A DNA stretch of 64,000 nt from Mycolicibacterium tokaiense (GTDB taxonomy: Bacteria > Actinomycetota > Actinomycetes > Mycobacteriales > Mycobacteriaceae): positions 5,828,001-5,892,000 of the forward strand of contig NZ_AP022600.1 of the NCBI RefSeq assembly GCF_010725885.1, in the 5' to 3' direction. The notes below the pieces were generated by a model, which searched no databases, was not told the DNA's origin, and saw only the letters and a program-made list of their open reading frames with translations. Shown in pieces: positions 1 to 64,000 of the stretch (positions are counted from its first letter, which is position 1; each line of letters opens with the position of its first letter). The position numbers and the translations under genes were made by a program.

Positions 1-834
1 CTGTCGGCACTGCAGGCCGGCGAGGTGGACTGGACGGATTCGATTCCCACGCAACGGGTTTCGCAGCTCGAGGGTGACGATTCGCTCTCGCTGGCGGTGA
101 CGCCCAGCAATGACTACTGGTACCTGGCGCTCAACAATGCGAAACCGCCGTGGAACGACGTGCGGGTGCGCCAAGCCGTCGCCTACGGGATCGACCGCGA
201 CGCCATCGTGGCGGCCACCAGCTATGGCACCGCGGCCCTGAACCAGTTGGCCATTCCCGAGGGCAACCCGTGGTTCACGCCGTATGACACCTACTCCTAC
301 GATATCGACAGAGCCAGATCGCTTCTGCAAGAGGCAGAGTCGCAGCCGCAGAATCTGGACATGCTGGTCACCAGCGAGTATCCCGAGACCGTGACCGCCG
401 CCCAGATCATCGCCGACAACCTCGCGCCGCTGGGCATCACCGTCAACATCCGCACGGTGGATTTCGCCACCTGGCTCGACGAGCAGAACAACGGCAACTT
501 CGACATGTTGATGATGGGCTGGTTGGGCAACATCGACCCGGACGATTTCTACTACGCCCAGCACCACACCGACGGCACCAGCAACGCGCAGAAGTTTTCC
601 GACCCCGAGGTCGACCGACTGCTCGACGCCGGCCGCGTGGAGACCGACCGCGATGCCCGGGCCGACGACTACGCCAAGGCCGCCACCCTGATCGCCGACA
701 ACGTGAGCTACATCTACCTCTACAATCCGTCGGTCATCCAGGCGTGGACGCCTGCCCTGCAGGGGTATGAAGCGCGCCGCGACGGCGCCATCCGATTCCG
801 CACCGCAGAACTCAGCGAGGAGGGTGCGGCGTGA
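1..834 (+). CDS. ABC transporter substrate-binding protein, family 5 (C-terminal part)
   Basis: C-terminal 277 residues of an extracytoplasmic solute-binding protein of the dipeptide/oligopeptide/nickel family (SBP_bac_5). The frame is open to the first base, so the signal peptide and N-terminal lobe lie outside the window. Typical family segments are visible: a VRQAVAYGIDRDAI stretch near the middle, and a C-terminal region with GNIDPDDFYY followed by a helix of the DRDARADDYAKAA type. Its stop overlaps the start of the first permease (GTGA), so it is the first visible gene of a translationally coupled importer operon. The protein would capture peptide-like solutes outside the membrane and deliver them to the two permeases downstream. 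The substrate cannot be told from this fragment. Confidence 0.93.
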   Translation: MSALQAGEVDWTDSIPTQRVSQLEGDDSLSLAVTPSNDYWYLALNNAKPPWNDVRVRQAVAYGIDRDAIVAATSYGTAALNQLAIPEGNPWFTPYDTYSYDIDRARSLLQEAESQPQNLDMLVTSEYPETVTAAQIIADNLAPLGITVNIRTVDFATWLDEQNNGNFDMLMMGWLGNIDPDDFYYAQHHTDGTSNAQKFSDPEVDRLLDAGRVETDRDARADDYAKAATLIADNVSYIYLYNPSVIQAWTPALQGYEARRDGAIRFRTAELSEEGAA

Positions 835-1787
835 CGTCTCCGTTGCTGCGCTTCCTGGCCCGGCGGCTGCTCTACACCGTGATCGTGTTGTTCGGTGTGC
901 TGGTGGTCGTGTTCGCCCTGGTTCACCTGGTCCCCGGCGACCCGGTGCGAATCGCCCTGGGCACCAGATACTCTCCTGAAGCCTACGAGGCGCTGCGATC
1001 GGCCAGCGGATTGGATCGCCCGCTGATCGAGCAGTTCTTTTCGTATATCGGCTCGGCACTCACCGGCGATCTCGGCGTGAGCTTTCGCAACGGTGATCCC
1101 GTCACCCTCACGCTGCTGGACCGGCTTCCGGCCACCGTGTCCCTGGCCGTGGTCGGGATCATCTTCGCGCTGGCCTTCGCGGTGCCCGCGGGCATCTACT
1201 CGGCCCTGCACGAGGGCAAGCTCAGCGACGCCATCGTCCGGGTGACCAGCCAGTTCGGCGTCTCGGTCCCCGACTTCTGGATGGGCATCCTGCTGATCGC
1301 CCTGTTCTCCACCACACTGGGCTGGTTGCCCACCTCGGGGTACCGACCGCTACTGGGCGACCCGGCGGGATGGCTGCAGCACATCATCTTGCCCGCGCTC
1401 ACCGTCGGGGTCGTCGCCGGTGCCATCATGGCTCGCTACATCCGCTCCGCAGTGCTGGAGGTGGCGTCGTCCGGGTACGTCCGCACCGCGCGGTCCAAAG
1501 GCCTTGCGCCGTCGGTCATCACCCAGCGGCACATCGTCCGCAACGCCCTGGTACCGGTGCTGACCATCACCGGCATCCAGTTGGCCACCATCCTCGGCGG
1601 CGTCATCGTCGTGGAGGTGGTGTTCGCCTGGCCGGGCCTGGGACGCCTGGTGTTCAACGCCGTCGCCGCGCGCGACTACCCGGTGATCCAGGGCGCGGTG
1701 CTGTTGATCGCGGCGCTGTTCCTGCTGATCAACCTGGTGGTCGACGCGTTGTACGCCGTTGTCGATCCGAGGATCCGGCTGTCATGA
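831..1787 (+). CDS. ABC transporter permease, DppB/OppB type
   Basis: 318-residue inner-membrane permease of a dipeptide/oligopeptide-type importer. It has an N-terminal anchor helix followed by the long extracytoplasmic segment typical of DppB proteins (VPGDPVRIALG), then five further hydrophobic helices. The cytoplasmic coupling (EAA) loop reads YVRTARSKGL in the second half, as expected for contact with the ATPase. It starts with GTG overlapping the stop of the binding-protein gene and ends overlapping the next permease by ATGA. Length is normal for the family, and the tight overlaps indicate one polycistronic mRNA. Confidence 0.95.
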   Translation: MTSPLLRFLARRLLYTVIVLFGVLVVVFALVHLVPGDPVRIALGTRYSPEAYEALRSASGLDRPLIEQFFSYIGSALTGDLGVSFRNGDPVTLTLLDRLPATVSLAVVGIIFALAFAVPAGIYSALHEGKLSDAIVRVTSQFGVSVPDFWMGILLIALFSTTLGWLPTSGYRPLLGDPAGWLQHIILPALTVGVVAGAIMARYIRSAVLEVASSGYVRTARSKGLAPSVITQRHIVRNALVPVLTITGIQLATILGGVIVVEVVFAWPGLGRLVFNAVAARDYPVIQGAVLLIAALFLLINLVVDALYAVVDPRIRLS

Positions 1788-2674
1788 CCCCGAGCAACAC
1801 GGCCGAGGCCCGACTGTCGTCGTGGCGCATTCTGCTGTCCAATCCGGTGACGGTGGTCAGCGGCGCGCTGCTTCTGCTGGTGGCGCTCATCGCGGTCACC
1901 GCGAACTGGATCACTCCCTACGGCATCAACGACATCGACGTCCCCAATGCGCTCCAGAGCCCCAGTGCGGCGCACTGGTTCGGCACCGACGAGTTGGGCC
2001 GTGACGTGCTGTCTCGGGTCCTGGTGGCCATCCAGGCCTCAATGCAGGTAGCGGTGGTCAGCGTGGTCATTGCCGCCGTGGTGGGGGTGACAGTGGGCCT
2101 GGTGGCCGGCTATTGGGGCGGCTGGCTGGACGCGGTGTTCATGCGCATCGTCGACGTGATGTTCGCCTTCCCGGTGCTGCTGCTGGCGCTGGCGGTGGTG
2201 GCCATCCTGGGGCCGGGGGTCACCACCACCATCCTGGCCATCGCCATCGTCTACACCCCGATCTTCGCGCGGGTGGCCCGGGCGAGCACCCTGAGCGTGC
2301 GGGTGGAGCCGTATGTTGCGGCGTCGCGCACCATGGGCACCGGCCACGGCTACATCCTGCGGCGCCACATCCTGCCCAACATCGCCGGACCGCTGATCGT
2401 CCAGACCTCGCTGTCGTTGGCGTTCGCCATTCTCTCCGAGGCCGCGCTGTCCTTCCTGGGCTTGGGAATCCAGCCGCCGCAGCCTTCGTTGGGCCGGATG
2501 ATCTTCGACTCCCAGGGCTTCGTGACGTTGGCCTGGTGGATGGCGGTGTTCCCGGGCGTCGCCATCTTCCTCACCGTCCTGGCCTTCAACCTGTTCGGCG
2601 ACGGGCTGCGCGACGTGCTCGATCCCAAGCAGCGCACCATCGCCGAGACCCGGAAGACCGGGGGCAGCGCATGA
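1784..2674 (+). CDS. ABC transporter permease, DppC/OppC type
   Basis: 296-residue partner permease. The ATG at 1784 overlaps the preceding stop; the frame is open far upstream, but that part is antisense-like and lacks membrane character. The protein has a short cytoplasmic N-terminus, a first helix around residues 18-40, the DppC hallmark HWFGTDELGRDVLSRV near residues 63-78, and an EAA loop around YVAASRTMGTGHGYILRRH. It would pair with the upstream DppB-type subunit to form the translocation pore. Its stop overlaps the ATPase start (ATGA). Confidence 0.95.
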   Translation: MTPSNTAEARLSSWRILLSNPVTVVSGALLLLVALIAVTANWITPYGINDIDVPNALQSPSAAHWFGTDELGRDVLSRVLVAIQASMQVAVVSVVIAAVVGVTVGLVAGYWGGWLDAVFMRIVDVMFAFPVLLLALAVVAILGPGVTTTILAIAIVYTPIFARVARASTLSVRVEPYVAASRTMGTGHGYILRRHILPNIAGPLIVQTSLSLAFAILSEAALSFLGLGIQPPQPSLGRMIFDSQGFVTLAWWMAVFPGVAIFLTVLAFNLFGDGLRDVLDPKQRTIAETRKTGGSA

Positions 2675-4275
2675 GTGTGCTGCGGGTCGACGCCCTGCGG
2701 GTGGGCATCGGCAGACGGGAGATCGTGCGCGGTGTCTCCTTCGAGGTGGAGCGCGAACAGACGCTCGGTCTGGTCGGTGAGTCGGGGTCGGGCAAATCGA
2801 TGACCGTGCTGGGTGCCACCGGGTTGTTGGACGCCCCCGGCGCCACGGTCAGCGGCTCGGCTCTGCTCGACGGTGAGGTGGAACTGGTCGGCGCCACGGC
2901 CCGCGCCCTGCGGAAGGTGCACGGCGGGCGCATCGGCTTCGTCTTCCAGGACCCGGGCACCTCGTTGAATCCGCTACTCACCCTGGAACGCCAGATCACC
3001 GAATCGCTGGAGGCGCACCGCAATCAGACCCGCCGCGCGGCCAAGGACCGGGCCCTGGAACTCCTGGAGGCGGTGGGGCTGCCCGATCCGCAGCAGCGAC
3101 TCGAGGCCTATCCGCACCAGCTGTCCGGCGGTCAACGCCAGCGGGTCATGATCGCCATCGCGTTGGCGTGCGATCCGGCGCTGCTGATCGCCGACGAACC
3201 CACCACGGCACTCGATGTCACCACTCAGGCCCAGATCATCGAGTTGGTCCGCACCTTGCAGCACGACTTCGGCACCGCCGTCGTGTGGATCAGCCACGAC
3301 CTCGGCGTCATCGGGCAGGTGGCCGACCAGGTGACGGTGCTGCGCGACGGCGAAGCGGTGGAGCAGGCACCGGTCCTCGACGTCTTCGATCGTCCGCACC
3401 ATGACTACACCCGCGAGTTGCTGGCCGCCCGGCCGATGATCGGCGACCGCGGACCCGCCGCCGCGGATCCCGGCGCACCGGTGCTGCTCGACGTTCGGGA
3501 TCTGGACGTCCGTTTCCCGGTCCGCGGCCCCACCGGGACGTCGGAAGTGCATGCGGTGAAACGGGTTTCGTTCGAGATTCCGCGGGGCTCCACGCTGGGC
3601 CTGGTGGGCGAGTCCGGATCCGGCAAGTCGACGGTCGCTGCCGCGCTCACCGGCCAGCTCGCCCCGGACGGCGGCAGCGCCACGCTGGGTGACACCGATG
3701 TGTTCGCCGCGTCCGGCCGTGCCGCAGCGGGTCTACGCCGCCGGATCAGCCTGGTGTTCCAGGACCCGTTCTCCTCGTTGAACCCGCGGGCGCGGGTGGG
3801 TTCTGCAATCGCCGAGCCGTTGCTGGTGCACAAGCTGGCCGACGGCCGCAGCGGCCGGGCGGCCCGGGTGGCCGAGCTTCTCGAGATGGTCGGGCTCCCG
3901 GCCGAATTCGCCGATCGGTATCCCCACGAACTGTCTGGCGGCCAGCGTCAGCGTGTCAGCATCGCCCGGGCGCTGGCCACGGAGCCGGAACTGTTGATCC
4001 TCGACGAGTCCACGGCGTCGCTGGATGTCTCCGTGCAGGCCAAGGTGCTGGACCTGTTGGGGCGGTTGCAGTCCGAGCTGGAGCTGACCTACCTGTTCAT
4101 CGCCCATGACCTTGCGGTGGTGCAGCGCATGTGCCACCGGGTGGTGGTGCTGCGCCGTGGCGAGGTCGTCGAGAACCGCCCGGCGGCTGAGCTGTTCGCC
4201 GATCCGGCCGCTGACTACACCCGCGCCCTGCTCGACGCGGTACCCCCGGCGCGACCGCGCGCCGACGTCCGGTGA
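2671..4275 (+). CDS. Dipeptide-type ABC transporter ATPase, fused DppD-DppF
   Basis: 534 residues containing two complete ABC ATPase domains in one chain, equivalent to DppD plus DppF. Domain 1 has Walker A GESGSGKS at about residues 36-43, signature LSGGQRQRV and Walker B LLIADEPTT. Domain 2 repeats these (GESGSGKST, LSGGQRQRVSIARAL, LLILDESTA). Each domain ends with the short tail typical of oligopeptide importers (HHDYTRELL and AADYTRALL). The ATG at 2671 overlaps the permease stop. This completes the importer whose binding protein opens the window. Fusion of the two ATPases is common in actinobacteria. It ends 4 bases before the convergent SDR gene. Confidence 0.95.
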   Translation: MSVLRVDALRVGIGRREIVRGVSFEVEREQTLGLVGESGSGKSMTVLGATGLLDAPGATVSGSALLDGEVELVGATARALRKVHGGRIGFVFQDPGTSLNPLLTLERQITESLEAHRNQTRRAAKDRALELLEAVGLPDPQQRLEAYPHQLSGGQRQRVMIAIALACDPALLIADEPTTALDVTTQAQIIELVRTLQHDFGTAVVWISHDLGVIGQVADQVTVLRDGEAVEQAPVLDVFDRPHHDYTRELLAARPMIGDRGPAAADPGAPVLLDVRDLDVRFPVRGPTGTSEVHAVKRVSFEIPRGSTLGLVGESGSGKSTVAAALTGQLAPDGGSATLGDTDVFAASGRAAAGLRRRISLVFQDPFSSLNPRARVGSAIAEPLLVHKLADGRSGRAARVAELLEMVGLPAEFADRYPHELSGGQRQRVSIARALATEPELLILDESTASLDVSVQAKVLDLLGRLQSELELTYLFIAHDLAVVQRMCHRVVVLRRGEVVENRPAAELFADPAADYTRALLDAVPPARPRADVR

Positions 4276-4279
4276 GAGG

Positions 4280-5017
4280 TCAGCTCTGCACGGTGGGGCG
4301 GATCGTGATGTCGCCGATCTCCACGTCGGCCGGTTGCTCGATCGCAAAGGCGATGGCCCGGGCCACCGCAGCGGCGTCCAAACCGAAGTCCGCCATGGAT
4401 TTCCGGACCTGCGCGCGCAGCGTGTCGTCCTCGATCGTGTCGGCCAGCTCGGTGGCCACGTAGCCCGGAGAGATGGACGTCGTGCGGATCACGCCGTCGG
4501 TGTTCTCCTGACGAAACGCCTCCAGAAGCGTGCGCACCGCGTTCTTCGTCGCCGCGTACACGCCCTGGCTCGGCACGATCTTGAGCCCCGAGGTCGAGAT
4601 CGTGGTCACGAAGTGTCCCCGCCCCTGCTCCCGGAAAACGGGCAGTGCTGCGGCGATTCCGTGCAACACGCCCCGGAAGTTCACGTCGATCATGGCCGTC
4701 CAGCCGGCGACGTCGCGCTCGGCGATCAGCCCGGTCTTCGCGATTCCGGCGTTGCTCACCAGGACGTCGAGGCGTCCGAACTCACGCACCGCCGCGGCGA
4801 CCAGGGTCTCCATGTCGGCGTACCGGGTGACGTCGGTGACCACGCTGAGGGCGACACCTCCCTGCGCCCGGATCCGTGCGGCCACCCCGTCGATACGCTG
4901 CTGCCGCCGCGCCGCCAGCACCACCGGGTGACCCTGGGCCGCCAACAGCTCCGCGGTTGCGGCGCCGATCCCGGTCCCGGCTCCCGTGATCGCCACGACC
5001 TTCGCCTCTGCACTCAT
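4280..5017 (-). CDS. Short-chain dehydrogenase/reductase (SDR)
   Basis: 245-residue classical SDR. A Rossmann nucleotide-binding motif TGAGTGIG lies near the N-terminus, NAG lies in the middle (SNAGIAKTG), and the catalytic Tyr-x3-Lys is YAATK. It would reduce or oxidise an alcohol/carbonyl with NAD(P)(H); the substrate is unknown. Possible starts are 5047, 5023 and 5017. The 5047 start would place coding sequence inside the palindromic operator, while 5017 gives the usual short SDR N-terminus with AGAGG about nine bases upstream. The gene is divergent from the TetR regulator at 5117 and is probably its target. Confidence 0.88.
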   Translation of the reverse strand: MSAEAKVVAITGAGTGIGAATAELLAAQGHPVVLAARRQQRIDGVAARIRAQGGVALSVVTDVTRYADMETLVAAAVREFGRLDVLVSNAGIAKTGLIAERDVAGWTAMIDVNFRGVLHGIAAALPVFREQGRGHFVTTISTSGLKIVPSQGVYAATKNAVRTLLEAFRQENTDGVIRTTSISPGYVATELADTIEDDTLRAQVRKSMADFGLDAAAVARAIAFAIEQPADVEIGDITIRPTVQS

Positions 5018-5040
5018 CTCCATCAACCTCTCGACTAAAG

Positions 5041-5054
5041 TGGACATTTGTCCG
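5041..5054. promoter_or_regulatory. Putative TetR operator, site 1
   Basis: Near-perfect palindrome TGGACA-TT-TGTCCG, with symmetry extending outward (AAGTGGACA against TGTCCGCTT). It lies between the divergent SDR and TetR genes, next to the SDR start. The same core recurs 34 bases away, which supports a specific protein-binding site, most simply for the adjacent TetR protein. Confidence 0.7.
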
Positions 5055-5074
5055 CTTACCGCGTTCCACCGTAG

Positions 5075-5088
5075 CGGACATGTGTCCG
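5075..5088. promoter_or_regulatory. Putative TetR operator, site 2
   Basis: Palindrome CGGACA-TG-TGTCCG with perfect 6-base arms and the same core as site 1. Centre-to-centre distance is 34 bases, about three helical turns, so two dimers would bind on nearly the same face. It lies about 30 bases upstream of the TetR start, fitting autorepression as well as control of the divergent SDR. Confidence 0.7.
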
Positions 5089-5116
5089 TTTAGCATCCCC
5101 CGGGAGGGAGCCACCG

Positions 5117-5680
5117 ATGGCCGAATCGCGCCGACGCGCAGACGCCGTGCAGAACCGCGACCGGATCCTCGAGGTCGCACGTGAGCAGTTGCTGAGCTCA
5201 GATGATGTGCGGCTCAACGCCATCGCCAAGGCCGCCGGGGTCGGCCAAGGCACGCTGTACCGGCATTTCCCCACCCGCGAACACCTGCTGGCCGAGGTGT
5301 ACCGCGCCGATGTCGAGGACCTCACCGCGGCTGCGCCCGCACTGCTGACGGAGTTCGAGCCGGCGGAGGCGCTGTCACGCTGGTTCGACCGGGTGGCCGA
5401 GTACGCGCGGGTCAAGCGGGGCGTGTTCTCCGCCGTCGAGGTCGCGGTATGGAGGGATCTGTCGGCGCACAGCCTGGGCCCCATCGGCGACGCGGTGAGC
5501 GTCCTGCTCGCCGCGGGGCGCGACGCCGGGCAGCTCAGGGACGATGTCGACGCCCGGGACGTGATCCTGCTGATCGGTTATCTCACCCGCCTGGAGGACG
5601 CCGAGTGGGAGCAACGGGCCCAACACCTGCTGCAGGTGATTCTCGACGGGCTGCGTGTGAGACAGTCACACAATGACTGA
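5117..5680 (+). CDS. TetR/AcrR family transcriptional regulator
   Basis: 187 residues. The N-terminal helix-turn-helix spans about residues 14-60, with RDRILEVAREQL leading into KAAGVGQGTLYRHFPTREHLL, the standard TetR recognition-helix segment. The C-terminal ligand-binding domain is all-helical. The ATG at 5117 has GGGAGGGA about 8 bases upstream. The gene is divergent from the SDR at 4280-5017 and overlaps the start of the next SDR by 8 bases, so it probably regulates both dehydrogenases together with itself through the two palindromes upstream. The inducer is unknown. Confidence 0.93.
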   Translation: MAESRRRADAVQNRDRILEVAREQLLSSDDVRLNAIAKAAGVGQGTLYRHFPTREHLLAEVYRADVEDLTAAAPALLTEFEPAEALSRWFDRVAEYARVKRGVFSAVEVAVWRDLSAHSLGPIGDAVSVLLAAGRDAGQLRDDVDARDVILLIGYLTRLEDAEWEQRAQHLLQVILDGLRVRQSHND

Positions 5681-6413
5681 CCTGACGGGCAAAGTGGCCC
5701 TGGTGACCGGCGCCTCTTCCGGACTCGGCGCCGCCGTTGCACAACTGTTCGCGGCGCGGGGCGCCTCGGTGTACGGGATCTCCCGCGACGCCGAGCGCAT
5801 GGCCGCGGTCTTCGACGACGTGCCCGGCGGGGTCTACGAATCCGTCGACATCATCTCGTCGCAGGCGTGCGCACAGGCGGTGGACAACTGCGTCGAGAAG
5901 TTCGGCCGCCTCGATGTTCTGGTGAACGTGGCGGGGTTCCACACCATGCGGCACACCCGCGACGTCAGCGACGAGGACTGGGCCTACGATCTGGCCGTCA
6001 ACCTCAACGGGCCGTTCTTCCTGTGCCGCGCGGCCTTGCCGCATCTGCTGGAATCGGCAGGCAACATCGTCAACGTCTCGTCCATCGCGGGTGTCGAGGG
6101 CGAGGTCTACTCGGCGGGGTACTGCGCAGCCAAGCACGGTCTGGTCGGGATGACCCGCGCGCTGGCCATCGAATTCACCGCCGACAAGCTGCGGGTGAAC
6201 GCCGTCTGCCCCGGCGGCATGGTCACCCCGCAGGCCACCGAGTTCGCCGCACCCGAGAACGCGGACTGGAACCTGATCCTGCGCATCGCCTCGCCGCGCG
6301 GACTGATGGATGTCGCCGACGTCGCCAAGACCATCGCGTTTCTGGCCAGCGACGACGCCTCGGCGGTGCACGGTGCGGTCTACGTGGTGGATAACGGGAA
6401 AACGGCGGGCTGA
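5673..6413 (+). CDS. Short-chain dehydrogenase/reductase (SDR)
   Basis: 246-residue classical SDR. The Rossmann motif TGASSGLG is near residue 12, NVAG replaces the usual NNAG (VNVAGFHTM), the catalytic serine sits in VNVSSIAG, and Tyr-x3-Lys is YCAAK. The C-terminus carries DVAKTIAFLASDDAS and ends VVDNGKTAG, as in FabG-like SDRs. The ATG overlaps the end of the TetR gene, so the two are probably co-transcribed and translationally coupled. The substrate is not deducible. Confidence 0.92.
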   Translation: MTDLTGKVALVTGASSGLGAAVAQLFAARGASVYGISRDAERMAAVFDDVPGGVYESVDIISSQACAQAVDNCVEKFGRLDVLVNVAGFHTMRHTRDVSDEDWAYDLAVNLNGPFFLCRAALPHLLESAGNIVNVSSIAGVEGEVYSAGYCAAKHGLVGMTRALAIEFTADKLRVNAVCPGGMVTPQATEFAAPENADWNLILRIASPRGLMDVADVAKTIAFLASDDASAVHGAVYVVDNGKTAG

Positions 6414-6431
6414 GCTGGCATCATCAACGCC

Positions 6432-6848
6432 GTGCACATGCAAGAGGGCCACCCGGGAACCGAAGACGGCAGCGCAGTCGCCGGTTCCAAGGACACAGTC
6501 CACAGCATCGCGGTGGCCGGCTCGGTGGCCACCGTCAGCAGCACTGCGGTCGCCGGGTCGGCGGCCACTGCCGTCAGTGCGGGCGTCACCGCGTCGGTGG
6601 GCACCGTCGCCAGCACCGCGGTAGCCGGCTCGTCCGGCACGGCCGGCAGCGTGGCCGTGGCCGCGAGCGTCCTGACCGTTCTCTCGGTCGCCGTCGCGGC
6701 CTGCGTCGCGGTCCTCGGATGTGTGGCCTGCACGCGGTGCATCGCCTGCGTCCTGTGCCTGAAGTGCACCGACTGCATCGGGTGCATCGCGTGCTCCAAT
6801 TGCACCGGCCTGCGGTTCGCCATCGGCAAAACCGACGTGCACGCCTAG
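6432..6848 (+). CDS. Cysteine-ladder repeat protein, predicted beta-solenoid
   Basis: 138 residues (GTG at 6432; an in-frame ATG at 6438 is equally possible). I do not recognise a named family. The protein is built on an exact 12-residue period: an AVAGS-like unit begins at residues 15, 27, 39, 51, 63, 75 and 87, with Thr at 22, 34, 46, 58, 70 and 82 and Ser at 25, 37, 49, 61, 73 and 85. In the C-terminal third the same inward-facing columns switch to cysteine: ten Cys at strict three-residue spacing from 97 to 124, plus Cys91. The tail is TGLRFAIGKTDVHA. No signal peptide is seen. This looks like a small beta-solenoid whose last coils form a disulfide or metal-binding ladder. Third-position GC is high, supporting coding. 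Its stop overlaps the convergent DUF4185 stop within CTAG. Confidence 0.7.
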   Translation: MHMQEGHPGTEDGSAVAGSKDTVHSIAVAGSVATVSSTAVAGSAATAVSAGVTASVGTVASTAVAGSSGTAGSVAVAASVLTVLSVAVAACVAVLGCVACTRCIACVLCLKCTDCIGCIACSNCTGLRFAIGKTDVHA

Positions 6849-8161
6849 TTCAGCGTCGTGCGCATCAGCATCACGCTGTAGGTGTCCCACACCGAGAGCG
6901 TGAAGTACAGGTCCGACCCACTGGACCACGGATGGATATACGGGGCGTAGATCCCGCCCGGCACCTGCGCGGTCGTCACGATCGTCTTCGCCTGACTCCA
7001 CGGGCCTTCCGGTTTGTCGGCAGTCCGCATCACCACATTGTTGAGCGTGTTGGTGTAGAGCATCACGAACTTCTTCAGGTGCTCGTTGTAAGCCACCGAC
7101 ATCTCACTGCCCGGCGCCCACACCACCTGCAGGGCCAGATACGGCGTGTTCCTGATCCAACCGAACGGGGTGAAGTACTCGTACGCCGAGTTGTCGGCCA
7201 CCTTGTTCTCGGGAACCCGTGACAGGAAAGGCATTCCGCCGCGACCCGCGCCGGTGCCGTAGGCGTAGACGAAGCCGCCCGAACGAACGTACGCGGCCAT
7301 CTGGAAGTTCTGGAAACCCCAGACGAACGGAACACCGGGGACGGTGTTGAACCAGCTGGGCCGGATTCCGCTGCGCGGCACCGTCCATGTCTCACCGTTG
7401 TCGTCAGAGACGGCCACCGCCGAGAAGTTGGTGGACCACTGCCCCGGATTGCCCCACTGACTCACCGACATGAAGTTGACGTACTGACGATTGCCCACCG
7501 AGATCCCCGCTGTGGGAATCACCGTCACCTCGGTGGCGGAGACGCCCAAGCTGGCGATCACCTGCCGCGAGAAGTCAGGCCGCTGCTGGGCCACCGGCGA
7601 GCCCGCGTAGATGTCCCCGAACTTCGGATCGGGAATCCGCATGCCGTCGGCCAGATTTCGGTCGGCGCTGCGGTACAGGACGTTCTTGCGCCATTCCTGG
7701 TCCTGCACAGCGCAGTTGCCGAACGTGTCACCGAAGGCGATGAGGACCTGCGGATCGGTGGCCGAACCGTTGTCCCACGTGATGCCCAGGTCGGTCCCGG
7801 AGATTCCGAACCGCTTGTAGGAATCCGTCTCTGGTCCGGTGAGCCACTGCACCCGGGTTGCGGTGGCCGCTGCGGGCGCGGCGGCGGCACGCGCGGTGGT
7901 CTCGGGCGCGACGGCGCTGTCGGCCTGCGCGGGGGTGAGGTTGTTCGGATTGGCCACCGCTCCGGGTTTGCGTCCGATGGGTACATGCAGAACCGGCAAC
8001 TTCGGCAACGCCGAGGGAGCCAGGCCGCGCGTGGACGCACTCGGCGGCGGCACCGAACACGGATCGGCCGCCGCAGGCGCCACCACCACGGCGGGAATGG
8101 CCAGCGCTGCCACCAATGCGGACGCGGCTGTCATCGACACGAGTCGCGTGGTCGGAGTCAT
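6845..8161 (-). CDS. Secreted DUF4185 protein, candidate GH183 endo-D-arabinanase
   Basis: 438 residues. The ATG at 8161 has GGAAGG just upstream; a longer open frame to 8308 lacks a plausible start. A Sec signal peptide covers about residues 1-33 (hydrophobic core ALVAALAIPAVVV, cleavage near AAA-DP). The mature protein has a Pro/Ala-rich segment, then the DUF4185 domain from about residue 125 (ISGTDLGITWDNG, VLIAFGDTFG) to the C-terminus (YAPYIHPWS, DLYFTLSVWD). From memory, DUF4185 was assigned to family GH183, endo-D-arabinanases acting on mycobacterial arabinan, which makes cell-wall arabinogalactan or lipoarabinomannan the likely substrate. The protein at 9307-11202 is a paralogue with the same domain order. 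Confidence 0.85.
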   Translation of the reverse strand: MTPTTRLVSMTAASALVAALAIPAVVVAPAAADPCSVPPPSASTRGLAPSALPKLPVLHVPIGRKPGAVANPNNLTPAQADSAVAPETTARAAAAPAAATATRVQWLTGPETDSYKRFGISGTDLGITWDNGSATDPQVLIAFGDTFGNCAVQDQEWRKNVLYRSADRNLADGMRIPDPKFGDIYAGSPVAQQRPDFSRQVIASLGVSATEVTVIPTAGISVGNRQYVNFMSVSQWGNPGQWSTNFSAVAVSDDNGETWTVPRSGIRPSWFNTVPGVPFVWGFQNFQMAAYVRSGGFVYAYGTGAGRGGMPFLSRVPENKVADNSAYEYFTPFGWIRNTPYLALQVVWAPGSEMSVAYNEHLKKFVMLYTNTLNNVVMRTADKPEGPWSQAKTIVTTAQVPGGIYAPYIHPWSSGSDLYFTLSVWDTYSVMLMRTTLN

Positions 8162-8326
8162 GGGGCCTTCCGGGCACGAATCACAGCCCACCACAGGGCT
8201 TTTGGGTTGTCGAAGTGGGCCATGACGCCGGCCCCGACAGACGGCATCTCCAGTTACAGTAGTGACCGATGTGGCAAAAGTGTCAGCAGCAACGCACCTG
8301 ACACCCACTCGTGACGGTGCCGTGAC

Positions 8327-8357
8327 TTGACCTCAACGCCGCTTCAGGTCCTACGGT
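8327..8357 (+). promoter_or_regulatory. Putative sigma-A-type promoter, leaderless
   Basis: TTGACC at 8327-8332 and TACGGT at 8352-8357 (TANNNT), spacer 19. The ATG at 8365 lies seven bases after the -10 hexamer, where transcription would start, so the message is probably leaderless, a common mycobacterial arrangement. No Shine-Dalgarno sequence is present. Confidence 0.5.
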
Positions 8358-8364
8358 CACGGGC

Positions 8365-9168
8365 ATGACCGACCTGGGACCCTGGGGTATCGCCGTCAGC
8401 AACGCCGACCTGGCCGCGGCGCCCGCGCTCGAAGATCTCGGCTTCACCACCATGTGGCTGGCCGGCGGCCAACTCGACCGGTTGAGCAGACTCGACGACC
8501 TGCTGACCGCCTCCCGGAACGCGGTGGTGGCATCGGCCATCATTCCGGCGGACGTCTATCCACCGTCCGCGGTGACCGAGCTGTACCGACGCACGGAGGC
8601 GAACTTCCCCGGCCGCTTGTTGGTGGGGCTCGGCGGTCCGCAACACACCCCCACGATGGCGGCAGCCGAGGCCTACCTCGATCAGCTCGACGAGGTTCCC
8701 CCGCACCGCCGCGTCCTGGCCGCAATGGGCCCCCGCAAACTCGACCTGGCCCGTCGGCGTGCCGCAGGCGCGATCCCGATCCTGGTGACACCCGAATACA
8801 CCGCCTACGCACGGTCCACGCTGGGACCGGACCGTCTGCTGGCGGTCGGGCTGTTCGTGGTGCTCGACGATGACCCGCGAACCGCCCGGCGGGTTGCGCA
8901 GGAGCCGTTACAGTTCCTGCTCGGCCGCGTCCCCACCTATCGGGAGTCCGCGCGCCGACAGGGATTCACCGACCACGACGTGGCCACCTTGAGCGACCGG
9001 CTGGTCGACACCCTGACGGTGTGGGGCTCGCCCGACACCGTGGCCGGGAGGGCCCGGGCCCTGCGGGCAGCAGGAGCCGACCACGTGAATCTGACCGTGC
9101 TGCCCGCCGGCAACCGCTCAGACCTGCTGTGGGCCGCCGACCGGCTGGCCGCTGCACTGTCCCGCTGA
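8365..9168 (+). CDS. LLM-class F420-dependent oxidoreductase
   Basis: 267-residue luciferase-like TIM-barrel oxidoreductase, short form of the type annotated F420-dependent (TIGR03620-like) in mycobacteria. Visible features are an N-terminal strand WGIAVS, the LEDLGFTTMWLAGG segment, FPGRLLVGLGGP in the cofactor-binding core, and a C-terminal GSPDTVAGRARALRAAGADHVNL helix-strand unit. It would use reduced deazaflavin F420 or a flavin for hydride transfer; the substrate is unknown. It stands alone between the two DUF4185 genes, probably from its own leaderless promoter. Confidence 0.88.
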   Translation: MTDLGPWGIAVSNADLAAAPALEDLGFTTMWLAGGQLDRLSRLDDLLTASRNAVVASAIIPADVYPPSAVTELYRRTEANFPGRLLVGLGGPQHTPTMAAAEAYLDQLDEVPPHRRVLAAMGPRKLDLARRRAAGAIPILVTPEYTAYARSTLGPDRLLAVGLFVVLDDDPRTARRVAQEPLQFLLGRVPTYRESARRQGFTDHDVATLSDRLVDTLTVWGSPDTVAGRARALRAAGADHVNLTVLPAGNRSDLLWAADRLAAALSR

Positions 9169-9306
9169 CCGCACATCCGCCGGCTCGTCGGAGAACTCCC
9201 TGCCGATTACTCCCCGGATGTCCACCAATCCGCCGTAACGACCCTGTAAGTTTGCTCAGCAATCAGCCGGTCGGGGGGCCAGTGATGCGAAGGGGTACTT
9301 CTAACC

Positions 9307-11202
9307 ATGGGTGCGACCAAAAACGCGGCAACACACATCGGCCGCATCGGTGGCCTCGCCGTGGCCCTCGGCGTCGGCGCAGCAATTGCCAGCGGAGCGG
9401 GCGCCGCCTGGGCAGACAGCACCGACAGCGCCCCCTCGCAGTCCCAGACCTCGGATACCAAGACCGAGTCGAAAACCGAGTCCAAGACCGCATCGAAGGC
9501 GGATTCTTCTGACGGCGACAGTTCGACGGAGAAGAACAGTTCGACGAAGAAGAACACCTCGGCGAAGGACGACACCGACGACAAGGACTCCGAGAGCGAC
9601 ACCAAGACCTCCACGAAGTCCGAGCGCTCGAGCAAAGCCGAGAAAAAGTCCTCCTCTCGCTACGAACGGCCCGGCGAAGCCGACTCGGAGTCCTCGCCAG
9701 AGCCGGCCTCTGACACCTCCGAGGAGTCGGAGACCACCGATCCGAGCGACGACTCAGAGGACCGTCCGACCACCGCAGTCGTCACCACCGTCGCCGCGTC
9801 GCAGAGCCCGTCGGCGGAAACCGAAGCCGCCGAGACCCCACAGGAGCCCGCGAGCTCTCCGGTGACCCCAGCGCTGACGCACATGCTGACCTGGATGCGC
9901 AAGGAAACCGCACGCCATTCCACTGTCACACCCTCGGCGGCGAACACCGTCCAGACGGCCGCCGTGGTGGTGGACCCGCTGCCCAGCCGGTTGCCGTCCA
10001 CGCCGCTGGGCTGGGTCACCGGATCCGGAACACGCTGGCTCGACGGCAAACCGGTCAACGCGACGCAGAACACCTCCACCGAATTCGGCATCGGCAGCAC
10101 CGATCTCGGCATCATGTGGGACGGCGGCACCATCAACGGTGAGCGTTTCGTCCACGTCGCCTTCGGTGATTCGTTCCGCGGTCCGCGCATGACCGGCGAA
10201 TGGCTCAACAACGCCCTGCTCATCAGCTATGACCGCGACCTGCAGTCGGGGCTGGAGCTGGCCGATACCGGCCGGGTGCTCGGGCAGTTCATCGACCGTT
10301 CCCGTGGCCAGCTCGGACTGTTCAGCTCCGAGGTCACCGTCATCCCCACCGCCGGCATCCAGATCGACGGCACGCAGTACGTGAACTACATGTCGGTGCG
10401 CTCCTGGGACACTCCGGGCCGCTGGACCACCAACTACTCGGCGATCACCCAGTTCTATCCGGGCTCCGACGGTGGCGACTGGCGAATCGTTCCGTCCACC
10501 ATCCGCTCGGCAGGCTGGCTGCGCTCGTCGACCCCGTACCGCGCCGGTGACCAGAACTTCCAGCAGATGGCCTACGTCCTGCAGCCGGAAGACCAAGTGG
10601 CCGAAGGGGATCCGCGCTACCTGTATGCCTTCGGCACACCCTCGGGCCGCGCCGGGTCGGCCTACCTGTCCCGGGTCGCCGAGGGCGACGTCACGGACTT
10701 GTCCAAGTACGACTACTGGGACGGCAACAAGTGGGTCCGCGGCAATGCCGCCGTGGCGAAACCGGTGATCGGCAGCAACCGTTCGTCGGGTCTGTTCGGG
10801 TTTGTCGTCGATTGGGCCAACGACCCCAACGTGTTCGGCGGCTACCTGGGCGGGTTGTTCGGCCCCAAGACCGGCGGCAACGTCAGCGAGATGTCGGTGC
10901 AGTACAACGAGTACCTGGACAAGTACGTGGTGCTCTACGGCGACGGCAATAACAACATCCAGATGCGCGTGGCCGACACCCCGGAAGCGGCCTGGTCGGC
11001 GCCCGTTCAGCTGGCCAGTTCGGCGGCCTACCCGGGTCTGTACGCGCCCATGATCCACCCGTGGTCGGGTACCGGCCTGCTGGAGGACAGCAGCGGTGAC
11101 AGCGACTACAACAATCTGTACTGGAACATGTCCATCTGGGGTGACTACAACGTCGTGCTGATGCAGACCGACCTCAGCCCTCTGCGCCCCGTCGAGGTCT
11201 GA
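9307..11202 (+). CDS. Secreted DUF4185 protein with long Ser/Thr/Lys/Glu linker
   Basis: 631 residues. The signal region covers about residues 1-36, with a GRIGGLAVALGVGAA core of a kind I recall from many secreted proteins of fast-growing mycobacteria. A roughly 150-residue low-complexity linker rich in Ser, Thr, Lys, Asp and Glu follows, then the DUF4185 domain from about residue 225 (IGSTDLGIMWDGG, VHVAFGDSFRG) to the end. This is a paralogue of the 6845-8161 product but longer. If the GH183 assignment of DUF4185 holds, it is a cell-wall arabinan hydrolase, with the linker spanning or binding the envelope. AAGGGG precedes the ATG. The Ag85-like gene follows on the same strand. Confidence 0.87.
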   Translation: MGATKNAATHIGRIGGLAVALGVGAAIASGAGAAWADSTDSAPSQSQTSDTKTESKTESKTASKADSSDGDSSTEKNSSTKKNTSAKDDTDDKDSESDTKTSTKSERSSKAEKKSSSRYERPGEADSESSPEPASDTSEESETTDPSDDSEDRPTTAVVTTVAASQSPSAETEAAETPQEPASSPVTPALTHMLTWMRKETARHSTVTPSAANTVQTAAVVVDPLPSRLPSTPLGWVTGSGTRWLDGKPVNATQNTSTEFGIGSTDLGIMWDGGTINGERFVHVAFGDSFRGPRMTGEWLNNALLISYDRDLQSGLELADTGRVLGQFIDRSRGQLGLFSSEVTVIPTAGIQIDGTQYVNYMSVRSWDTPGRWTTNYSAITQFYPGSDGGDWRIVPSTIRSAGWLRSSTPYRAGDQNFQQMAYVLQPEDQVAEGDPRYLYAFGTPSGRAGSAYLSRVAEGDVTDLSKYDYWDGNKWVRGNAAVAKPVIGSNRSSGLFGFVVDWANDPNVFGGYLGGLFGPKTGGNVSEMSVQYNEYLDKYVVLYGDGNNNIQMRVADTPEAAWSAPVQLASSAAYPGLYAPMIHPWSGTGLLEDSSGDSDYNNLYWNMSIWGDYNVVLMQTDLSPLRPVEV

Positions 11203-11288
11203 GCGCCATCACGGCCCGGTAACAAGTGGCCATGCGGTTGATAACGCCGCGCGTGTGCTGTGCGGACATCCGCGTGAGGCGCGGTTAG

Positions 11289-12395
<1,107 letters not shown>

Positions 12396-12396
12396 C

Positions 12397-13236
12397 TCAC
12401 AACACGGGGCGACCGCCGGTCACCGCGACCCTGGCGCCGGAGATATAACTGCCTTCGTCGGACGCCAGCAGCACGTACACCGGAGCCAGCTCGGCGGGTT
12501 GACCTGCCCGGCCCAGAGGGGTGTCGTCACCGAAGGACGCCACCTTCGCAGGAGGCATCGTCGCCGGGATCAGCGGTGTCCAGACCGGACCGGGTGCCAC
12601 ACTGTTGACTCGAATCCCCCTCTCCCCCAACATCTGTGCCAGGCTGGCCGAGAAGTTCGCGATGGCCGCCTTGGTGGCCGCGTAGGGAGCCAGCTGCGGT
12701 GAGGGCGAGTCGGAGTTCACCGAGGAGCTGCCGATCACGGAAGCACCGGCGGACATGTGCGGCAGCGCAGCCTTCACGAGGTAGAAGTACGCGCCGACAT
12801 TGAGCCGGAACGTGTGCTCAAATTCCTCGTCGCTGATCTCCTCGAGCGAATCGTGGCTCATCTGGTAGGCGGCGTTGCTCACCAGGATGTCGATGCCACC
12901 AAATTCTGCTGCGGCGCGGTCGATGACGGCCCGGCAATGGGCGGGGTCGGCCAGATCACCGGGCATCAGGACACAGCGCTGCCCCGCGTCCTGCACCAGG
13001 GCCGCCACCTCGGCGGCGTCCTCGTCCTCGTCGAGGTAGGAGATCAGCACGTCGGCACCCTCGCGGGCATACGCGATGGCCACCGCCCGCCCGATGCCGC
13101 TGTCGCCGCCGGTGATGACGGCACGTTTGCCCTGCAGCCGGCCGGAGCCCCGATAGCTGTGCTCACCGCAGTCGGGCACCGGGTCCATCGCCGACTGGAC
13201 GCCCGGCACCTGCTGTTGTTGCTCGGGGAAACCCAT
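12397..13236 (-). CDS. SDR, YhdF/general-stress type
   Basis: 279-residue SDR with the N-terminal extension of the YhdF/glucose-dehydrogenase-like stress subfamily (QVPGVQSAMDPVPDCGEHSY before the Rossmann fold). Motifs: TGGDSGIG, SNAAYQM, the catalytic serine in GSSSVNS, and Tyr-x3-Lys as YAATK; the C-terminus is YISGARVAVTGG. The ATG at 13236 has AAAGG upstream; a longer frame to 13302 exists without support. It is divergent from the CsbD-like gene, and both families are general-stress proteins in other Gram-positive bacteria, suggesting stress co-regulation. The substrate is unknown. Confidence 0.9.
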   Translation of the reverse strand: MGFPEQQQQVPGVQSAMDPVPDCGEHSYRGSGRLQGKRAVITGGDSGIGRAVAIAYAREGADVLISYLDEDEDAAEVAALVQDAGQRCVLMPGDLADPAHCRAVIDRAAAEFGGIDILVSNAAYQMSHDSLEEISDEEFEHTFRLNVGAYFYLVKAALPHMSAGASVIGSSSVNSDSPSPQLAPYAATKAAIANFSASLAQMLGERGIRVNSVAPGPVWTPLIPATMPPAKVASFGDDTPLGRAGQPAELAPVYVLLASDEGSYISGARVAVTGGRPVL

Positions 13237-13377
13237 GGGGAACCTTTCGTCGTGGAGTCCGTGGAGTCGCTGTGCCGCCCCGCCTACCCGCAGCATCGAC
13301 ACCGAAACGCCGCCGGCAGATCAGGGGCGTCCGTCACAGCCGGGTTTGATTCACCGCAGTCGTGGAACCAGCACCAC

Positions 13378-13926
13378 ATGACAGAGCACCAGAAGGCCGA
13401 CCAGGCCCGTAAAGGACTGATCGACACCGTCAAGGGAAAGGCGAAGGAAATCGCGGGTGCGGTGACCAACAACGATTCCCTGACCGCCGAGGGGCAACTC
13501 GAGCAGGCCCAGGCCCAGCAGCGTAAAGACGCCAATGCACTGGACGCCGTGGCGGACGCCGAAGCCGCCGAGGCTCGGGAGCAGAAGGTCGACGCGCAGG
13601 TCGAGGCGGCCCAGGAACGCGCCGTGGTGAGCGCCCAGACGGCGGCCACCGAGGACGCCGTACGCGCTCAGGAGGCCGAGCAGAAGCGCCAGGCCGAGCG
13701 GGCTGCCGCTCAGCAGAAGGCGGCCGCGGCTGTGCGAGCCGATCAGGAGGCCGGCTCGGCCGTGGCCCAGGCCACGGCCAAGGAGCAGGCGCAGCGGCGG
13801 GAGGCCACCGAGCAGGTGGTCGAGGCAGCCGAGGAGTACGACGAGCGCACCCTGGCTGCCGAGGCGGACCGGGCTGCCGCCAAGAGCCTGCGCCAGCAGG
13901 CCGACGCCATGACCGACGACCACTGA
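13378..13926 (+). CDS. CsbD-like stress protein with Ala/Gln-rich coiled coil
   Basis: 182 residues. Residues 1-45 match the CsbD pattern (ARKGLIDTVKGKAKEIAGAVTN, then a Leu-x-x-Glu-Gly repeat), a small helical family induced by general stress in Bacillus. The remainder is a long Ala/Glu/Gln/Arg-rich helix, probably coiled coil (AVADAEAAEAREQKVDAQVE onward), with no cysteine or aromatic core except one EEYDE. The start at 13378 is chosen because the CsbD motif begins there; upstream in-frame sequence is antisense to the SDR. It is followed at 17 bases by a second coiled-coil gene, probably its operon partner. Function beyond stress association is unknown. Confidence 0.85.
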   Translation: MTEHQKADQARKGLIDTVKGKAKEIAGAVTNNDSLTAEGQLEQAQAQQRKDANALDAVADAEAAEAREQKVDAQVEAAQERAVVSAQTAATEDAVRAQEAEQKRQAERAAAQQKAAAAVRADQEAGSAVAQATAKEQAQRREATEQVVEAAEEYDERTLAAEADRAAAKSLRQQADAMTDDH

Positions 13927-13942
13927 CCATCAGGAGTTCACG

Positions 13943-14605
13943 ATGAACATCACCACTGTGCCGAAGGCCGTCCTGCGCCTGCAGTATCAGCTAGTCCGTT
14001 TTCCGCTGGGGGTGATCGACCAGCAGATCCGCGCTCGCGTCGACGAGGACGCCCCGGTCCGGCTGATCTTCGAACGGTCGCTGGGCGCCCTGGACGCCAC
14101 CGTCGGCCAGTTGCTGGGTGACCCGACGCTCACCGACCGGGGCACCACCATGAAGGTGCGCAGCGAGACGCTGGCAGAGGCCGTCGACCTGGAAGCCAGG
14201 GCCGAGGCCACCGAGGAGGCGGCCGAAAGCGCAGTCGAGGAGCAGGTCGAGGACGCGCGGGCCACCCAGGAGAAGGCCCGCCAGAATCGCGAACGCGCCG
14301 TGGCCGGAGCCAAAGCGGATGCCGCCGAACGCAAGCGGACAGCAGCTGCCAACGCTGACGCGGCCAAATCTGCAGCTCAGCGGCGCGCCGACGAGACGGC
14401 GCGCAAGCGGGTCGACGCCGCCGAGGCGAAGAAACGCGCGGAGCAGGACGCCATCTCGAGTGCCGAGCACGCCGTGGTCGCCGACGCCGAGGAGCAACAG
14501 GATCAGGCGCGTGAGAAGGCCGGTGCCGCTGCGTCGCTGCGCACCCGGGCAGACCAGGTGGAGGACCTCGCAGACGCCGAGAAGCAGAGTCGCAAGCAGT
14601 CCTGA
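13943..14605 (+). CDS. Ala/Glu-rich coiled-coil protein, partner of CsbD-like gene
   Basis: 220 residues. The first 75 residues form a more ordinary, mixed domain (VLRLQYQLVRFPLGVIDQQI, LDATVGQLLGDPTL). The rest is a very long charged helix rich in Ala, Glu, Lys and Arg, similar in style to the tail of the preceding protein. The ATG at 13943 is preceded by CAGGAG. No signal peptide or membrane segment. I do not recognise a family with a defined function. Conserved gene order with a CsbD-like protein would suggest a structural or chaperone-like stress role. A weak hairpin (ACCCG...CGGGT) follows the stop. Confidence 0.8.
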   Translation: MNITTVPKAVLRLQYQLVRFPLGVIDQQIRARVDEDAPVRLIFERSLGALDATVGQLLGDPTLTDRGTTMKVRSETLAEAVDLEARAEATEEAAESAVEEQVEDARATQEKARQNRERAVAGAKADAAERKRTAAANADAAKSAAQRRADETARKRVDAAEAKKRAEQDAISSAEHAVVADAEEQQDQAREKAGAAASLRTRADQVEDLADAEKQSRKQS

Positions 14606-14685
14606 CCCACCCGTGCGGGCGGGTAATTCTCAGGACACGGCCGGGGCAACCGGCCTCCAACACCACGGTGGGCGGGCAATCCCCT

Positions 14686-14691
14686 TAGGGT
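14686..14691 (+). promoter_or_regulatory. Putative -10 element, leaderless
   Basis: TAGGGT (TANNNT) ends six bases before the GTG start at 14698, the spacing expected for a transcript beginning at the start codon. There is no clear -35 or Shine-Dalgarno sequence. Confidence 0.4.
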
Positions 14692-14697
14692 GCAACC

Positions 14698-16110
14698 GTG
14701 ACTCGCCTCGACCGCTTCTTCGAGATCTCCGCGCGCGGCTCCACCATCGCCACCGAGCTGCGCGGCGGAGTCGTCACCTTCATCGCGATGGCGTACATCA
14801 TCGTGCTGAACCCGATCATCTTGTCGGGGACGCCGGACGTCGACGGAGCAGAACTGGGCTTCACCCAAGTCTCCGCCGTCACCTCGCTGGCGGCCGGTGT
14901 GATGACCATCGTGTTCGGGGTGGTCGCCCGGCTGCCGTTTGCGTTTGCGGCGGGGCTCGGCATCAACTCGTTCCTGGCCAGCTCCATCGTGGGAGACCTG
15001 ACCTGGGCCGAAGCCATGGGTCTGGTGGTGATCAACGGCCTGATCATCGTGGCCCTGGCGGTCACGGGGTTGCGGCGGTTGATTTTCGATGCGGTGCCGA
15101 TGCAGCTCAAGCTCGCCATCACCGCGGGCATCGGGCTGTTCATCCTGTTCATCGGTCTGGTGGATTCCGGTTTTGTCGGAGCCACCGGATTCGCATCGCC
15201 ACCATTGGGCCTGGGCAAAGAGGGTGGCGGCTCCATCGCGACCATCCCCACCGTGATCTTCGTGTTCACCTTGCTGGTGACCGGCATCCTGGTCGCCCGC
15301 AAGGTGCGCGGCGGCATCCTCATCGGTCTCATCACCGGCACCGTGGTCGCGGTGATCGTGGAAGCTGTATGGCACCTCGGTCCCGGTACCGAGAATCCCG
15401 GCGGCTGGGGTCTGTCCGTCCCGACGCTGTCGGGCTCCCCGTTCGCCGTGCCCGACCTGTCGCTGGTGGGCGCGTTCAGCCTGGACAGCTTCGGCCGGAT
15501 CGGCATCCTGGCCGCCGTGATGCTGGTCTTCACGTTGGTGTTCACCAACTTCTTCGACGCCATGGGCACCTTCACCGGACTGTCGAAGCAGGCCGGCCTG
15601 GCCGACCAGCACGGCAACTTCCCGCGCCTGCAGTCGGCACTCGTGGTCGAGGGTGCCGGCGCGGTGGTCGGCGGGTCGGTGTCGGCATCGTCGAACACCG
15701 TCTTCATCGAGTCCGGCGCAGGCATCGGTGAGGGCGCCCGCACCGGACTGGCCAGCTTGGTCACCGGCGGATTGTTCCTGGCGGCGATGTTTCTCACGCC
15801 GCTGGCCGCCATCGTGCCCACCGAGGTGGCAGCGGCCGCGCTGGTCATCGTCGGTGCCATGATGGCCGCCAACCTCAAGGAGATCGACTACGCCGACTTC
15901 TCGGTGGCGCTGCCCGTTGTGCTGACCGTGACGGTGATGCCGCTGAGCTACTCGATCGCCAACGGCATCGGCGTCGGCTTCATCTCCTGGGTGGTGCTGC
16001 GCAGCGCCTCGGGCAAGGCCAAGGAGATCAGTCCCCTGTTGTGGGTGGTGGCCGCCGGCTTCCTGCTGTACTTCGGCCGCGGCTGGATCGACACCCTGGT
16101 GGGGGCCTGA
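14698..16110 (+). CDS. NCS2-family purine permease, AzgA type
   Basis: 470-residue polytopic membrane protein, about 12-14 helices. The N-terminus has the AzgA/PbuG hallmark FEISARGSTIATELRGG followed by VTFIAMAYIIVLNP; the second conserved block NFFDAMGTFTGL lies near the middle, and SSNTVFIESGAGIGEGART is the family's substrate-site motif. AzgA-type members carry adenine, guanine or hypoxanthine with protons, so a nucleobase uptake role is likely; exact specificity is unproven. It ends 5 bases before the convergent GH16 gene. Confidence 0.92.
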   Translation: MTRLDRFFEISARGSTIATELRGGVVTFIAMAYIIVLNPIILSGTPDVDGAELGFTQVSAVTSLAAGVMTIVFGVVARLPFAFAAGLGINSFLASSIVGDLTWAEAMGLVVINGLIIVALAVTGLRRLIFDAVPMQLKLAITAGIGLFILFIGLVDSGFVGATGFASPPLGLGKEGGGSIATIPTVIFVFTLLVTGILVARKVRGGILIGLITGTVVAVIVEAVWHLGPGTENPGGWGLSVPTLSGSPFAVPDLSLVGAFSLDSFGRIGILAAVMLVFTLVFTNFFDAMGTFTGLSKQAGLADQHGNFPRLQSALVVEGAGAVVGGSVSASSNTVFIESGAGIGEGARTGLASLVTGGLFLAAMFLTPLAAIVPTEVAAAALVIVGAMMAANLKEIDYADFSVALPVVLTVTVMPLSYSIANGIGVGFISWVVLRSASGKAKEISPLLWVVAAGFLLYFGRGWIDTLVGA

Positions 16111-16115
16111 CCGAG

Positions 16116-16937
16116 TTACCAGACGCGGATGTAGTCGACCAGCATCTGCGCCGGGTAGATGCCGGCGCTGGGGTCGCCGCCACCGGAGCCGCTGACCGCC
16201 AGGTTCAGCACCGGGAACATCTGGAAGCCGGGGTCGTTGAACCGCCAGTTCGCCATCGACCCGGCGGGGACGTCGAAATAGGGCGGCATGCCGGGCACCG
16301 GGTCTTTCCAGAACCGGATGCCCGCGGCGTCCCATTGGCAACGCCACACATGCCATTCGGGGTCGACGACGATGGGATGGTTGGCGGCCGTGGTGCCGTC
16401 CAACCGGGTGTGCACGGTGGATCCGGGACCCCAGCCGCCGTTGCCGAACCACTCGAGCACGTCGATCTCGCCGCCTTGGCCGAGCCGGTCGTTGAGCATC
16501 CAGAACGCCGGCCACGCGCCGGGGGTGAGGCATTCCAGTTTGATCCTGGCCTCCCAGGTGTGCCCGATGCCGATCCACTGCCTGCCCTGGATCTTGGCGC
16601 CGAAGTACCTGTCGCCCTCCCGGGTGGCCCGGATGACCAGGTTGCCCATGCCGTCGAGGTAGAGGTTCTGCCGGTCGTCGCGGTATTGCCCCATGTTCTC
16701 CGGGCGGTCCCAGAACGCCGGGTTGCGAATGGTCTCCCGGGCGGGCACCACGAACCATTTGTTGTAATCCGGTGGCGCGCCCGGGGGTCCGTCGAACTCG
16801 TCGGAGAACACCGGCGGCGCCAGGATTTCGGCGCCGGGGAACGGGGGTTCGGCAGCGGCACCGGGCATTTGAGCGGTCCCGGCCAACAGACCGAGCCCGG
16901 TCAGCATCAGCAGGCTGCGGCGATCCAAGTTCGGCAC
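16116..16937 (-). CDS. Tat-exported glycoside hydrolase family 16 protein
   Basis: 273 residues from the GTG at 16937. An upstream TTG at 16970 would lie inside the inverted repeat and is unlikely. A twin-arginine signal (NLDRRSLLMLTGLGLLAG) predicts Tat export. The GH16 beta-sandwich covers about residues 40-270. The catalytic Glu-x-Asp-x-x-Glu is EIDVLE at residues 157-162, nucleophile and acid/base both present. Aromatic cleft residues appear in WPAFWMLNDR and WHVWRCQWD. GH16 enzymes cleave beta-1,3/1,4-glucans or galactans, so a secreted glucanase is likely. It is monocistronic, separated from the upstream carrier gene by the strong hairpin. Confidence 0.9.
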   Translation of the reverse strand: MPNLDRRSLLMLTGLGLLAGTAQMPGAAAEPPFPGAEILAPPVFSDEFDGPPGAPPDYNKWFVVPARETIRNPAFWDRPENMGQYRDDRQNLYLDGMGNLVIRATREGDRYFGAKIQGRQWIGIGHTWEARIKLECLTPGAWPAFWMLNDRLGQGGEIDVLEWFGNGGWGPGSTVHTRLDGTTAANHPIVVDPEWHVWRCQWDAAGIRFWKDPVPGMPPYFDVPAGSMANWRFNDPGFQMFPVLNLAVSGSGGGDPSAGIYPAQMLVDYIRVW

Positions 16938-16956
16938 CCCCGCAATATAGCGATCT

Positions 16957-16995
16957 GGGCGCGTTTTCAACCGCTGACCGGTTGAAAACGCGCCC
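16957..16995. terminator. Perfect 17-base inverted repeat, probable terminator
   Basis: Arms at 16957-16973 and 16979-16995 are perfect reverse complements (GGGCGCGTTTTCAACCG), with a 5-base loop CTGAC. It sits 8 bases after the stop of the minus-strand MatC-like gene and just upstream of the GH16 start. There is no U-tract, so it would be an intrinsic terminator of the U-less type proposed for mycobacteria, or alternatively an operator for the GH16 gene. Confidence 0.65.
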
Positions 16996-17003
16996 GAATC
17001 CCG

Positions 17004-18317
17004 TTACCAGCCCGGCAGGACGAAGATGCCCCACGCCAGTACCGGTGCGGCCACGATCATCGCCAGGCCCCACCGCAGCAACTGGCCCATCACCCGATCC
17101 CGGTCCTCCTCTGCGGCATTGGCCACGATCAGCGCGCCGGTGGTCGAGAAGGGCGAGGCGTCGACGATCGATGACGCCAAGCTCAAGGCGATGAGCATCG
17201 CCACTGCGTTGACCTCGCCGGCCAGCAGGAACGGAACCGCCAGCGGCACCAGGGCGCCCAGGATTCCGGTGGTGGACGCAAACGCCGACACCACCGCGCC
17301 GATGACGCAGATCAGCAGCGCGATCACCAGCGGCGAATCCAGATGTGCCACAGCGTCAGAGACGTAGGTGACGGTCCCGAGCTCTTGGAGCAGGTTCACA
17401 TACGTGACGATCCCGACGATCAGGAACACCGAAGGCCAGGCGATCCGGGGCAGTGCCTCCTTGGCCACCGCCGGTGTGAGCATGCTCAGGACCACCGCCA
17501 GAGTCATTGCCACAAAACCGATGTCGAGATCGGTGAACATGACGATGCCCACCATGGCCGCCAGCCCGGCCAACGTCACGGCGATCTGGCGGGTCATCGC
17601 AGGGCGCACCGGCGCTTCGACTGCGGTGCGTTCGGCGACCAGCTGGCCACCCGTCGGTCTGGTCGCCGCTCCCCCGCTGCCGCCGTCGGAGTCGGCGACG
17701 TCCGAGACTGCGCGCCGGCGTGCCCGCGTCGTGATCACCACAAACAGGATGTAACAGAGCACCGCGTTGACCACGAAGCAGCTGAGGAACAACAGTACGG
17801 GCGACGACTGCACACCGTTCTCGACGGCGATGTCGTTGACGATGATGCCGAACAGGCCGATCGGTGAGAACTCGCCGGCGCTGACCCCGTTGGCCACCAT
17901 GAGACCCATCAGCAGCGGGCTGATCTGGTAGCGCTGCGCGATGCGCATGGCGGTGGGGGCGATGATCGCGACGGCTGCCGGTGGCACCGCACCGATTCCG
18001 GCCAGACCGGCGGCGATCAGGAACATGATCCAGGGGAACGCCCAGACCCGGCCGTGCACCAGGCTCACCGCACCGTCGACCAGCCAGTCGATGGTGCCGT
18101 TGACTTTGGCGATCGCGAACAGAAACGTGACGCCGACGAGGATGACGAACAGACCGGCGGGGAATCCGCTGAGGATCTCCTTCTCCGACATCCCGGCCAT
18201 GCCGAATCCGACGACGAACGTGGCCACGAACGCCAGGGCGCCCATGTGGACGTTGAGAAAGGTCGCGATCACGAAGACCCCGACGAGCATGGCGATGGAG
18301 AGCAATTGAAGCGACAT
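17004..18317 (-). CDS. MatC-like dicarboxylate carrier (SLC13/ion-transporter superfamily)
   Basis: 437-residue membrane protein with about 11-12 helices. The N-terminus (LNVHMGALAFVATFVVG, EILSGFPAGLFVILVGVTFLF) fits the MatC N-terminal domain of malonate/dicarboxylate carriers. The two pseudo-symmetric hairpin motifs typical of the superfamily are present: GVSAGEFSPIGLFG in the first half and VDASPFSTTGALI in the second. A hydrophilic linker of about 50 residues separates the halves. It is downstream of and co-directional with the racemase-superfamily gene (18-base gap), so it probably imports that enzyme's substrate, plausibly a dicarboxylate or malonate derivative. Confidence 0.85.
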   Translation of the reverse strand: MSLQLLSIAMLVGVFVIATFLNVHMGALAFVATFVVGFGMAGMSEKEILSGFPAGLFVILVGVTFLFAIAKVNGTIDWLVDGAVSLVHGRVWAFPWIMFLIAAGLAGIGAVPPAAVAIIAPTAMRIAQRYQISPLLMGLMVANGVSAGEFSPIGLFGIIVNDIAVENGVQSSPVLLFLSCFVVNAVLCYILFVVITTRARRRAVSDVADSDGGSGGAATRPTGGQLVAERTAVEAPVRPAMTRQIAVTLAGLAAMVGIVMFTDLDIGFVAMTLAVVLSMLTPAVAKEALPRIAWPSVFLIVGIVTYVNLLQELGTVTYVSDAVAHLDSPLVIALLICVIGAVVSAFASTTGILGALVPLAVPFLLAGEVNAVAMLIALSLASSIVDASPFSTTGALIVANAAEEDRDRVMGQLLRWGLAMIVAAPVLAWGIFVLPGW

Positions 18318-18335
18318 GATGGCCTACTCTTCGTC

Positions 18336-19121
18336 TCAGTGCTTGGCGATCAAGGCGCCGAATCCGTCGAACTGGTCACCGATGCCCATGGCGCGCAGCG
18401 CATGCCAGTAGATCACCGTGCCCACCGCCCAGACCGGTTTTCCGAGTTCTTCCTCCAGCACGGGCGCCAGCCGGCCGAAACGCAGGTTGGTGCCGAGTTG
18501 GATGATGGCGTCCGGCCGGTGGGAGTCGGCCACCCGCACCGCCTCGCGCAGCCGGTCCTCGGTCTGCGAGGCGACTTCGATGATGCTGCGGCACTTGAGC
18601 CCCTCCACGCCCACCACGTCGAATCCGCGGCCTTCGAAATAGGCGACGGCATTTTTCTCGATCACCGGGTAGTACGGGGTCACCAGGGCGATTCGGCGGG
18701 CCCCGACTTCGTGCAGTGCAGCCTCGGACGCCTGGGCGCCCTGGGAGACGTCGACCCCCGACACCTTCCGCAGGTGGTCGAGCAGCGCGAAGCTGCCTTC
18801 GACTCCGCCCATGAAGCTCTGTGAGGACATACCGAGCACCAGGTGGTCGATCAGCGCTTCGTTGAGTCGGTGCACCGACTCGTCGAGGTTGGCGGCGACA
18901 TGCCGCATGATGATCGACCAGTCCTCGTCCTCGGCGATCGACTGGTTCGGGACGTAGTAGCGGTCGACCGCGTTGATCACCCCCTCAGGGCGCAGATCCA
19001 TCATCTCGTTCTCGACGACGACGTTCGGGCCGGGCGTCATGATCCCGATGACACCGCGCGGTCCCATGGCGTTGCGGTAGCGGGTGCGGTCGTGGGTGGT
19101 CCCGGCGATCGAGGCGGACAT
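18336..19121 (-). CDS. Asp/Glu racemase-superfamily protein lacking both cysteines
   Basis: 261 residues resembling maleate cis-trans isomerase and arylmalonate decarboxylase: N-terminal RGVIGIMTPGPNVVVENEM, later ARRIALVTPYYPVIEKN and DAIIQLGTNLRFG. The family's two catalytic cysteines should sit in the segment read here as LGMSSQSFMGG and in QLGTNLR; both positions are non-cysteine, and the only Cys (GLKCRS) is elsewhere. It is therefore not a standard racemase or isomerase; a cofactor-independent lyase or decarboxylase with different chemistry is possible. GGAG lies upstream of the ATG. It is divergent from a LysR gene and upstream of a MatC-like carrier, forming a uptake-plus-enzyme unit. 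Confidence 0.8.
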   Translation of the reverse strand: MSASIAGTTHDRTRYRNAMGPRGVIGIMTPGPNVVVENEMMDLRPEGVINAVDRYYVPNQSIAEDEDWSIIMRHVAANLDESVHRLNEALIDHLVLGMSSQSFMGGVEGSFALLDHLRKVSGVDVSQGAQASEAALHEVGARRIALVTPYYPVIEKNAVAYFEGRGFDVVGVEGLKCRSIIEVASQTEDRLREAVRVADSHRPDAIIQLGTNLRFGRLAPVLEEELGKPVWAVGTVIYWHALRAMGIGDQFDGFGALIAKH

Positions 19122-19195
19122 GGCTTCTCCTGGGTGTGAGTCGGATCACGTGCCCGTGGAGCGTAAGAGCTGTTCGTCTCCATTCAACCCGCCAC

Positions 19196-19218
19196 AATCG
19201 GATACGCAGAATCCGATT
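19196..19218. promoter_or_regulatory. Putative LysR-type operator
   Basis: Perfect inverted repeat AATCGGAT (19196-19203) and ATCCGATT (19211-19218) with a 7-base spacer, containing the T-N11-A pattern of LysR boxes. It lies in the divergent intergenic region, 19 bases upstream of the LysR start and about 75 bases upstream of the racemase-family gene, fitting autoregulation and activation of the divergent unit. Confidence 0.72.
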
Positions 19219-19236
19219 TCCAGATATTGTCAGCCG

Positions 19237-20157
19237 GTGCATCTGGATTGGATCAAGGCGTTTGTCGCCGTCGCCGAGAAGGGCGGCTTCCTCCAGGCGG
19301 CCCAGTCGTTGGGGCGGGCACAGTCGCGCATCAGCGACCAGGTGGCCAAGCTCGAGGCCGACCTGGGGGTCGTGCTGGTGGACCGGGCGGTGCGGCCGGT
19401 GCGCCTGACTGTGGCCGGTGAGCTGTTCCTGGGCCACGCCCAGGACGTGCTGGCCACGCTCGACACCGCTCGTGCCGAAGCGCTGGCGCTCAGCGGATCC
19501 ACGTACGGCACCGTGCGCCTGGCCTGCATGTCCAGTGTGGCCGGAGCTTTCGTGCCCCGACTCATCGACCGATTCAGCCGGGTGGAACACAACATCGAGG
19601 TCAACGTCCTGGAGGGCCCCACCGCCACCCTGCCGGAGGTGCTGCACCGCCGCGACGCGGACCTGGCCGTGGTACCGCTCGCCTACGTCCTCAATGATCC
19701 GGAACTGCAATACATTTCACTGTGGGACGAGCCACTGCGGCTGCTGGTGCATCCCGCCCACCGGTTGTCGGGCTCCGACGGGGTGGCCGTATCGGCGCTG
19801 ACGGGCGAAACGGTGATCACCCCGGGCAGCGGCGACGGCGCCCGCGGGCTGTCCCCCGAAGTCGCCGCCCTGCTCGGTGAGGCGGGCGTCACCGTCGCCT
19901 CCGCACGCCGCGTGGCCAGTCCGCACACCCTGGTGTCGATGGTGCGGTCCGGACTCGGCGTCGGCGTGCTCAGCGAGCTGGCCGTACGCCTCACCGGCAC
20001 CGAGGGCATCGACGTGCTGCGGTTCACCGAACCGGGCGCGATCCGGCACACCGTGCTGGCCTGGCGCCGTGATCGCAAGAATTCCTCGGCAGCACAACAG
20101 CTCTGCACCTTCATCGCGACTCACCGTCCGCCGGAGGGAACCACCCGGGCGCGTTAG
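19237..20157 (+). CDS. LysR-family transcriptional regulator
   Basis: 306 residues. The N-terminal winged helix covers residues 1-60: HLDWIKAFVAVAEKGGFLQAAQSLGRAQSRISDQVAKLE is the classical LysR HTH. The C-terminal periplasmic-binding-protein-like effector domain follows (GTVRLACMSSVAGAFVP, ASPHTLVSMVRSGLGVGVL). The GTG at 19237 is chosen because the HTH begins there; it is preceded six bases earlier by TATTGT (19225-19230), so the message may be leaderless. It is divergent from the racemase-family and MatC-like genes, which it probably controls in response to their substrate. Confidence 0.93.
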   Translation: MHLDWIKAFVAVAEKGGFLQAAQSLGRAQSRISDQVAKLEADLGVVLVDRAVRPVRLTVAGELFLGHAQDVLATLDTARAEALALSGSTYGTVRLACMSSVAGAFVPRLIDRFSRVEHNIEVNVLEGPTATLPEVLHRRDADLAVVPLAYVLNDPELQYISLWDEPLRLLVHPAHRLSGSDGVAVSALTGETVITPGSGDGARGLSPEVAALLGEAGVTVASARRVASPHTLVSMVRSGLGVGVLSELAVRLTGTEGIDVLRFTEPGAIRHTVLAWRRDRKNSSAAQQLCTFIATHRPPEGTTRAR

Positions 20158-20162
20158 CGCAT

Positions 20163-21065
20163 TCAGTCCTGCACGGCCTTGGCCACCGCGATACAGGTGG
20201 TGAGCCAGGTGCGGTCCAGCGGGCCGGGGTCTGTCAGTGCCCACATCGCGTTGTGCACCATCCGGACCACCACCCAGGCCCGGGCGCGGTCCTCGTCGAA
20301 CCCGGCGGCCTCGACCGCGGCGTAGAAGCGCCGGCGCACGCCGCCGCGGACATCGCCGGCCAGTTCCTCCCACCGGTTCCACAGCAGCGGCGCCACTTCG
20401 TAGTGCGGGTCGCCGCTCAGCGGGATCGGGTCGATGGCCAGCCACGGCTCCCGGTCGGCGGCCAGGACGTTGTCGTAGTGCAGGTCGGTGTGCAGCAGCA
20501 CGCTCGTCGCGCCGGCGTCGGCGGTGAGGTCGCGACTGTGGGCCTGCGCCTGCTCCACCAGCCGGCGCGGCAGCGGTGCGTTGCGCGGCAGCGCGTCGAG
20601 CTCGGCGCTGTACTTCGTGATGGCGTCGGCGAGGCGGTCCAGCTGCGGCAGGGCAGGTACGTGCAGTCGCCCGTAGAGTCCGGCGATCACCTCGCAGGCC
20701 TCGACGTCCCACAGGTCGTTGAGGTCCCGGGAATGCAGCCGCTCGAGCAGCAGGGCGCGGTGCGGCGGGTCGGCACTGAGCAGCCGCACCGCGCCCGCGC
20801 CGGCCCACCTACGCAGCGCCAAATGCTCGTGTTGCGTCTCAGGGTCGGGGAATCCCAGCTTGAGCATCGCGGGGGCGCCGGCGTCGGTACGCACCGGCAC
20901 CACCAACGACGCCCACCCGTGCAGCGGGCCACCGTCGGGCGTGATGTTCCAGTGGTCCAGCTGGCGTTCCAGCAGCGTGGGCAGTCCGTTCACCCAGCTC
21001 TGCCACTGCGGACCGCGAGTCGCCATCGCAGAGACTCCCGGCGGCAGTTCGATCACGGCCACCAT
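20163..21065 (-). CDS. Aminoglycoside/hydroxyurea-type phosphotransferase
   Basis: 300 residues from the ATG at 21065. Kinase-like fold of the APH(6)/hydroxyurea-resistance family: Brenner-type catalytic loop HTDLHYDN followed by a metal-binding segment WLAIDPIPLSGDPHYEVAPLLWN, and an N-terminal lobe with MLKLGFPDPETQHEHLAL. Family members phosphorylate streptomycin or hydroxyurea, but most chromosomal actinobacterial copies have no proven substrate, so resistance should not be assumed. It converges with the LysR gene (5-base gap) and is divergent from glycogen phosphorylase. Confidence 0.85.
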   Translation of the reverse strand: MVAVIELPPGVSAMATRGPQWQSWVNGLPTLLERQLDHWNITPDGGPLHGWASLVVPVRTDAGAPAMLKLGFPDPETQHEHLALRRWAGAGAVRLLSADPPHRALLLERLHSRDLNDLWDVEACEVIAGLYGRLHVPALPQLDRLADAITKYSAELDALPRNAPLPRRLVEQAQAHSRDLTADAGATSVLLHTDLHYDNVLAADREPWLAIDPIPLSGDPHYEVAPLLWNRWEELAGDVRGGVRRRFYAAVEAAGFDEDRARAWVVVRMVHNAMWALTDPGPLDRTWLTTCIAVAKAVQD

Positions 21066-21170
21066 GGTGCCAGCCGGGTGCTGTTCACCCACGTGACGCC
21101 GGCGGTGCATTTGCTGTAACACAGAGGTGACAGACTGACCCGTCCTCACCCCAGGTATCAGGAGTAGGTA

Positions 21171-23687
<2,517 letters not shown>

Positions 23688-23693
23688 CCGTTC

Positions 23694-24275
23694 TCAGACG
23701 GCGACGGCGTACCCGCGGCTCATCGCGACGCCGGCGAGCAGCTCACGCAGCTGCCGCCGGCCGCGATGCAGCCGGGACATGACGGTGCCCAGCGGGGTGC
23801 CCATGATCTCGGCGATCGCCCGGTACGGGAAACCCTCGACATCGGCGTAGTACACCGCCATCCGGTAGTCCTCGGGTAGCGCCGCCAGGGCGTCGGCGAT
23901 CTCGCTGTCGGCCATGGCCTCCAGCGCTTCCACCTCTGCCGAGCGCAGCATGGTCGTGGCCGGGACGGCACGGTCCTCCCACTGGGAGAAGTCGACGCCG
24001 TATTCATCGACCCGCCGCTGCTTTTTGCGGTAGGCGTTGATGTAGGTGTTGGTCAGAATCCGGTACAACCAGGCCTTGAGGTTGGTTCCGGCTTGAAAAG
24101 TGCGAAAGCCGGTGTAGGCCTTGATCATCGTGTCCTGGACCAGATCCTCGGCGGCGTAGGGGTCGCGGGTCATCCGCAGTGCCCCGCCGTAGAGCTGGTC
24201 CAGCAGCGGCAAGGCATCCCGTTCGAAGCGCTCTGCCAGCTCGTCATCGTCGATAGATCTACGCAGCTGTGTCAT
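23694..24275 (-). CDS. ECF sigma factor, SigH-like
   Basis: 193 residues. Region 2 lies at about 25-95 ([33 protein letters not shown], then [24 protein letters not shown]) and region 4 at about 125-180 ([44 protein letters not shown]). It closely resembles mycobacterial SigH, the oxidative/heat-stress sigma. SigH is normally followed by the gene for its zinc-dependent anti-sigma RshA; here the downstream neighbour is convergent glgP and upstream is a membrane protein, so this is probably a SigH paralogue with orphan or distant control. I did not find a convincing GGAA/GTT autoregulatory promoter upstream. Confidence 0.92.
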
Positions 24276-24416
24276 CCCCGACTCCCATCTCTGTGTGGAT
24301 GTCTTTCATCCTGGTCGCCGGGTGGGCGGGGGTCTGCGGTGTTGTCCTGACGGGTTTGCGGGGGTTTTCCCCACTACGAGCGACGGTCGGCTGCCTGGGT
24401 CCGGCAGTTCGTAGGG

Positions 24417-25916
24417 TCACGAGGGTGTGTTCGCGATCGAATCGCGAATTGCCTCGACCACACGACCGGAGATCGCGGGATCGCCGTCGGTGCAAACGCG
24501 CACCTCGATCACGAGGTTGGATTTGGCGGCCACAGATTGCGCGCATTCCGGCCGGGCGTCTGAAGTCACCGAATCGGGCACCGTCAAGATGTCGTCGAAC
24601 ATTCCGTACATGCCGAGTAGTCGCGGTGCGAAGTCGCCGCGATACGGCAGAGTCACCATCCGACCATGACATTGCGCCCACATCTGATGAACACTTCGTA
24701 TGTAGTCCGCAGCAGCCATCGGGTGCTCCCAACGCGACACCTGCTGACGCATCCATAATGAGCCCGCAGCGCTCTCCCGTGTCCGCACGTCCGGGGGAAT
24801 CGCCACCTCGCGCCCACAGGTGTCACCCCCGGCCGTGCTTAGGACCACACCGCCGCCCACCCCGATCTCGGGGACGTCGGTCACACCACCACCGAGGATC
24901 CGTCGCTGGTCCTCGGGACTGAGCAGCATCGCATCAAGCTGTTCAGTCCCGAAGACAGGCACGATCTCGGGACACTGCCAGAACCGAGTGACGTTCTGCC
25001 CATGGCCTATCCGTTCATAGAGTCCGTGATGGACGACGGTGGACAAGCGAGTCGCATCCCCGGGCAGTACCGTTACCGTGTAGCCATCGCCACTGGTCCA
25101 CCCCGCCGGCACCAGAACCCATTCGTCGCCGACCACCTTGACCGCACGCAGGCATTCATACCGCGACATCGGCGGTTGTTGCGGATGGGCGCCGGGCAGA
25201 ATCGACTCCCGGACCATCCGACCCGGGATACCTAGCGGGACAGCAGAATCCACAATCACACCCACCTCGTCAGACCACAGGTGTTCGGCGGCGTAGGTTG
25301 CGCGGCTCTCACCTTCCTCCACCGCGTGGATAGCGGTGACCCAGAACAAGGCCAGCACCATCACTGCCACACCGAGAGCGCCCAGCACCCGACACGCAGG
25401 CGTGGTGTCGGCGCCGTGTGCGGCACCGCGGGTGATGCGCAGCAACCAGTTGCCCGCGATCAGTAATGCCGGACTGCAGAAGATCAGCCAAGCCACCTGC
25501 CTGGGCGTGGTCTGCACATTGGGCACGCGTTCCAGTACCAGCCAGGTGAACCCGGCCAGCGCGCATACAAACCCTGACATCTGCATCAGCCAGGCAAGGA
25601 CGCGCAGCAGACCGGTGTGACGTCCCCTCAACGCCAGACCGCGTAGCATCGTTGCGATCGCGACCACCGCGGCGACGGCGCCAAGGAACAACAGTGCGGC
25701 AAAGAAGAGCACCCCGAGCGTCTCCACTACGTAGTCGCGGGTGGTCAGGTTCAGAGTTTGCGGATCGATTCCGAAGTACTGCAACCGCGTTCGCAGCGAC
25801 ACTGCACCGAAGAAATAGCAGAGCCCGGTGATCAATGTGGCTGGCGCGACAAAGATCCCGGCCAGGCTGAGCAGGTGCTGCGCAGTTTGCAGCAACGATC
25901 TGTTGTCATCACTCAT
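24417..25916 (-). CDS. Five-helix membrane protein with PknH-like extracellular sensor domain
   Basis: 499 residues. The first ~200 carry five predicted membrane helices (for example LAGIFVAPATLITGLCYFF, LFFAALLFLGAVAAVVAIA, VLGALGVAVMVLALFWVTA). The last ~300 are extracytoplasmic and resemble the PknH/LpqQ-type sensor domain (PknH_C): LLSPEDQRRILGG, SAVAAKS-like helix, VRVCTDGDPAI, and several cysteines able to form disulfides (YECL, FWQCP, DTCGR, AQCHG, PECAQ). There is no kinase domain, so the sensor sits on a membrane module of unknown output. Its start overlaps the stop of the small exported protein gene by 8 bases, indicating coupling. Confidence 0.78.
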   Translation of the reverse strand: MSDDNRSLLQTAQHLLSLAGIFVAPATLITGLCYFFGAVSLRTRLQYFGIDPQTLNLTTRDYVVETLGVLFFAALLFLGAVAAVVAIATMLRGLALRGRHTGLLRVLAWLMQMSGFVCALAGFTWLVLERVPNVQTTPRQVAWLIFCSPALLIAGNWLLRITRGAAHGADTTPACRVLGALGVAVMVLALFWVTAIHAVEEGESRATYAAEHLWSDEVGVIVDSAVPLGIPGRMVRESILPGAHPQQPPMSRYECLRAVKVVGDEWVLVPAGWTSGDGYTVTVLPGDATRLSTVVHHGLYERIGHGQNVTRFWQCPEIVPVFGTEQLDAMLLSPEDQRRILGGGVTDVPEIGVGGGVVLSTAGGDTCGREVAIPPDVRTRESAAGSLWMRQQVSRWEHPMAAADYIRSVHQMWAQCHGRMVTLPYRGDFAPRLLGMYGMFDDILTVPDSVTSDARPECAQSVAAKSNLVIEVRVCTDGDPAISGRVVEAIRDSIANTPS

Positions 25917-26256
25917 CGGGTGACACCACCGCAGTCGTCGTGTCCGGCACCGCCGAGCTCGGCACCACCGCGGTGGTGAGGGCGGGCAGCGTCGTGACGG
26001 TCGGGGCGGGGAGCGTCGTGGTGGGTGGTGGCGATGTCGACGGATAGAAGGCCCCGGATGTGGTGCCAGGCGGAATTTCCGCCCAAGTTCGGACCGTCGA
26101 GTTGGATACAGCCGTCGAACCCTTGGTTGAGGGCAACGTCATGGTCGTCGGATCCGGCGGCAGGGCAGGCGGATCGCCGGCTTGGGCGCATGCGCCGGCC
26201 CAGAAGGCGCACACGCCGATGATCACGAGCGAGATGGTCCTGACGATGAGGTGCAT
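25909..26256 (-). CDS. Small exported Pro/Thr-rich protein, possible lipoprotein
   Basis: 115 residues from the ATG at 26256, preceded by GGGGGA. A signal-like N-terminus (HLIVRTISLVIIGVCAFWAGACAQ) has a cysteine near the expected lipobox site, but AGAC is not a strict lipobox. The mature part is low-complexity, rich in Pro, Thr, Val and Ser (TTTLPAPTVTTLPALTTAVV). It lies directly upstream of the PknH-sensor membrane protein and overlaps its start, so the two are probably made together. It may be an envelope-associated partner or linker; function unknown. Confidence 0.65.
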   Translation of the reverse strand: MHLIVRTISLVIIGVCAFWAGACAQAGDPPALPPDPTTMTLPSTKGSTAVSNSTVRTWAEIPPGTTSGAFYPSTSPPPTTTLPAPTVTTLPALTTAVVPSSAVPDTTTAVVSPDE

Positions 26257-26333
26257 GGTGTCCCCCGACGGTCGAATGTGACCGATGCTGCCGCAGAAGG
26301 CGACGGGGGGTGTGAGTAGCTCACTACTCCATG

Positions 26334-27206
26334 TCAGCTCGTACTGGGCTCCTCGGCGAGTTTGGCGGCCGCAAAGTCGGCGGCCTGCACCACCATGCCG
26401 TCGGAGATGTAGCGGCCATGGGCTCCGAGGTCGCCGCCTTCGGAGCACACGAAGTCGTTGGGCACACACAACTCGATGGTCTTCGGCTGGTACAGGGGGC
26501 CGATGCTGACCGACGGCTGCTGGATCATGTTCATGAACCGGTCCGACGGTGTTCCCAGCAGCGCGACGGCCGCCACGTGATCGGCGACGTCCGCGGGCAT
26601 CGGCGCGGGCACCTCTGATGCCGTAACGCCTTCCGGCACAATCTCATTGGTCACGAAGCCCATGACAGCGGCGCCCTGGGAGAAGCCGCCGAGCACCATC
26701 TGGGTGTCGGGGCAGTTCATGGCGATCTCCTGCACATGGGTGCTGGCATCGACGACACCCTGGACACCGGTGGGGAAATCCGGGCTGGCCGGATAGTCGA
26801 CGGGGTACACCCCGACGGACTTACCGGCCACCCTGGCCCGCAGATCGTCGACGAAGGCCTGCCCCATGGCACCCACGCCCGGGGGCTCGGTGGTCCCGCG
26901 CGCGAACACCACCTGGACATCGGGACACCCCGGCGGGGCGGGAGCGGCCACCGGCAGGGCCGGCGGAGGCGCCGCCGGATCGACCGGCATCGACGCCACG
27001 GGCGGCGCCGCCGCAGGGGCCGGCACCGGAACGGGGAGCACGTCGGGCGCCGGACCCGGGGCGGGACCCAGCGGCACGGGAGCGGGCACCGGCGGTGGCG
27101 GCGGCGCGGGCTCGGCACCCGCAAGGGGCACCCCCACACCCAGCACCAAAACCGGCGCCAGAACGGTTGCGCTGCAAACACGAGTTAGATGAGCTGACAA
27201 ACCCAT
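26334..27206 (-). CDS. Secreted cutinase-family esterase
   Basis: 290 residues. The ATG at 27206 gives a signal peptide of about 31 residues (cleavage near AGAEP). A 60-residue Pro/Ala-rich linker follows, then the cutinase domain from about residue 93 (CPDVQVVFARGTTEPPGVG). The catalytic Ser is in GGFSQGAAV; the Asp and His lie in CVPNDFVCSEGGDLGAHGRY; four Cys fit two disulfides. Mycobacterial cutinase-like proteins hydrolyse lipid esters or phospholipids at the surface. The Pro-rich linker probably spans the cell wall. Confidence 0.92.
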   Translation of the reverse strand: MGLSAHLTRVCSATVLAPVLVLGVGVPLAGAEPAPPPPPVPAPVPLGPAPGPAPDVLPVPVPAPAAAPPVASMPVDPAAPPPALPVAAPAPPGCPDVQVVFARGTTEPPGVGAMGQAFVDDLRARVAGKSVGVYPVDYPASPDFPTGVQGVVDASTHVQEIAMNCPDTQMVLGGFSQGAAVMGFVTNEIVPEGVTASEVPAPMPADVADHVAAVALLGTPSDRFMNMIQQPSVSIGPLYQPKTIELCVPNDFVCSEGGDLGAHGRYISDGMVVQAADFAAAKLAEEPSTS

Positions 27207-27573
27207 ACATCGATGGTGACACAGGTGCGCCGGGTGCGCCTGATGCACGTCCGATGTTGCATGCATCTCGCCAGCTCAGGACCACCGCGGCTCGGGACAG
27301 CCAAAGGATGTGGTGGCGGCCCCACGTGCACCATCTCCGCCCGCGCCGGCATCCACCCGCGGGCGCTCTGGCACACAAACGCGGCGGCCACCGCGGCCGC
27401 GCCGCACCGGCGCCGCGCACCCTCCAGCGAACTCCGGAAGTCGCGGCGAGCAGGCTCACAGATCCCTCCTTGACCTCGTGTGTTGTCAGCACGGTGGCGC
27501 GCCACGCCGAGGAATTGACGTTTCTGTAGGCAGGGGTCCGGGTACTTCTGCCCTGCGGACGAGGAGGTCACAC
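27207..27573. other. Long intergenic region, divergent promoters
   Basis: 367 bases between the cutinase gene (minus) and the two-gene module at 27574 (plus). I see no credible ORF, RNA gene or repeat. It must hold the cutinase promoter near 27210-27300 and contains the SigF-type promoter at 27519-27545. The middle (about 27340-27430) is very GC-rich without clear long hairpins. Confidence 0.6.
27519..27545 (+). promoter_or_regulatory. Putative SigF-type stress promoter
   Basis: CGTTT at 27519-27523 and GGGTAC at 27540-27545, 16-base spacer, close to the mycobacterial SigF consensus GGTTT-N15-17-GGGTA. It lies 28 bases upstream of the ATG at 27574, leaving a short leader that contains GAGGAGGT. 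It suggests general-stress or stationary-phase expression of the two downstream genes. Confidence 0.6.
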
Positions 27574-28137
27574 ATGCCTAGTTGGGGCTGGATTCTGATC
27601 GCGGTCGTCGTCGTCATCCTGGCGGTGGTCGCGATCATGGCAACCCGCTCGAAGAGCGGCGGAAAACGCACCGAACGACTCAAGCAGCATTACGGACCCG
27701 AGTACGACAGGGCGGTCGACACGGCGGGCGACGAGAAGTCCGCCCAGGCCCTCCTGCTCGAGCGGGAGAAGCAGCACAAGAAGCTCGACATCAAAGGCTT
27801 GTCGCCCCAAGCGCGCACCATGTACGCCGAACAATGGCGGCTGGTTCAAACCGGTTTCGTCGACAACCCGACCACCGCGGTCAAGGATGCTGACCTCCTG
27901 GTCAACCAGGTGATGCGCGAGCGCGGCTACCCGGTGGACGATTTCGAGCAGCGGGCGGCCGACATCTCCGTCGACCACCCGGGTGTGGTGTCGGATTATC
28001 GTGCCGCACACGGCATCTACCTGTCCCAGCAGAAGGGGCAGATACCCACCGAGACGCAGCGTGAGGCCTTTGTGCACTACCGCGCGCTGTTCGAAACCTT
28101 GTTGCAGCATGACACCCCCGAGGAGGCCCGAGCATGA
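27574..28137 (+). CDS. Membrane-anchored protein with VQ..FVD.P domain
   Basis: 187 residues. Residues 4-26 form one membrane helix (WGWILIAVVVVILAVVAIM); the rest is soluble and probably cytosolic, with a charged segment (ALLLEREKQHKKLDI) and a helical domain starting WRLVQTGFVDNPTTAVKDADLLV. The next gene product carries the same domain, so the pair arose by duplication. A strong Shine-Dalgarno GAGGAGGT precedes the ATG; upstream in-frame sequence is non-coding in character. No named function is recognised. A SigF-type promoter suggests a stress role. Confidence 0.8.
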   Translation: MPSWGWILIAVVVVILAVVAIMATRSKSGGKRTERLKQHYGPEYDRAVDTAGDEKSAQALLLEREKQHKKLDIKGLSPQARTMYAEQWRLVQTGFVDNPTTAVKDADLLVNQVMRERGYPVDDFEQRAADISVDHPGVVSDYRAAHGIYLSQQKGQIPTETQREAFVHYRALFETLLQHDTPEEARA

Positions 28138-28700
28138 CCACACCGCGCCAGCACACCGACGCGTATCCCGACCAGCCGAACGCCGATCAGTACCCGCCCC
28201 AACAGCAGGGCGGCGACGCCTACCCCGCCCACCCGGGAGCGGAGGCCTACCCCACCCAGCAGGGCGCGGACCCCTACGCCGGCCAACAGGACGCTGACCC
28301 GTATTCGGGTCGCCAGGATTCGCCGATCGAACCCCAGGCAGCCGGATTCAGTGACACCACTGCACGCACGGATCCGTCGGCGCAGCAGCATGATCGGTCC
28401 ACGTCTGCAACTGCGTCGGAGGCTCCCACCGGCGACGCGCTGTTCGCCGACAATGATCTGTCCGAGCTGCGGGCCCGGTGGAACGATGTGCAGGCCGCAT
28501 TCGTCGACGATCCCCGCGCGTGCGTCCAGAAAGCCGACAGCCTGGTGTCGTCGGCGGTGGACCAACTGACCGCCAACTTCAGCCATACCCGCGCGCAGCT
28601 CGAGGAGCAGTGGTCGCGGGGCGAAGATGCCTCAACCGAGGACCTGCGTGTCGCCCTGAAGCGGTACCGGGACTTCTTCGATCGCCTGCTCTCGGTGTAA
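28134..28700 (+). CDS. Tyr/Pro/Gln-repeat protein with VQ..FVD.P domain
   Basis: 188 residues, ATGA-overlapping the preceding gene. Residues 1-65 are a low-complexity series of short repeats around Ala/Asp-x-Tyr-Pro or -Tyr-x-x-Gln-Gln (DAYPDQP, DQYPPQQ, EAYPTQQ, DPYAGQQ). Residues 66-100 are a Ser/Thr-rich linker. Residues 105-188 repeat the helical domain of the upstream protein (WNDVQAAFVDDPRACVQKADSLV, ending RYRDFFDRLL). There is no signal peptide or membrane segment. The pair may form a heteromeric complex at the membrane. Function unknown. Confidence 0.8.
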   Translation: MTTPRQHTDAYPDQPNADQYPPQQQGGDAYPAHPGAEAYPTQQGADPYAGQQDADPYSGRQDSPIEPQAAGFSDTTARTDPSAQQHDRSTSATASEAPTGDALFADNDLSELRARWNDVQAAFVDDPRACVQKADSLVSSAVDQLTANFSHTRAQLEEQWSRGEDASTEDLRVALKRYRDFFDRLLSV

Positions 28701-28711
28701 GCCAGCCACGT

Positions 28712-29959
28712 TCAATGCCGGTGTGCCAGTGGCACACCGGCATTTGCGTGTTCAGACCAGGCCTGCCAGTGCGACGTCTGACTGCGGGCGACCATCATTC
28801 CGCGATGGATCACCACGCGGTCAGCGGGAGCCGTCCCGATAACCTCGGCAGCGCTGGTACCGCGCACCGCGAGCAGATCGGCGCGAGCACCCACGTGTGG
28901 CCCGGCCTGCGGCAGGCCCATCACCACCCGCGCCCGGTCGGTCACCATGTCCAAGGCGACCTCGGGATGGACGTGACCGGCGGTCACCGCGAGCATCGCG
29001 GTTTCCAGCGCGTCACTGCGACCGAGGGGGTTGAACGGATCACGGACATTGTCCGCGCCCGCGGCCACCGGTACACCTGCATGCTGCAGAGCGGCGATCG
29101 CGGTGATGCCGCGTGGCGTAGCGACCGGTGTGTCACGGCCCTGCAGATAGAGATTGGTGATGGGGTTGGTCACCACCCCCAGCCCGGCCGCGGCGAGCTG
29201 CGGCAGTAGCACCGCGAGTTCATCCGCGGACATGGTGCCCAGGCGGGTGCAGTGGCTGGCTGTCCGGGTGCGCCCCTGCGGCCACCGGCCGGCGCGCTGT
29301 GCGTAATCGGCGATGGTGATGTGGTCACCGAAGAGGAACTCGTCGGTGTGCAGGTCCGCGCCGACTCCCCTGTCCTCGGCAACTCCGAGCAACCGATGCA
29401 GCTCTGCCGCTGGATCCGGAGCGTTGTGTGGCGAGCCGCCCACCAGATCGGCCCCGGCATCAAGTGCGGCATAGAGCAATCCGGTGTCGGAGTAGGCCTT
29501 GATGAGGGCCACGATCTCGATATCCATCACCTCGGCGAGTTCGCGACGTACGGCATCCACGGCGCGGATTCCGCGCAGCGGGTCGTCCCCGGCGAGCACG
29601 TCGACATGGGTGCGCACCGCGGTGGTGCCGTTGCGCAGTGCAGCCAGAGCCGCTTCGCGGGCCCGGCCGCGGAAGTTCGCCTCGTCGAAGCGCACCGACC
29701 CCGCCTTCCATGCGGCGATGGCGTCGTTCAGATCGCCCAACGGAGGCTGCAAAGCGTCCCAGGACAACGCCTTGTCCAGATGCGCATGGGGCTCTGCCGG
29801 GGCGGTCATCAGCAGATGACCCTGCAGGTCTATCCCGTCCTGAGCCGCCGGGTCGGCGGGGGTCACGGAGGTGATGATGCCCCCGGCGATACGGACGTCC
29901 ACCACCGCACCGTCGATCAAGGTGGCACCCCGCAGCAACGAAATCGGCTGTGCGGTCAC
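28712..29959 (-). CDS. Cytosine-deaminase-like amidohydrolase
   Basis: 415 residues, GTG start. TIM-barrel metal-dependent amidohydrolase close to CodA/AtzC types. Metal and catalytic motifs appear in order: His58-x-His60 in PHAHLDK, HTDE in the middle (metal His and catalytic Glu), SHCTRLG (His), and GADNVRDPFNP (metal Asp). CodA-type enzymes deaminate cytosine, isocytosine, isoguanine or triazines, so an exocyclic amine on a heterocycle is a likely target. It is the last gene of the minus-strand operon with GntR, dioxygenase and ABC-importer genes. The exact substrate is unknown. Confidence 0.87.
   Translation of the reverse strand: MTAQPISLLRGATLIDGAVVDVRIAGGIITSVTPADPAAQDGIDLQGHLLMTAPAEPHAHLDKALSWDALQPPLGDLNDAIAAWKAGSVRFDEANFRGRAREAALAALRNGTTAVRTHVDVLAGDDPLRGIRAVDAVRRELAEVMDIEIVALIKAYSDTGLLYAALDAGADLVGGSPHNAPDPAAELHRLLGVAEDRGVGADLHTDEFLFGDHITIADYAQRAGRWPQGRTRTASHCTRLGTMSADELAVLLPQLAAAGLGVVTNPITNLYLQGRDTPVATPRGITAIAALQHAGVPVAAGADNVRDPFNPLGRSDALETAMLAVTAGHVHPEVALDMVTDRARVVMGLPQAGPHVGARADLLAVRGTSAAEVIGTAPADRVVIHRGMMVARSQTSHWQAWSEHANAGVPLAHRH
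28714..28744 (+). terminator. Hairpin terminator overlapping the amidohydrolase 3' end
   Basis: Perfect 14-base arms (AATGCCGGTGTGCC) at 28714-28727 and 28731-28744 with loop AGT, followed on the plus strand by TTT. It terminates the plus-strand two-gene module, yet lies within the last codons of the convergent minus-strand amidohydrolase, so the hairpin is also coding sequence. Confidence 0.72.
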
Positions 29960-29962
29960 CGG

Positions 29963-30607
29963 TCAGGTCCGCCGGGTGCGCACGTAGAGCCCCGCCACGT
30001 GGGCACAGGCCGCCGACCGCGCCTCTTCGGCGTCGCCGGCCTCGATGGCCGCAACAATGCGTTCGTGCTCGCCCACGGCCAAGCGCCGGTTGAGTTCGGT
30101 CCCCCACATGTCGGCCCGGTAGAGATGCGACTGCCCGTCGAGGCGGGCCAGTGCGTCCGAGAGCGGGCGGTTGCCGGCGGTGTCACGGATGAGCGTGTGG
30201 AACTCCAGGTCCAACTTCGCGTCCCGCTGCCGGTCGGCCGTCTCCTCGAGGAGTTCGCGCTGAACCTGCACCATCTTGCGCAGTTGCTCCACCACCGCAT
30301 TGCCGGCGATCAGGGTCGCATGGTGGGCGGCCAGGCCGTCGAGTACCTCACGGACGTCGAACACCGCCTTGACCGCCTCGTCGTCGAGCAGGGTCACCCG
30401 CGCCCCGGCATTGCGGGTATGGGTCGCCAGACCCTCGAAGATCAGCTGCTGCACCGCCTCCCGCACCGGGGTTCGGCTGACGTTCAGCCGGGCCGCGAGT
30501 GCCGGCACCGACAGCGGACTGCCCGGGGCCAGCTCGCCGGTGAAGATCATCTCCTGCAGCGAGTTGTGCACCGATTCGGTGAGCAGGGCTCCGTTGGACG
30601 CTGGCAT
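29963..30607 (-). CDS. GntR-family regulator, FadR/FCD type
   Basis: 214 residues from the ATG at 30607, which has a strong AGGAGGG upstream. The winged helix covers residues 10-75 (FTGELAPGSPLSVPALAARLNVSRTPVREAVQQL). An all-helical FCD effector domain follows, with conserved metal/ligand residues in FDVREVLDGLAAHHA and EFHTLIRDTAGN. It lies inside the minus-strand operon between dioxygenase and amidohydrolase genes and probably regulates it together with the divergent operon; candidate operators are at 33369 and 33495. FCD proteins usually sense small carboxylates or catabolic intermediates. Confidence 0.92.
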   Translation of the reverse strand: MPASNGALLTESVHNSLQEMIFTGELAPGSPLSVPALAARLNVSRTPVREAVQQLIFEGLATHTRNAGARVTLLDDEAVKAVFDVREVLDGLAAHHATLIAGNAVVEQLRKMVQVQRELLEETADRQRDAKLDLEFHTLIRDTAGNRPLSDALARLDGQSHLYRADMWGTELNRRLAVGEHERIVAAIEAGDAEEARSAACAHVAGLYVRTRRT

Positions 30608-30617
30608 GGCTGCCCTC

Positions 30618-31655
30618 CTAGTTCCCGGCGGCCGATACCCGGGCCGCCTCCCGCAGCGGCTGCGCAGGGGCGACACCGGTGCGCAGCCCGGCCACCTTCA
30701 TCGCGATGTTCTCGGCAACGGTAATCGGTGGGTAGCCCACCTCCCCCTGGGCCAGCGTCCCGGGCAGCGCCTCGAGGACCGCGTCGTAGTTGCCGTCGAA
30801 GAAGAACGCCGCCGAACGCCGGCGCTGGATGCGCCCGTCGCAGACGGGTGGGCACACCCGGTGCACCGTCGACAACCACCGGTCGTTGGTCCAGCGCGCC
30901 ATGGCGTCACCGAGGTTGATCAACAGCGCCCCGTCCGCGGGCTGCACGTCATGCCAGGCACCGTCGCGGTCGAGCACCTGCAGCCCCGGCACTTGGTCGG
31001 CCCACAGGATGGTGACGATGCCGAAGTCGGTGTGCGCCCCCATCCCCTGCAGCTCCGCGCCGATCTCCGCATCACCCTCGGGCAGTGCGAAGTTGTTCAT
31101 CTTGAGGACCTCGATCGAATGGTCGATCATCGGCTCGAAGTACCCCGCGGGTAGGCCGAGGACATCGGTGAACGCGACCATCAAGATCCGGGCCAGCCGC
31201 TGCGTTTCCCGGAAGTAGGCCTCGATCTTCGGCTGGAAGCCCGGCGTGTCGGCCGGCCAGTTGTTGGGCGCATAACTGGATTCCGGCAGCTCCACATCGA
31301 AGTCGGCGGCCTGGGTACCCACGGTGAACGCCTCGTAGTAGTCGTTCATCTGGTTGGCGGAAATTCCGAGGCTCATGCTCAGCGATTCGCTTTTCGGCGG
31401 TGAGTAGCCCCGGTTCGTCGCCGGGTCGCGCCGGTACTGTTTCTTCACCTCCAGTGGCAGCGCGAAGAACTCGTCGAGGGCGTCGGTGAGGCCGGCAACA
31501 GCAGCGGGGCTGACACCGTGCCCGACGATCTGGATGAAGCCGACGCTGCGGCAGGCCCGGTCCAACGCGACCGCCACCGCCGCGCAGGTCTGATCCGTGG
31601 CGGCGTCTCCGCCGGCCACGTATCCGCTGACATCCAGCACAGGTACTTCGAACAC
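30618..31655 (-). CDS. Isopenicillin-N-synthase-type Fe(II)/2-oxoglutarate dioxygenase
   Basis: 345 residues from the GTG at 31655, which has AGGGAGAG three bases upstream; the frame continues upstream but overlaps the permease gene. The jelly-roll dioxygenase has the N-terminal DIOX_N segment (VGFIQIVGHGVSPAA) and an intact iron triad: His208-x-Asp210 in GAHTDFG and His265 in TVHRV; the 2-oxoglutarate Arg-x-Ser is at about 279-281 (RRSAAFF). It would hydroxylate or demethylate a small molecule. It is distinct from, but related to, the dioxygenase at 34745-35710 across the same promoter region. Confidence 0.9.
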   Translation of the reverse strand: MFEVPVLDVSGYVAGGDAATDQTCAAVAVALDRACRSVGFIQIVGHGVSPAAVAGLTDALDEFFALPLEVKKQYRRDPATNRGYSPPKSESLSMSLGISANQMNDYYEAFTVGTQAADFDVELPESSYAPNNWPADTPGFQPKIEAYFRETQRLARILMVAFTDVLGLPAGYFEPMIDHSIEVLKMNNFALPEGDAEIGAELQGMGAHTDFGIVTILWADQVPGLQVLDRDGAWHDVQPADGALLINLGDAMARWTNDRWLSTVHRVCPPVCDGRIQRRRSAAFFFDGNYDAVLEALPGTLAQGEVGYPPITVAENIAMKVAGLRTGVAPAQPLREAARVSAAGN

Positions 31656-31666
31656 ATTCTCTCCCT

Positions 31667-32530
31667 TCACAGTTGACGTCCCGATTCGTGCCAGCGCCCG
31701 ACGGCCAGCCGGGTCACCACGCCCATCGCAGCGAACACCAGCACACCGAAAACCGATGCCAGCACTATCGCGGCGATCAGATCCTCGGACTGCAGGCGGC
31801 CGCGGTAGACGTCGAGCAGGGTGCCGATACCGGGCTGGCCCTTGGCGAAGAACATGTCGCCGATGATGGCGCCCACCACCACCAGTCCGGCAGCGGTGCG
31901 CACTCCGGTGAGGATGGCCGGAAGCGCCGCCCGTAGTTCGAGTTTCACCAACCGGTCCCAGCGGGAGGCGCCGGAGATCGTGAACAGCTCGTGCATGCCG
32001 CGGTCCACCGAACGGATCCCGAAGTGCGTGTTGGTGATGATCGGGAACACCGCGATCAGGACGCACACCAGGGTGCGCGCCGCCATGCCGTAGCCCAGCC
32101 ACAGTCCGATCAGCGGGACGATCGCCAGAATCGGAATCACCTGGATCACCACGGCGTACGGGTAGATCAGCTTTTCCAGCCAACGTGCCTGACACATCAG
32201 CACACCCGTCGCGATCCCGGCCGCCACTGCGACCGCGAAACCGACGGCGGTCACCTGGGCGGTGACCGACAACGCCGCCAGCATGGGCTGCAGGTGCGAC
32301 CAGTCCAGCAGAGAGTTGCGTAGCACGTCCACCGGCGGCGGCAGCATGAACCGGCGGTGCGGTTCCAGTAACAGGTAGCTGACGGCGGACCAGATCACCA
32401 GTCCGGCGCCCAGTGCCAGCACCGGGTATCCCACCGCGGCCCGCAACCGGGCGGACCGGGTGGGTTCCGCATCCACCGCGCGGGCAGTGGCCCGCGCCAG
32501 TAGGCGCGCGGGCGTGTCGAGAACCGTCAT
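31667..32530 (-). CDS. ABC transporter permease, SsuC/TauC type
   Basis: 287 residues with six hydrophobic helices. BPD_transp_1 permease of the nitrate/sulfonate/taurine family. The EAA loop reads FTISGASRWDRLVKLELRAALPAIL, typical of SsuC/TauC. The ATG at 32530 overlaps the upstream ATPase stop (ATGA). It forms the membrane pore of the importer with the ATPase at 32527-33312 and the binding protein at 33568-34728. Confidence 0.93.
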   Translation of the reverse strand: MTVLDTPARLLARATARAVDAEPTRSARLRAAVGYPVLALGAGLVIWSAVSYLLLEPHRRFMLPPPVDVLRNSLLDWSHLQPMLAALSVTAQVTAVGFAVAVAAGIATGVLMCQARWLEKLIYPYAVVIQVIPILAIVPLIGLWLGYGMAARTLVCVLIAVFPIITNTHFGIRSVDRGMHELFTISGASRWDRLVKLELRAALPAILTGVRTAAGLVVVGAIIGDMFFAKGQPGIGTLLDVYRGRLQSEDLIAAIVLASVFGVLVFAAMGVVTRLAVGRWHESGRQL

Positions 32531-33312
32531 GAGTGCCTCCCGTGCAGCAGCGCCGACACCGCGGCGACGAGATCGGTGAACCGGTTCTCGAAGCGGAGTT
32601 CTGCTGACCGCGGATAGGCGAAGTCGATGTCGACCACGCCGGCGATCCGGCCGGGCCGTGATGTCATGACCACCACCCGATTGGCCAGGTACACCGCTTC
32701 TGAGACGGAGTGCGTCACGAACATCGAGGTGAAGCCACGCTGGGTGTAGAGCCGTTGCAGTTCGACCTGCATGTCGAGTCTGGTCATCTCGTCCAGAGCT
32801 CCGAACGGCTCGTCGAGCAACAGGATGTCCGGGGACAACGTGAGGGCGCGGGCCAGTGACACCCGCATCTTCATGCCGCCGGACAGGGTGTTGGGAAGCT
32901 GGTCGGCGAACTGGTCCAGCCCGACCGCCGAAATCGCCTCCGCGGCACGCTGTCTGCTCTGCGCACGGTCGGCCTTGCCGAGTTCGGCACACAGTGCCAC
33001 GTTGTCTCGCACCGACCGCCACGGCAGCAGCGTGGGTTCCTGGAAGATGAACCCGACCGAGGTGGTGTCCAGCCGGACCTCACCGGTGCTCGGCGACTCC
33101 AGCCCGGCGGCCATGCGCAGCAGGGTGGACTTGCCGCAGCCGGAGGGGCCGACGACCGCGACGAACTCACCGCGTCCGATCGCCAGATCGGCCCGTTCGA
33201 CGGCCACGGTCCCCGTGTCGAATCGTTTGGTCACCGCACTGAATTCGATCCCGGGCCGGCTGCCGGGCGACGGTTCCAGCAGTGACGGGGACGAGGAGGG
33301 GGCTGACTCCAC
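32527..33312 (-). CDS. ABC transporter ATPase, SsuB/TauB type
   Basis: 261 residues, GTG start. Walker A GPSGCGKST, Q-loop FIFQEPTLLPWRSV (the PWR variant typical of SsuB/TauB), signature LSGGMKMRVSLARAL, Walker B ILLLDEPFGALD. It energises the SsuC-type permease, whose start overlaps its stop. It is the first gene of the minus-strand operon, facing the divergent binding-protein gene across a 255-base regulatory region. Confidence 0.94.
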   Translation of the reverse strand: MESAPSSSPSLLEPSPGSRPGIEFSAVTKRFDTGTVAVERADLAIGRGEFVAVVGPSGCGKSTLLRMAAGLESPSTGEVRLDTTSVGFIFQEPTLLPWRSVRDNVALCAELGKADRAQSRQRAAEAISAVGLDQFADQLPNTLSGGMKMRVSLARALTLSPDILLLDEPFGALDEMTRLDMQVELQRLYTQRGFTSMFVTHSVSEAVYLANRVVVMTSRPGRIAGVVDIDFAYPRSAELRFENRFTDLVAAVSALLHGRHS

Positions 33313-33368
33313 GGCGACTCCTGATCAGTCTGCATGCACTTGACATTGCTTTGGTCTCTTTCAGGGTT

Positions 33369-33386
33369 GATTACATGTATTACGGT
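33369..33386. promoter_or_regulatory. Putative operator copy A in divergent promoter region
   Basis: GATTACATGTATTACGGT, containing the palindrome TACATGTA. A close copy occurs 126 bases away at 33495-33514. It lies in the relatively AT-rich region between the two divergent operons, about 55 bases upstream of the ATPase gene; the local GntR/FCD regulator is the natural candidate to bind it. Confidence 0.5.
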
Positions 33387-33494
33387 CGCGTTTCCCGAGG
33401 TGAACCCGATGTAAGAAGATCCGATAAACGTGCAGTTAATGCCGGTACTTCCGCCGATGCCGCCGAGGTTTTACCCAACGGCAACACTGGTCAT

Positions 33495-33514
33495 GATTGC
33501 ATGTAATTACCGGT
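33495..33514. promoter_or_regulatory. Putative operator copy B in divergent promoter region
   Basis: GATTGCATGTAATTACCGGT, the same core as copy A with small insertions. It lies about 54 bases upstream of the binding-protein gene. The two copies are placed almost symmetrically, each near the start of one divergent operon. Confidence 0.5.
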
Positions 33515-33567
33515 CCCGTTGATGCGCCGAAACCGTCCCGCCCCGTCCCGCCCCGTCAGGAGCCACC

Positions 33568-34728
33568 ATGCCCCGATCCCGCCTCACCGGAGGCGCCGTC
33601 GCCGCCTGCGTCGCCGTCACGCTGTCGGCGTGCGCCTACAGCAGCGAAGAGACCCCCCAGAAAACCAGTGTCGAAACAGCGCCTGAGGCACAGTCATTGG
33701 CTGATGTGTGCCCGGCGAACGTCGGCATCCAATTGCAGTGGCAGCCGCAGTCGGACATGGGCGCCGTCTTCGGATTGCTCGGCCCCGGCTACCAGGTGGA
33801 CACCGAGGACAAGTCGGTGACGGGCCCGCTGGTGGCGGCCGGTAAGGACACCGGTGTCGATCTGACGCTGAAGTCCGGTGGGCCCGCCATCGGTTTTCAG
33901 TCCGTCCCGTCGCAGCTCTACGTGGACGACACCCTGGTGATGGGCATCGTGCACGGGGACCAGCTGATCGCCGCGGCCGCCGACCAGCCCGTCATCGGCG
34001 TCACTCCGCTGCTGAAATACAGCCCCGCCATTCTGATGTGGGATCCGGCCAGTCACCCCGACTGGCAGACGGTCGCCGATATCGGCACCACCGACGCCAC
34101 CGTGGTGGTGTCCAAGGACCAGATCTTCCCGCAGTGGATGGTGGGCAAGGGGATGCTGCAGCAGTCGCAGATCGACACCAGCTACGACGGCGCACCGGCC
34201 CGCTTCGTCGGCGACCCCTCCATCGCGCAGCAGGGTTTCGCCAACTCCGAGCCCTACACCTACGAGCACGACACCCCGTCCTGGGACAAGCCCGTGGGCT
34301 ACGGGCTGATCAAGGATGTGGGCTATGACATCTACGCCTCCAACATGTCGGTGCGCGCCGACAAACTCGACGAACTCGCACCGTGTCTGGAGAAGCTGGT
34401 GCCCATCATCCAGCAGTCGGGGGTGGACTACGCCGCCGCACCCGAGGCCGTCAACAAGGTGATCGTCGACGTGGTGTCCCAGGACAGCACGTACTCGCCC
34501 TACTCCGAGGGCGAAGCTGCCTTCAGCGCCGATCTTCTGGTGGACAAGGGCCTGCTGGCCGCCGAGGACGACGGTTCCTTCGGCGTCTACGACCCGGCCC
34601 GCACCGCCCGCAACGTTGAGGATCTGCGCGGTGTGCTGGCCGGGAGCGGCAATGTGGTTCCCGCCGAGATGACCGGGGACACGCTGTTCACCAACCGTTT
34701 CAGCGATCCCTCGATCGCCACCAACTAG
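33568..34728 (+). CDS. ABC transporter substrate-binding lipoprotein, NMT1/SsuA-like
   Basis: 386 residues. Lipoprotein signal with lipobox LSAC (residues ~20-23), so it is anchored outside the membrane. The mature protein fits the NMT1/THI5/SsuA binding fold (VGIQLQWQPQSDMGAVFGL near the N-terminus, VGYGLIKDVGYDIYASNM later). NMT1-like proteins bind pyrimidines, sulfonates, taurine or nitrate. The SsuB/SsuC-like partners are on the divergent operon. It is followed at 16 bases by a dioxygenase gene. The pairing with a cytosine-deaminase-like enzyme favours a heterocyclic ligand, but this is inference. Confidence 0.88.
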   Translation: MPRSRLTGGAVAACVAVTLSACAYSSEETPQKTSVETAPEAQSLADVCPANVGIQLQWQPQSDMGAVFGLLGPGYQVDTEDKSVTGPLVAAGKDTGVDLTLKSGGPAIGFQSVPSQLYVDDTLVMGIVHGDQLIAAAADQPVIGVTPLLKYSPAILMWDPASHPDWQTVADIGTTDATVVVSKDQIFPQWMVGKGMLQQSQIDTSYDGAPARFVGDPSIAQQGFANSEPYTYEHDTPSWDKPVGYGLIKDVGYDIYASNMSVRADKLDELAPCLEKLVPIIQQSGVDYAAAPEAVNKVIVDVVSQDSTYSPYSEGEAAFSADLLVDKGLLAAEDDGSFGVYDPARTARNVEDLRGVLAGSGNVVPAEMTGDTLFTNRFSDPSIATN

Positions 34729-34744
34729 CAGGACAGGACTCACG

Positions 34745-35710
34745 ATGACAGAGCTGACCGAACTGCAACGCGAACGCGCCATGGGCGCGCTGGGCACCGA
34801 GAGTGACCGCGAGGTGCGACGCATCTCGCTGGCCGGTCTGGCGACCCGGCGCTCAGAAATCGCCGACGAAATCTGGAGCGCAGCAACCGATATCGGCTTC
34901 TTCCAAGTGGTCGATCATGGCATCGACCTCGCGGAGGTCCGGGCGGCGTTCGCCATGGCCGAGAAGTTCTTCGCCCTACCCGATGAGGTCAAGGCGCGGT
35001 GGCCGAAACGGTACAACTCCGGGTGGGAGCAGTTGACCCAGATCCGGCCGTCGGTCGGCGTCCCCGATCAGAAGGAGTCCTATCAGGTCACGCTGTCGAA
35101 CATGGACGGCCTCTGGCCCACCGACGCGGAACTGGCGGGGTTCACCTCGACCATGCTGGATTTCGAGCACCGCTGCTGGGAGCTGGCCATGGAACTGCTG
35201 TCGTTGTTCGCCGACAAGCTGGGCTTCGACCGTGACTTCTTCACCCGGGCCCACGACCCGTCGTCGTCGACCTACCAGAGCACGCTGCGGCTGCTGCACT
35301 ACTTCGCGCTGCCCGCAGATGCTGACCTCACCGGAGTGTGGCGCGCGGGTGCGCACACCGACTTCGACTGCCTGACCCTGCTGTTCCAGCGGGAAGGCCA
35401 GGGCGGATTGCAGGTGTGCCCGGGCAAGGAGCGCGACGCGCAGCAGTGGACCTCGGTACGACCGTCCGAGGACGCCATCACCTGCAACATCGGTGACATG
35501 CTGATGCGCTGGAGTGACGACCTGCTGCCGTCGAACTTCCATCGCGTGAAGAGCCCGGGCCCGGACGACCACCGCGGAGCGCGCTACAGCATCGCGTTTT
35601 TCGCCCAGGCCAACAGTGAGGTCACCATCGCCGGGCCGAGCGCCAAGTATCCGGAGATCAGCGCCAAAGACTATCTGCAGCAGCGGATCAGCGCGAACTT
35701 CGCGCGCTAG
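34745..35710 (+). CDS. Isopenicillin-N-synthase-type Fe(II)/2-oxoglutarate dioxygenase
   Basis: 321 residues. DIOX_N segment DIGFFQVVDHGID near residues 49-61. The iron triad is His204-x-Asp206 (GAHTDFD) and His266 (NFHRV); the 2-oxoglutarate Arg280-x-Ser282 is in ARYSIAFF. All cofactor ligands are intact, so it should be active. It is co-transcribed with the binding-protein gene and is a paralogue of the 30618-31655 enzyme, suggesting two sequential or alternative oxidations of the imported compound. Its 3' end overlaps the convergent cyclase-like gene by 23 bases. Confidence 0.92.
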   Translation: MTELTELQRERAMGALGTESDREVRRISLAGLATRRSEIADEIWSAATDIGFFQVVDHGIDLAEVRAAFAMAEKFFALPDEVKARWPKRYNSGWEQLTQIRPSVGVPDQKESYQVTLSNMDGLWPTDAELAGFTSTMLDFEHRCWELAMELLSLFADKLGFDRDFFTRAHDPSSSTYQSTLRLLHYFALPADADLTGVWRAGAHTDFDCLTLLFQREGQGGLQVCPGKERDAQQWTSVRPSEDAITCNIGDMLMRWSDDLLPSNFHRVKSPGPDDHRGARYSIAFFAQANSEVTIAGPSAKYPEISAKDYLQQRISANFAR

Positions 35711-36617
35711 CATCCCACCAGTCCAGGACTCGCAACGCGATCAGCGTGAGCCACTTGGAGGGCTGCCCGGCCGGCACGTCGACGTGGAACCAGACTCGGC
35801 CGCGATGGCGGCCGGCATTGTGCCAGGTGCCATCCGGTGCACGGGCGTCCCGGATCATGGTGATGGCGTCGGCCAGCCGTGGATCGGGGCGCCCGACTGC
35901 CCGAAAGTAGTCCGCGGCATTGAGCACGCTGTAGCACCAACGGAACGGGAAGCTGAACTCCCCCACCCACGGCGCCACCGGCTCGCCGGTGGACAGGCGG
36001 TTGATGAGGCTGCGCTGCAACAGGTACTCCTCGCCGCTGCGGCGAACTGCGGCGTCTCCGTCACAGGCGGCCAGGCCCTTCAGTGCATTCAGCGTCGAAT
36101 GGAATGACGACCGGGTGGACCCGTTCACCCATTCGCAGTTCCACCCGCCGTCGGGTAGCTGGTGATCGACGAACCAGTCGGTGATCCCGGAGACGTCCAC
36201 GCCCAGCCACACGCCGCTGGCCAGCGTCCACGCGTTGATGCAGCAGTCCACCTCGCCGCCCCAGAACGGCAGGTCGTCGTACTCCCAGCGGCTGTGGGCG
36301 GCCAGTCGCTGCGCCGTGTCGCCCAGCACCGCGGCGTCCACACCCCACTCCCGCAGATCCTTGAGCGCCCAGGTGGTTGCCGTCCACGGCTGCGCTTCCC
36401 GGGCCTCGTCGAAGTCGGCGGGAAAGAACGCACCGCCGGCCCACTGGCCATCCGCGTCCTGCTGGGCGAGCAGGCGGGCGCCGAAGCCTTCGACGGCCAC
36501 ACGTGCCCGGGTGGCCTGCCACACCTCGGGCGGTGCGTGCAGCACATCACGTTCGACCTGCCAGCGCAGGGCCGGGTCGGAGTCCAACAGCCAGGCGACC
36601 ACGGAGTCGTGGAGCAT
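35688..36617 (-). CDS. Squalene-cyclase/prenyltransferase-like alpha-toroid protein
   Basis: 309 residues from the ATG at 36617; a longer upstream open frame is antisense to the TVP38 gene. The sequence shows repeated alpha-alpha barrel units with Gln/Asp-Gly-x-Trp-type motifs (QQDADGQWAGGAF, LPDGGWNCEW, APDGTWHNAG), as in terpene cyclase and prenyltransferase beta-subunit folds. The DxDD and other cyclase active-site motifs are not evident, so it may bind rather than cyclise a substrate. It starts 33 bases from the divergent TVP38 gene. Function unknown. Confidence 0.75.
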   Translation of the reverse strand: MLHDSVVAWLLDSDPALRWQVERDVLHAPPEVWQATRARVAVEGFGARLLAQQDADGQWAGGAFFPADFDEAREAQPWTATTWALKDLREWGVDAAVLGDTAQRLAAHSRWEYDDLPFWGGEVDCCINAWTLASGVWLGVDVSGITDWFVDHQLPDGGWNCEWVNGSTRSSFHSTLNALKGLAACDGDAAVRRSGEEYLLQRSLINRLSTGEPVAPWVGEFSFPFRWCYSVLNAADYFRAVGRPDPRLADAITMIRDARAPDGTWHNAGRHRGRVWFHVDVPAGQPSKWLTLIALRVLDWWDASARSSR

Positions 36618-36650
36618 GCGCCGATGGTAATCGGGCAGGATGGCGTCAGG

Positions 36651-37370
36651 ATGACCGACAACGCGAGCCCGGCCCAGCCCAGCCGCCGGAGCCACATTCT
36701 GCGCCTGGGCGTGTTCGCCGGGTTCCTGGCGGTGCTGTTCTATCTCGTGGCCGTCGCGCGGGTGATCGACGTCGACGCCGTCCGCGGCGTCATCAGCGCG
36801 GCCGGCCCGGCCGCGCCGTTGGTGTATGTGGTGGTGTCGGCGGCGCTGGGGGCGGTGTTCGTGCCCGGGCCCCTGCTCGCCGCGGCCAGTGGGTTCCTGT
36901 TCGGGCCGGTGATCGGGACCTTCGCGACGCTGGGTGCCACCGTCGGCACCGCGACCATCACCAGCCTGGTCGGTCGTCGCGCCGGCCGCGAGAGCGCCCG
37001 CGGACTGCTCGGCGCGGACCGGGCCGACCGCCTCGACGCGCAGATCGCGCGCCGCGGTCTGTGGGCCGTGGTCGGGCAGCGGTTCGTGCCGGGCATCTCG
37101 GATGCGCTGGCCTCGTACGTCTTCGGCGCGTTCGGGGTTCCGTTGTGGCAGATGGCCGTCGGCGCATTCATCGGCTCGGCGCCGCGGGCGTTCGTCTACA
37201 CCGCCCTCGGCGCCTCCATCGGGGAGTTCTCCGCTCCGCTGGCCTATACCGCCATCGGGGTCTGGTGCGTCACCGCCGTCATCGGCGCCTTCGCCGCCCA
37301 CCGCGGCTGGCGCGCCTGGCGTGGTCACCGAACGCCCGAAACCGACACACGGGCCCCAAAGTCCGAGTAG
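36651..37370 (+). CDS. TVP38/TMEM64 (SNARE-associated) family membrane protein
   Basis: 239 residues with about five to six membrane segments (ILRLGVFAGFLAVLFYLVAV, LVYVVVSAALGAVFVPGPLL, IGVWCVTAVIGAFAA). The VTT/DedA-type core has GFLFGPVIGTFATLGATVGTATITSLVGRRAG and, later, VGQRFVPGISDALASYVFGAFGV, matching the family's re-entrant loop region. The family is implicated in lipid scrambling and transport. Its last 35 bases lie inside copy 1 of the 58-base repeat. Confidence 0.87.
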   Translation: MTDNASPAQPSRRSHILRLGVFAGFLAVLFYLVAVARVIDVDAVRGVISAAGPAAPLVYVVVSAALGAVFVPGPLLAAASGFLFGPVIGTFATLGATVGTATITSLVGRRAGRESARGLLGADRADRLDAQIARRGLWAVVGQRFVPGISDALASYVFGAFGVPLWQMAVGAFIGSAPRAFVYTALGASIGEFSAPLAYTAIGVWCVTAVIGAFAAHRGWRAWRGHRTPETDTRAPKSE

Positions 37371-37393
37371 CTGGCGGCATCTTGTCGGTCTCG
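37336..37393. repeat. Dispersed 58-base repeat, copy 1
   Basis: This 58-base segment aligns without gaps to 50901-50958 with 44 identical bases; both begin CCGAA, contain CCGACACACGGGCCC and GTCCGAG, and end GTCGGTCTCG. Copy 1 covers the last 35 bases of the TVP38 gene and the adjacent spacer. Both copies are in the same orientation at 3' ends of plus-strand genes facing convergent genes. Confidence 0.7.
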
Positions 37394-37412
37394 GTGTCGT
37401 GGCGAGGCGCAG

Positions 37413-38792
37413 TCAGTCGAAGTACTCCCGCTCAGCCGAGTGCACTGCAGCCCGCACCGCCTCCGCCAATTCGTCGATCCGATCGCAGTCATCGGGCAAC
37501 TGCAGCACCGACACCCGCAGCAGCCCACCCGGCGGGTTGACGAACGACGTCGACCCAGCCGCGACCACCAGCCCCTGCCGCGCCAGATTCACCAGCGTCG
37601 TAGTCTCATCGGGCACCTGCACCCACACCACGAACCCGTCCGGACTCCCGGTGGCGGTCAACCCGGACCGGGCGAACGCGGCCAGGGCAGCCTGCCGACG
37701 GCGCCGATACACAGCGCGGGCCCGGAGCAGCGTGTCGGCAGTCTGCTGATCCTCGATCAGAGCAGCCAGAGCATTCTGGAGGATCCGGCTGTTGGACGCC
37801 ATGCCGAAGCTGCGCAACCGGATGGTCCTTTCGATCAGCTCGGCGCTGCCGCCCATCACCGCAGTCCGCAGATCGATGCCGAATGCCTTGCAGTAACTTC
37901 GGATTCGCAGCACCTGCCCCGGGAGGCAAGTCCCCAGTGTCGCGGGCTCCCCGTCTGTCAGCGGGCCTGCGCTGTCGTCCTCCACAATCCAGGTGTGCGG
38001 CGCGCGGTCGGCCATCAGTGCAGCCAGGCGCGTCGCGCGCTGCTCGCTGAGCGCACCGGACACCGCATAAGCGCCGCTGGGTTGCAGCACCACCGCGGTC
38101 ACCCCGGCGTCCAGCGCGGCGCTCACCGAGGCGATGGTGGGGCCCTCGGCGTCGGCACGCACCGCCACCGGCTCGATCCCGAGACCGCGCAGGATCTCCA
38201 GATATCCAGGACTGACGGGCTCCTCCACTGCCACCGGACCGCCACCTGCCGCTGCCGCGGTGGCAAGCACCACCGCCTCGGTGCCGCCACCCACGCAGTT
38301 CCACGCCTGCGCCTCGAACGGCCACTCACCGGCCACGCTGCGCAACAGCCGCGGCGTGATGTAGGCCCGCTGCGCGGCATGCAGGTCCGGAGTGTCGAGC
38401 GCCCGCACGAGTGCCGCCGCCAGATCAGGCTGCAACGCCGGATCCGGTGTCACCGTCGACATTTCAATCTCTGACCAGTCCAGCACCCGGGGTGCAGCGG
38501 CATGCAGGTCCACCACCACAGTCCCGCCGCGGCGACGGGTCGCCAGGCGTCCGGTGTCCCGCACCCGGCTCCACGCCGTCATGACCGTACCCGGGCTCAC
38601 GCCCGCGGCTCGGGCGAAGTCGCGGATGGTCGGCAGCTGCGCGCCCGGGGCCAACTCGCCCGCATCGATCAACCGGGTCAGTCCGGAACCGAGCGCCTTG
38701 GCGCTGGTGCCCGGTAGCCGCTGCGCCAGCCATTCCGCCTCGACCTGGCCGGTCGCGGCGCTTCGGGGCGCCACCGACGGCAAGCCCGTCAT
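37413..38792 (-). CDS. MocR-type regulator (GntR HTH fused to aminotransferase domain)
   Basis: 459 residues. The N-terminal GntR winged helix covers about residues 25-95 (IDAGELAPGAQLPTIRDFARAAGVSPGTVMTAWSRV). An aminotransferase class I fold follows (WNCVGGGTEAVVLATAAAA, VVLQPSGAYAVSG, IVEDDSAGPL), with the PLP lysine likely in RSYCKAFGIDLR. MocR proteins use PLP or amino-compound binding to regulate transcription. It is the last gene of a long minus-strand run; its ATG overlaps the stop of the upstream monooxygenase gene, so it probably regulates the whole transporter/monooxygenase locus. Confidence 0.92.
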   Translation of the reverse strand: MTGLPSVAPRSAATGQVEAEWLAQRLPGTSAKALGSGLTRLIDAGELAPGAQLPTIRDFARAAGVSPGTVMTAWSRVRDTGRLATRRRGGTVVVDLHAAAPRVLDWSEIEMSTVTPDPALQPDLAAALVRALDTPDLHAAQRAYITPRLLRSVAGEWPFEAQAWNCVGGGTEAVVLATAAAAGGGPVAVEEPVSPGYLEILRGLGIEPVAVRADAEGPTIASVSAALDAGVTAVVLQPSGAYAVSGALSEQRATRLAALMADRAPHTWIVEDDSAGPLTDGEPATLGTCLPGQVLRIRSYCKAFGIDLRTAVMGGSAELIERTIRLRSFGMASNSRILQNALAALIEDQQTADTLLRARAVYRRRRQAALAAFARSGLTATGSPDGFVVWVQVPDETTTLVNLARQGLVVAAGSTSFVNPPGGLLRVSVLQLPDDCDRIDELAEAVRAAVHSAEREYFD

Positions 38793-40129
38793 GCGAGCGC
38801 GCCGGAACCCAGGCGGTGCGGCGCCAACCCGTAGTGCTGCCGCAACGTGCTGCCCTGGTAGTCGGAGTGGAATACCCCGCGGGCCTGCAGCAGGGGGACC
38901 ACGTGGTCGACGAAGTCGATCAGCACACTCGGTGAGCTGGCCATGTGCAGGTTGAAACCGTCGGCTGCCTCGGCCAGGTACCAGTCGGTGATGGTGTCGG
39001 CTACCTGCTCTGGGGTGCCGATCACCGAGACATGCTGGGTGCCGTTGCGGCGCAGCCGGAATACCTCCCGCAACGTGAGGTTGTCCTTCGCTGCCCGGTC
39101 CAGCAGCCCGTCGAGTTCACTGGCCGCGGTACGGCTGATCTCGGCATTCGCCAGCAGATCGAACGGCAAGGTCCGGTCCATGTCCAACGCGTCGGCCGGG
39201 ATGCCGAGCTGGCGGGCGAAGAACGAGACCCGGGTGGCGTCCGGGGTGGCCTCGTCCAGCTCCCGCTGCCGGGCTCGGGCAGCGGCCTCGGTGTCACCGA
39301 TCACCACGAAGAACCCCGGTAGTACCTTCATGGCATCCGGATCACGTCCGGCGTCGGCCGCCCTGCTGCGCAACAGGTTACGATAGGTCACCCCGTCGCC
39401 CAGTTCGGTCTGGTGGGTGTAGACCGCATCGGCGGTGCGCGCCGCCAGTACGATGCCGTGCTCGGACGCCCCCGCCTGGACCAGCAGCGGCCGGCCTTGC
39501 GGCGACGGCGGTACCAGTGGCTCCCCGGCCACCTGGATGCGTTCGCCGGCGAACGCCGCGGGCCGCAGGGCGCCGGGCCGCAGGTAGTCGCCGCTGGCAC
39601 GGTCACCGGCGATCGGGTCGGGCTCCCACGCCTCCCACAACGCGACCACGGCGTCGACGAACTCGTTGGCACGGGCGTACCGATCCGTCTTGGCCAGGGC
39701 ATTCGGCGCCGAGAAGTTGCGTGCCGCTTTGTCTCCCGCGGTCACGACGTAGTTCCACGCCGCACGGCCACCGCTGACCAGATCGAGCGACGACACCTGG
39801 CGCGCCAGGTTGTACGGGTCGTTGTAGGACGTGGATGCCGTGCCGATGAGTCCGATCCGCCGGGTGGCGCCCGCGACGGCAGTCAGAGCGATGAACGGGG
39901 TCAACGCCCGCCAGGGGTGATGCCAGTAGGCGCCGTCGAAAGCCGGCGTGTCCGCCAGGAACACCGCCTGCAGTTTGCCCCGTTCGGCGATCTTCGCCAG
40001 TTCGACGTAGTGGTGGTGCGTGACGAACCAGGACGGATCGTGCTCGTCGAGCCGCCACGAACCCTTGGCGGTGCCCCCCGGCAGCAGGTTGAGGTTGAGA
40101 ATCAGTCCCTCGTCAGGCCGTCGCGACAT
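38789..40129 (-). CDS. LLM-class flavin monooxygenase, NtaA/SnaA/DszA family
   Basis: 446 residues from the ATG at 40129. The N-terminus LILNLNLLPGGT and the blocks AKIAERGKLQAVFLADTP, SGGRAAWNYVVTAGDKAARNF and GRPLLVQAGASEHGIVLAA mark the FMNH2-dependent NtaA/SnaA/SoxA(DszA) group, which oxidises nitrilotriacetate, sulfones and related compounds using flavin supplied by a separate reductase. It is paralogous to the 46291-47667 product. It overlaps the preceding monooxygenase gene by 17 bases and the MocR gene by 4, within the transporter-linked operon. Confidence 0.92.
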   Translation of the reverse strand: MSRRPDEGLILNLNLLPGGTAKGSWRLDEHDPSWFVTHHHYVELAKIAERGKLQAVFLADTPAFDGAYWHHPWRALTPFIALTAVAGATRRIGLIGTASTSYNDPYNLARQVSSLDLVSGGRAAWNYVVTAGDKAARNFSAPNALAKTDRYARANEFVDAVVALWEAWEPDPIAGDRASGDYLRPGALRPAAFAGERIQVAGEPLVPPSPQGRPLLVQAGASEHGIVLAARTADAVYTHQTELGDGVTYRNLLRSRAADAGRDPDAMKVLPGFFVVIGDTEAAARARQRELDEATPDATRVSFFARQLGIPADALDMDRTLPFDLLANAEISRTAASELDGLLDRAAKDNLTLREVFRLRRNGTQHVSVIGTPEQVADTITDWYLAEAADGFNLHMASSPSVLIDFVDHVVPLLQARGVFHSDYQGSTLRQHYGLAPHRLGSGALA

Positions 40130-41069
40130 GGACCACCTCCCGCAGCGGCGCCAGCACCTCGGACACGGTGAGCTCCAGGCTGGACTTCCACTGCGCCAGC
40201 GTGAGTTTGGCTGGTGCCACCTGGAGCAGCACCTCGTCCACCAGATGCAGCTCCGGGTCGTTGCGCAGGGCGGTGCGCACCAGCTCGGGGTCGCCGTACC
40301 AGGGGTCACCGTTGCCATTCTTGCGGTGCAGCGCGATGGCACGCTCCCCCGCAATGGCGCGCGCCTGCGCGGTCGTCTCGGCGACGATCACCGTGCGGGA
40401 AGCCGCGATCCGCTGTTGTGGCCCGGCGTGCGCCCGGAATCCGTCGATGGCCTCACTGTGCCGGTGCAGATTGCCCTCGTAGTCCAGCGCTTTCGACGAC
40501 CGCAACAGCAGGTTGTCCCCGATCGCCCCGATCTCGGCGGCGTGCGCCGGGTCGCTGGCCACCCGCCACAGGCGCTGACGTAGATTTCCCGCCGGTGGGT
40601 ACAGCCGCTTGCCGCCGCCGAGGTCATCCCCGTCGAGCACCCGGCGCAGGGTGGCCGCCTTCTCCGTGTACACCCGCAGTCGGTCGTCCCAGTCGACACC
40701 GAACGGACCGAACGCCCAATCCTCGAGCCCCGAGCCGAGTCCGAGTTGCAGTCGACCGCCGGACAGCGCATCGGCGATCACGGCATCCTCGGCCACCCGG
40801 ATCGGGTTCTCCAAGGTGATGACGACGACACCGGCGCCGAGCCGGATGCGGCTCGTGCGCTGGCTCGCCGCGGCCAGGAACACCAGCGGTGAGGCGATGG
40901 TGCCCTTGTCGGAACGGAAGTGGTGGGAAGTGACCCACGCTGTCGAGAGTCCGAGCTCTTCGGCGTAGGCGATGAGCTCGAGTCCGTCGTGGTACTGACG
41001 TACCGGGTCGGCCTCGGTGTCGTTGAGGCGGAAGAAGATCCCGAAATCCGGCAGGGTGGGTCGCGTCAT
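40113..41069 (-). CDS. LLM-class flavin-dependent oxidoreductase
   Basis: 318 residues. Bacterial-luciferase-like TIM barrel with FGIFFRLND at the N-terminus, AWVTSHHF (the conserved E/S-x-H-H-F region), RIRLGAGVVVITLENPIRVAED and LSGGRLQLGLGSG. It is shorter than the NtaA type and closer to alkanal monooxygenase-like proteins. It is tightly packed between the binding-protein gene (1-base gap) and the NtaA-type gene, so probably part of the same degradation pathway. No flavin reductase is encoded nearby. Confidence 0.9.
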   Translation of the reverse strand: MTRPTLPDFGIFFRLNDTEADPVRQYHDGLELIAYAEELGLSTAWVTSHHFRSDKGTIASPLVFLAAASQRTSRIRLGAGVVVITLENPIRVAEDAVIADALSGGRLQLGLGSGLEDWAFGPFGVDWDDRLRVYTEKAATLRRVLDGDDLGGGKRLYPPAGNLRQRLWRVASDPAHAAEIGAIGDNLLLRSSKALDYEGNLHRHSEAIDGFRAHAGPQQRIAASRTVIVAETTAQARAIAGERAIALHRKNGNGDPWYGDPELVRTALRNDPELHLVDEVLLQVAPAKLTLAQWKSSLELTVSEVLAPLREVVHVATA

Positions 41070-41070
41070 G

Positions 41071-42711
41071 TCAGCTCTTCCAGGTGTCGTAGGCCCAGAA
41101 GTTGGTCATCCCGCGCGGCGGGTCCAGCCACCGCTCGATCTCGTGCACCGCGCTGCTGGCGGCCACGTTGTAACGCTCCGTGTACAGCGGCAGTGTCGTC
41201 ACCTGATCCACCAGCGCGTACTGAGCCACCCTGTCGTACGCAGCCCTGCGGGCGTCGTCGTCGAGCGCGGTGCGTCCGTCTGCAAGCCAACCGTCCACCT
41301 GCGGATCCTCCAGTTTGGGCCCGTTGATGGCACCGCCGGTCTCGTAGATCTTCTCCAACACCACACCGATGTCGACGCCGCCGACCGCGCGGGGGAACGC
41401 CTCATAGGTGTTGGTCTCGCGCACCACGTCCACGGTGCCTTCGTCACGGAACTGCAGATCCACGTCGATGCCGGCGTTGGTGCGGGCCTCGGCCTGATAC
41501 GCCTCGAGCACGGTCGACAGCGGGGGCTTGGGCTCGGTGGCGATCAAGCGGATGGTGAGGCGCTGGCCCGCGGCGTTGGTGCGGTACCCGTCGCTGTCGC
41601 GGGGACCCGTCCAGCCGGCCTCGTCGAGCAGCCGGTTGGCCTCATCGATGTTCCCGCCATAGGAGTTCTCGTATTTGGCGTCGTAGAACGGGCTCTGCGG
41701 TCCGACGATGCTCCAGGCCCGATCCGAGCTGCCCTGCAGCACGGTGTCGATGATCGGGTTCAGGTCAACCGCTTCCCGCAACGCCCGACGGACGCGGACG
41801 TCCTTGGTGTTGTCACCGGTGACGTTGAAATACAGCGAATAGGGCGAGACATTGGACGGCTTCCACTCGAATTGGAAGCCCTCCACGCCGTCGAAGGTCG
41901 CGATATCGGCAGGCGCCACCTGGGCGATGGCATCCACCTCACCGGAGGTCAGCAGGCCCGCCCGCACGTTTGGTTCCGGCACGATCTTGACCACGAGCTC
42001 GTCGAGGTAGGCCTTACCCTCGTGGGACGCCAGCGCCGAGGGCCAGTTGTAGTCCTCGTTGCGCGTGAATCGCAGCTCGGAACCTTCGACCACCTCGTCG
42101 AGGATGAAGGGCCCGGTACCGGCGATGCCCACGCCGCCGGCAGCAGCATCCGGGTTCTCCAGTGATTTGGGTGAGATCTGCCCGCCCTGCAGCGAGGCCA
42201 GGGTGTTCAGCCAGTTGGCGGTGGGCTCTTTGAGCACCGTCCGCACCGTGTAGTCGTCCACCACCTCGGTGGCGGCCAGGTTCTGAAAGGTGCTCTTGGC
42301 CACCGACGGTGCATACTCGGTGTCGGTGATGATCTTGTCGAAGTTCGCCTTGACGGCCGCGGCGTTGAACGGTTCTCCGTCGCTGAACTTCACGTCGTCA
42401 CGCAGCGTGAAGGTGTAGGTCAGGCCGTCGTCGGAGCGCTCCCAACTCGTGGCCAGCCACGGGTGGATGGACTCGTCGTAGTCGATGGCCACCAGGCTGT
42501 CGTAGACGTTGCGCATCACCTGCACCTCCGAGCAGCAGCCACGCACCTGGGGGTTCATCCCCTCTTCGGGGTAGTCGGCCTGCGCCACGGTCAAGGTGCC
42601 GCCGCTGACCGGCTCGCCGCCGGCGTCACCGCCACTATCGCTGCCGCCGCACGCAGTCAGCGCCAGCATCGCGGCGGCCCCCAGGGCCGCCAGCCTCAAT
42701 CGTCTCTTCAC
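41071..42711 (-). CDS. ABC transporter substrate-binding lipoprotein, family 5
   Basis: 546 residues from the GTG at 42711, with AAAGGA upstream. Signal peptide with lipobox LTACG (residues ~17-21). Full-length family 5 (dipeptide/oligopeptide/nickel type) binding protein: YDSLVAIDYDESIHPWLATSWE near the N-terminus, RRALREAVDLNPIID in the middle. It is downstream of its cognate ATPase and permeases on the minus strand, separated by a 76-base spacer carrying a long hairpin, which may raise its expression over the membrane parts. The ligand is probably small and organosulfur or amine-like, inferred from the monooxygenase partners. Confidence 0.93.
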   Translation of the reverse strand: MKRRLRLAALGAAAMLALTACGGSDSGGDAGGEPVSGGTLTVAQADYPEEGMNPQVRGCCSEVQVMRNVYDSLVAIDYDESIHPWLATSWERSDDGLTYTFTLRDDVKFSDGEPFNAAAVKANFDKIITDTEYAPSVAKSTFQNLAATEVVDDYTVRTVLKEPTANWLNTLASLQGGQISPKSLENPDAAAGGVGIAGTGPFILDEVVEGSELRFTRNEDYNWPSALASHEGKAYLDELVVKIVPEPNVRAGLLTSGEVDAIAQVAPADIATFDGVEGFQFEWKPSNVSPYSLYFNVTGDNTKDVRVRRALREAVDLNPIIDTVLQGSSDRAWSIVGPQSPFYDAKYENSYGGNIDEANRLLDEAGWTGPRDSDGYRTNAAGQRLTIRLIATEPKPPLSTVLEAYQAEARTNAGIDVDLQFRDEGTVDVVRETNTYEAFPRAVGGVDIGVVLEKIYETGGAINGPKLEDPQVDGWLADGRTALDDDARRAAYDRVAQYALVDQVTTLPLYTERYNVAASSAVHEIERWLDPPRGMTNFWAYDTWKS

Positions 42712-42731
42712 TTCGTGGGTTCCTTTCGTGG

Positions 42732-42780
42732 GATTTGTGGGGTTCCACCGGCGCTGAGCGCCGGTGAGACTCCACAAATC
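42732..42780. promoter_or_regulatory. Two-stage intercistronic hairpin
   Basis: Nested inverted repeats: outer arms GATTTGTGG (42732-42740) and CCACAAATC (42772-42780), inner arms CACCGGCGC (42746-42754) and GCGCCGGTG (42758-42766), loop TGA, with symmetric 5-base internal bulges. Both arms are perfect. It lies between the ATPase stop and the binding-protein start on the minus strand. It could be an mRNA-stabilising element, partial terminator or operator. Confidence 0.7.
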
Positions 42781-42787
42781 GCTGGTT

Positions 42788-44383
42788 TCAGAGCGTGGGG
42801 ACTGCTTGGAGAAGCGTCTGGGTGTATTCGTCGCGGGGGTTGTCGAACACCTCGTCGGCGGTGCCCTCCTCGACGACGCGGCCGCGGTGCATCACCAGCA
42901 CCCGGTCGGCGACGTGGTGCACCACTCCGATGTCGTGAGAAATGAACAGCAGACCGGTATTTCGGTCGGCGCGGATCTCCAGCAGCAGGTCCAGGATCTG
43001 CGCCTGGATCGACACGTCCAGGGCAGAGACCGCCTCGTCACACACCAGCAGTTCGGGGTCCGAACCCAGCGCGCGGGCGATCGACACGCGTTGGCGCTGC
43101 CCACCCGACAGCGAACGCGGATGCCGGTCGATGACGCCGAGCGGCAGGTGCACCAGGTCCAACAGCTCCCGGATCCGGCCTTCCCGCGCGCCCTTCGCAT
43201 GACCGAGTGCCACGGTCTCGGCGATGATCTCGCGCACCGTGTACCGCGGATCGAAGGAACCCACGGAATCCTGCGCCACGAGCTGGACGGCCCCCAGCCG
43301 AGGTGCCGTTCGCCCGTCCCACCGGGTGTCGTTGACCGCGACGTAGCCCTCATCGGGAGCCAGCAGGCCGGTGACGATGCGTGCCACCGTCGACTTCCCG
43401 GACCCGGACTCCCCCACCAGGCCGACCACCTCCCCCCGCCGGATGGAGAACGTGACGTTCTCGGCCGCGGTGAACCGCTGACGCCGGCCTTGCCGGTAGT
43501 ACTTGCTCACACCTGCGACGTCAGCGACCACCTCCGCGCCCACCGAGAACGTCGGCAGCGCAGGGGATTCCAGGTCGCTGAGTCGGCGCCCGCGGGTTTC
43601 GCGGCCCGGAACGGCGGCCACCAGCCTGCGGGTGTAGTCGTGCTGGGGGTGGTGGATCACCTCGTCCACCGAACCGCGCTCGACCACCCGCCCCTTGTGC
43701 ATCACCACAACGTCATCGGCCACCCGGGATACCACAGCCAGATCGTGGCTGATCAGCAGCACCCCACGGCCGTCGTCGGCCAAGGTGCGCAGCAACTGCA
43801 GGATGCGGGCCTGCACGGTGACGTCGAGAGCTGTCGTGGGTTCGTCGGCCACCAGCACGTCGGGGTGTCCGGCCAGCGCCGAGGCGATCAGGGCGCGCTG
43901 CCGCAGTCCGCCGGAAAGCTGATGCGGGTAGTTGCGGCGCCGGTAGGCCGGCTCCGGGATCCCCACCGAGTCCAGCAGTTCCTCCACCGCCGCGGCACGC
44001 TGCCGCCGGGGCACCCGAAGAGCTTCGGACACCTCGGCCTGCACGGTGCGCAGGGGGTCCAGCGAGGTCAACGCGTCCTGCAGCACAAAACCGATCTGCG
44101 CGCCGCGGACCTTGCGCCACTGCTTTTCGGTGAACCCCCGGATGTCGGCACCCAGCACATCGAACGTCTCGGCCTGTACCCGGCTTCCGTCCCCGGCCAG
44201 CCCGATCAGGGTGCGTGCCGTCACCGACTTTCCGGAACCGGACTCCCCCACAATGGCCAGGATGCGCCCCCGCCGGATGGTCAGGTCGACATCGCTGACC
44301 ACCTCCAGCGCGCTGCCGTCCTCGGCGCGCACCGAGTCGAAGGACACCGTGAGGCCCTTGATGTCCACCAGGACTTCGCTCAC
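42788..44383 (-). CDS. Dipeptide-type ABC transporter ATPase, fused DppD-DppF
   Basis: 531 residues, GTG at 44383 overlapping the upstream permease stop (GTGA). Two ABC domains: the first with GESGSGKSV, signature LSGGLRQRALIASAL and DEPTTALDV; the second with GESGSGKST, LSGGQRQRVSIARAL and CDEAVSALDV. It resembles the fused ATPase at 2671-4275 in architecture but is clearly diverged, so the window carries two independent importers of this class. It powers the permeases at 44380-46273. Confidence 0.95.
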   Translation of the reverse strand: MSEVLVDIKGLTVSFDSVRAEDGSALEVVSDVDLTIRRGRILAIVGESGSGKSVTARTLIGLAGDGSRVQAETFDVLGADIRGFTEKQWRKVRGAQIGFVLQDALTSLDPLRTVQAEVSEALRVPRRQRAAAVEELLDSVGIPEPAYRRRNYPHQLSGGLRQRALIASALAGHPDVLVADEPTTALDVTVQARILQLLRTLADDGRGVLLISHDLAVVSRVADDVVVMHKGRVVERGSVDEVIHHPQHDYTRRLVAAVPGRETRGRRLSDLESPALPTFSVGAEVVADVAGVSKYYRQGRRQRFTAAENVTFSIRRGEVVGLVGESGSGKSTVARIVTGLLAPDEGYVAVNDTRWDGRTAPRLGAVQLVAQDSVGSFDPRYTVREIIAETVALGHAKGAREGRIRELLDLVHLPLGVIDRHPRSLSGGQRQRVSIARALGSDPELLVCDEAVSALDVSIQAQILDLLLEIRADRNTGLLFISHDIGVVHHVADRVLVMHRGRVVEEGTADEVFDNPRDEYTQTLLQAVPTL

Positions 44384-45240
44384 GACACGGCCCGCCTCTC
44401 GAAGCGGCGCTGCAGGTTCCGTCCCACGATCGACACGCTGATGACCGTGACGGTGATGAACAGACCCGGGAAGAATCCCACCCACCAGGCGATCCGCAGA
44501 TCCTGGCGCGCATCGGAGAGCATCGCGCCCCATTCCGGTAGCGGCGGGGTCGGGCCGAAGCCCAGGAAACTCAACCCGGCGGCACCGATGATGGCGGTGC
44601 CGATGCCCAGGGTGGCCAGCACCGGAACGGTGCCCAACGCATTCGGCAGGACATGGCGCACCGTGCGGGTGGCCGCCGACGCGATCGCCAACCGCGACTG
44701 CGCCACGTAGTCGGATTCGCGGACCCGCAGAGTCTCGGCCCGGACCACGCGGCCGTAGCGCGGCGCCGAGGCGATCGCCAGAGCCGCGATGACGTTTCCG
44801 GTGCCGGGGCCGGTGAGAGTGATGAGCATGAGTGCGAACAGCAGGTCCGGGAAGGCCCCCAGGGCGTCGAAGACGCGCGAGATGCCCTCGTCCACCCGGC
44901 GGTGCGCCACGCCGGCGATCAGTCCGAACAGCACACCGAGGACGACGGCCAGCGCGGTGGATGCCACGCCGATAAGAATCGAGTATCGGGCGCCGTGGAT
45001 GACGCGAGACCAGACGTCGCGGCCGAGATGGTCGGTGCCGAAGACGTGTTCGAGGCTGGGTGCGGCCAGGGCGTTGGCCATGTCGCTGGCCAGGGGGTCG
45101 CGGCTGGTGTAGAGCCCGGGGAACACGACGGCGACCATCAGCAGCACCAGGATGGCCGCGGCGATCACCAGGCCGGTGCTGCGGAAGCGGGTCAGTCCCG
45201 AGGACAGCGACCGGCCGGGAAAGGCGAATGTTGTTGCCAT
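44380..45240 (-). CDS. ABC transporter permease, DppC/OppC type
   Basis: 286 residues. First helix around residues 22-45 (LVIAAAILVLLMVAVVFPGLY), the DppC signature HVFGTDHLGRDVWSRV, and an EAA loop in LRVRESDYVAQSRLAIASAA. It ends four bases into the ATPase gene and starts one base after the stop of the DppB-type gene. Length is normal. Confidence 0.94.
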   Translation of the reverse strand: MATTFAFPGRSLSSGLTRFRSTGLVIAAAILVLLMVAVVFPGLYTSRDPLASDMANALAAPSLEHVFGTDHLGRDVWSRVIHGARYSILIGVASTALAVVLGVLFGLIAGVAHRRVDEGISRVFDALGAFPDLLFALMLITLTGPGTGNVIAALAIASAPRYGRVVRAETLRVRESDYVAQSRLAIASAATRTVRHVLPNALGTVPVLATLGIGTAIIGAAGLSFLGFGPTPPLPEWGAMLSDARQDLRIAWWVGFFPGLFITVTVISVSIVGRNLQRRFERRAVS

Positions 45241-45241
45241 G

Positions 45242-46273
45242 TCAACGCACCCGCAGCCGGGGATCGATCCAGAGATAGAGGATGTCGACGAGGGTGTTGA
45301 CGGCCACGTACAGCGCCACGGCCAGCAGGGTGATGCCCAGCACCGTGGGGACGTCCTGCCGGGTGACGGCGACGACGGTGGCCTGTCCGATGCCGGGCCG
45401 GCCGAACACCTGCTCGACGATCACGGTTCCGGTGAGCATGCCGCCCACCGACCAGCCGGCCAGGGTGGCCGCCGGGATGAGCGCGTGGCGCAGACCGTGG
45501 CGCAGCTTCAGCTGCCACGGTGAGATGCCGCGGGCCAGCGCTGTGACGGCGTAGGGCTGTTCGAGTGCTTTCTCGATACCTTCACGCAGCACCTGGGACA
45601 GCACCGCCGCCAAGGGCAACCCGAGGGTGAGGCTGGGCAGGATCAGATTCTCGAGTGTGCTGCCGCCGACCACCGGCAGCAGCCCCAGCTGGAACGACAG
45701 CACGGTGATGAACACGATGCCCAACCAGAAGGTCGGGATGGACGCGAAGGTCAGCTCACCCAGATACGTGATCCGGGTGCCGATTCCGCGGCGGCCTGCT
45801 GTCACCACCGACACCACCAGCGCCACGGTCACGGCGACCAGCGTGGCGGCCGCGGTCAGCTGCGCACTGGCCACCAGGCGGTGGCTGAACAGGATGTCGG
45901 CGACAGGTTGGCGCTGCACGTAGGACATGCCGAAGTCACCGTGCACCAGGCGGATGAGGAAGTCGAGATACTGCACGGGCAGCGACTTGTCCAGTCCCCA
46001 TTGGGCTTCGATGGCGGCGCGCAGCTCCGGGGTGTCGAACTCCCCCATCAGCAGGGTCACCGGATCGCCGGGTGAGAAGTGCACGGCCAGGAAAGCCGCG
46101 GTGGCTGCCAGCCAGAGCACCACCACCGCCGCGAGGATCTTCTCGCCGATGTAGCGGGCCTGGAAGGCGATGCCGGTCCACCGGCTGTCATGCCGGTTCG
46201 CCGAGGGGCGGCCGGGTTTCGGTGCACCCACGACGTCAGCGCCGCTGGTGGGCGAACTCTCCAGGATCGTCAT
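45242..46273 (-). CDS. ABC transporter permease, DppB/OppB type
   Basis: 343 residues with an extended, polar N-terminus (about 35 residues with Pro/Ser/Ala) before the first helix (IGEKILAAVVVLWLAATAAFLAV). FSPGDPVTLLMG follows, as in DppB proteins. The EAA loop is around YAVTALARGISPWQLKLRHGL. It forms the pore with the DppC-type subunit downstream. It lies 17 bases after the stop of the NtaA-type monooxygenase gene, linking transporter and enzyme expression. Confidence 0.94.
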   Translation of the reverse strand: MTILESSPTSGADVVGAPKPGRPSANRHDSRWTGIAFQARYIGEKILAAVVVLWLAATAAFLAVHFSPGDPVTLLMGEFDTPELRAAIEAQWGLDKSLPVQYLDFLIRLVHGDFGMSYVQRQPVADILFSHRLVASAQLTAAATLVAVTVALVVSVVTAGRRGIGTRITYLGELTFASIPTFWLGIVFITVLSFQLGLLPVVGGSTLENLILPSLTLGLPLAAVLSQVLREGIEKALEQPYAVTALARGISPWQLKLRHGLRHALIPAATLAGWSVGGMLTGTVIVEQVFGRPGIGQATVVAVTRQDVPTVLGITLLAVALYVAVNTLVDILYLWIDPRLRVR

Positions 46274-46290
46274 GATGAATGCGTACGGCC

Positions 46291-47667
46291 TCAGCCGAAC
46301 GCGGCCTCCCCCACTTTGTGACGGCTCTGCACAGGCGGCACGTAGTTCTCGAAACCGTCACCGGGGCGCTCCAGACCCAGGGTGTCGCGCAGCGTGGTTC
46401 CCGGGTACTCGGTGCGGAAGATGCCCTTGCGCTGCAGCAGCGGCACCACGTGATCCACGAAGGCGGTGGCGACATCGGGCAGCTGCGCACTCATGATGTT
46501 GAAGCCGTCGGCGGCGCCGGCCTTGACCCAGGTTTCGATCTGGTCGGCCACCTGCTCAGGGGACCCGATGGCGGTGACGTGGGTGAGACCTCCGCCCTGG
46601 CGGGCCAGGATCTGCTTGACGGTGTACTTCTCGCGGCGCGCAGTGGCGATCAGAGCGGCGAAATGACCACCCTGAGCACCCAATTCGCCGTCGCCGGGCA
46701 CCAGGTCCCACGGCAGTTCCCGGTCCAGGTCCAGCGCTTCCACCGGCACCCCGATCTGCAGCGCCAGCGCGTTGATGGCGAACTTCTCGGTGTGCAGTTC
46801 GCGCAGTTCGATCTCCCGGGCCCGCGCCTCGGCCTCGGTGGGCGCCACCAGCGTGATCAGACCGGGCAGCACCCGGATGGTCTCGGGGTCGCGGCCCCAG
46901 CCCTGCGCCTGTTCACGCACGGTGTTGCGGAACGCGATCGCCGATTCGATGGTGGACTGCACGGTGTAGACGGCATCGGCGAACCGCGAGGCCAGCCCGA
47001 TGCCATCGGGTGACGATCCGGCCTGCACCAGCACCGGATGTCCCTGCGGCGACCGCGGCAACGGCAGCGGGCCCGCCGTGTTGACGAACTCTCCGGTGAC
47101 ATCGACCGAACGGATCCGGCTCTCCTCGACATAGGTGCCCGTCTTGCGGTCGGCCACCCAGGCGTCGTCAGCCCAGCCGTCCCACAGTGCACGCACAGCG
47201 GCGACGAATTCGTGCGCTCGGCGGTATCTTTCGTCATGATCGAGGCCGTGTTCACGCCCGAAGTTGCGGGCCACGTCATCGCCGTTGGTGGCGACGATGT
47301 TCCAGGCGGCCCGGCCGTTCGAGATGTGGTCGAGGGTGGAGATGCGCCGCGCCAGATTGTAGGCGGAGTTGTAGGAACTCGAACCGGTGGCGACCAGCCC
47401 GATGTGACTGGTGTGCTGGGCGATCGCGGCGAACGCCAGGGTGGGATCCAGGCCGCGGAACGGCCGGTACTCACCGCGGTAGCGCCACACCGGGGTGTCG
47501 GCCAGGAACACGGCGTCGAATTTGCCCCGCTCCGCGATCTTGGCCACCTCGATGTAGTGCTCGAGGCTGCTGTACTGGCGGGCGTCGCCGCTGCCGGCAC
47601 GCCACGCTCCGGGGAACACTCCACCGGGAATCAGGTTGAGGTTGAGGGTGATCGATTTTGTGGTCAT
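46291..47667 (-). CDS. LLM-class flavin monooxygenase, NtaA/SnaA/DszA family
   Basis: 458 residues. The ATG at 47667 has GAGGA upstream; an upstream ATG at 47679 overlaps the rhodanese stop. The family's opening motif LNLNLIPGG and the blocks AKIAERGKFDAVFLADTP, NGRAAWNIVATNGDDVARNFG and GHPVLVQAGSSPDGIGLAS are present. It is paralogous to the 38789-40129 protein. It would use FMNH2 to oxygenate a substrate imported by the adjacent ABC system, plausibly cleaving a C-S or C-N bond. It lies between a rhodanese gene and the importer genes. Confidence 0.92.
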   Translation of the reverse strand: MTTKSITLNLNLIPGGVFPGAWRAGSGDARQYSSLEHYIEVAKIAERGKFDAVFLADTPVWRYRGEYRPFRGLDPTLAFAAIAQHTSHIGLVATGSSSYNSAYNLARRISTLDHISNGRAAWNIVATNGDDVARNFGREHGLDHDERYRRAHEFVAAVRALWDGWADDAWVADRKTGTYVEESRIRSVDVTGEFVNTAGPLPLPRSPQGHPVLVQAGSSPDGIGLASRFADAVYTVQSTIESAIAFRNTVREQAQGWGRDPETIRVLPGLITLVAPTEAEARAREIELRELHTEKFAINALALQIGVPVEALDLDRELPWDLVPGDGELGAQGGHFAALIATARREKYTVKQILARQGGGLTHVTAIGSPEQVADQIETWVKAGAADGFNIMSAQLPDVATAFVDHVVPLLQRKGIFRTEYPGTTLRDTLGLERPGDGFENYVPPVQSRHKVGEAAFG

Positions 47668-47675
47668 GACGGTCC

Positions 47676-48521
47676 TCATTTCTCGATGGGAAAGCCGACG
47701 ATGGAGCCCCACTCGGTCCAGGAACCGTCGTAGACCCGAACGTTGTCGTAGCCAAGCACCTCGTGCAGAGCGATCCACCCCAGGGTGGATCGATGCGAGA
47801 GCCGGCAGTAGTTGACGATCAACCGGGGATCGCCCTGGATCGCGTCCGAAACCAGTTCCTGCAGATCATCTTTGGATCTGAGCCGGCCATGCTCGTCGAG
47901 CAGCTGCCGGAAGAACAGCGGTCTGGCGCCGGGGATCCGGCCATGCCGTTCGGCGCCGTGGTCGATGGCGGCAGTGGGGCCGCTGACCCGCTCGCCTGCG
48001 TACTCCTGCGGGGTGCGGTAGTCCAGCAGCACCACGTCGTCGTCACCGAGCAACGCCCGCACGTCGTCGCGGCCGATGCGCAACTGTTCCTGCTCCGCAG
48101 TGGGCTCCGGCACCGGGAGCGCAGCGGCGGCCGGTTCCCGCTCGACGCTCTCCCGGCCGGTCGGTGCTCCTGCCGCCGTCCAGGCCTCGATGCCCCCGTC
48201 CAGGTAGGCGATGTCGGTGAAGCCGCGTACCCGCAGCGTCCACAGCACATACGCCGCGAACTGCGTCGGCTCGCCGGCCAGCACGATCCGCGACCCGGCG
48301 CCGGCGCCCAGATCGAACAGCCGCTGCGACAGCAGTTCACCGCCGGCGAGTTCACGTTCCAGCGGATGCCAGGCCAGGTCTTTCCAGAACACCGCGCGCG
48401 CACCCGGGATCACCGGGGCGGTCGGGGTCGTGGCGTGCACCTCGATGACCGCCAGACGCGGGTTGTGCAGATCCGCGACGATCTCCTCCACGGAGACGAC
48501 GGCACGGGTTATCAAAGGCAT
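47676..48521 (-). CDS. Double-domain sulfurtransferase (rhodanese)
   Basis: 281 residues, two rhodanese domains. The N-terminal domain is non-catalytic (IPGARAVFWKDLAWHPL, AYLDGGIEAWTAAG). The C-terminal domain carries the active cysteine in VNYCRLSHRST, with VLLDYRTPQEYAG and VRVYDGSWTEWGS. Such enzymes transfer sulfane sulfur from thiosulfate or 3-mercaptopyruvate to cyanide or thiols. It is the first gene of the minus-strand transporter/monooxygenase operon, arguing that the locus handles sulfur. It is divergent from a second rhodanese. Confidence 0.92.
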   Translation of the reverse strand: MPLITRAVVSVEEIVADLHNPRLAVIEVHATTPTAPVIPGARAVFWKDLAWHPLERELAGGELLSQRLFDLGAGAGSRIVLAGEPTQFAAYVLWTLRVRGFTDIAYLDGGIEAWTAAGAPTGRESVEREPAAAALPVPEPTAEQEQLRIGRDDVRALLGDDDVVLLDYRTPQEYAGERVSGPTAAIDHGAERHGRIPGARPLFFRQLLDEHGRLRSKDDLQELVSDAIQGDPRLIVNYCRLSHRSTLGWIALHEVLGYDNVRVYDGSWTEWGSIVGFPIEK

Positions 48522-48779
48522 CGAATCAATCCTTTTGTTTCACGCCATATTTGATACATAACTGGCATCACGTGAAAACATTATTGGCGCCCACAACATG
48601 TGTCTAGATTTATTCACACGTGAGTTTATTAGTCAGCCGACACGGATAGAGCTGCTAATTTGGCTGCCATACAGGTGTTTTCGCCGCACGCTCTGCATTC
48701 AGCTCACGCCGATTGTTTGTGGTAGCAGGTTGGCTGATATGTGCCGTGAAACATCGACGGAGGAACAGAGGGGACCCCA
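48522..48779. promoter_or_regulatory. AT-rich divergent regulatory region between two rhodanese genes
   Basis: 258 bases without a gene. The part I counted, 48541-48600, is about 43 percent GC, well below the surrounding genes. It contains the 8-base palindrome TCACGTGA (48568-48575) and a related TCACACGTGA (48614-48623), both with a CACGTG core, plus TTTCACG near the minus-strand start. These may be operators for the divergent operons. No ORF or RNA gene is evident. Confidence 0.5.
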
Positions 48780-49604
48780 TTGGATGACACACCGCGCGCG
48801 GCCAACCTGATCAGCGTGGACGAACTGACTGCACAATTGCCCGGTACCGTCCTGCTCGACGTCCGGCAGGCGGGCGATCGTCCCGACCACCGGGCGTATC
48901 TGGACGCTCACCTGCCCGGGGCGCTGTTCGCTGACCTGGATGCCGACCTGGCGGGACCCAGCACCGGCACCAACGGCAGGCGCCCGCTGCCCGGAGCCGA
49001 GGAGTTCCAGAAGACGGTGCGCAGCTGGGGCATTTCGGTCGACACCCCCGTGGTGGTGTACGGGGCCCCCGCCTCACCCGCACCGGCGCGGGCGTGGTGG
49101 CTGCTGCGGTGGGCCGGGGTGCGGTCGGTGCGCCTGCTCGACGGTGGGCTACACGCCTGGGCCGCTGCAGGCGGCACAGTGCAGCCGGGTGCAGCCGACA
49201 TTCCCGTCGAGAGTGACTTCGTGATCGAACCCGGTGGCCTTCCTGTCGTCCTCGTCGACGAGGTGCCGGCCTTCGCCGGCCGGGGTCTGCTCCTCGACGC
49301 ACGCCCGGCGGTCAAGTTCTCCAACCCCGCCGATCCCGAGGCCGGTCACATTCCCGGCGCACGCAGCGCGCCGGTGGCCGAATCATTCGACGACAGCGGC
49401 TTTTTACTGCCTGACGAGCAACTGCGCCACCGGTTCGCCGGCATCGGGGTGGGTGCGGGCAGCGAACCGGCCGCCTACTGCGGCACCGGGGTGTCAGCCG
49501 CGCTCGAGGTCTTCGTGCTCGCCGTGCTCGGTATCCGCGCCCGGCTCTACGTCGGCTCGGCGTCGGAGTGGACGGCCGATCCCACACGCGTGCTCGAGCG
49601 GTGA
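48780..49604 (+). CDS. Double-domain sulfurtransferase (rhodanese)
   Basis: 274 residues with TTG start at 48780, preceded by GAGGGGA; an ATG at 48784 is out of frame. N-terminal non-catalytic domain (TVLLDVRQAGDRPDHRAYLDAHLPGA, LLDGGLHAWAAAG). The C-terminal domain has the active loop CGTGVSA, the CRxGxx[R/T]-type variant common in mycobacterial thiosulfate or mercaptopyruvate sulfurtransferases, and RLYVGSASEW. It is divergent from the other rhodanese and translationally coupled to the MFS gene downstream. Confidence 0.9.
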   Translation: MDDTPRAANLISVDELTAQLPGTVLLDVRQAGDRPDHRAYLDAHLPGALFADLDADLAGPSTGTNGRRPLPGAEEFQKTVRSWGISVDTPVVVYGAPASPAPARAWWLLRWAGVRSVRLLDGGLHAWAAAGGTVQPGAADIPVESDFVIEPGGLPVVLVDEVPAFAGRGLLLDARPAVKFSNPADPEAGHIPGARSAPVAESFDDSGFLLPDEQLRHRFAGIGVGAGSEPAAYCGTGVSAALEVFVLAVLGIRARLYVGSASEWTADPTRVLER

Positions 49605-50890
49605 GCGCACCGGCCAAGAGTCTCTTTCTCGATCTCACCCCGTTCCGGCGCAGTCGCGCCTTCGGACGATTGTGGCTGGGCACCGCACTGGGCAGCATCG
49701 GCCAGGAGATGACCGTCGTCACGGTGGCCCTGCAGGTGTATGCCCTCACGTCCTCGACGTTCGCCGTGTCCCTGATCGCCGGAATCGCATTGGGGCCCAT
49801 TGTGATCATGGGTCTCTACGGTGGCACCCTGGCCGATCGGTTCGACCGCCGCTGGGTGGCGATGTCCGCCTCGGTCATCTCCTGGGGGGCGATCATCGTG
49901 TTGACGGTGCACGCCTGGCTCGGCGGCACGTCCCTGTGGCTGCTGTACATCGCGGCCACCGTCAACGCGGCGGCCAACACCGTCGGCAGCATCACCCGCC
50001 GCGCCATCATTCCCCGGCTGCTGCCACGCGAACTGTTGCCCGCGGCCGGGGCGCTCAACGGCATCAACGCGGGGCTGATGGCCACGGTGGGTCCCTTGCT
50101 TGCTGCCGCGGCGGTGGGCATCGGCGGGTTCGAGGCCGCCTATCTGGTGGACACCGTGCTGCACACCGCGGCGTTCCTGGGTGTCTGGAGCCTCCCGGCA
50201 CTGCGGCCGTTGGCCGAGACCCGAGGTGTGGGTGTGCTGCGCTCCGTGCGCGAGGGCCTGGCGTATCTCCGGCGGGCCAACAACATCCGGTTCGCACTCA
50301 CCGTGGACCTGGTGGCCATGGCGTTGGCCCAGCCGCGGGTGCTCTACCCCGCGCTGGGCGCCGTCACGCTCGGTGGCGGGGTCACCACGGTCGGAGTCTT
50401 GTCGGCGGCGTTCGCCGCCGGTGCAATGCTCAGTGCACTGTTCTCGGGGTGGACGGGTTCGGTGCGACGTCAAGGTCTGGCGATCCTCGTGGTGTCCTAC
50501 CTCTACGCCGCCGGTATCGCGGTGGCCGGTGTGGTGGTGCTGCTGGCGGTCATCTGGCCGGTCGACGGTACCCACACCATCGCGATTGTCGCCCTGGCCC
50601 TGACACTTGCCGCCGCGGGCGCAGCCGACGGGATCTCGGCGATCTTCCGGGGCGCCATTCTGCAGGCAGCGGTGCCCGACGAGCTCCGTGGCCGCGTGCA
50701 GAGCATCTTCTCCATCATCGTCACCGGCGGTCCTCGGGTGGGTGATGTGGTCACCGGCGCGGTCGCCAGCATGCTGGCCATTTGGAGCCCGCTGGTGGCC
50801 GGCGGCGTCGCGATACTGCTCGTGATCTGGCTGCTGGCCCGCCGCGTCCCGTCTTTCGCCCACTACGACCGCGACCACCCCGAACCCTGA
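49601..50890 (+). CDS. MFS transporter, EntS/MFS_3-like exporter
   Basis: 429 residues, GTG at 49601 overlapping the rhodanese stop. Twelve predicted helices. The MFS motif A between helices 2 and 3 is GGTLADRFDRRW. The N-terminal FRRSRAFGRLWLGTALGSIGQEMT and the later GINAGLMATVGPLLAAA resemble EntS-type (MFS_3) exporters, which export siderophores or drugs. In this setting it may export a sulfite-, thiol- or metabolite-type product; the substrate is unknown. It converges with the ferredoxin gene. Confidence 0.88.
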   Translation: MSAPAKSLFLDLTPFRRSRAFGRLWLGTALGSIGQEMTVVTVALQVYALTSSTFAVSLIAGIALGPIVIMGLYGGTLADRFDRRWVAMSASVISWGAIIVLTVHAWLGGTSLWLLYIAATVNAAANTVGSITRRAIIPRLLPRELLPAAGALNGINAGLMATVGPLLAAAAVGIGGFEAAYLVDTVLHTAAFLGVWSLPALRPLAETRGVGVLRSVREGLAYLRRANNIRFALTVDLVAMALAQPRVLYPALGAVTLGGGVTTVGVLSAAFAAGAMLSALFSGWTGSVRRQGLAILVVSYLYAAGIAVAGVVVLLAVIWPVDGTHTIAIVALALTLAAAGAADGISAIFRGAILQAAVPDELRGRVQSIFSIIVTGGPRVGDVVTGAVASMLAIWSPLVAGGVAILLVIWLLARRVPSFAHYDRDHPEP

Positions 50891-50900
50891 CCCTTCCCCG

Positions 50901-50958
50901 CCGAACCCGACACACGGGCCCATGTGTCCGAGAAGAATCGGGCATAACGTCGGTCTCG
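50901..50958. repeat. Dispersed 58-base repeat, copy 2
   Basis: 44 of 58 bases match copy 1 at 37336-37393 in ungapped alignment. This copy contains the imperfect hairpin GACACA-CGGGCCCA-TGTGTC, so it may act as a terminator between the convergent MFS and ferredoxin genes. In copy 1 the hairpin is partly decayed (AAAGTC in place of TGTGTC). Confidence 0.7.
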
Positions 50959-50969
50959 ACGCGCGGGTG

Positions 50970-51299
50970 TCAGGGCATCTCGGGCTGGACGGCCAGCCGG
51001 GCCCCGAGTGTGCGGCCTTTGCCCCAGCCCAGCGCGGCGCGGTAGGAGCCCAGTAGGCCCGTTTCGATGACATGGTCCAGATCGCGGAACTTCGAGCCCT
51101 CGGGCTCGGGCTGCACCGTCGGCGCCACGAACAACGCGTCGGTCGGGCAGTAGGCCTCACACTGGAAGCAGGTCTGGCAGCTGTCGTGGCGCGCGATCAC
51201 CGGCACCCCGTCCTCCCCCCGGTCGAAAACCCGGGTCGGGCACACGTCGATGCACATGTCGCAGGCGATGCAGCGTTGCGCGGAGACGATCTCGATCAT
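50970..51299 (-). CDS. 4Fe-4S dicluster ferredoxin-like protein
   Basis: 109 residues; the ATG at 51299 overlaps the flavoprotein stop (ATGA). Two cluster motifs: CIACDMCIDVCPT (Cys-x2-Cys-x2-Cys-x3-Cys) near residue 10 and CQTCFQCEAYCPT near residue 40. The C-terminal ~50 residues are a non-cluster extension (SKFRDLDHVIETGLLGSYRAALGWG). The layout resembles AprB-like or ferredoxin subunits that hand electrons to a partner flavoprotein, here certainly the co-transcribed FAD protein. Confidence 0.9.
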   Translation of the reverse strand: MIEIVSAQRCIACDMCIDVCPTRVFDRGEDGVPVIARHDSCQTCFQCEAYCPTDALFVAPTVQPEPEGSKFRDLDHVIETGLLGSYRAALGWGKGRTLGARLAVQPEMP

Positions 51300-52840
51300 G
51301 CGGCGCGGCCCTCTGAAAGCCACAGCGGCTCAGGGCGACTCCACAGAGTGTCCAGGCCGCCGGTGATCAGCCGGTGCTCCTGGGCCGGGTCCAGGTCGGT
51401 GTAGTCGAAGCGGCGGTGCATGCCGCGGCTCTCCGTGCGCTCCAGCGCGGCGTGGTACATCCACCGGGCGTGCGCCAGCATCGCCGTCGCCTCGCGCGCT
51501 CGGAACTGATCCTCCCCCACCGCGTGCTCACCACCGCGGGCATCCCACAGCTGGTGCAGCTCCTGCAGCGCGGGCGTCAGCCGGGACTCATGCCGCAAAT
51601 AGTTGATCTCGTACGGCAGTACCAGTTGCCGTACCCGGGACACCACGTCGCGGTGGCCTGTAGCACCGGGCTCACCGACGGCGTGTGTGCGACCCGATGG
51701 CCGACCCCGCTGCAGCGCGAACGCTGCAGCACCCGTGCCGGCCCAGCCGCCCGAGCACGCCGCCCAGGATGCGTTGTGAGCGCCACCGCCGGTCCAGGCG
51801 CCGGCGATCAGTTCCCGGGTGGCAGTGTCGCCGGCGGCATAGAGCCCGGAAATGTCCGTCCCACAGTCGGTATCGGCGATCCGCACACCCCCGGTGCCGC
51901 GGACGGTGCCCTCGGTGACCAGGGTGATCTCGAACCGTTCGGTGAACGGATCGATGCCGAGGCGATCGAAGGAGAGGAAGAAGTTGGGTTGCGCCAGCCG
52001 CATCTGAGTCCGCTCGGCGGCGGTGGCACGGTCCAGACTGGCCAGCACCGGTTCCTGCAACATCACCGATGCCATCAGAGTGCGGTCTTTGGACTTCGGC
52101 ACCTCGAACACCGAGCCGTCGGCGCGGTAGAACGTCGCCCAGTTGTAGAAGGCGTTCTTGGTCACCGCGGTACCCACCGGTGCGATGGCATAGGAGTTGG
52201 AGAACTCCATCCCGGACAGCACGGCCCCGGCCTCCACGGCCATCAGAGTGCCGTCACCGGTGTCGACGTCGCAACCCAGTGTCTTGGACTGGAACGCGCA
52301 GCCCCCGGTAGCCAGCACCACTGCGGCAGCCTCGACCCGCACGGTCTTGCCTGACTTGCGCTGCACCGCAACGGCTCCGGACACCACACCGGAATCGTCG
52401 ACCAATAGGTGCAATGCCGGTGTGTGATCGAGGATCTGCACACCGAGGCGCTGAACCCGCAACCGTTGGCGTTTCATGTATTCCGGGCCCTGCAGGTCGT
52501 CGATGATACGCCGCCCGTCGGCGTCGACGGGGAACGGGTAGCGCTGCACCCGGGCCAGCTCGTCCATCCGGGCGTAGGTCTCGTCGAGCACCCGGAGCAT
52601 CCAGGTGCGGTCGGTCAGCCCGGCGCCCAGGTGCTCGCGCTTGGCGATGGCCGCCTCGCGCCGGGCCGGCTCGACATACCAGACCCCGGTGCCCGCCGAT
52701 GCGGTGGCACCGCTAGTGCCGGTGTAGCCCTTGTCAGCGAGGATGACGCCGACCCCGGACTCGGCGGCCCTGATCGCAGCCCACGTTCCGGCTGGGCCGC
52801 CGCCGATCACCAGGACGTCGGTCGACAGTGATTCGGTCAT
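51296..52840 (-). CDS. FAD-dependent oxidoreductase, fumarate-reductase/AprA type
   Basis: 514 residues from the ATG at 52840. The N-terminal FAD Rossmann motif is VLVIGGGPAGTWAAIRAAE. AAAVVLATGGCAFQSKT and SGLYAAGDTATRELIAGAWTGGGAHNASWA complete the FAD site, and the helical C-terminal domain of succinate dehydrogenase/fumarate reductase/AprA flavoproteins follows (RATAMLAHARWMYHAAL). With the ferredoxin subunit it forms a two-component redox enzyme. The neighbouring rhodaneses and monooxygenases suggest a sulfur substrate, but the reaction is not established. Confidence 0.9.
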   Translation of the reverse strand: MTESLSTDVLVIGGGPAGTWAAIRAAESGVGVILADKGYTGTSGATASAGTGVWYVEPARREAAIAKREHLGAGLTDRTWMLRVLDETYARMDELARVQRYPFPVDADGRRIIDDLQGPEYMKRQRLRVQRLGVQILDHTPALHLLVDDSGVVSGAVAVQRKSGKTVRVEAAAVVLATGGCAFQSKTLGCDVDTGDGTLMAVEAGAVLSGMEFSNSYAIAPVGTAVTKNAFYNWATFYRADGSVFEVPKSKDRTLMASVMLQEPVLASLDRATAAERTQMRLAQPNFFLSFDRLGIDPFTERFEITLVTEGTVRGTGGVRIADTDCGTDISGLYAAGDTATRELIAGAWTGGGAHNASWAACSGGWAGTGAAAFALQRGRPSGRTHAVGEPGATGHRDVVSRVRQLVLPYEINYLRHESRLTPALQELHQLWDARGGEHAVGEDQFRAREATAMLAHARWMYHAALERTESRGMHRRFDYTDLDPAQEHRLITGGLDTLWSRPEPLWLSEGRAA

Positions 52841-53003
52841 ATCGACGCCAGCGTGCCGTACACGAACTCTGCAGACCACCCAAACGATCGCCGCGATTCT
52901 AAGTAACGCCGTCGACACTGCGTCCACCGCGACTCCCACTCGAACTTCCTCGCGGCCACCGCAGTGTCAACGGACGTAGGCCTTGCGCAGCCCGCCTCTT
53001 TAC

Positions 53004-53022
53004 TTAGGCTAGCCTCACCTAT
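53004..53022 (+). promoter_or_regulatory. Putative IdeR/DtxR iron box
   Basis: The 19-base site matches the DtxR consensus TTAGGTTAGCCTAACCTAA at 16 of 19 positions and contains the perfect palindrome AGGCTAGCCT (53006-53015). It ends 13 bases before the fprA ATG, so iron-loaded repressor would block transcription. The upstream flavoprotein gene is divergent and could share the region. Confidence 0.68.
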
Positions 53023-53035
53023 GAAAGGAAGGTGT

Positions 53036-54378
53036 ATGCGGAATATCCGTGTGGCCGTGATCGGCGCAGGCCCGGCAGGCATCTACGCCTCGGACATCCT
53101 GACCAAGGAGCACGAGGGCGCCCGCGTCGATCTCTTCGATCGGCTGCCGGCCCCCTACGGCTTGGTGCGCTACGGCGTGGCCCCCGACCATCCGCGCATC
53201 AAGGAGATCATCAAGGCGCTGCGCCGGGTGCTCTCCCGCGACGAGATTCGCTTCATCGGCAACGTGCACTACGGCACCGATCTGAAGCTGTCCGACCTGC
53301 GTAGACACTACGACGCGGTGATCTTCTCCACCGGCGCCCGCGCCGACCGCACGCTCGACATCCCCGGCATCGACCTGCCCGGCAGCCACGGCGCCGCCGA
53401 TTTCGTGTCCTGGTACGACGGGCATCCCGATGTGCCCAGGGACTGGCCGCTGGACGCCAGGCAGGTCGCGGTGCTCGGCGCGGGCAACGTGGCCCTCGAC
53501 ATCGCCAGGGTGCTCGCCAAACCGGCCGACGAGCAACTCACCACCGAGATCCCCGACAACGTCTACCAGGGCCTGAAACGCAACCAGGCCACCGACATCC
53601 ACGTCTTCGCCCGACGCGGCCCGGCGCAGATCAAGTTCACTCCCATGGAGTTCCGCGAGCTGTCGCACTCCCCCGCCGTGGACGTCATCGTGCATCCCGA
53701 AGGGTTCGAGATCGACGAGGCCAGCCAACAGGCCATCAACACCAGCAAGTCCACCCGCCTGGTGGTGGACACCATGCTGAAGTACATGGAGCGTGAGCCG
53801 ACCGGCGCGCCACACCGCATCCACCTCCACCTGTGCCAGGCGCCGGTGGCGATCCTGGGCACCACGCGCGTGGAGGGACTGCGCACTGAGCGCACCGAAC
53901 TGACCGGCGACGGAACCGCCCGCCGCACAGGCGAATACTTCGACTGGCCGGTGGACGCGGTGTACCGCGCAGTCGGCTACCTGTCCACGCATCTGGCCGA
54001 TCTCCCGTTCGACCACTTCGAGGCAGTGGTCCCAACGCCGGCGGCCGCGTGCTCGAGATGGACGGCGTGGAGATGAACGCCACCTACGTCACCGGCTGGA
54101 TCAAGCGCGGACCCGTCGGCCTGATCGGGCACACCAAATCCGATGCTGCCGAGACCATCTCGAATCTACTGACAGATCTTCCGGGTATCCGGCCGCCGGA
54201 GATCTCCGATCCGGACGCCATCCTGGCGCACCTGGCGAGCACCGGCGTGGACTTCACCACCTGGCAGGAATGGGAACGCCTCGACGCCCACGAGATGTCG
54301 CTGGGTCAGGGCTCGGGCCGCGAACGGATCAAGGTGGTGGCCCGGGAGGACATGGTGCGCGCCGGTCGGGTGGCCTGA
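53036..54378 (+). pseudogene. fprA: FprA-type NADPH-ferredoxin/adrenodoxin reductase, frameshifted
   Basis: Adrenodoxin-reductase-like flavoprotein. The FAD motif VAVIGAGPAGIYASDIL and PAPYGLVRYGVAPDH, then the NADPH-binding VAVLGAGNVALDIARVL, are intact. Translation in the first frame derails after LPFDHFEAVVP and stops at 54076. The remaining ~110 residues (TYVTGWIKRGPVGLIGHTK onward) are in the frame one base back. The break is the CCC at 54031-54033, where four C would restore a VVPNAGGRVLEMDG reading, so one base is missing. The restored length is about 447 residues, near the mycobacterial FprA length. The ATG at 53036 has AAGGAAGG upstream. It supplies electrons from NADPH to ferredoxins for P450s and other enzymes. 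Sequencing error or a real mutation are both possible. Confidence 0.88.
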
Positions 54379-54402
54379 ATCCCCGGTGGGTAGGCTCACC
54401 CC

Positions 54403-55614
54403 ATGTCGTTCTCACTGCAGCTCAGCGACGATGTGATCGCCGTCCGTGATTGGGTCCACGAGTTCGCCGCCGAGGTGGTGCGACCCGCGGCCGCCGAGTG
54501 GGACGAGCGGGAGGAGACCCCGTGGCCGGTGATCCAGGAGGCCGCCAAGATCGGGCTGTACTCCCCCGAACTGTTCGCCCAGCAGGCCGTCGAGGAATCC
54601 GGCCTCGGCATGCTGACGGTGTTCGAGGAGCTGTTCTGGGGTGACGCGGGGATCGCGTTGTCCATCCTGGGCACCGGACTGGCGGCAGCGGCGTTGGCGG
54701 GCAACGGAACTCCCGAACAGCTGGGTCAGTGGCTGCAGCCGATGTTCGGCACGGCCGAGGAACCCAAGCTGGGCGCGTTCTGTTCCTCGGAGCCCGACGC
54801 CGGGTCCGACGTGGGGGCCATCCGCACCCGTGCCCGCTTCGACCAGGCTGCACATGAATGGGTACTCAACGGCACCAAGACCTGGGCCACCAACGGCGGC
54901 ATTGCCGACGTCCACATCGTGGTGGCCTCGGTGCACCCAGAACTCGGGTCACGGGGCCAGGCCACGTTCATCATCCCGCCCGGCACCCACGGTCTGAGCC
55001 AGGGGCAGAAGTTCAAGAAGCACGGCATCCGCGCCTCGCACACCGCCGAGGTGGTGCTCGACAACGTGCGCCTGTCCGAGGACCTCATCCTCGGTGGCCG
55101 GGAGAAGTTCGAGGAGCGCATCGCGCGGGTGAAGTCCGGGGCGTCCACCGGCGGGCAGGCCGCCATGAAGACCTTCGAACGGACCCGGCCCACAGTGGGG
55201 GCCATGGCCATCGGGGTGGCCCGGGCCGCCTACGAGTACGCACTCGAATACGCCTGCCAGCGCGAGCAATTCGGTCGCAAGATCGGCGAGTTCCAGGCTG
55301 TCGCGTTCAAGCTCGCCGACATGAAGAGCCGCATCGACGCCGCCCGGATGCTGGTGTGGCGGGCCGGCTGGATGGCACGCAACAACGTGGCGTTCGACGC
55401 CGCCGAGGGATCGATGGCCAAACTGGTCGCCAGCGAGACCGCGGTGTACGTCACCGATGAGGCCATCCAGATCCTCGGCGGCAACGGCTACACCCGTGAC
55501 TACCCCGTGGAGCGCATGCACCGCGACGCCAAGATCTTCACCATTTTCGAGGGCACCAGCGAGATCCAGCGCGTGGTGATCTCCCGCGCGTTGACCGGAC
55601 TGGCCATCCGGTAG
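54403..55614 (+). CDS. Acyl-CoA dehydrogenase
   Basis: 403 residues. N-terminal helical domain ([21 protein letters not shown]); middle beta domain with the FAD/substrate motif [20 protein letters not shown] and [14 protein letters not shown]-terminal domain with [15 protein letters not shown] helix, [35 protein letters not shown] and the catalytic Glu in FEGTSEIQR. All key elements are intact. It oxidises an acyl-CoA, passing electrons to ETF. TAGGCT (54391-54396) lies six bases before the ATG, so it may also have its own leaderless promoter within the fprA-amidase run. Confidence 0.95.
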
Positions 55615-55627
55615 GGCAACCACCAGG

Positions 55628-56650
55628 ATGGTCGTCATGGAGCATGTCACCTTCATCCCGACCGTCGATCAGCTCAACTACACCTTCGGCGGCGCCGCGC
55701 CGGTGATGCGGATAAAGCCGGGCACCGTACTGACCCTGTGGACCGAGGACGCCTACGGCGGACGGATCACCAGTCGCGACGACGTGGCCAGCGTGGCGCT
55801 GGACACCGAGGACCTGAACCCGCAGACGGGGCCGTTCTTCATCGAGGGCGCCGAACCCGGTGACACGCTGGCCGTGCACCTGGTGGACCTGACACCGGCG
55901 CGCACCTGGGGCGCCTCGACGCTCATCCCGTTCTTCGGTGGGCTGACCAGTGTGCCTGCCAGCCCCACCCTGCAACCGGCACTGCCCGAGCAGACGTGGA
56001 TCTACGACTACGACTCCACCCGGCGCACGGTGACGTTCTCCGCCCAGCGCAGCGAGTTCGAGGTGGCGCTGCCGGCCAATCCGATGCTGGGCACCGTCGG
56101 CGTGGCACCCGGGCGCCGCGAGGTCCGCAGCTCCCTGGTGCCCGACTCGTTCGGGGGCAACATGGACACCCCGGAGATGACCGCCGGCGCCACCTGCTAC
56201 CTCGGTGTCAACGTGCCCGGCGCCCTGTTCTCCCTCGGTGATGGCCACTACCGCCAGGGCGAAGGCGAATCCTGCGGTACGGCCGTCGAAGGCGCCATGC
56301 ACGTCACCGCGATCGTCGAACTGATCAAAGGCGGTGCCCCGGCCTGGCCGAGGCTGGAAACCGACACCCACCTGATGACCATCGGTTCGGGTCGCCCTCT
56401 GGAGGAGGCGTGGCGAGCCGGCCAGGTCGAGATGATCACCTGGATGGGCGAGCTCTATGGTCTGGATCGCCTGGATGCCTACCAGCTGCTGACCCAGATC
56501 TCGCAGGTACCGATCGCGAATGTGGTGGACACCAACTACAGTGCGGTCACGAAGATCGACAAGAGGCTGCTGCCCCCGGCGGTGGCTTTCGGTGGCGTAC
56601 ACACCGAATTACGTTCTGCAGCACGTTCTCTCGGATCGATCAACTACTAG
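55628..56650 (+). CDS. Acetamidase/formamidase family protein
   Basis: 340 residues (an in-frame ATG at 55637 is an alternative start). FmdA_AmdA family: IKPGTVLTLWTEDAYGG near the N-terminus, GPFFIEGAEPGDTLAVHLVDL, SFGGNMDTPEMTAGATCYLGVNVPGALFSLGDGHYRQGEGE, and CGTAVEGAM. The conserved acidic and histidine residues around GGNMD and DGHYRQGEGE are those expected for the metal-dependent amidase fold. It hydrolyses short amides to ammonia and carboxylate. It lies 14 bases after the acyl-CoA dehydrogenase and 14 before the SDR, as part of one operon. Confidence 0.93.
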   Translation: MVVMEHVTFIPTVDQLNYTFGGAAPVMRIKPGTVLTLWTEDAYGGRITSRDDVASVALDTEDLNPQTGPFFIEGAEPGDTLAVHLVDLTPARTWGASTLIPFFGGLTSVPASPTLQPALPEQTWIYDYDSTRRTVTFSAQRSEFEVALPANPMLGTVGVAPGRREVRSSLVPDSFGGNMDTPEMTAGATCYLGVNVPGALFSLGDGHYRQGEGESCGTAVEGAMHVTAIVELIKGGAPAWPRLETDTHLMTIGSGRPLEEAWRAGQVEMITWMGELYGLDRLDAYQLLTQISQVPIANVVDTNYSAVTKIDKRLLPPAVAFGGVHTELRSAARSLGSINY

Positions 56651-56663
56651 GAGACAGGCACAC

Positions 56664-57398
56664 ATGGATCTGGGTTTGGCAGGCAAGCGGTTCCTGGTCA
56701 CCGGCGGCACCCGCGGCATCGGCCGGGCGATCGTCGAGGGGCTGCTCGCCGAGGGCGCGACGGTGGCTTACTGCGCGCGTACCGTCGAGGATCCGAGCGC
56801 GATCGCCGGGGCCACCGGTACCGCGGTAGATGTTGGTGACAATGAAGCACTTTCGAGCTGGGTCAGCACCGCCGCAAACACTCTCGGCGGCATCGACGGT
56901 GTGGTGGCCAACGTCAGCGCGCTGGCCATCCCGGAGAACCCGGACAACTGGCGCAGCAGCTTCGAGGTCGATCTGATGGGTACCGTCGGACTGGTGGATG
57001 CCGCGCTGCCGCATCTGCTCGAGAGCCGGGGCTCCATCGTCACCATCGCCAGCGTCTCCGGTCGCGAGATCGACTTCGCCGCGGGGCCCTACGGCACCTT
57101 CAAAGCCGCGATCATCCACTACACCCAGGGGCTGGCCTACCAACTGGCCGGCAAAGGCGTACGCGCCAACACCGTCAGCCCCGGCAACACCTACTTCCCC
57201 GGCGGTGTGTGGCCTACGATCGAACAGAGCGATCCCGAATTGTTCGCCAGCGCACTGGGTCTGAACCCCACCGGCCGGATGGCGACGGCGCAGGAGGTGG
57301 CCAACGCCGTGGTGTTCCTGTCCAGCGCGGCCGCCAGCTTCATCACCGGGACCAATCTGCTGGTCGACGGCGCGCTCACCCGCGGCGTGCAGTTCTGA
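56664..57398 (+). CDS. Short-chain dehydrogenase/reductase (SDR)
   Basis: 244 residues from the ATG at 56664, preceded by AGGAGACAGG. Rossmann motif TGGTRGIG, VANVSAL in place of NNAG, the catalytic serine in TIASVSG, Tyr-x3-Lys as YGTFK, and FITGTNLLVDGALTRG at the C-terminus. It is the last gene of the fprA / acyl-CoA dehydrogenase / amidase / SDR run, which suggests conversion of an amide or acyl compound with an alcohol or ketone step. It is followed by a strong terminator. Confidence 0.92.
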   Translation: MDLGLAGKRFLVTGGTRGIGRAIVEGLLAEGATVAYCARTVEDPSAIAGATGTAVDVGDNEALSSWVSTAANTLGGIDGVVANVSALAIPENPDNWRSSFEVDLMGTVGLVDAALPHLLESRGSIVTIASVSGREIDFAAGPYGTFKAAIIHYTQGLAYQLAGKGVRANTVSPGNTYFPGGVWPTIEQSDPELFASALGLNPTGRMATAQEVANAVVFLSSAAASFITGTNLLVDGALTRGVQF

Positions 57399-57413
57399 GC
57401 CCGACACAAGCAG

Positions 57414-57445
57414 AAAGGGGCGCCCTCGTGGAGGGCGCCCCTTTT
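57414..57445. terminator. Rho-independent terminator, bidirectional
   Basis: 14-base perfect arms (AAAGGGGCGCCCTC and its complement) with loop GTG, followed by T-rich sequence on the plus strand and preceded by AAA, giving a T-tract on the minus strand too. It separates the SDR from the convergent small secreted protein gene. It is the strongest intrinsic terminator I see in the window. Confidence 0.9.
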
Positions 57446-57463
57446 GTGTGCTGTGGGTAAGGG

Positions 57464-57769
57464 TCAGCGGACGTTCACATAAACCGTGGACGTGGTGACC
57501 GGCCCGAACTGCAGGGCAGCACTGCTGTCGGCAGTACCGGCGGCGTGAGTCACGCTGGCTCCTTCGCCCAGTGACACCACATTGGCTTCCGAGAGCGGGC
57601 GTTCGGACAGGCGGTTGACCACCACGTGGAACCCCTGCTCTTCGAGCGAGGTGATGGTGGCCTGGGCGTTGGTGTTGGCGCTGGGCGCGGCAACTGCCGG
57701 CGCGGCCAGACCCATGAACCCTGCGGTCAGCGCGGACGCACCCGCGGTGGCGATGACGAACCTCTTCAT
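57464..57769 (-). CDS. Small secreted mycobacterial protein
   Basis: 101 residues. Signal peptide of about 28 residues (KRFVIATAGASALTAGFMGL, cleavage near AVAAPS). The mature ~70 residues start with an Asn/Ala/Gln segment, then ATITSLEEQGFHVVVNRLSERPLSEANVVS and end TTSTVYVNVR. This pattern (a domain of x2SLxxxGYxVxxN, Leu-Ser, and a terminal TVYVDV strand) recurs in small exported mycobacterial proteins of unknown function. There are no cysteines, unlike many relatives. It is monocistronic. Confidence 0.8.
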   Translation of the reverse strand: MKRFVIATAGASALTAGFMGLAAPAVAAPSANTNAQATITSLEEQGFHVVVNRLSERPLSEANVVSLGEGASVTHAAGTADSSAALQFGPVTTSTVYVNVR

Positions 57770-57910
57770 TTGTCGTGCTTCTCTCTGTTACTCATCCGTC
57801 GACCGGCCGGCGCCGAGGGGCATACCGGTCGTCAGAGTTAACCCCGTGTTCACACGTTTAATTCCACGCGCACAAAACCCGTGACACGGATTCATGTGAG
57901 CCCCAACACA

Positions 57911-58843
57911 TCAGGGGTGGTTCCAGTATTGAAGCCACGGCACGGTACCGAAGAGCAGCAGCCAACCGAGGTACACCGCAGCGACGATCGCGGCCCCGGC
58001 CACCGACACCCGCACCGTCGCCCCCGCCACCGGATCGAGCCAGCGCGCGAACAGTCGGGTGGCCACCGGCATCAGCCCGTAGGTCATCGCGCCCACGCAC
58101 ACCACCTGCGTCAACCACGTCGACAACCACGGGTGGGCTCCCCACCCGATCCACAGCGGTGCCAGGAAACGGGTCACCAGCATCGCTGTGGGGTAGAGCA
58201 CCAAGACGATCAACATCGCGGTCCGCCACTTCTGCGTCACCCGGGGACGGCCGTCCTGGAACCGCAGGATGGATCCGAAGGGGGCGTCGATCGAGAAGTC
58301 GCGGGTCAGGTTGGCCCGCAGGTGGGGCACCCGGGCGGCCCGGTCCTGCGATGCGAGCCACGCCGACAACTGGTCGTCGGTGTGGAAGCTCAGGATCGAC
58401 ACCCACTGGTGCTGCCCGGGCAGCGGCGGCAACAGCACCAGCGAGACGAACCCGGGAAAGCCCGCGGTGGCCGCCGCGATCGACTCTTCGGCGGCCATGA
58501 ACCCGTCGGTGCGCCCGGGAATGACGTCGTGATGGAACACGGCGGTGCCCGGCGGCAGGCGGTGCCCGTCGCCGAACAGCAGAACCGACGACCTGCCGAG
58601 CACGTCGTCGGTCAACGCCTCGCGGTAGGCCGGTGAATCGAGCCACGCGGTGAGGTGTTCACCGCTGTCGAAGGTCACCGCCGCCGCACTGGCCAGATGC
58701 GGACCCCGAGTGGACAGCCGCACCGCCATGAATCCCGGCATCGCTGCCGCCGAGGCGCTCACCCGCTGCTGCCAGGCGCTCAGCTGCTCCGGTGTCGCGG
58801 CGTGCAGGAGGACCACCCCGGTGGCCGGGCTGTCGACAGACAC
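57911..58843 (-). CDS. Tandem antibiotic-biosynthesis-monooxygenase (ABM) domains with membrane tail
   Basis: 310 residues. Two ABM-like ferredoxin-fold domains (about residues 8-90, with MPGFMAVRLSTRGPHLASAAAVTFDSGEHLTAWLDSPAYR, and 100-190, with FPGFVSLVLLPPLPGQHQWVSILSFHTDDQLSAWLAS) precede three membrane helices from about residue 208 (AMLIVLVLYPTAMLVTRFL onward). This matches the COG3224-type membrane ABM proteins. Stand-alone ABM domains oxidise quinone-like aromatics; a membrane-tethered double domain may act on lipophilic quinones. It lies directly downstream of the TetR gene (6-base gap). Confidence 0.82.
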   Translation of the reverse strand: MSVDSPATGVVLLHAATPEQLSAWQQRVSASAAAMPGFMAVRLSTRGPHLASAAAVTFDSGEHLTAWLDSPAYREALTDDVLGRSSVLLFGDGHRLPPGTAVFHHDVIPGRTDGFMAAEESIAAATAGFPGFVSLVLLPPLPGQHQWVSILSFHTDDQLSAWLASQDRAARVPHLRANLTRDFSIDAPFGSILRFQDGRPRVTQKWRTAMLIVLVLYPTAMLVTRFLAPLWIGWGAHPWLSTWLTQVVCVGAMTYGLMPVATRLFARWLDPVAGATVRVSVAGAAIVAAVYLGWLLLFGTVPWLQYWNHP

Positions 58844-58849
58844 CGGTCA

Positions 58850-60043
58850 TCACCCCAGCAGGACGGTCAGCATCAGATGGCGCAGGGTCGCGCGCGCCAG
58901 GGCCGGGTCGTCGCTGACCAGCCGGCCGACGTCGACGGCCAGGGCCAGCGCGGCGTGCACAGCGAACCGCGCTTCATCCGGGGCGAACTCGGTCCGCGCC
59001 GCGGCGACCTGACTGGACCAGGCTTCCACGGTGGCGCGTTGCATGTTGTGGAGCACGGCGCGGTCCTCGGCGGGCACGTTGGCCCGCTCGGCGTAGTAGA
59101 CGTAGGCCAGCTCCGGGCTCGCGATGGAGCGCTGCACGTAGGCGTCCACGAGGCCGATCACCGCCTCGCGCGGGTCCGCCGCGACGGCCAGCACGTCGGC
59201 GACGTCCCCGGACACCCGGTCGGCCCCCCGTCGGAACACCGCCGCGAGAATCGCACCCTTGCTGGGAAAGAACCGGTAGATGGACGGCGGTGACATCTCG
59301 ACGGCGGTCGCGATGTCGTCGACGCCGGTGTCACGGAACCCACGCTCGTTGAAGAGCACCAGCGCGGCCTGCAGGATCTGCTCGTACTCGCCGGCCGCCG
59401 CGCCCACCGCACGGCGGCGCGGTTCGGCGGCGGTGACCGCAGGCAGTTCGGTGTCGCGCAGATCGCGGGCGATGCGACCCATGGTGGCCTGCACCCGGTC
59501 CGTGGCCAGGCGGGCGTGGTGGTCGGTGATGCTGCCGATGACGCTGAGCACGGCCGACGTCAGCAGCGTCCGGTGCCGGCATGACAGGTCGGGGCGCAGC
59601 ACCGCGATGGGCCGCTGCAGCCGTCTGTTCACCAGCGCCATGTGCGCGTCGAGCACCTGCTGGTCGTCCGGCTGGAGGAACCGGCCTTCCCAGCGATACA
59701 ACGGTCCGCTGGTGCGGTTGCGCAGCGCCGAATCCGTCAACGAGGCGACGGCGCGGTCCCAGGTGGCCGCGGCGTCGGCGTCGGGGGCATCCTCCATGTA
59801 GGCAGTCAGTTCGATCAGGTGCTCCCCCATCCCGAGTACCGCGGCACGGAACAGGTCGTATTTGCCGGCGTAGTGGCGATACAGCGAGGCCGCTGTCACC
59901 CCCACCCGGCGGGCGATGTCCTCCATGCTGACGCCGTGGTAGCCCAGTTCACTGAACGCCTCCGCTGACGCACGGGCGATCTGCTCCTTGCGGTCCTTGG
60001 GCCGCGTGCGGCGTTGCGGGGTCACGGGGGCGACGCTGGGCAT
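58850..60043 (-). CDS. Two-headed TetR-family regulator
   Basis: 397 residues, about twice the usual TetR length. The ATG at 60043 is the first plausible start. HTH 1 covers about residues 15-62 (ARASAEAFSELGYHGVSMEDIARRVGVTAASLYRHYAGK) and HTH 2 about 220-265 (LQAALVLFNERGFRDTGVDDIATAVEMSPPSIYRFFPSK), each followed by a helical ligand-binding-type region. It is therefore a fused tandem TetR, which could bind DNA as a pseudo-dimer or bridge two sites. It is upstream of the ABM gene and divergent from 60120; it probably regulates one or both. Confidence 0.9.
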   Translation of the reverse strand: MPSVAPVTPQRRTRPKDRKEQIARASAEAFSELGYHGVSMEDIARRVGVTAASLYRHYAGKYDLFRAAVLGMGEHLIELTAYMEDAPDADAAATWDRAVASLTDSALRNRTSGPLYRWEGRFLQPDDQQVLDAHMALVNRRLQRPIAVLRPDLSCRHRTLLTSAVLSVIGSITDHHARLATDRVQATMGRIARDLRDTELPAVTAAEPRRRAVGAAAGEYEQILQAALVLFNERGFRDTGVDDIATAVEMSPPSIYRFFPSKGAILAAVFRRGADRVSGDVADVLAVAADPREAVIGLVDAYVQRSIASPELAYVYYAERANVPAEDRAVLHNMQRATVEAWSSQVAAARTEFAPDEARFAVHAALALAVDVGRLVSDDPALARATLRHLMLTVLLG

Positions 60044-60119
60044 CCGAACATCGTATAGGTGACCTGCGGCGTTGCCCGGATCGACGAGTCCTGCACCGGG
60101 GCCGTGCCACCATCGCTGC

Positions 60120-61109
60120 ATGGCATCGTCGTGGTTCCACCGCATCACCGGCTTTCACGAGGGCGAGTACACCGACACGCAGCGCAGACTGGCTGTCGAG
60201 GGTGACGAGCTCGTGTCGCTGGTCGACGGCAGCCGGGCCGGGATCGGCGCGCTGTCACTGCCCACCCTCGCGCAGCTGCGCGACGGCGTGCAGCCGGCCC
60301 GCGGCACGCGCAGCACCATCAGCACACTGGTCGGGGACGCCCGGGCGTTGCATTCCGATCCGGAGTTCGCCGGCGCCACGTTCCAGGTCGCCTCGCAGTT
60401 CAATGTCCTGGAGATGACGGGTCCGTTCGTCACTCCCGAGCACGGCGTGACCCGCTATGAGTCCGACCCCACGCAGGGCCCGGCGTGCGCGGTCGCTGCG
60501 GGCGCGGCAACCATCTACCGCAACTACTTCGCGCCCGTCGGGGATCAGGTGGGTCAGCGCAGCGACCGCCAGCTCGACACCCTCGCCCACCTGGGCACCG
60601 AGCTGGCCGCGCTGCTGGACCGCCCGGTCGCCCAGCTGTGGACCATGCAGAACGGATACGCGTTGTGCACCGAGGACGGGCTGACCGCGGTGTCGGAGCT
60701 GCTGTCGGGGATGTCCGAACCCGACCGCGACCGGCTGCGGTCGATGCTTGCGGTGGGTGTGCACCGTGACGTGGAGGTCACCGACATGCGCGACGGGCAC
60801 CGGGTGACGCAGGTGTTCTGCTCGGCGTTGCCGGTGTCCTACGGAGTGCGCAGCCCGCACTGGGAACCGCTGGCCCGCCTGGTGCTGGAGGCCTGCTACG
60901 AGGCGACGCTGCTGGCGGCCGCCGAGCGCCCCGGCGCCCCGGTGCTGCTGACCCGGGTGGGGGGCGGAGCGTTCGGCAATGACGACACATGGATCGACGA
61001 CGCTCTGGAGCGCGCGCTTGCGGTGGTGTCCGACGCCGGGCTCGACATCCGGTTGGTCAGCCGCGGGCAGGTCCATCCCTCGTTCGCCCAGCTGGCCTCG
61101 CACCGGTGA
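60120..61109 (+). CDS. Unrecognised conserved-looking protein, possible macrodomain relative
   Basis: 329 residues. I do not recognise a certain family. There is no signal peptide or membrane segment. Segments with a nucleotide-binding flavour are ATFQVASQFNVLEMTGPF near residue 95, TQGPACAVAAGAATIYRNYF near 125, and VLLTRVGGGAFGNDDTWID near residue 280. The Gly-rich GGGAFGN loop and preceding hydrophobic strand recall macrodomain/ADP-ribose-binding folds, but this is a guess. The gene begins 76 bases from the divergent two-headed TetR and overlaps nothing; it ends next to the decarboxylase gene. Composition is normal. Confidence 0.7.
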   Translation: MASSWFHRITGFHEGEYTDTQRRLAVEGDELVSLVDGSRAGIGALSLPTLAQLRDGVQPARGTRSTISTLVGDARALHSDPEFAGATFQVASQFNVLEMTGPFVTPEHGVTRYESDPTQGPACAVAAGAATIYRNYFAPVGDQVGQRSDRQLDTLAHLGTELAALLDRPVAQLWTMQNGYALCTEDGLTAVSELLSGMSEPDRDRLRSMLAVGVHRDVEVTDMRDGHRVTQVFCSALPVSYGVRSPHWEPLARLVLEACYEATLLAAAERPGAPVLLTRVGGGAFGNDDTWIDDALERALAVVSDAGLDIRLVSRGQVHPSFAQLASHR

Positions 61110-61111
61110 GA

Positions 61112-62764
61112 TCAGCTGAGCGGATTCTGCGGACCGTATATGCCGTAGTCGTAGACCCGGGTGCCCTCGCCGACGAACCGGGTGGCCGCGGTCATGTCCA
61201 GTGGTTGCAGCGCGACCTCGATGAAACACAGGCGTGGTGCGTTCGCCGCCTCGGCCAGTGCGGCATCCAGTTCGGCCACGGTGGTGCAGACCCGGCTCAG
61301 TAGCTGGTCCTCGGCGATGCCGAACACCCTCGGTATGTCGTGGTACGCCCAATTGGCCACATCGTTGTACGCCGAGTGCGCGCCCAGGATGGCCCGTTCG
61401 ATGGTGTAGCCGCGGTTGTTGAGCAGAAAGATCACCGGGCGATGGCCGCGGCGGATGACGGTGGACAGCTCTTGGGCGGTCACCTGGAACGAGCCGTCGC
61501 CGGTGCACAGCACGTGGCGGCGGTCCGGTTCGGCCACCAGCGAACCCAGAAGGGCGGGCAGTGCGTAACCTATTGAGCCCCAACTGGACTGGTTGATGTA
61601 CCGGGTTCCGGCGGGCAGCGTCATCCCGACGGTGTTCTGCGCCGAGGTCCCGGTCTCGGCGATCAGCACGTCCCCGGCGCACAGGAATTCCTGCAGCCGG
61701 GAGAAGAACAGCTCCTCGGTCAGCGTCGCCGCATCCACTGCCGGCGCGGCGACTGGTGCCGGCACGGTCCACCAGCGTTGCCGCTCAACGAGTTTCCCAC
61801 CGACGGCGGCAAGCAGCTCGGCAATGCCCACGCCGTAGTACACCGCCGAGCCCACCCGCGCCGAGGTCGGGTCCAACCGCACTGTGTCGGCGTAGTCGAT
61901 CGAAAAGCCGCCGGTGGTCACATCGGAGACGGTGAGCCCGCAGGCGATGATCAGGTCGGCCTCGTCGAACAGGTGCTGGCGGTCCCGGCTGGGCAGCATG
62001 CCCTGGAACTGCGGGCGGGCGGGGTCGGCGTGGTGCACCGCGGGCAGCGTGCAGAAGTACGGCAGATCCGTCGCAGTGCAGAACTCCTCGATGGCGGCCA
62101 GGGCGCCCCAGCGCACAGCTTGCGTGTCGAACACCACCAGCGGCCGCGCCGCCGCGGCCACTACCTGCGCCACAGCGGCTGCGGCATCGGCGAGCTGCGG
62201 GCCGGCAGACGCTTCGTCGCGGACTGTCAGCACTGGGCCGGGCACGGTGATCTCGACGGTCGCCAGGTCCGATGGCAGCTCCAGGCGTACCGGCCGCCGC
62301 GAACGGTGCGCCGCCAGCAGGGCATGGTCGATCACCTCGACGGCGTTGGCGGCCGAGATGGTGGCGCCGTACTCGATGAACTCGGCGAAGGCCCGGTGCA
62401 CGTTGCGGTACCCGCCGTCGAGCAGGCTGTGATGTAGCGGAACACGGTCGCGCACAGCGTGTTCCGGTGGTGCACCGGAGATGTGGATGAGGGGGATGTG
62501 CTCACAGTAGGCACCGGCGACGCCGTTGAGCGCGCTGAGGCAACCCACGCCGTAGGTGGTCAGCAGGACACCCGGCCGCCCGGATCGGGCATGTCCGTCG
62601 GCGGCGTAGGCCGCGTTGAGTTCGTTGCAGTTGCCCACCCAGTCGATGCCGCGGTGGGCTTCGAGTTGCTCGAGGAAGGCCATGTTGTAGTCGCCGGGCA
62701 CACCGAAGACGTGGGTGGTTCCGATCTCGGCCAGCCGGCGTAACAGGAACTCACCGATCAACAC
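61112..62764 (-). CDS. Thiamine-diphosphate-dependent 2-oxoacid decarboxylase
   Basis: 550 residues from the GTG at 62764, which has AGGAG six bases upstream and overlaps the preceding stop. Family of indolepyruvate/pyruvate/branched-chain 2-keto acid decarboxylases. Visible features are the catalytic Glu in NELNAAYAADG, the paired histidines in VPLHHSLLDG that mark decarboxylases, and the ThDP motif GDGSFQVTAQEL through LLNNRGYTIE. It resembles mycobacterial Kdc, converting 2-oxoacids to aldehydes. It is coupled to the FAD-binding dehydrogenase upstream. Exact 2-oxoacid specificity is not readable. Confidence 0.9.
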   Translation of the reverse strand: MLIGEFLLRRLAEIGTTHVFGVPGDYNMAFLEQLEAHRGIDWVGNCNELNAAYAADGHARSGRPGVLLTTYGVGCLSALNGVAGAYCEHIPLIHISGAPPEHAVRDRVPLHHSLLDGGYRNVHRAFAEFIEYGATISAANAVEVIDHALLAAHRSRRPVRLELPSDLATVEITVPGPVLTVRDEASAGPQLADAAAAVAQVVAAAARPLVVFDTQAVRWGALAAIEEFCTATDLPYFCTLPAVHHADPARPQFQGMLPSRDRQHLFDEADLIIACGLTVSDVTTGGFSIDYADTVRLDPTSARVGSAVYYGVGIAELLAAVGGKLVERQRWWTVPAPVAAPAVDAATLTEELFFSRLQEFLCAGDVLIAETGTSAQNTVGMTLPAGTRYINQSSWGSIGYALPALLGSLVAEPDRRHVLCTGDGSFQVTAQELSTVIRRGHRPVIFLLNNRGYTIERAILGAHSAYNDVANWAYHDIPRVFGIAEDQLLSRVCTTVAELDAALAEAANAPRLCFIEVALQPLDMTAATRFVGEGTRVYDYGIYGPQNPLS

Positions 62765-64000
62765 AAGCCACTCCTGACGATGCTGCGGCCGACGGTGCGG
62801 CCGGTGAACAGACAACCTCCGACGAACGTGCCCTCCAGGGACCGGTGCCCATGGATGCCGCCACCCCCGAACCCGGACACCTCGCCGGCGGCGTACAGGC
62901 CCGCGAGCGCGTCTCCGGACTCGGTGAGTACCCGGCCCTGCAGATCAGTTTGCACCCCGCCCAACGTCTTTCGGGTGGTGATGTGCAGTTTGACGGCGAT
63001 CAGCGGACCGGCGCCGGGGTCGAGGATGGGTCCGGGCCTGGCGACCTTGAACCGGTCCGGCCAGTAGCGCCGGGCGTTGGCGATGGCGGCGAACTGCGGG
63101 TCCTTGCTGTAGTGGTTGCGCGCCTGGGAATCCCGCGCGGCGATCTCGCGCTGCAGGGTCGCCTCGGGGACCGACATGGCCTTCGCCAGGGCGCCCACCG
63201 TCGTGGCAGACACGAAGTCGGCTCCACGCTCCAGGAACTGTCGGTTGGCGCCGCCGATTCTCGGCCGCAGCAGACCTCGGAGCACCGCCCACGGGTGGCG
63301 CCCGGTGATCGCCGGGTTCAGCTCCTGACCCGACATCGCGAACTCCCGGCGGAAGATGTCGGCATTCATCACCAACCACGAGTGTGAATACCCGGAATCC
63401 ATCACGTATCTGACCGCACCCACGGTGTCGAAGTTGGGGAACAGCGGTGCCGGCAGTCGCCGACCCGCGGCGTCGAGCCACAGCGCAGACGGTCCTGCCG
63501 TGACGTGGATTCCGTGGCCGGGCCAGATGGGGTCGATGTTGGCGACGCCGTCCGGATAGAACCAGAGCCGGTTGGCATTGGCGATCTTGGCGCCCGCCTC
63601 GCGCGCGATGGCGATCATGGCGCCGTCGACGTATGCCGGGTTTCCGCAGAGCATTCCGTCGGGATACCGGCCGAAGCTCTGGGTGAACAGCTCTTCGACC
63701 ATGGTCGGGCTGCCGCCGACACCGCCGGTGGCCAGGACAACAGCACCGGCCCGGGCGCAGAAGTCGTCCACTTCGCCGTTCGGGGACGGCGCCCCGCGCG
63801 GATGGTCGGCGGGTTCCAGGACCCGGCCGTGCACACCGGTGACGACGCCGCCGGTACGGTCGAGCCCGGTGACCCGGTGCCGGAACAGCCGCCGCACCAG
63901 TCCACGCGACTCGGCGTCGGTCACCCGGCGGGCGAACACCTCGACCAGCCCGGGTCCGGTGCCCCAGGTGATGTGGAACCGGGGCACGCTGTTGCCGGAG
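62758..64000 (-). CDS. FAD-binding dehydrogenase (KstD/fumarate-reductase-like), N-terminus missing
   Basis: At least 414 residues; the frame runs off the right edge, so the N-terminal FAD Rossmann motif is not seen. The C-terminal FAD block is complete: GLYAAGEVSGFGGGGIHGHRSLEGTFVGG, with CLFTGRTVGRS. AGAVVLATGGVGGSPTMVEELF marks the second dinucleotide-binding loop. Relatives are mycobacterial FAD-binding dehydrogenases of about 550 residues, related to ketosteroid dehydrogenases. Its stop overlaps the decarboxylase start, so the two form an operon. The substrate is unknown. Confidence 0.87.
   Translation of the reverse strand, partial: SGNSVPRFHITWGTGPGLVEVFARRVTDAESRGLVRRLFRHRVTGLDRTGGVVTGVHGRVLEPADHPRGAPSPNGEVDDFCARAGAVVLATGGVGGSPTMVEELFTQSFGRYPDGMLCGNPAYVDGAMIAIAREAGAKIANANRLWFYPDGVANIDPIWPGHGIHVTAGPSALWLDAAGRRLPAPLFPNFDTVGAVRYVMDSGYSHSWLVMNADIFRREFAMSGQELNPAITGRHPWAVLRGLLRPRIGGANRQFLERGADFVSATTVGALAKAMSVPEATLQREIAARDSQARNHYSKDPQFAAIANARRYWPDRFKVARPGPILDPGAGPLIAVKLHITTRKTLGGVQTDLQGRVLTESGDALAGLYAAGEVSGFGGGGIHGHRSLEGTFVGGCLFTGRTVGRSIVRSGLC

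What the first reader, a model, noticed from the sequence alone, without database searches (positions are those of the whole stretch)
6432..6848. Exact 12-residue repeat protein whose last coils become a cysteine ladder
The sequence shows seven units in strict 12-residue register, with V, S, T and S columns every three residues. In the C-terminal third the same columns switch to Cys: ten Cys at exact three-residue spacing (97-124) plus Cys91. Known 12-residue-coil beta-solenoids, such as the Tenebrio antifreeze protein, use regular Cys/Thr columns, so a small beta-solenoid capped by a disulfide or metal ladder is a reasonable inference. I know no described mycobacterial system of this type. 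It lies downstream of a TetR-SDR unit with no signal peptide, so in the cytosol the Cys may bind metal or act in redox sensing.
Basis: partly seen in the sequence, partly recalled or inferred. Interest (0 to 1): 0.75.

Follow-up and report, generated by a model that had tools for sequence, protein, structure and literature searches.

The report
Bacterial repeat protein with cysteine-lined core
A small, undescribed but widespread actinobacterial protein is built from strict 12-residue repeats whose inward-facing serines and threonines give way to a regular stack of cysteines at one end, probably a tiny beta-coil rod that holds metal or redox-active sulfur.

Summary
The 138-residue frame 6432-6848 keeps one 3-residue phase from residue 16 to 124: columns S/V/S/T in six 12-residue coils, then Cys (11 in all, ten in unbroken 3-residue spacing). 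It is a real gene: 135 of 297 sampled genomes of its genus match, relatives occur in Pseudonocardia, Actinomycetospora and Williamsia, and the 40 closest listed pairs have dN/dS 0.00-0.30. In 108 distinct ladder-bearing relatives 1327 of 1330 Cys lie in the one phase. Pfam has no match.
New here: the shaft surface is almost uncharged (1.3%; Ala/Gly/Val), the Cys head is polar, odd Cys counts are common (against full disulfide pairing), and 39 of 95 non-redundant loci show a leaderless-type promoter.
Best explanation: a cytosolic apolar rod with a thiolate-cored head that binds a soft metal or senses redox state. The fold is likely; the function is inference.

The parts
6432..6848 (+). whole gene, 138 codons and stop, GTG start; two-zone repeat protein
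   Evidence: relatives; purifying selection in close pairs
6416..6424 (+). extended -10-like element TGGCATCAT, 7 nt before GTG 6432: leaderless-type promoter candidate
   Evidence: such a motif at an in-frame start in 39 of 95 non-redundant loci; codon-shuffle control mean 1.5, largest 6 (200 shuffles); motif only, no RNA data
6477..6701 (+). shaft, residues 16-90: 12-residue coils, inward phase V/S/T/S, outward Ala/Gly/Val
6702..6806 (+). cysteine head, residues 91-125: the same phase becomes Cys (11 Cys), with R102 and D114 outward
6807..6845 (+). C-terminal cap, residues 126-138, consensus GLRNAVGxRxVHA
   Evidence: G126, R128 and G132 100%, L127 97%, R134 94% (Thr in the window) of 77 relatives
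5673..6413 (+). SDR oxidoreductase directly upstream, a recurrent neighbour of the family
   Evidence: same SDR adjacent in 36 of 124 loci
5117..5680 (+). TetR-family regulator upstream of the SDR; neighbour
6845..8308 (-). DUF4185 gene, convergent, overlapping the gene's end by 4 nt; neighbour only
   Evidence: DUF4185 near in 5 of 124 loci, the window's own included

Best explanation
The gene makes a small rod: a 12-residue-per-coil beta-solenoid of about nine coils. In the shaft the inward phase is Ser/Val/Ser/Thr and the outside is almost purely Ala/Gly/Val, so the shaft is expected to pack against another apolar body (other copies of itself, or a membrane). In the last three coils the same inward positions are Cys and the outside turns partly polar and charged, closed by a conserved GLR...G.R cap. 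In the reducing cytosol these 11-12 stacked thiols are most likely free, and bind a soft metal such as Cu(I) or Zn as a thiolate cluster, or act as a redox-sensitive thiol store. Shown: gene, register, phase-exact Cys, apolar shaft surface, purifying selection. Predicted: solenoid fold. Inferred: Cys inward, reduced state, metal or redox role, packing.
Confidence: 0.4

Rival explanations
1. Membrane or assembly rod: the function lies in the apolar shaft. Six to eight coils (about 29-38 A at a recalled 4.8 A per coil) with an uncharged surface insert into a lipid layer or stack into fibres, and the Cys head is only a stabilising plug or an anchor.
For: 80-residue charge-free run in the window protein, equalled or exceeded in 1 of 377 other ORFs of the genome; shaft outward charge 1.3%; 95 of 109 proteins have 6-8 coils before the ladder by a rough count; some protein-database hits have the shaft without the ladder.
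Against: No signal peptide or clear insertion signal by eye; outward Ala/Gly is only moderately hydrophobic; no known natural protein of this type (recalled); in the 77 aligned relatives the Cys columns are among the most strictly kept.
Confidence: 0.2
2. Disulfide-stabilised small solenoid, as in Tenebrio antifreeze protein: the ladder is a covalent staple and the shaft binds ice, a surface or a partner.
For: Fold resemblance of the predicted shaft to 1ezg and 1l1i.
Against: Odd Cys counts in 58 of 108 distinct proteins; no export signal by eye; all four inward columns are Cys in the head, whereas Tenebrio AFP has two (recalled), so two crossing disulfides per coil would crowd (inference); outward Thr only 1.7% on the shaft.
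Confidence: 0.1
3. Cysteine-responsive regulatory ORF: translation of the Cys-codon tract senses Cys supply and controls a neighbouring gene, as reported for leaderless polycysteine ORFs of mycobacteria.
For: Leaderless-type promoter motif in 39 of 95 loci; polycysteine leaderless ORFs that attenuate operons are described (Canestrari 2020, seen only as cited in PMC9031893; Cys-rich uORFs in PMC4633059, passages read). 32 of 81 loci do have a co-directional nearest downstream gene within 300 nt.
Against: The nearest downstream gene is on the opposite strand in 43 of 81 loci, in 32 of them within 60 nt, the window included; the non-Cys codons and the cap are kept too; the reported ORFs are short.
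Confidence: 0.07
4. Purely structural repeat protein without metal or redox function, for example a scaffold for the neighbouring oxidoreductase (SDR or succinate dehydrogenase).
For: The same SDR adjacent in 36 of 124 loci on either side, sdhA/sdhB upstream in 18 of 124; some starts overlap the SDR stop, e.g. L032, L037, L092, L116.
Against: 63 of 124 loci have none of the labelled neighbours, so no single partner is kept.
Confidence: 0.15

Closest known systems
Tenebrio molitor antifreeze protein (PDB 1ezg, 1l1i)
   Different: 8% identity in the alignment; extracellular, disulfide-bonded, outward Thr (recalled), while this has no export signal by eye, an Ala/Gly/Val outside, Ser/Val/Thr inside, and a second zone in which all four inward columns are Cys
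Phage cysteine-ladder proteins (PHROG 15341, function unknown)
   Same: Cys at exact 3-residue spacing for many coils; 77 of 77 members of alignment A2 match the profile, best E 8.7e-9
   Different: a different N-terminal domain, several different C-terminal domains, mostly polar residues between the Cys, no S/V/S/T shaft in those read; Cys composition alone could drive the match
Bacterial copper storage proteins (Csp1, Csp3) and mycobacterial metallothionein MymT
   Same: bacterial proteins that hold Cu(I), MymT through many Cys in a solvent-shielded core (PMC7558416, passages read); functional analogy only
   Different: Csp is a four-helix bundle (recalled); no Pfam or above-cut-off NCBIfam match here
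Leaderless polycysteine ORFs of mycobacteria
   Same: leaderless Cys-rich ORFs in the same kind of bacteria (PMC4633059, PMC9031893, passages read)
   Different: those are short regulatory ORFs before operons; this is a protein of 107-192 residues by my start picks, often followed by a convergent gene

Membership tests
Tenebrio-type 12-residue beta-solenoid (as a fold) | 12-residue register with one residue type kept at every third position | tested here: met
   sequence register in 77 relatives
Tenebrio-type 12-residue beta-solenoid (as a fold) | the three-dimensional solenoid itself | tested here: inconclusive
Tenebrio-type antifreeze protein | sequence homology to the insect proteins | tested here: inconclusive
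   profile search of PDB sequences lists no antifreeze protein up to E 1; 8% identity in the fold alignment
Tenebrio-type antifreeze protein | outward TxT ice-binding array (recalled) | tested here: not met
   outward shaft residues are Ala/Gly/Val, Thr 1.7%, if the S/V/S/T phase is inward
Tenebrio-type antifreeze protein | disulfide in each coil, secreted | not testable with these tools
   odd Cys counts in 58 of 108 and no signal peptide by eye speak against it
PHROG 15341 phage cysteine-ladder proteins | Cys ladder at 3-residue spacing | tested here: met
   77 of 77
PHROG 15341 phage cysteine-ladder proteins | N-terminal domain before the ladder (profile positions 1 to about 35) | tested here: not met
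   the window match covers profile positions 37-74 only
copper storage protein or metallothionein | match to a known family model | tested here: not met
   0 Pfam families at E 10; 3 NCBIfam families far under their cut-offs, none of them such a protein
copper storage protein or metallothionein | binds Cu(I) through Cys | not testable with these tools
   needs purified protein
Cys-responsive leaderless attenuator ORF | leaderless start | tested here: inconclusive
   promoter motif only, 39 of 95 loci, window included
Cys-responsive leaderless attenuator ORF | co-directional gene kept downstream | tested here: not met
   43 of 81 loci have a convergent nearest downstream gene

The most novel reading that the evidence does not exclude
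A membrane-embedded or self-assembling beta-solenoid: an uncharged 6-8 coil shaft with hydroxyl groups inside and Ala/Gly/Val outside spans or coats an apolar layer, and carries at its end a core of 11-12 stacked thiols that holds a linear metal-thiolate cluster. That would be a beta-solenoid metalloprotein of a kind that I know no description of.
Probability: 0.13. Interest if true: 0.9.

Novelty: new variant of a known kind. Interest (0 to 1): 0.6.

Why it matters
It is a conserved family in nearly half of the sampled genomes of its genus (135 of 297), with no Pfam family and no description found in the open-licence papers searched. If the core is a metal-thiolate stack, it would be a new architecture for metal or thiol storage, unlike Csp bundles and metallothioneins. 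The one register that runs from a hydroxyl core into a thiol core makes a clean system for asking what fixes the interior of the smallest beta-solenoids. It also gives a natural test case for AF2's bias towards solenoids.

Tried and rejected
Spurious ORF: rejected by relatives in 135 of 297 genus genomes and by dN/dS in close pairs. Told against this: the median ratio over the 2349 pairs with pS between 0.03 and 0.55 is 0.40, but these include many distant, near-saturated pairs. Three of the genome hits (G142, G189, G298) carry one stop inside, and four metagenome proteins that I read (P0032, P0041, P0053, P0056) look frame-shifted; I mended none.

Freely jumping gene: the labelled context changes only 8 times on the tree of 108 rows (least possible 4, shuffled mean 48.9), so it is mostly inherited within clades and sits in several places across them. 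The tree has few columns and many weak forks, and 'other' lumps unlike neighbours, so the changes are a lower bound.

DUF4185 partnership: not kept (5 of 124 loci). Homology with phage ladders: not decided, as Cys composition could explain the profile match. A viral scan with the family alignment gave 1 relative among 171 stretches (L125, E 4e-6).

Foldseek against PDB gave no significant match for either model. The viral structure library gave one at E 9.9e-4, a Mimiviridae protein of 138 residues. Paper searches that listed no description of this family: (open-licence PMC only; listings seen). Whether Mycobacterium tuberculosis has the gene was not tested by name.

Selection to bear in mind: loci were found with Cys-containing patterns and kept by a rule of at least five Cys in phase; alignment A2 holds the window and 76 of 90 non-redundant relatives; one search used 95 of 122 upstream regions.

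Full report
OBSERVATION. The frame at 6432-6848 (+) encodes 138 residues from GTG. One 3-residue phase runs unbroken from V16 to C124. It reads S/V/S/T per 12-residue coil for six coils, then Cys at 91, 97, 100, 103, 106, 109, 112, 115, 118, 121 and 124, with V at 94. Ten Cys in a row at spacing 3 do not arise by chance: at most 5 in 20,000 shuffles of the same residues, and at most 3 in 377 other ORFs picked from 464 kb of the same genome; a 7-Cys DNA ladder pattern matches only here in the window (4 overlapping matches, none in 100 shuffles).

IT IS A REAL, CONSERVED GENE. Relatives (own genome counted): 25 of 61 genomes in the first sample, 135 of 297 in a genus sample, 119 of 275 among the good-quality ones, one match in most of them. 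In a scan of a collection of 84,980 species genomes, 212 of 462 candidate stretches encode relatives; the 80 kept are Mycobacterium/Mycolicibacterium, Pseudonocardia, Actinomycetospora, Williamsia and unnamed actinobacteria. In a phylum sample 25 of 396 genomes match, of which 8 (own included) are strong (E under 1e-20) and 17 short or weak. A frame with shaft and ladder is open in loci L001-L124 by my pattern; the viral L125 fails it. The 40 closest listed pairs have dN/dS of 0.00-0.30. Starts overlapping the SDR stop in L032, L037, L092 and L116 also speak for translation. Told against: 26 of 61 protein-database hits have fewer than five Cys in a row in phase; several are fragments or look frame-shifted, others may be shaft-only relatives.

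ANATOMY. In 77 aligned relatives the inward columns are nearly invariant: S37 and T58 100%; S31, S43, T46, S49, S61 98%; C100, C106, C109, C112, C115, C118, C121 100%; column 94 is Cys in 79%. Ser and Cys swap in columns 79 (S90/C9), 85 (S57/C28) and 91 (C90/S9). In 108 distinct proteins, all chosen for having a ladder, 1327 of 1330 Cys are in the phase. The outside of the shaft is Ala 44.7, Gly 23.2, Val 14.9%, with 1.3% charged; the outside of the Cys head is 15.7% charged, with K/R at 102 and D at 114 each kept in about 90%. The cap GLR...G.R is kept (G126, R128 and G132 100%, L127 97%, R134 94%; the window has Thr at 134). The charged residues and the Ser/Cys swaps place the Cys, and by the unbroken register the S/V/S/T, on the inside (inference). 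So the shaft is apolar outside and hydroxyl-lined inside. The window protein has an 80-residue stretch without D, E, K or R; 1 of 377 other ORFs equals or exceeds that. By a rough count 95 of 109 proteins have six to eight coils before the ladder, a narrow range for tandem repeats.

EXPRESSION AND SURROUNDINGS. In 39 of 95 non-redundant loci (of 122 upstream regions) an extended -10-like element ends 6 or 7 nt before an in-frame ATG/GTG; the pattern allowed 4-8. The codon-shuffle control gives mean 1.5, largest 6, and the base-shuffle control mean 0.6, largest 3. In the window it is TGGCATCAT at 6416-6424 before GTG 6432. Mycobacterial leaderless genes have a -10 with the start codon at the transcript start (PMC4633059, passages read). 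The Sdh-linked loci in that list lack the motif. Of 124 loci, 22 have the same SDR downstream, 14 have it upstream (the window among them), 18 lie behind sdhA/sdhB, 7 behind an MBL-fold gene, and 63 elsewhere; on the tree of 108 rows these labels need 8 changes. The nearest downstream gene is convergent in 43 of 81 loci and co-directional in 37. So the SDR link is recurrent but not required, and the DUF4185 neighbour (5 of 124) is not kept.

RELATED LADDERS. Among the frames are phage proteins with a roughly 35-residue N-terminal domain, a Cys ladder and various C-terminal domains. Eight that I scanned all match PHROG 15341, as do 77 of 77 members of A2; for the window the match lies in the ladder (residues 89-126). 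Ladders of this kind thus occur more widely; whether they share ancestry with this family is undecided.

MECHANISM. Most likely the protein is an apolar solenoid rod whose last three coils form a shielded stack of 11-12 thiols. Odd Cys counts in 58 of 108 proteins, four Cys per coil and the lack of an export signal by eye argue for thiols rather than disulfides. Shielded thiols in a bacterial cytosol have precedents in Cu(I) binding (Csp, MymT in PMC7558416, passages read) and in redox chemistry. That step is inference. Rivals are a membrane or fibre rod, a disulfide staple, a Cys-supply sensor ORF, and a plain scaffold; the sensor ORF is weakened by the convergent neighbours.

VERDICT. A real family without a description that I could find; a new variant of the smallest beta-solenoids with a core that switches from hydroxyl to thiol. 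The function is unproven. Interest 0.6.

Noticed in passing
L126-L245 (viral contigs): Phage proteins with very long Cys ladders (dozens of Cys at 3-residue spacing, e.g. L164, L179, L144), some joined to different C-terminal domains; PHROG 15341 in the eight scanned, function unknown.
   Followed up: partly
L050, L054, L055, L059 and others: In one clade (18 of 124 loci) the gene sits behind succinate dehydrogenase genes sdhA/sdhB.
   Followed up: partly
P0032, P0041, P0053, P0056: Some metagenome relatives look frame-shifted within the repeats; sequencing error or decay not decided.
   Followed up: no
P0008, P0031, P0035, P0036: Database relatives with the 12-residue shaft repeats but no Cys ladder; shaft-only relatives or damaged copies, not decided.
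   Followed up: no
window 6845-8308 and 9307-11202: Two DUF4185 proteins within 5 kb, on opposite strands.
   Followed up: no
L008, L015, L083, L087, L103, L114: One clade has a hydrophobic N-terminus (e.g. MLIKALLAPLS) in place of the polar one.
   Followed up: no
P0007, P0049: Two relatives with a likely N-terminal membrane helix (by eye) before the same repeats; P0049 is from a Dormiibacterota metagenome genome.
   Followed up: no
L284, about 12382-13255: An ORF of the same genome with a 119-residue charge-free run; not identified.
   Followed up: no
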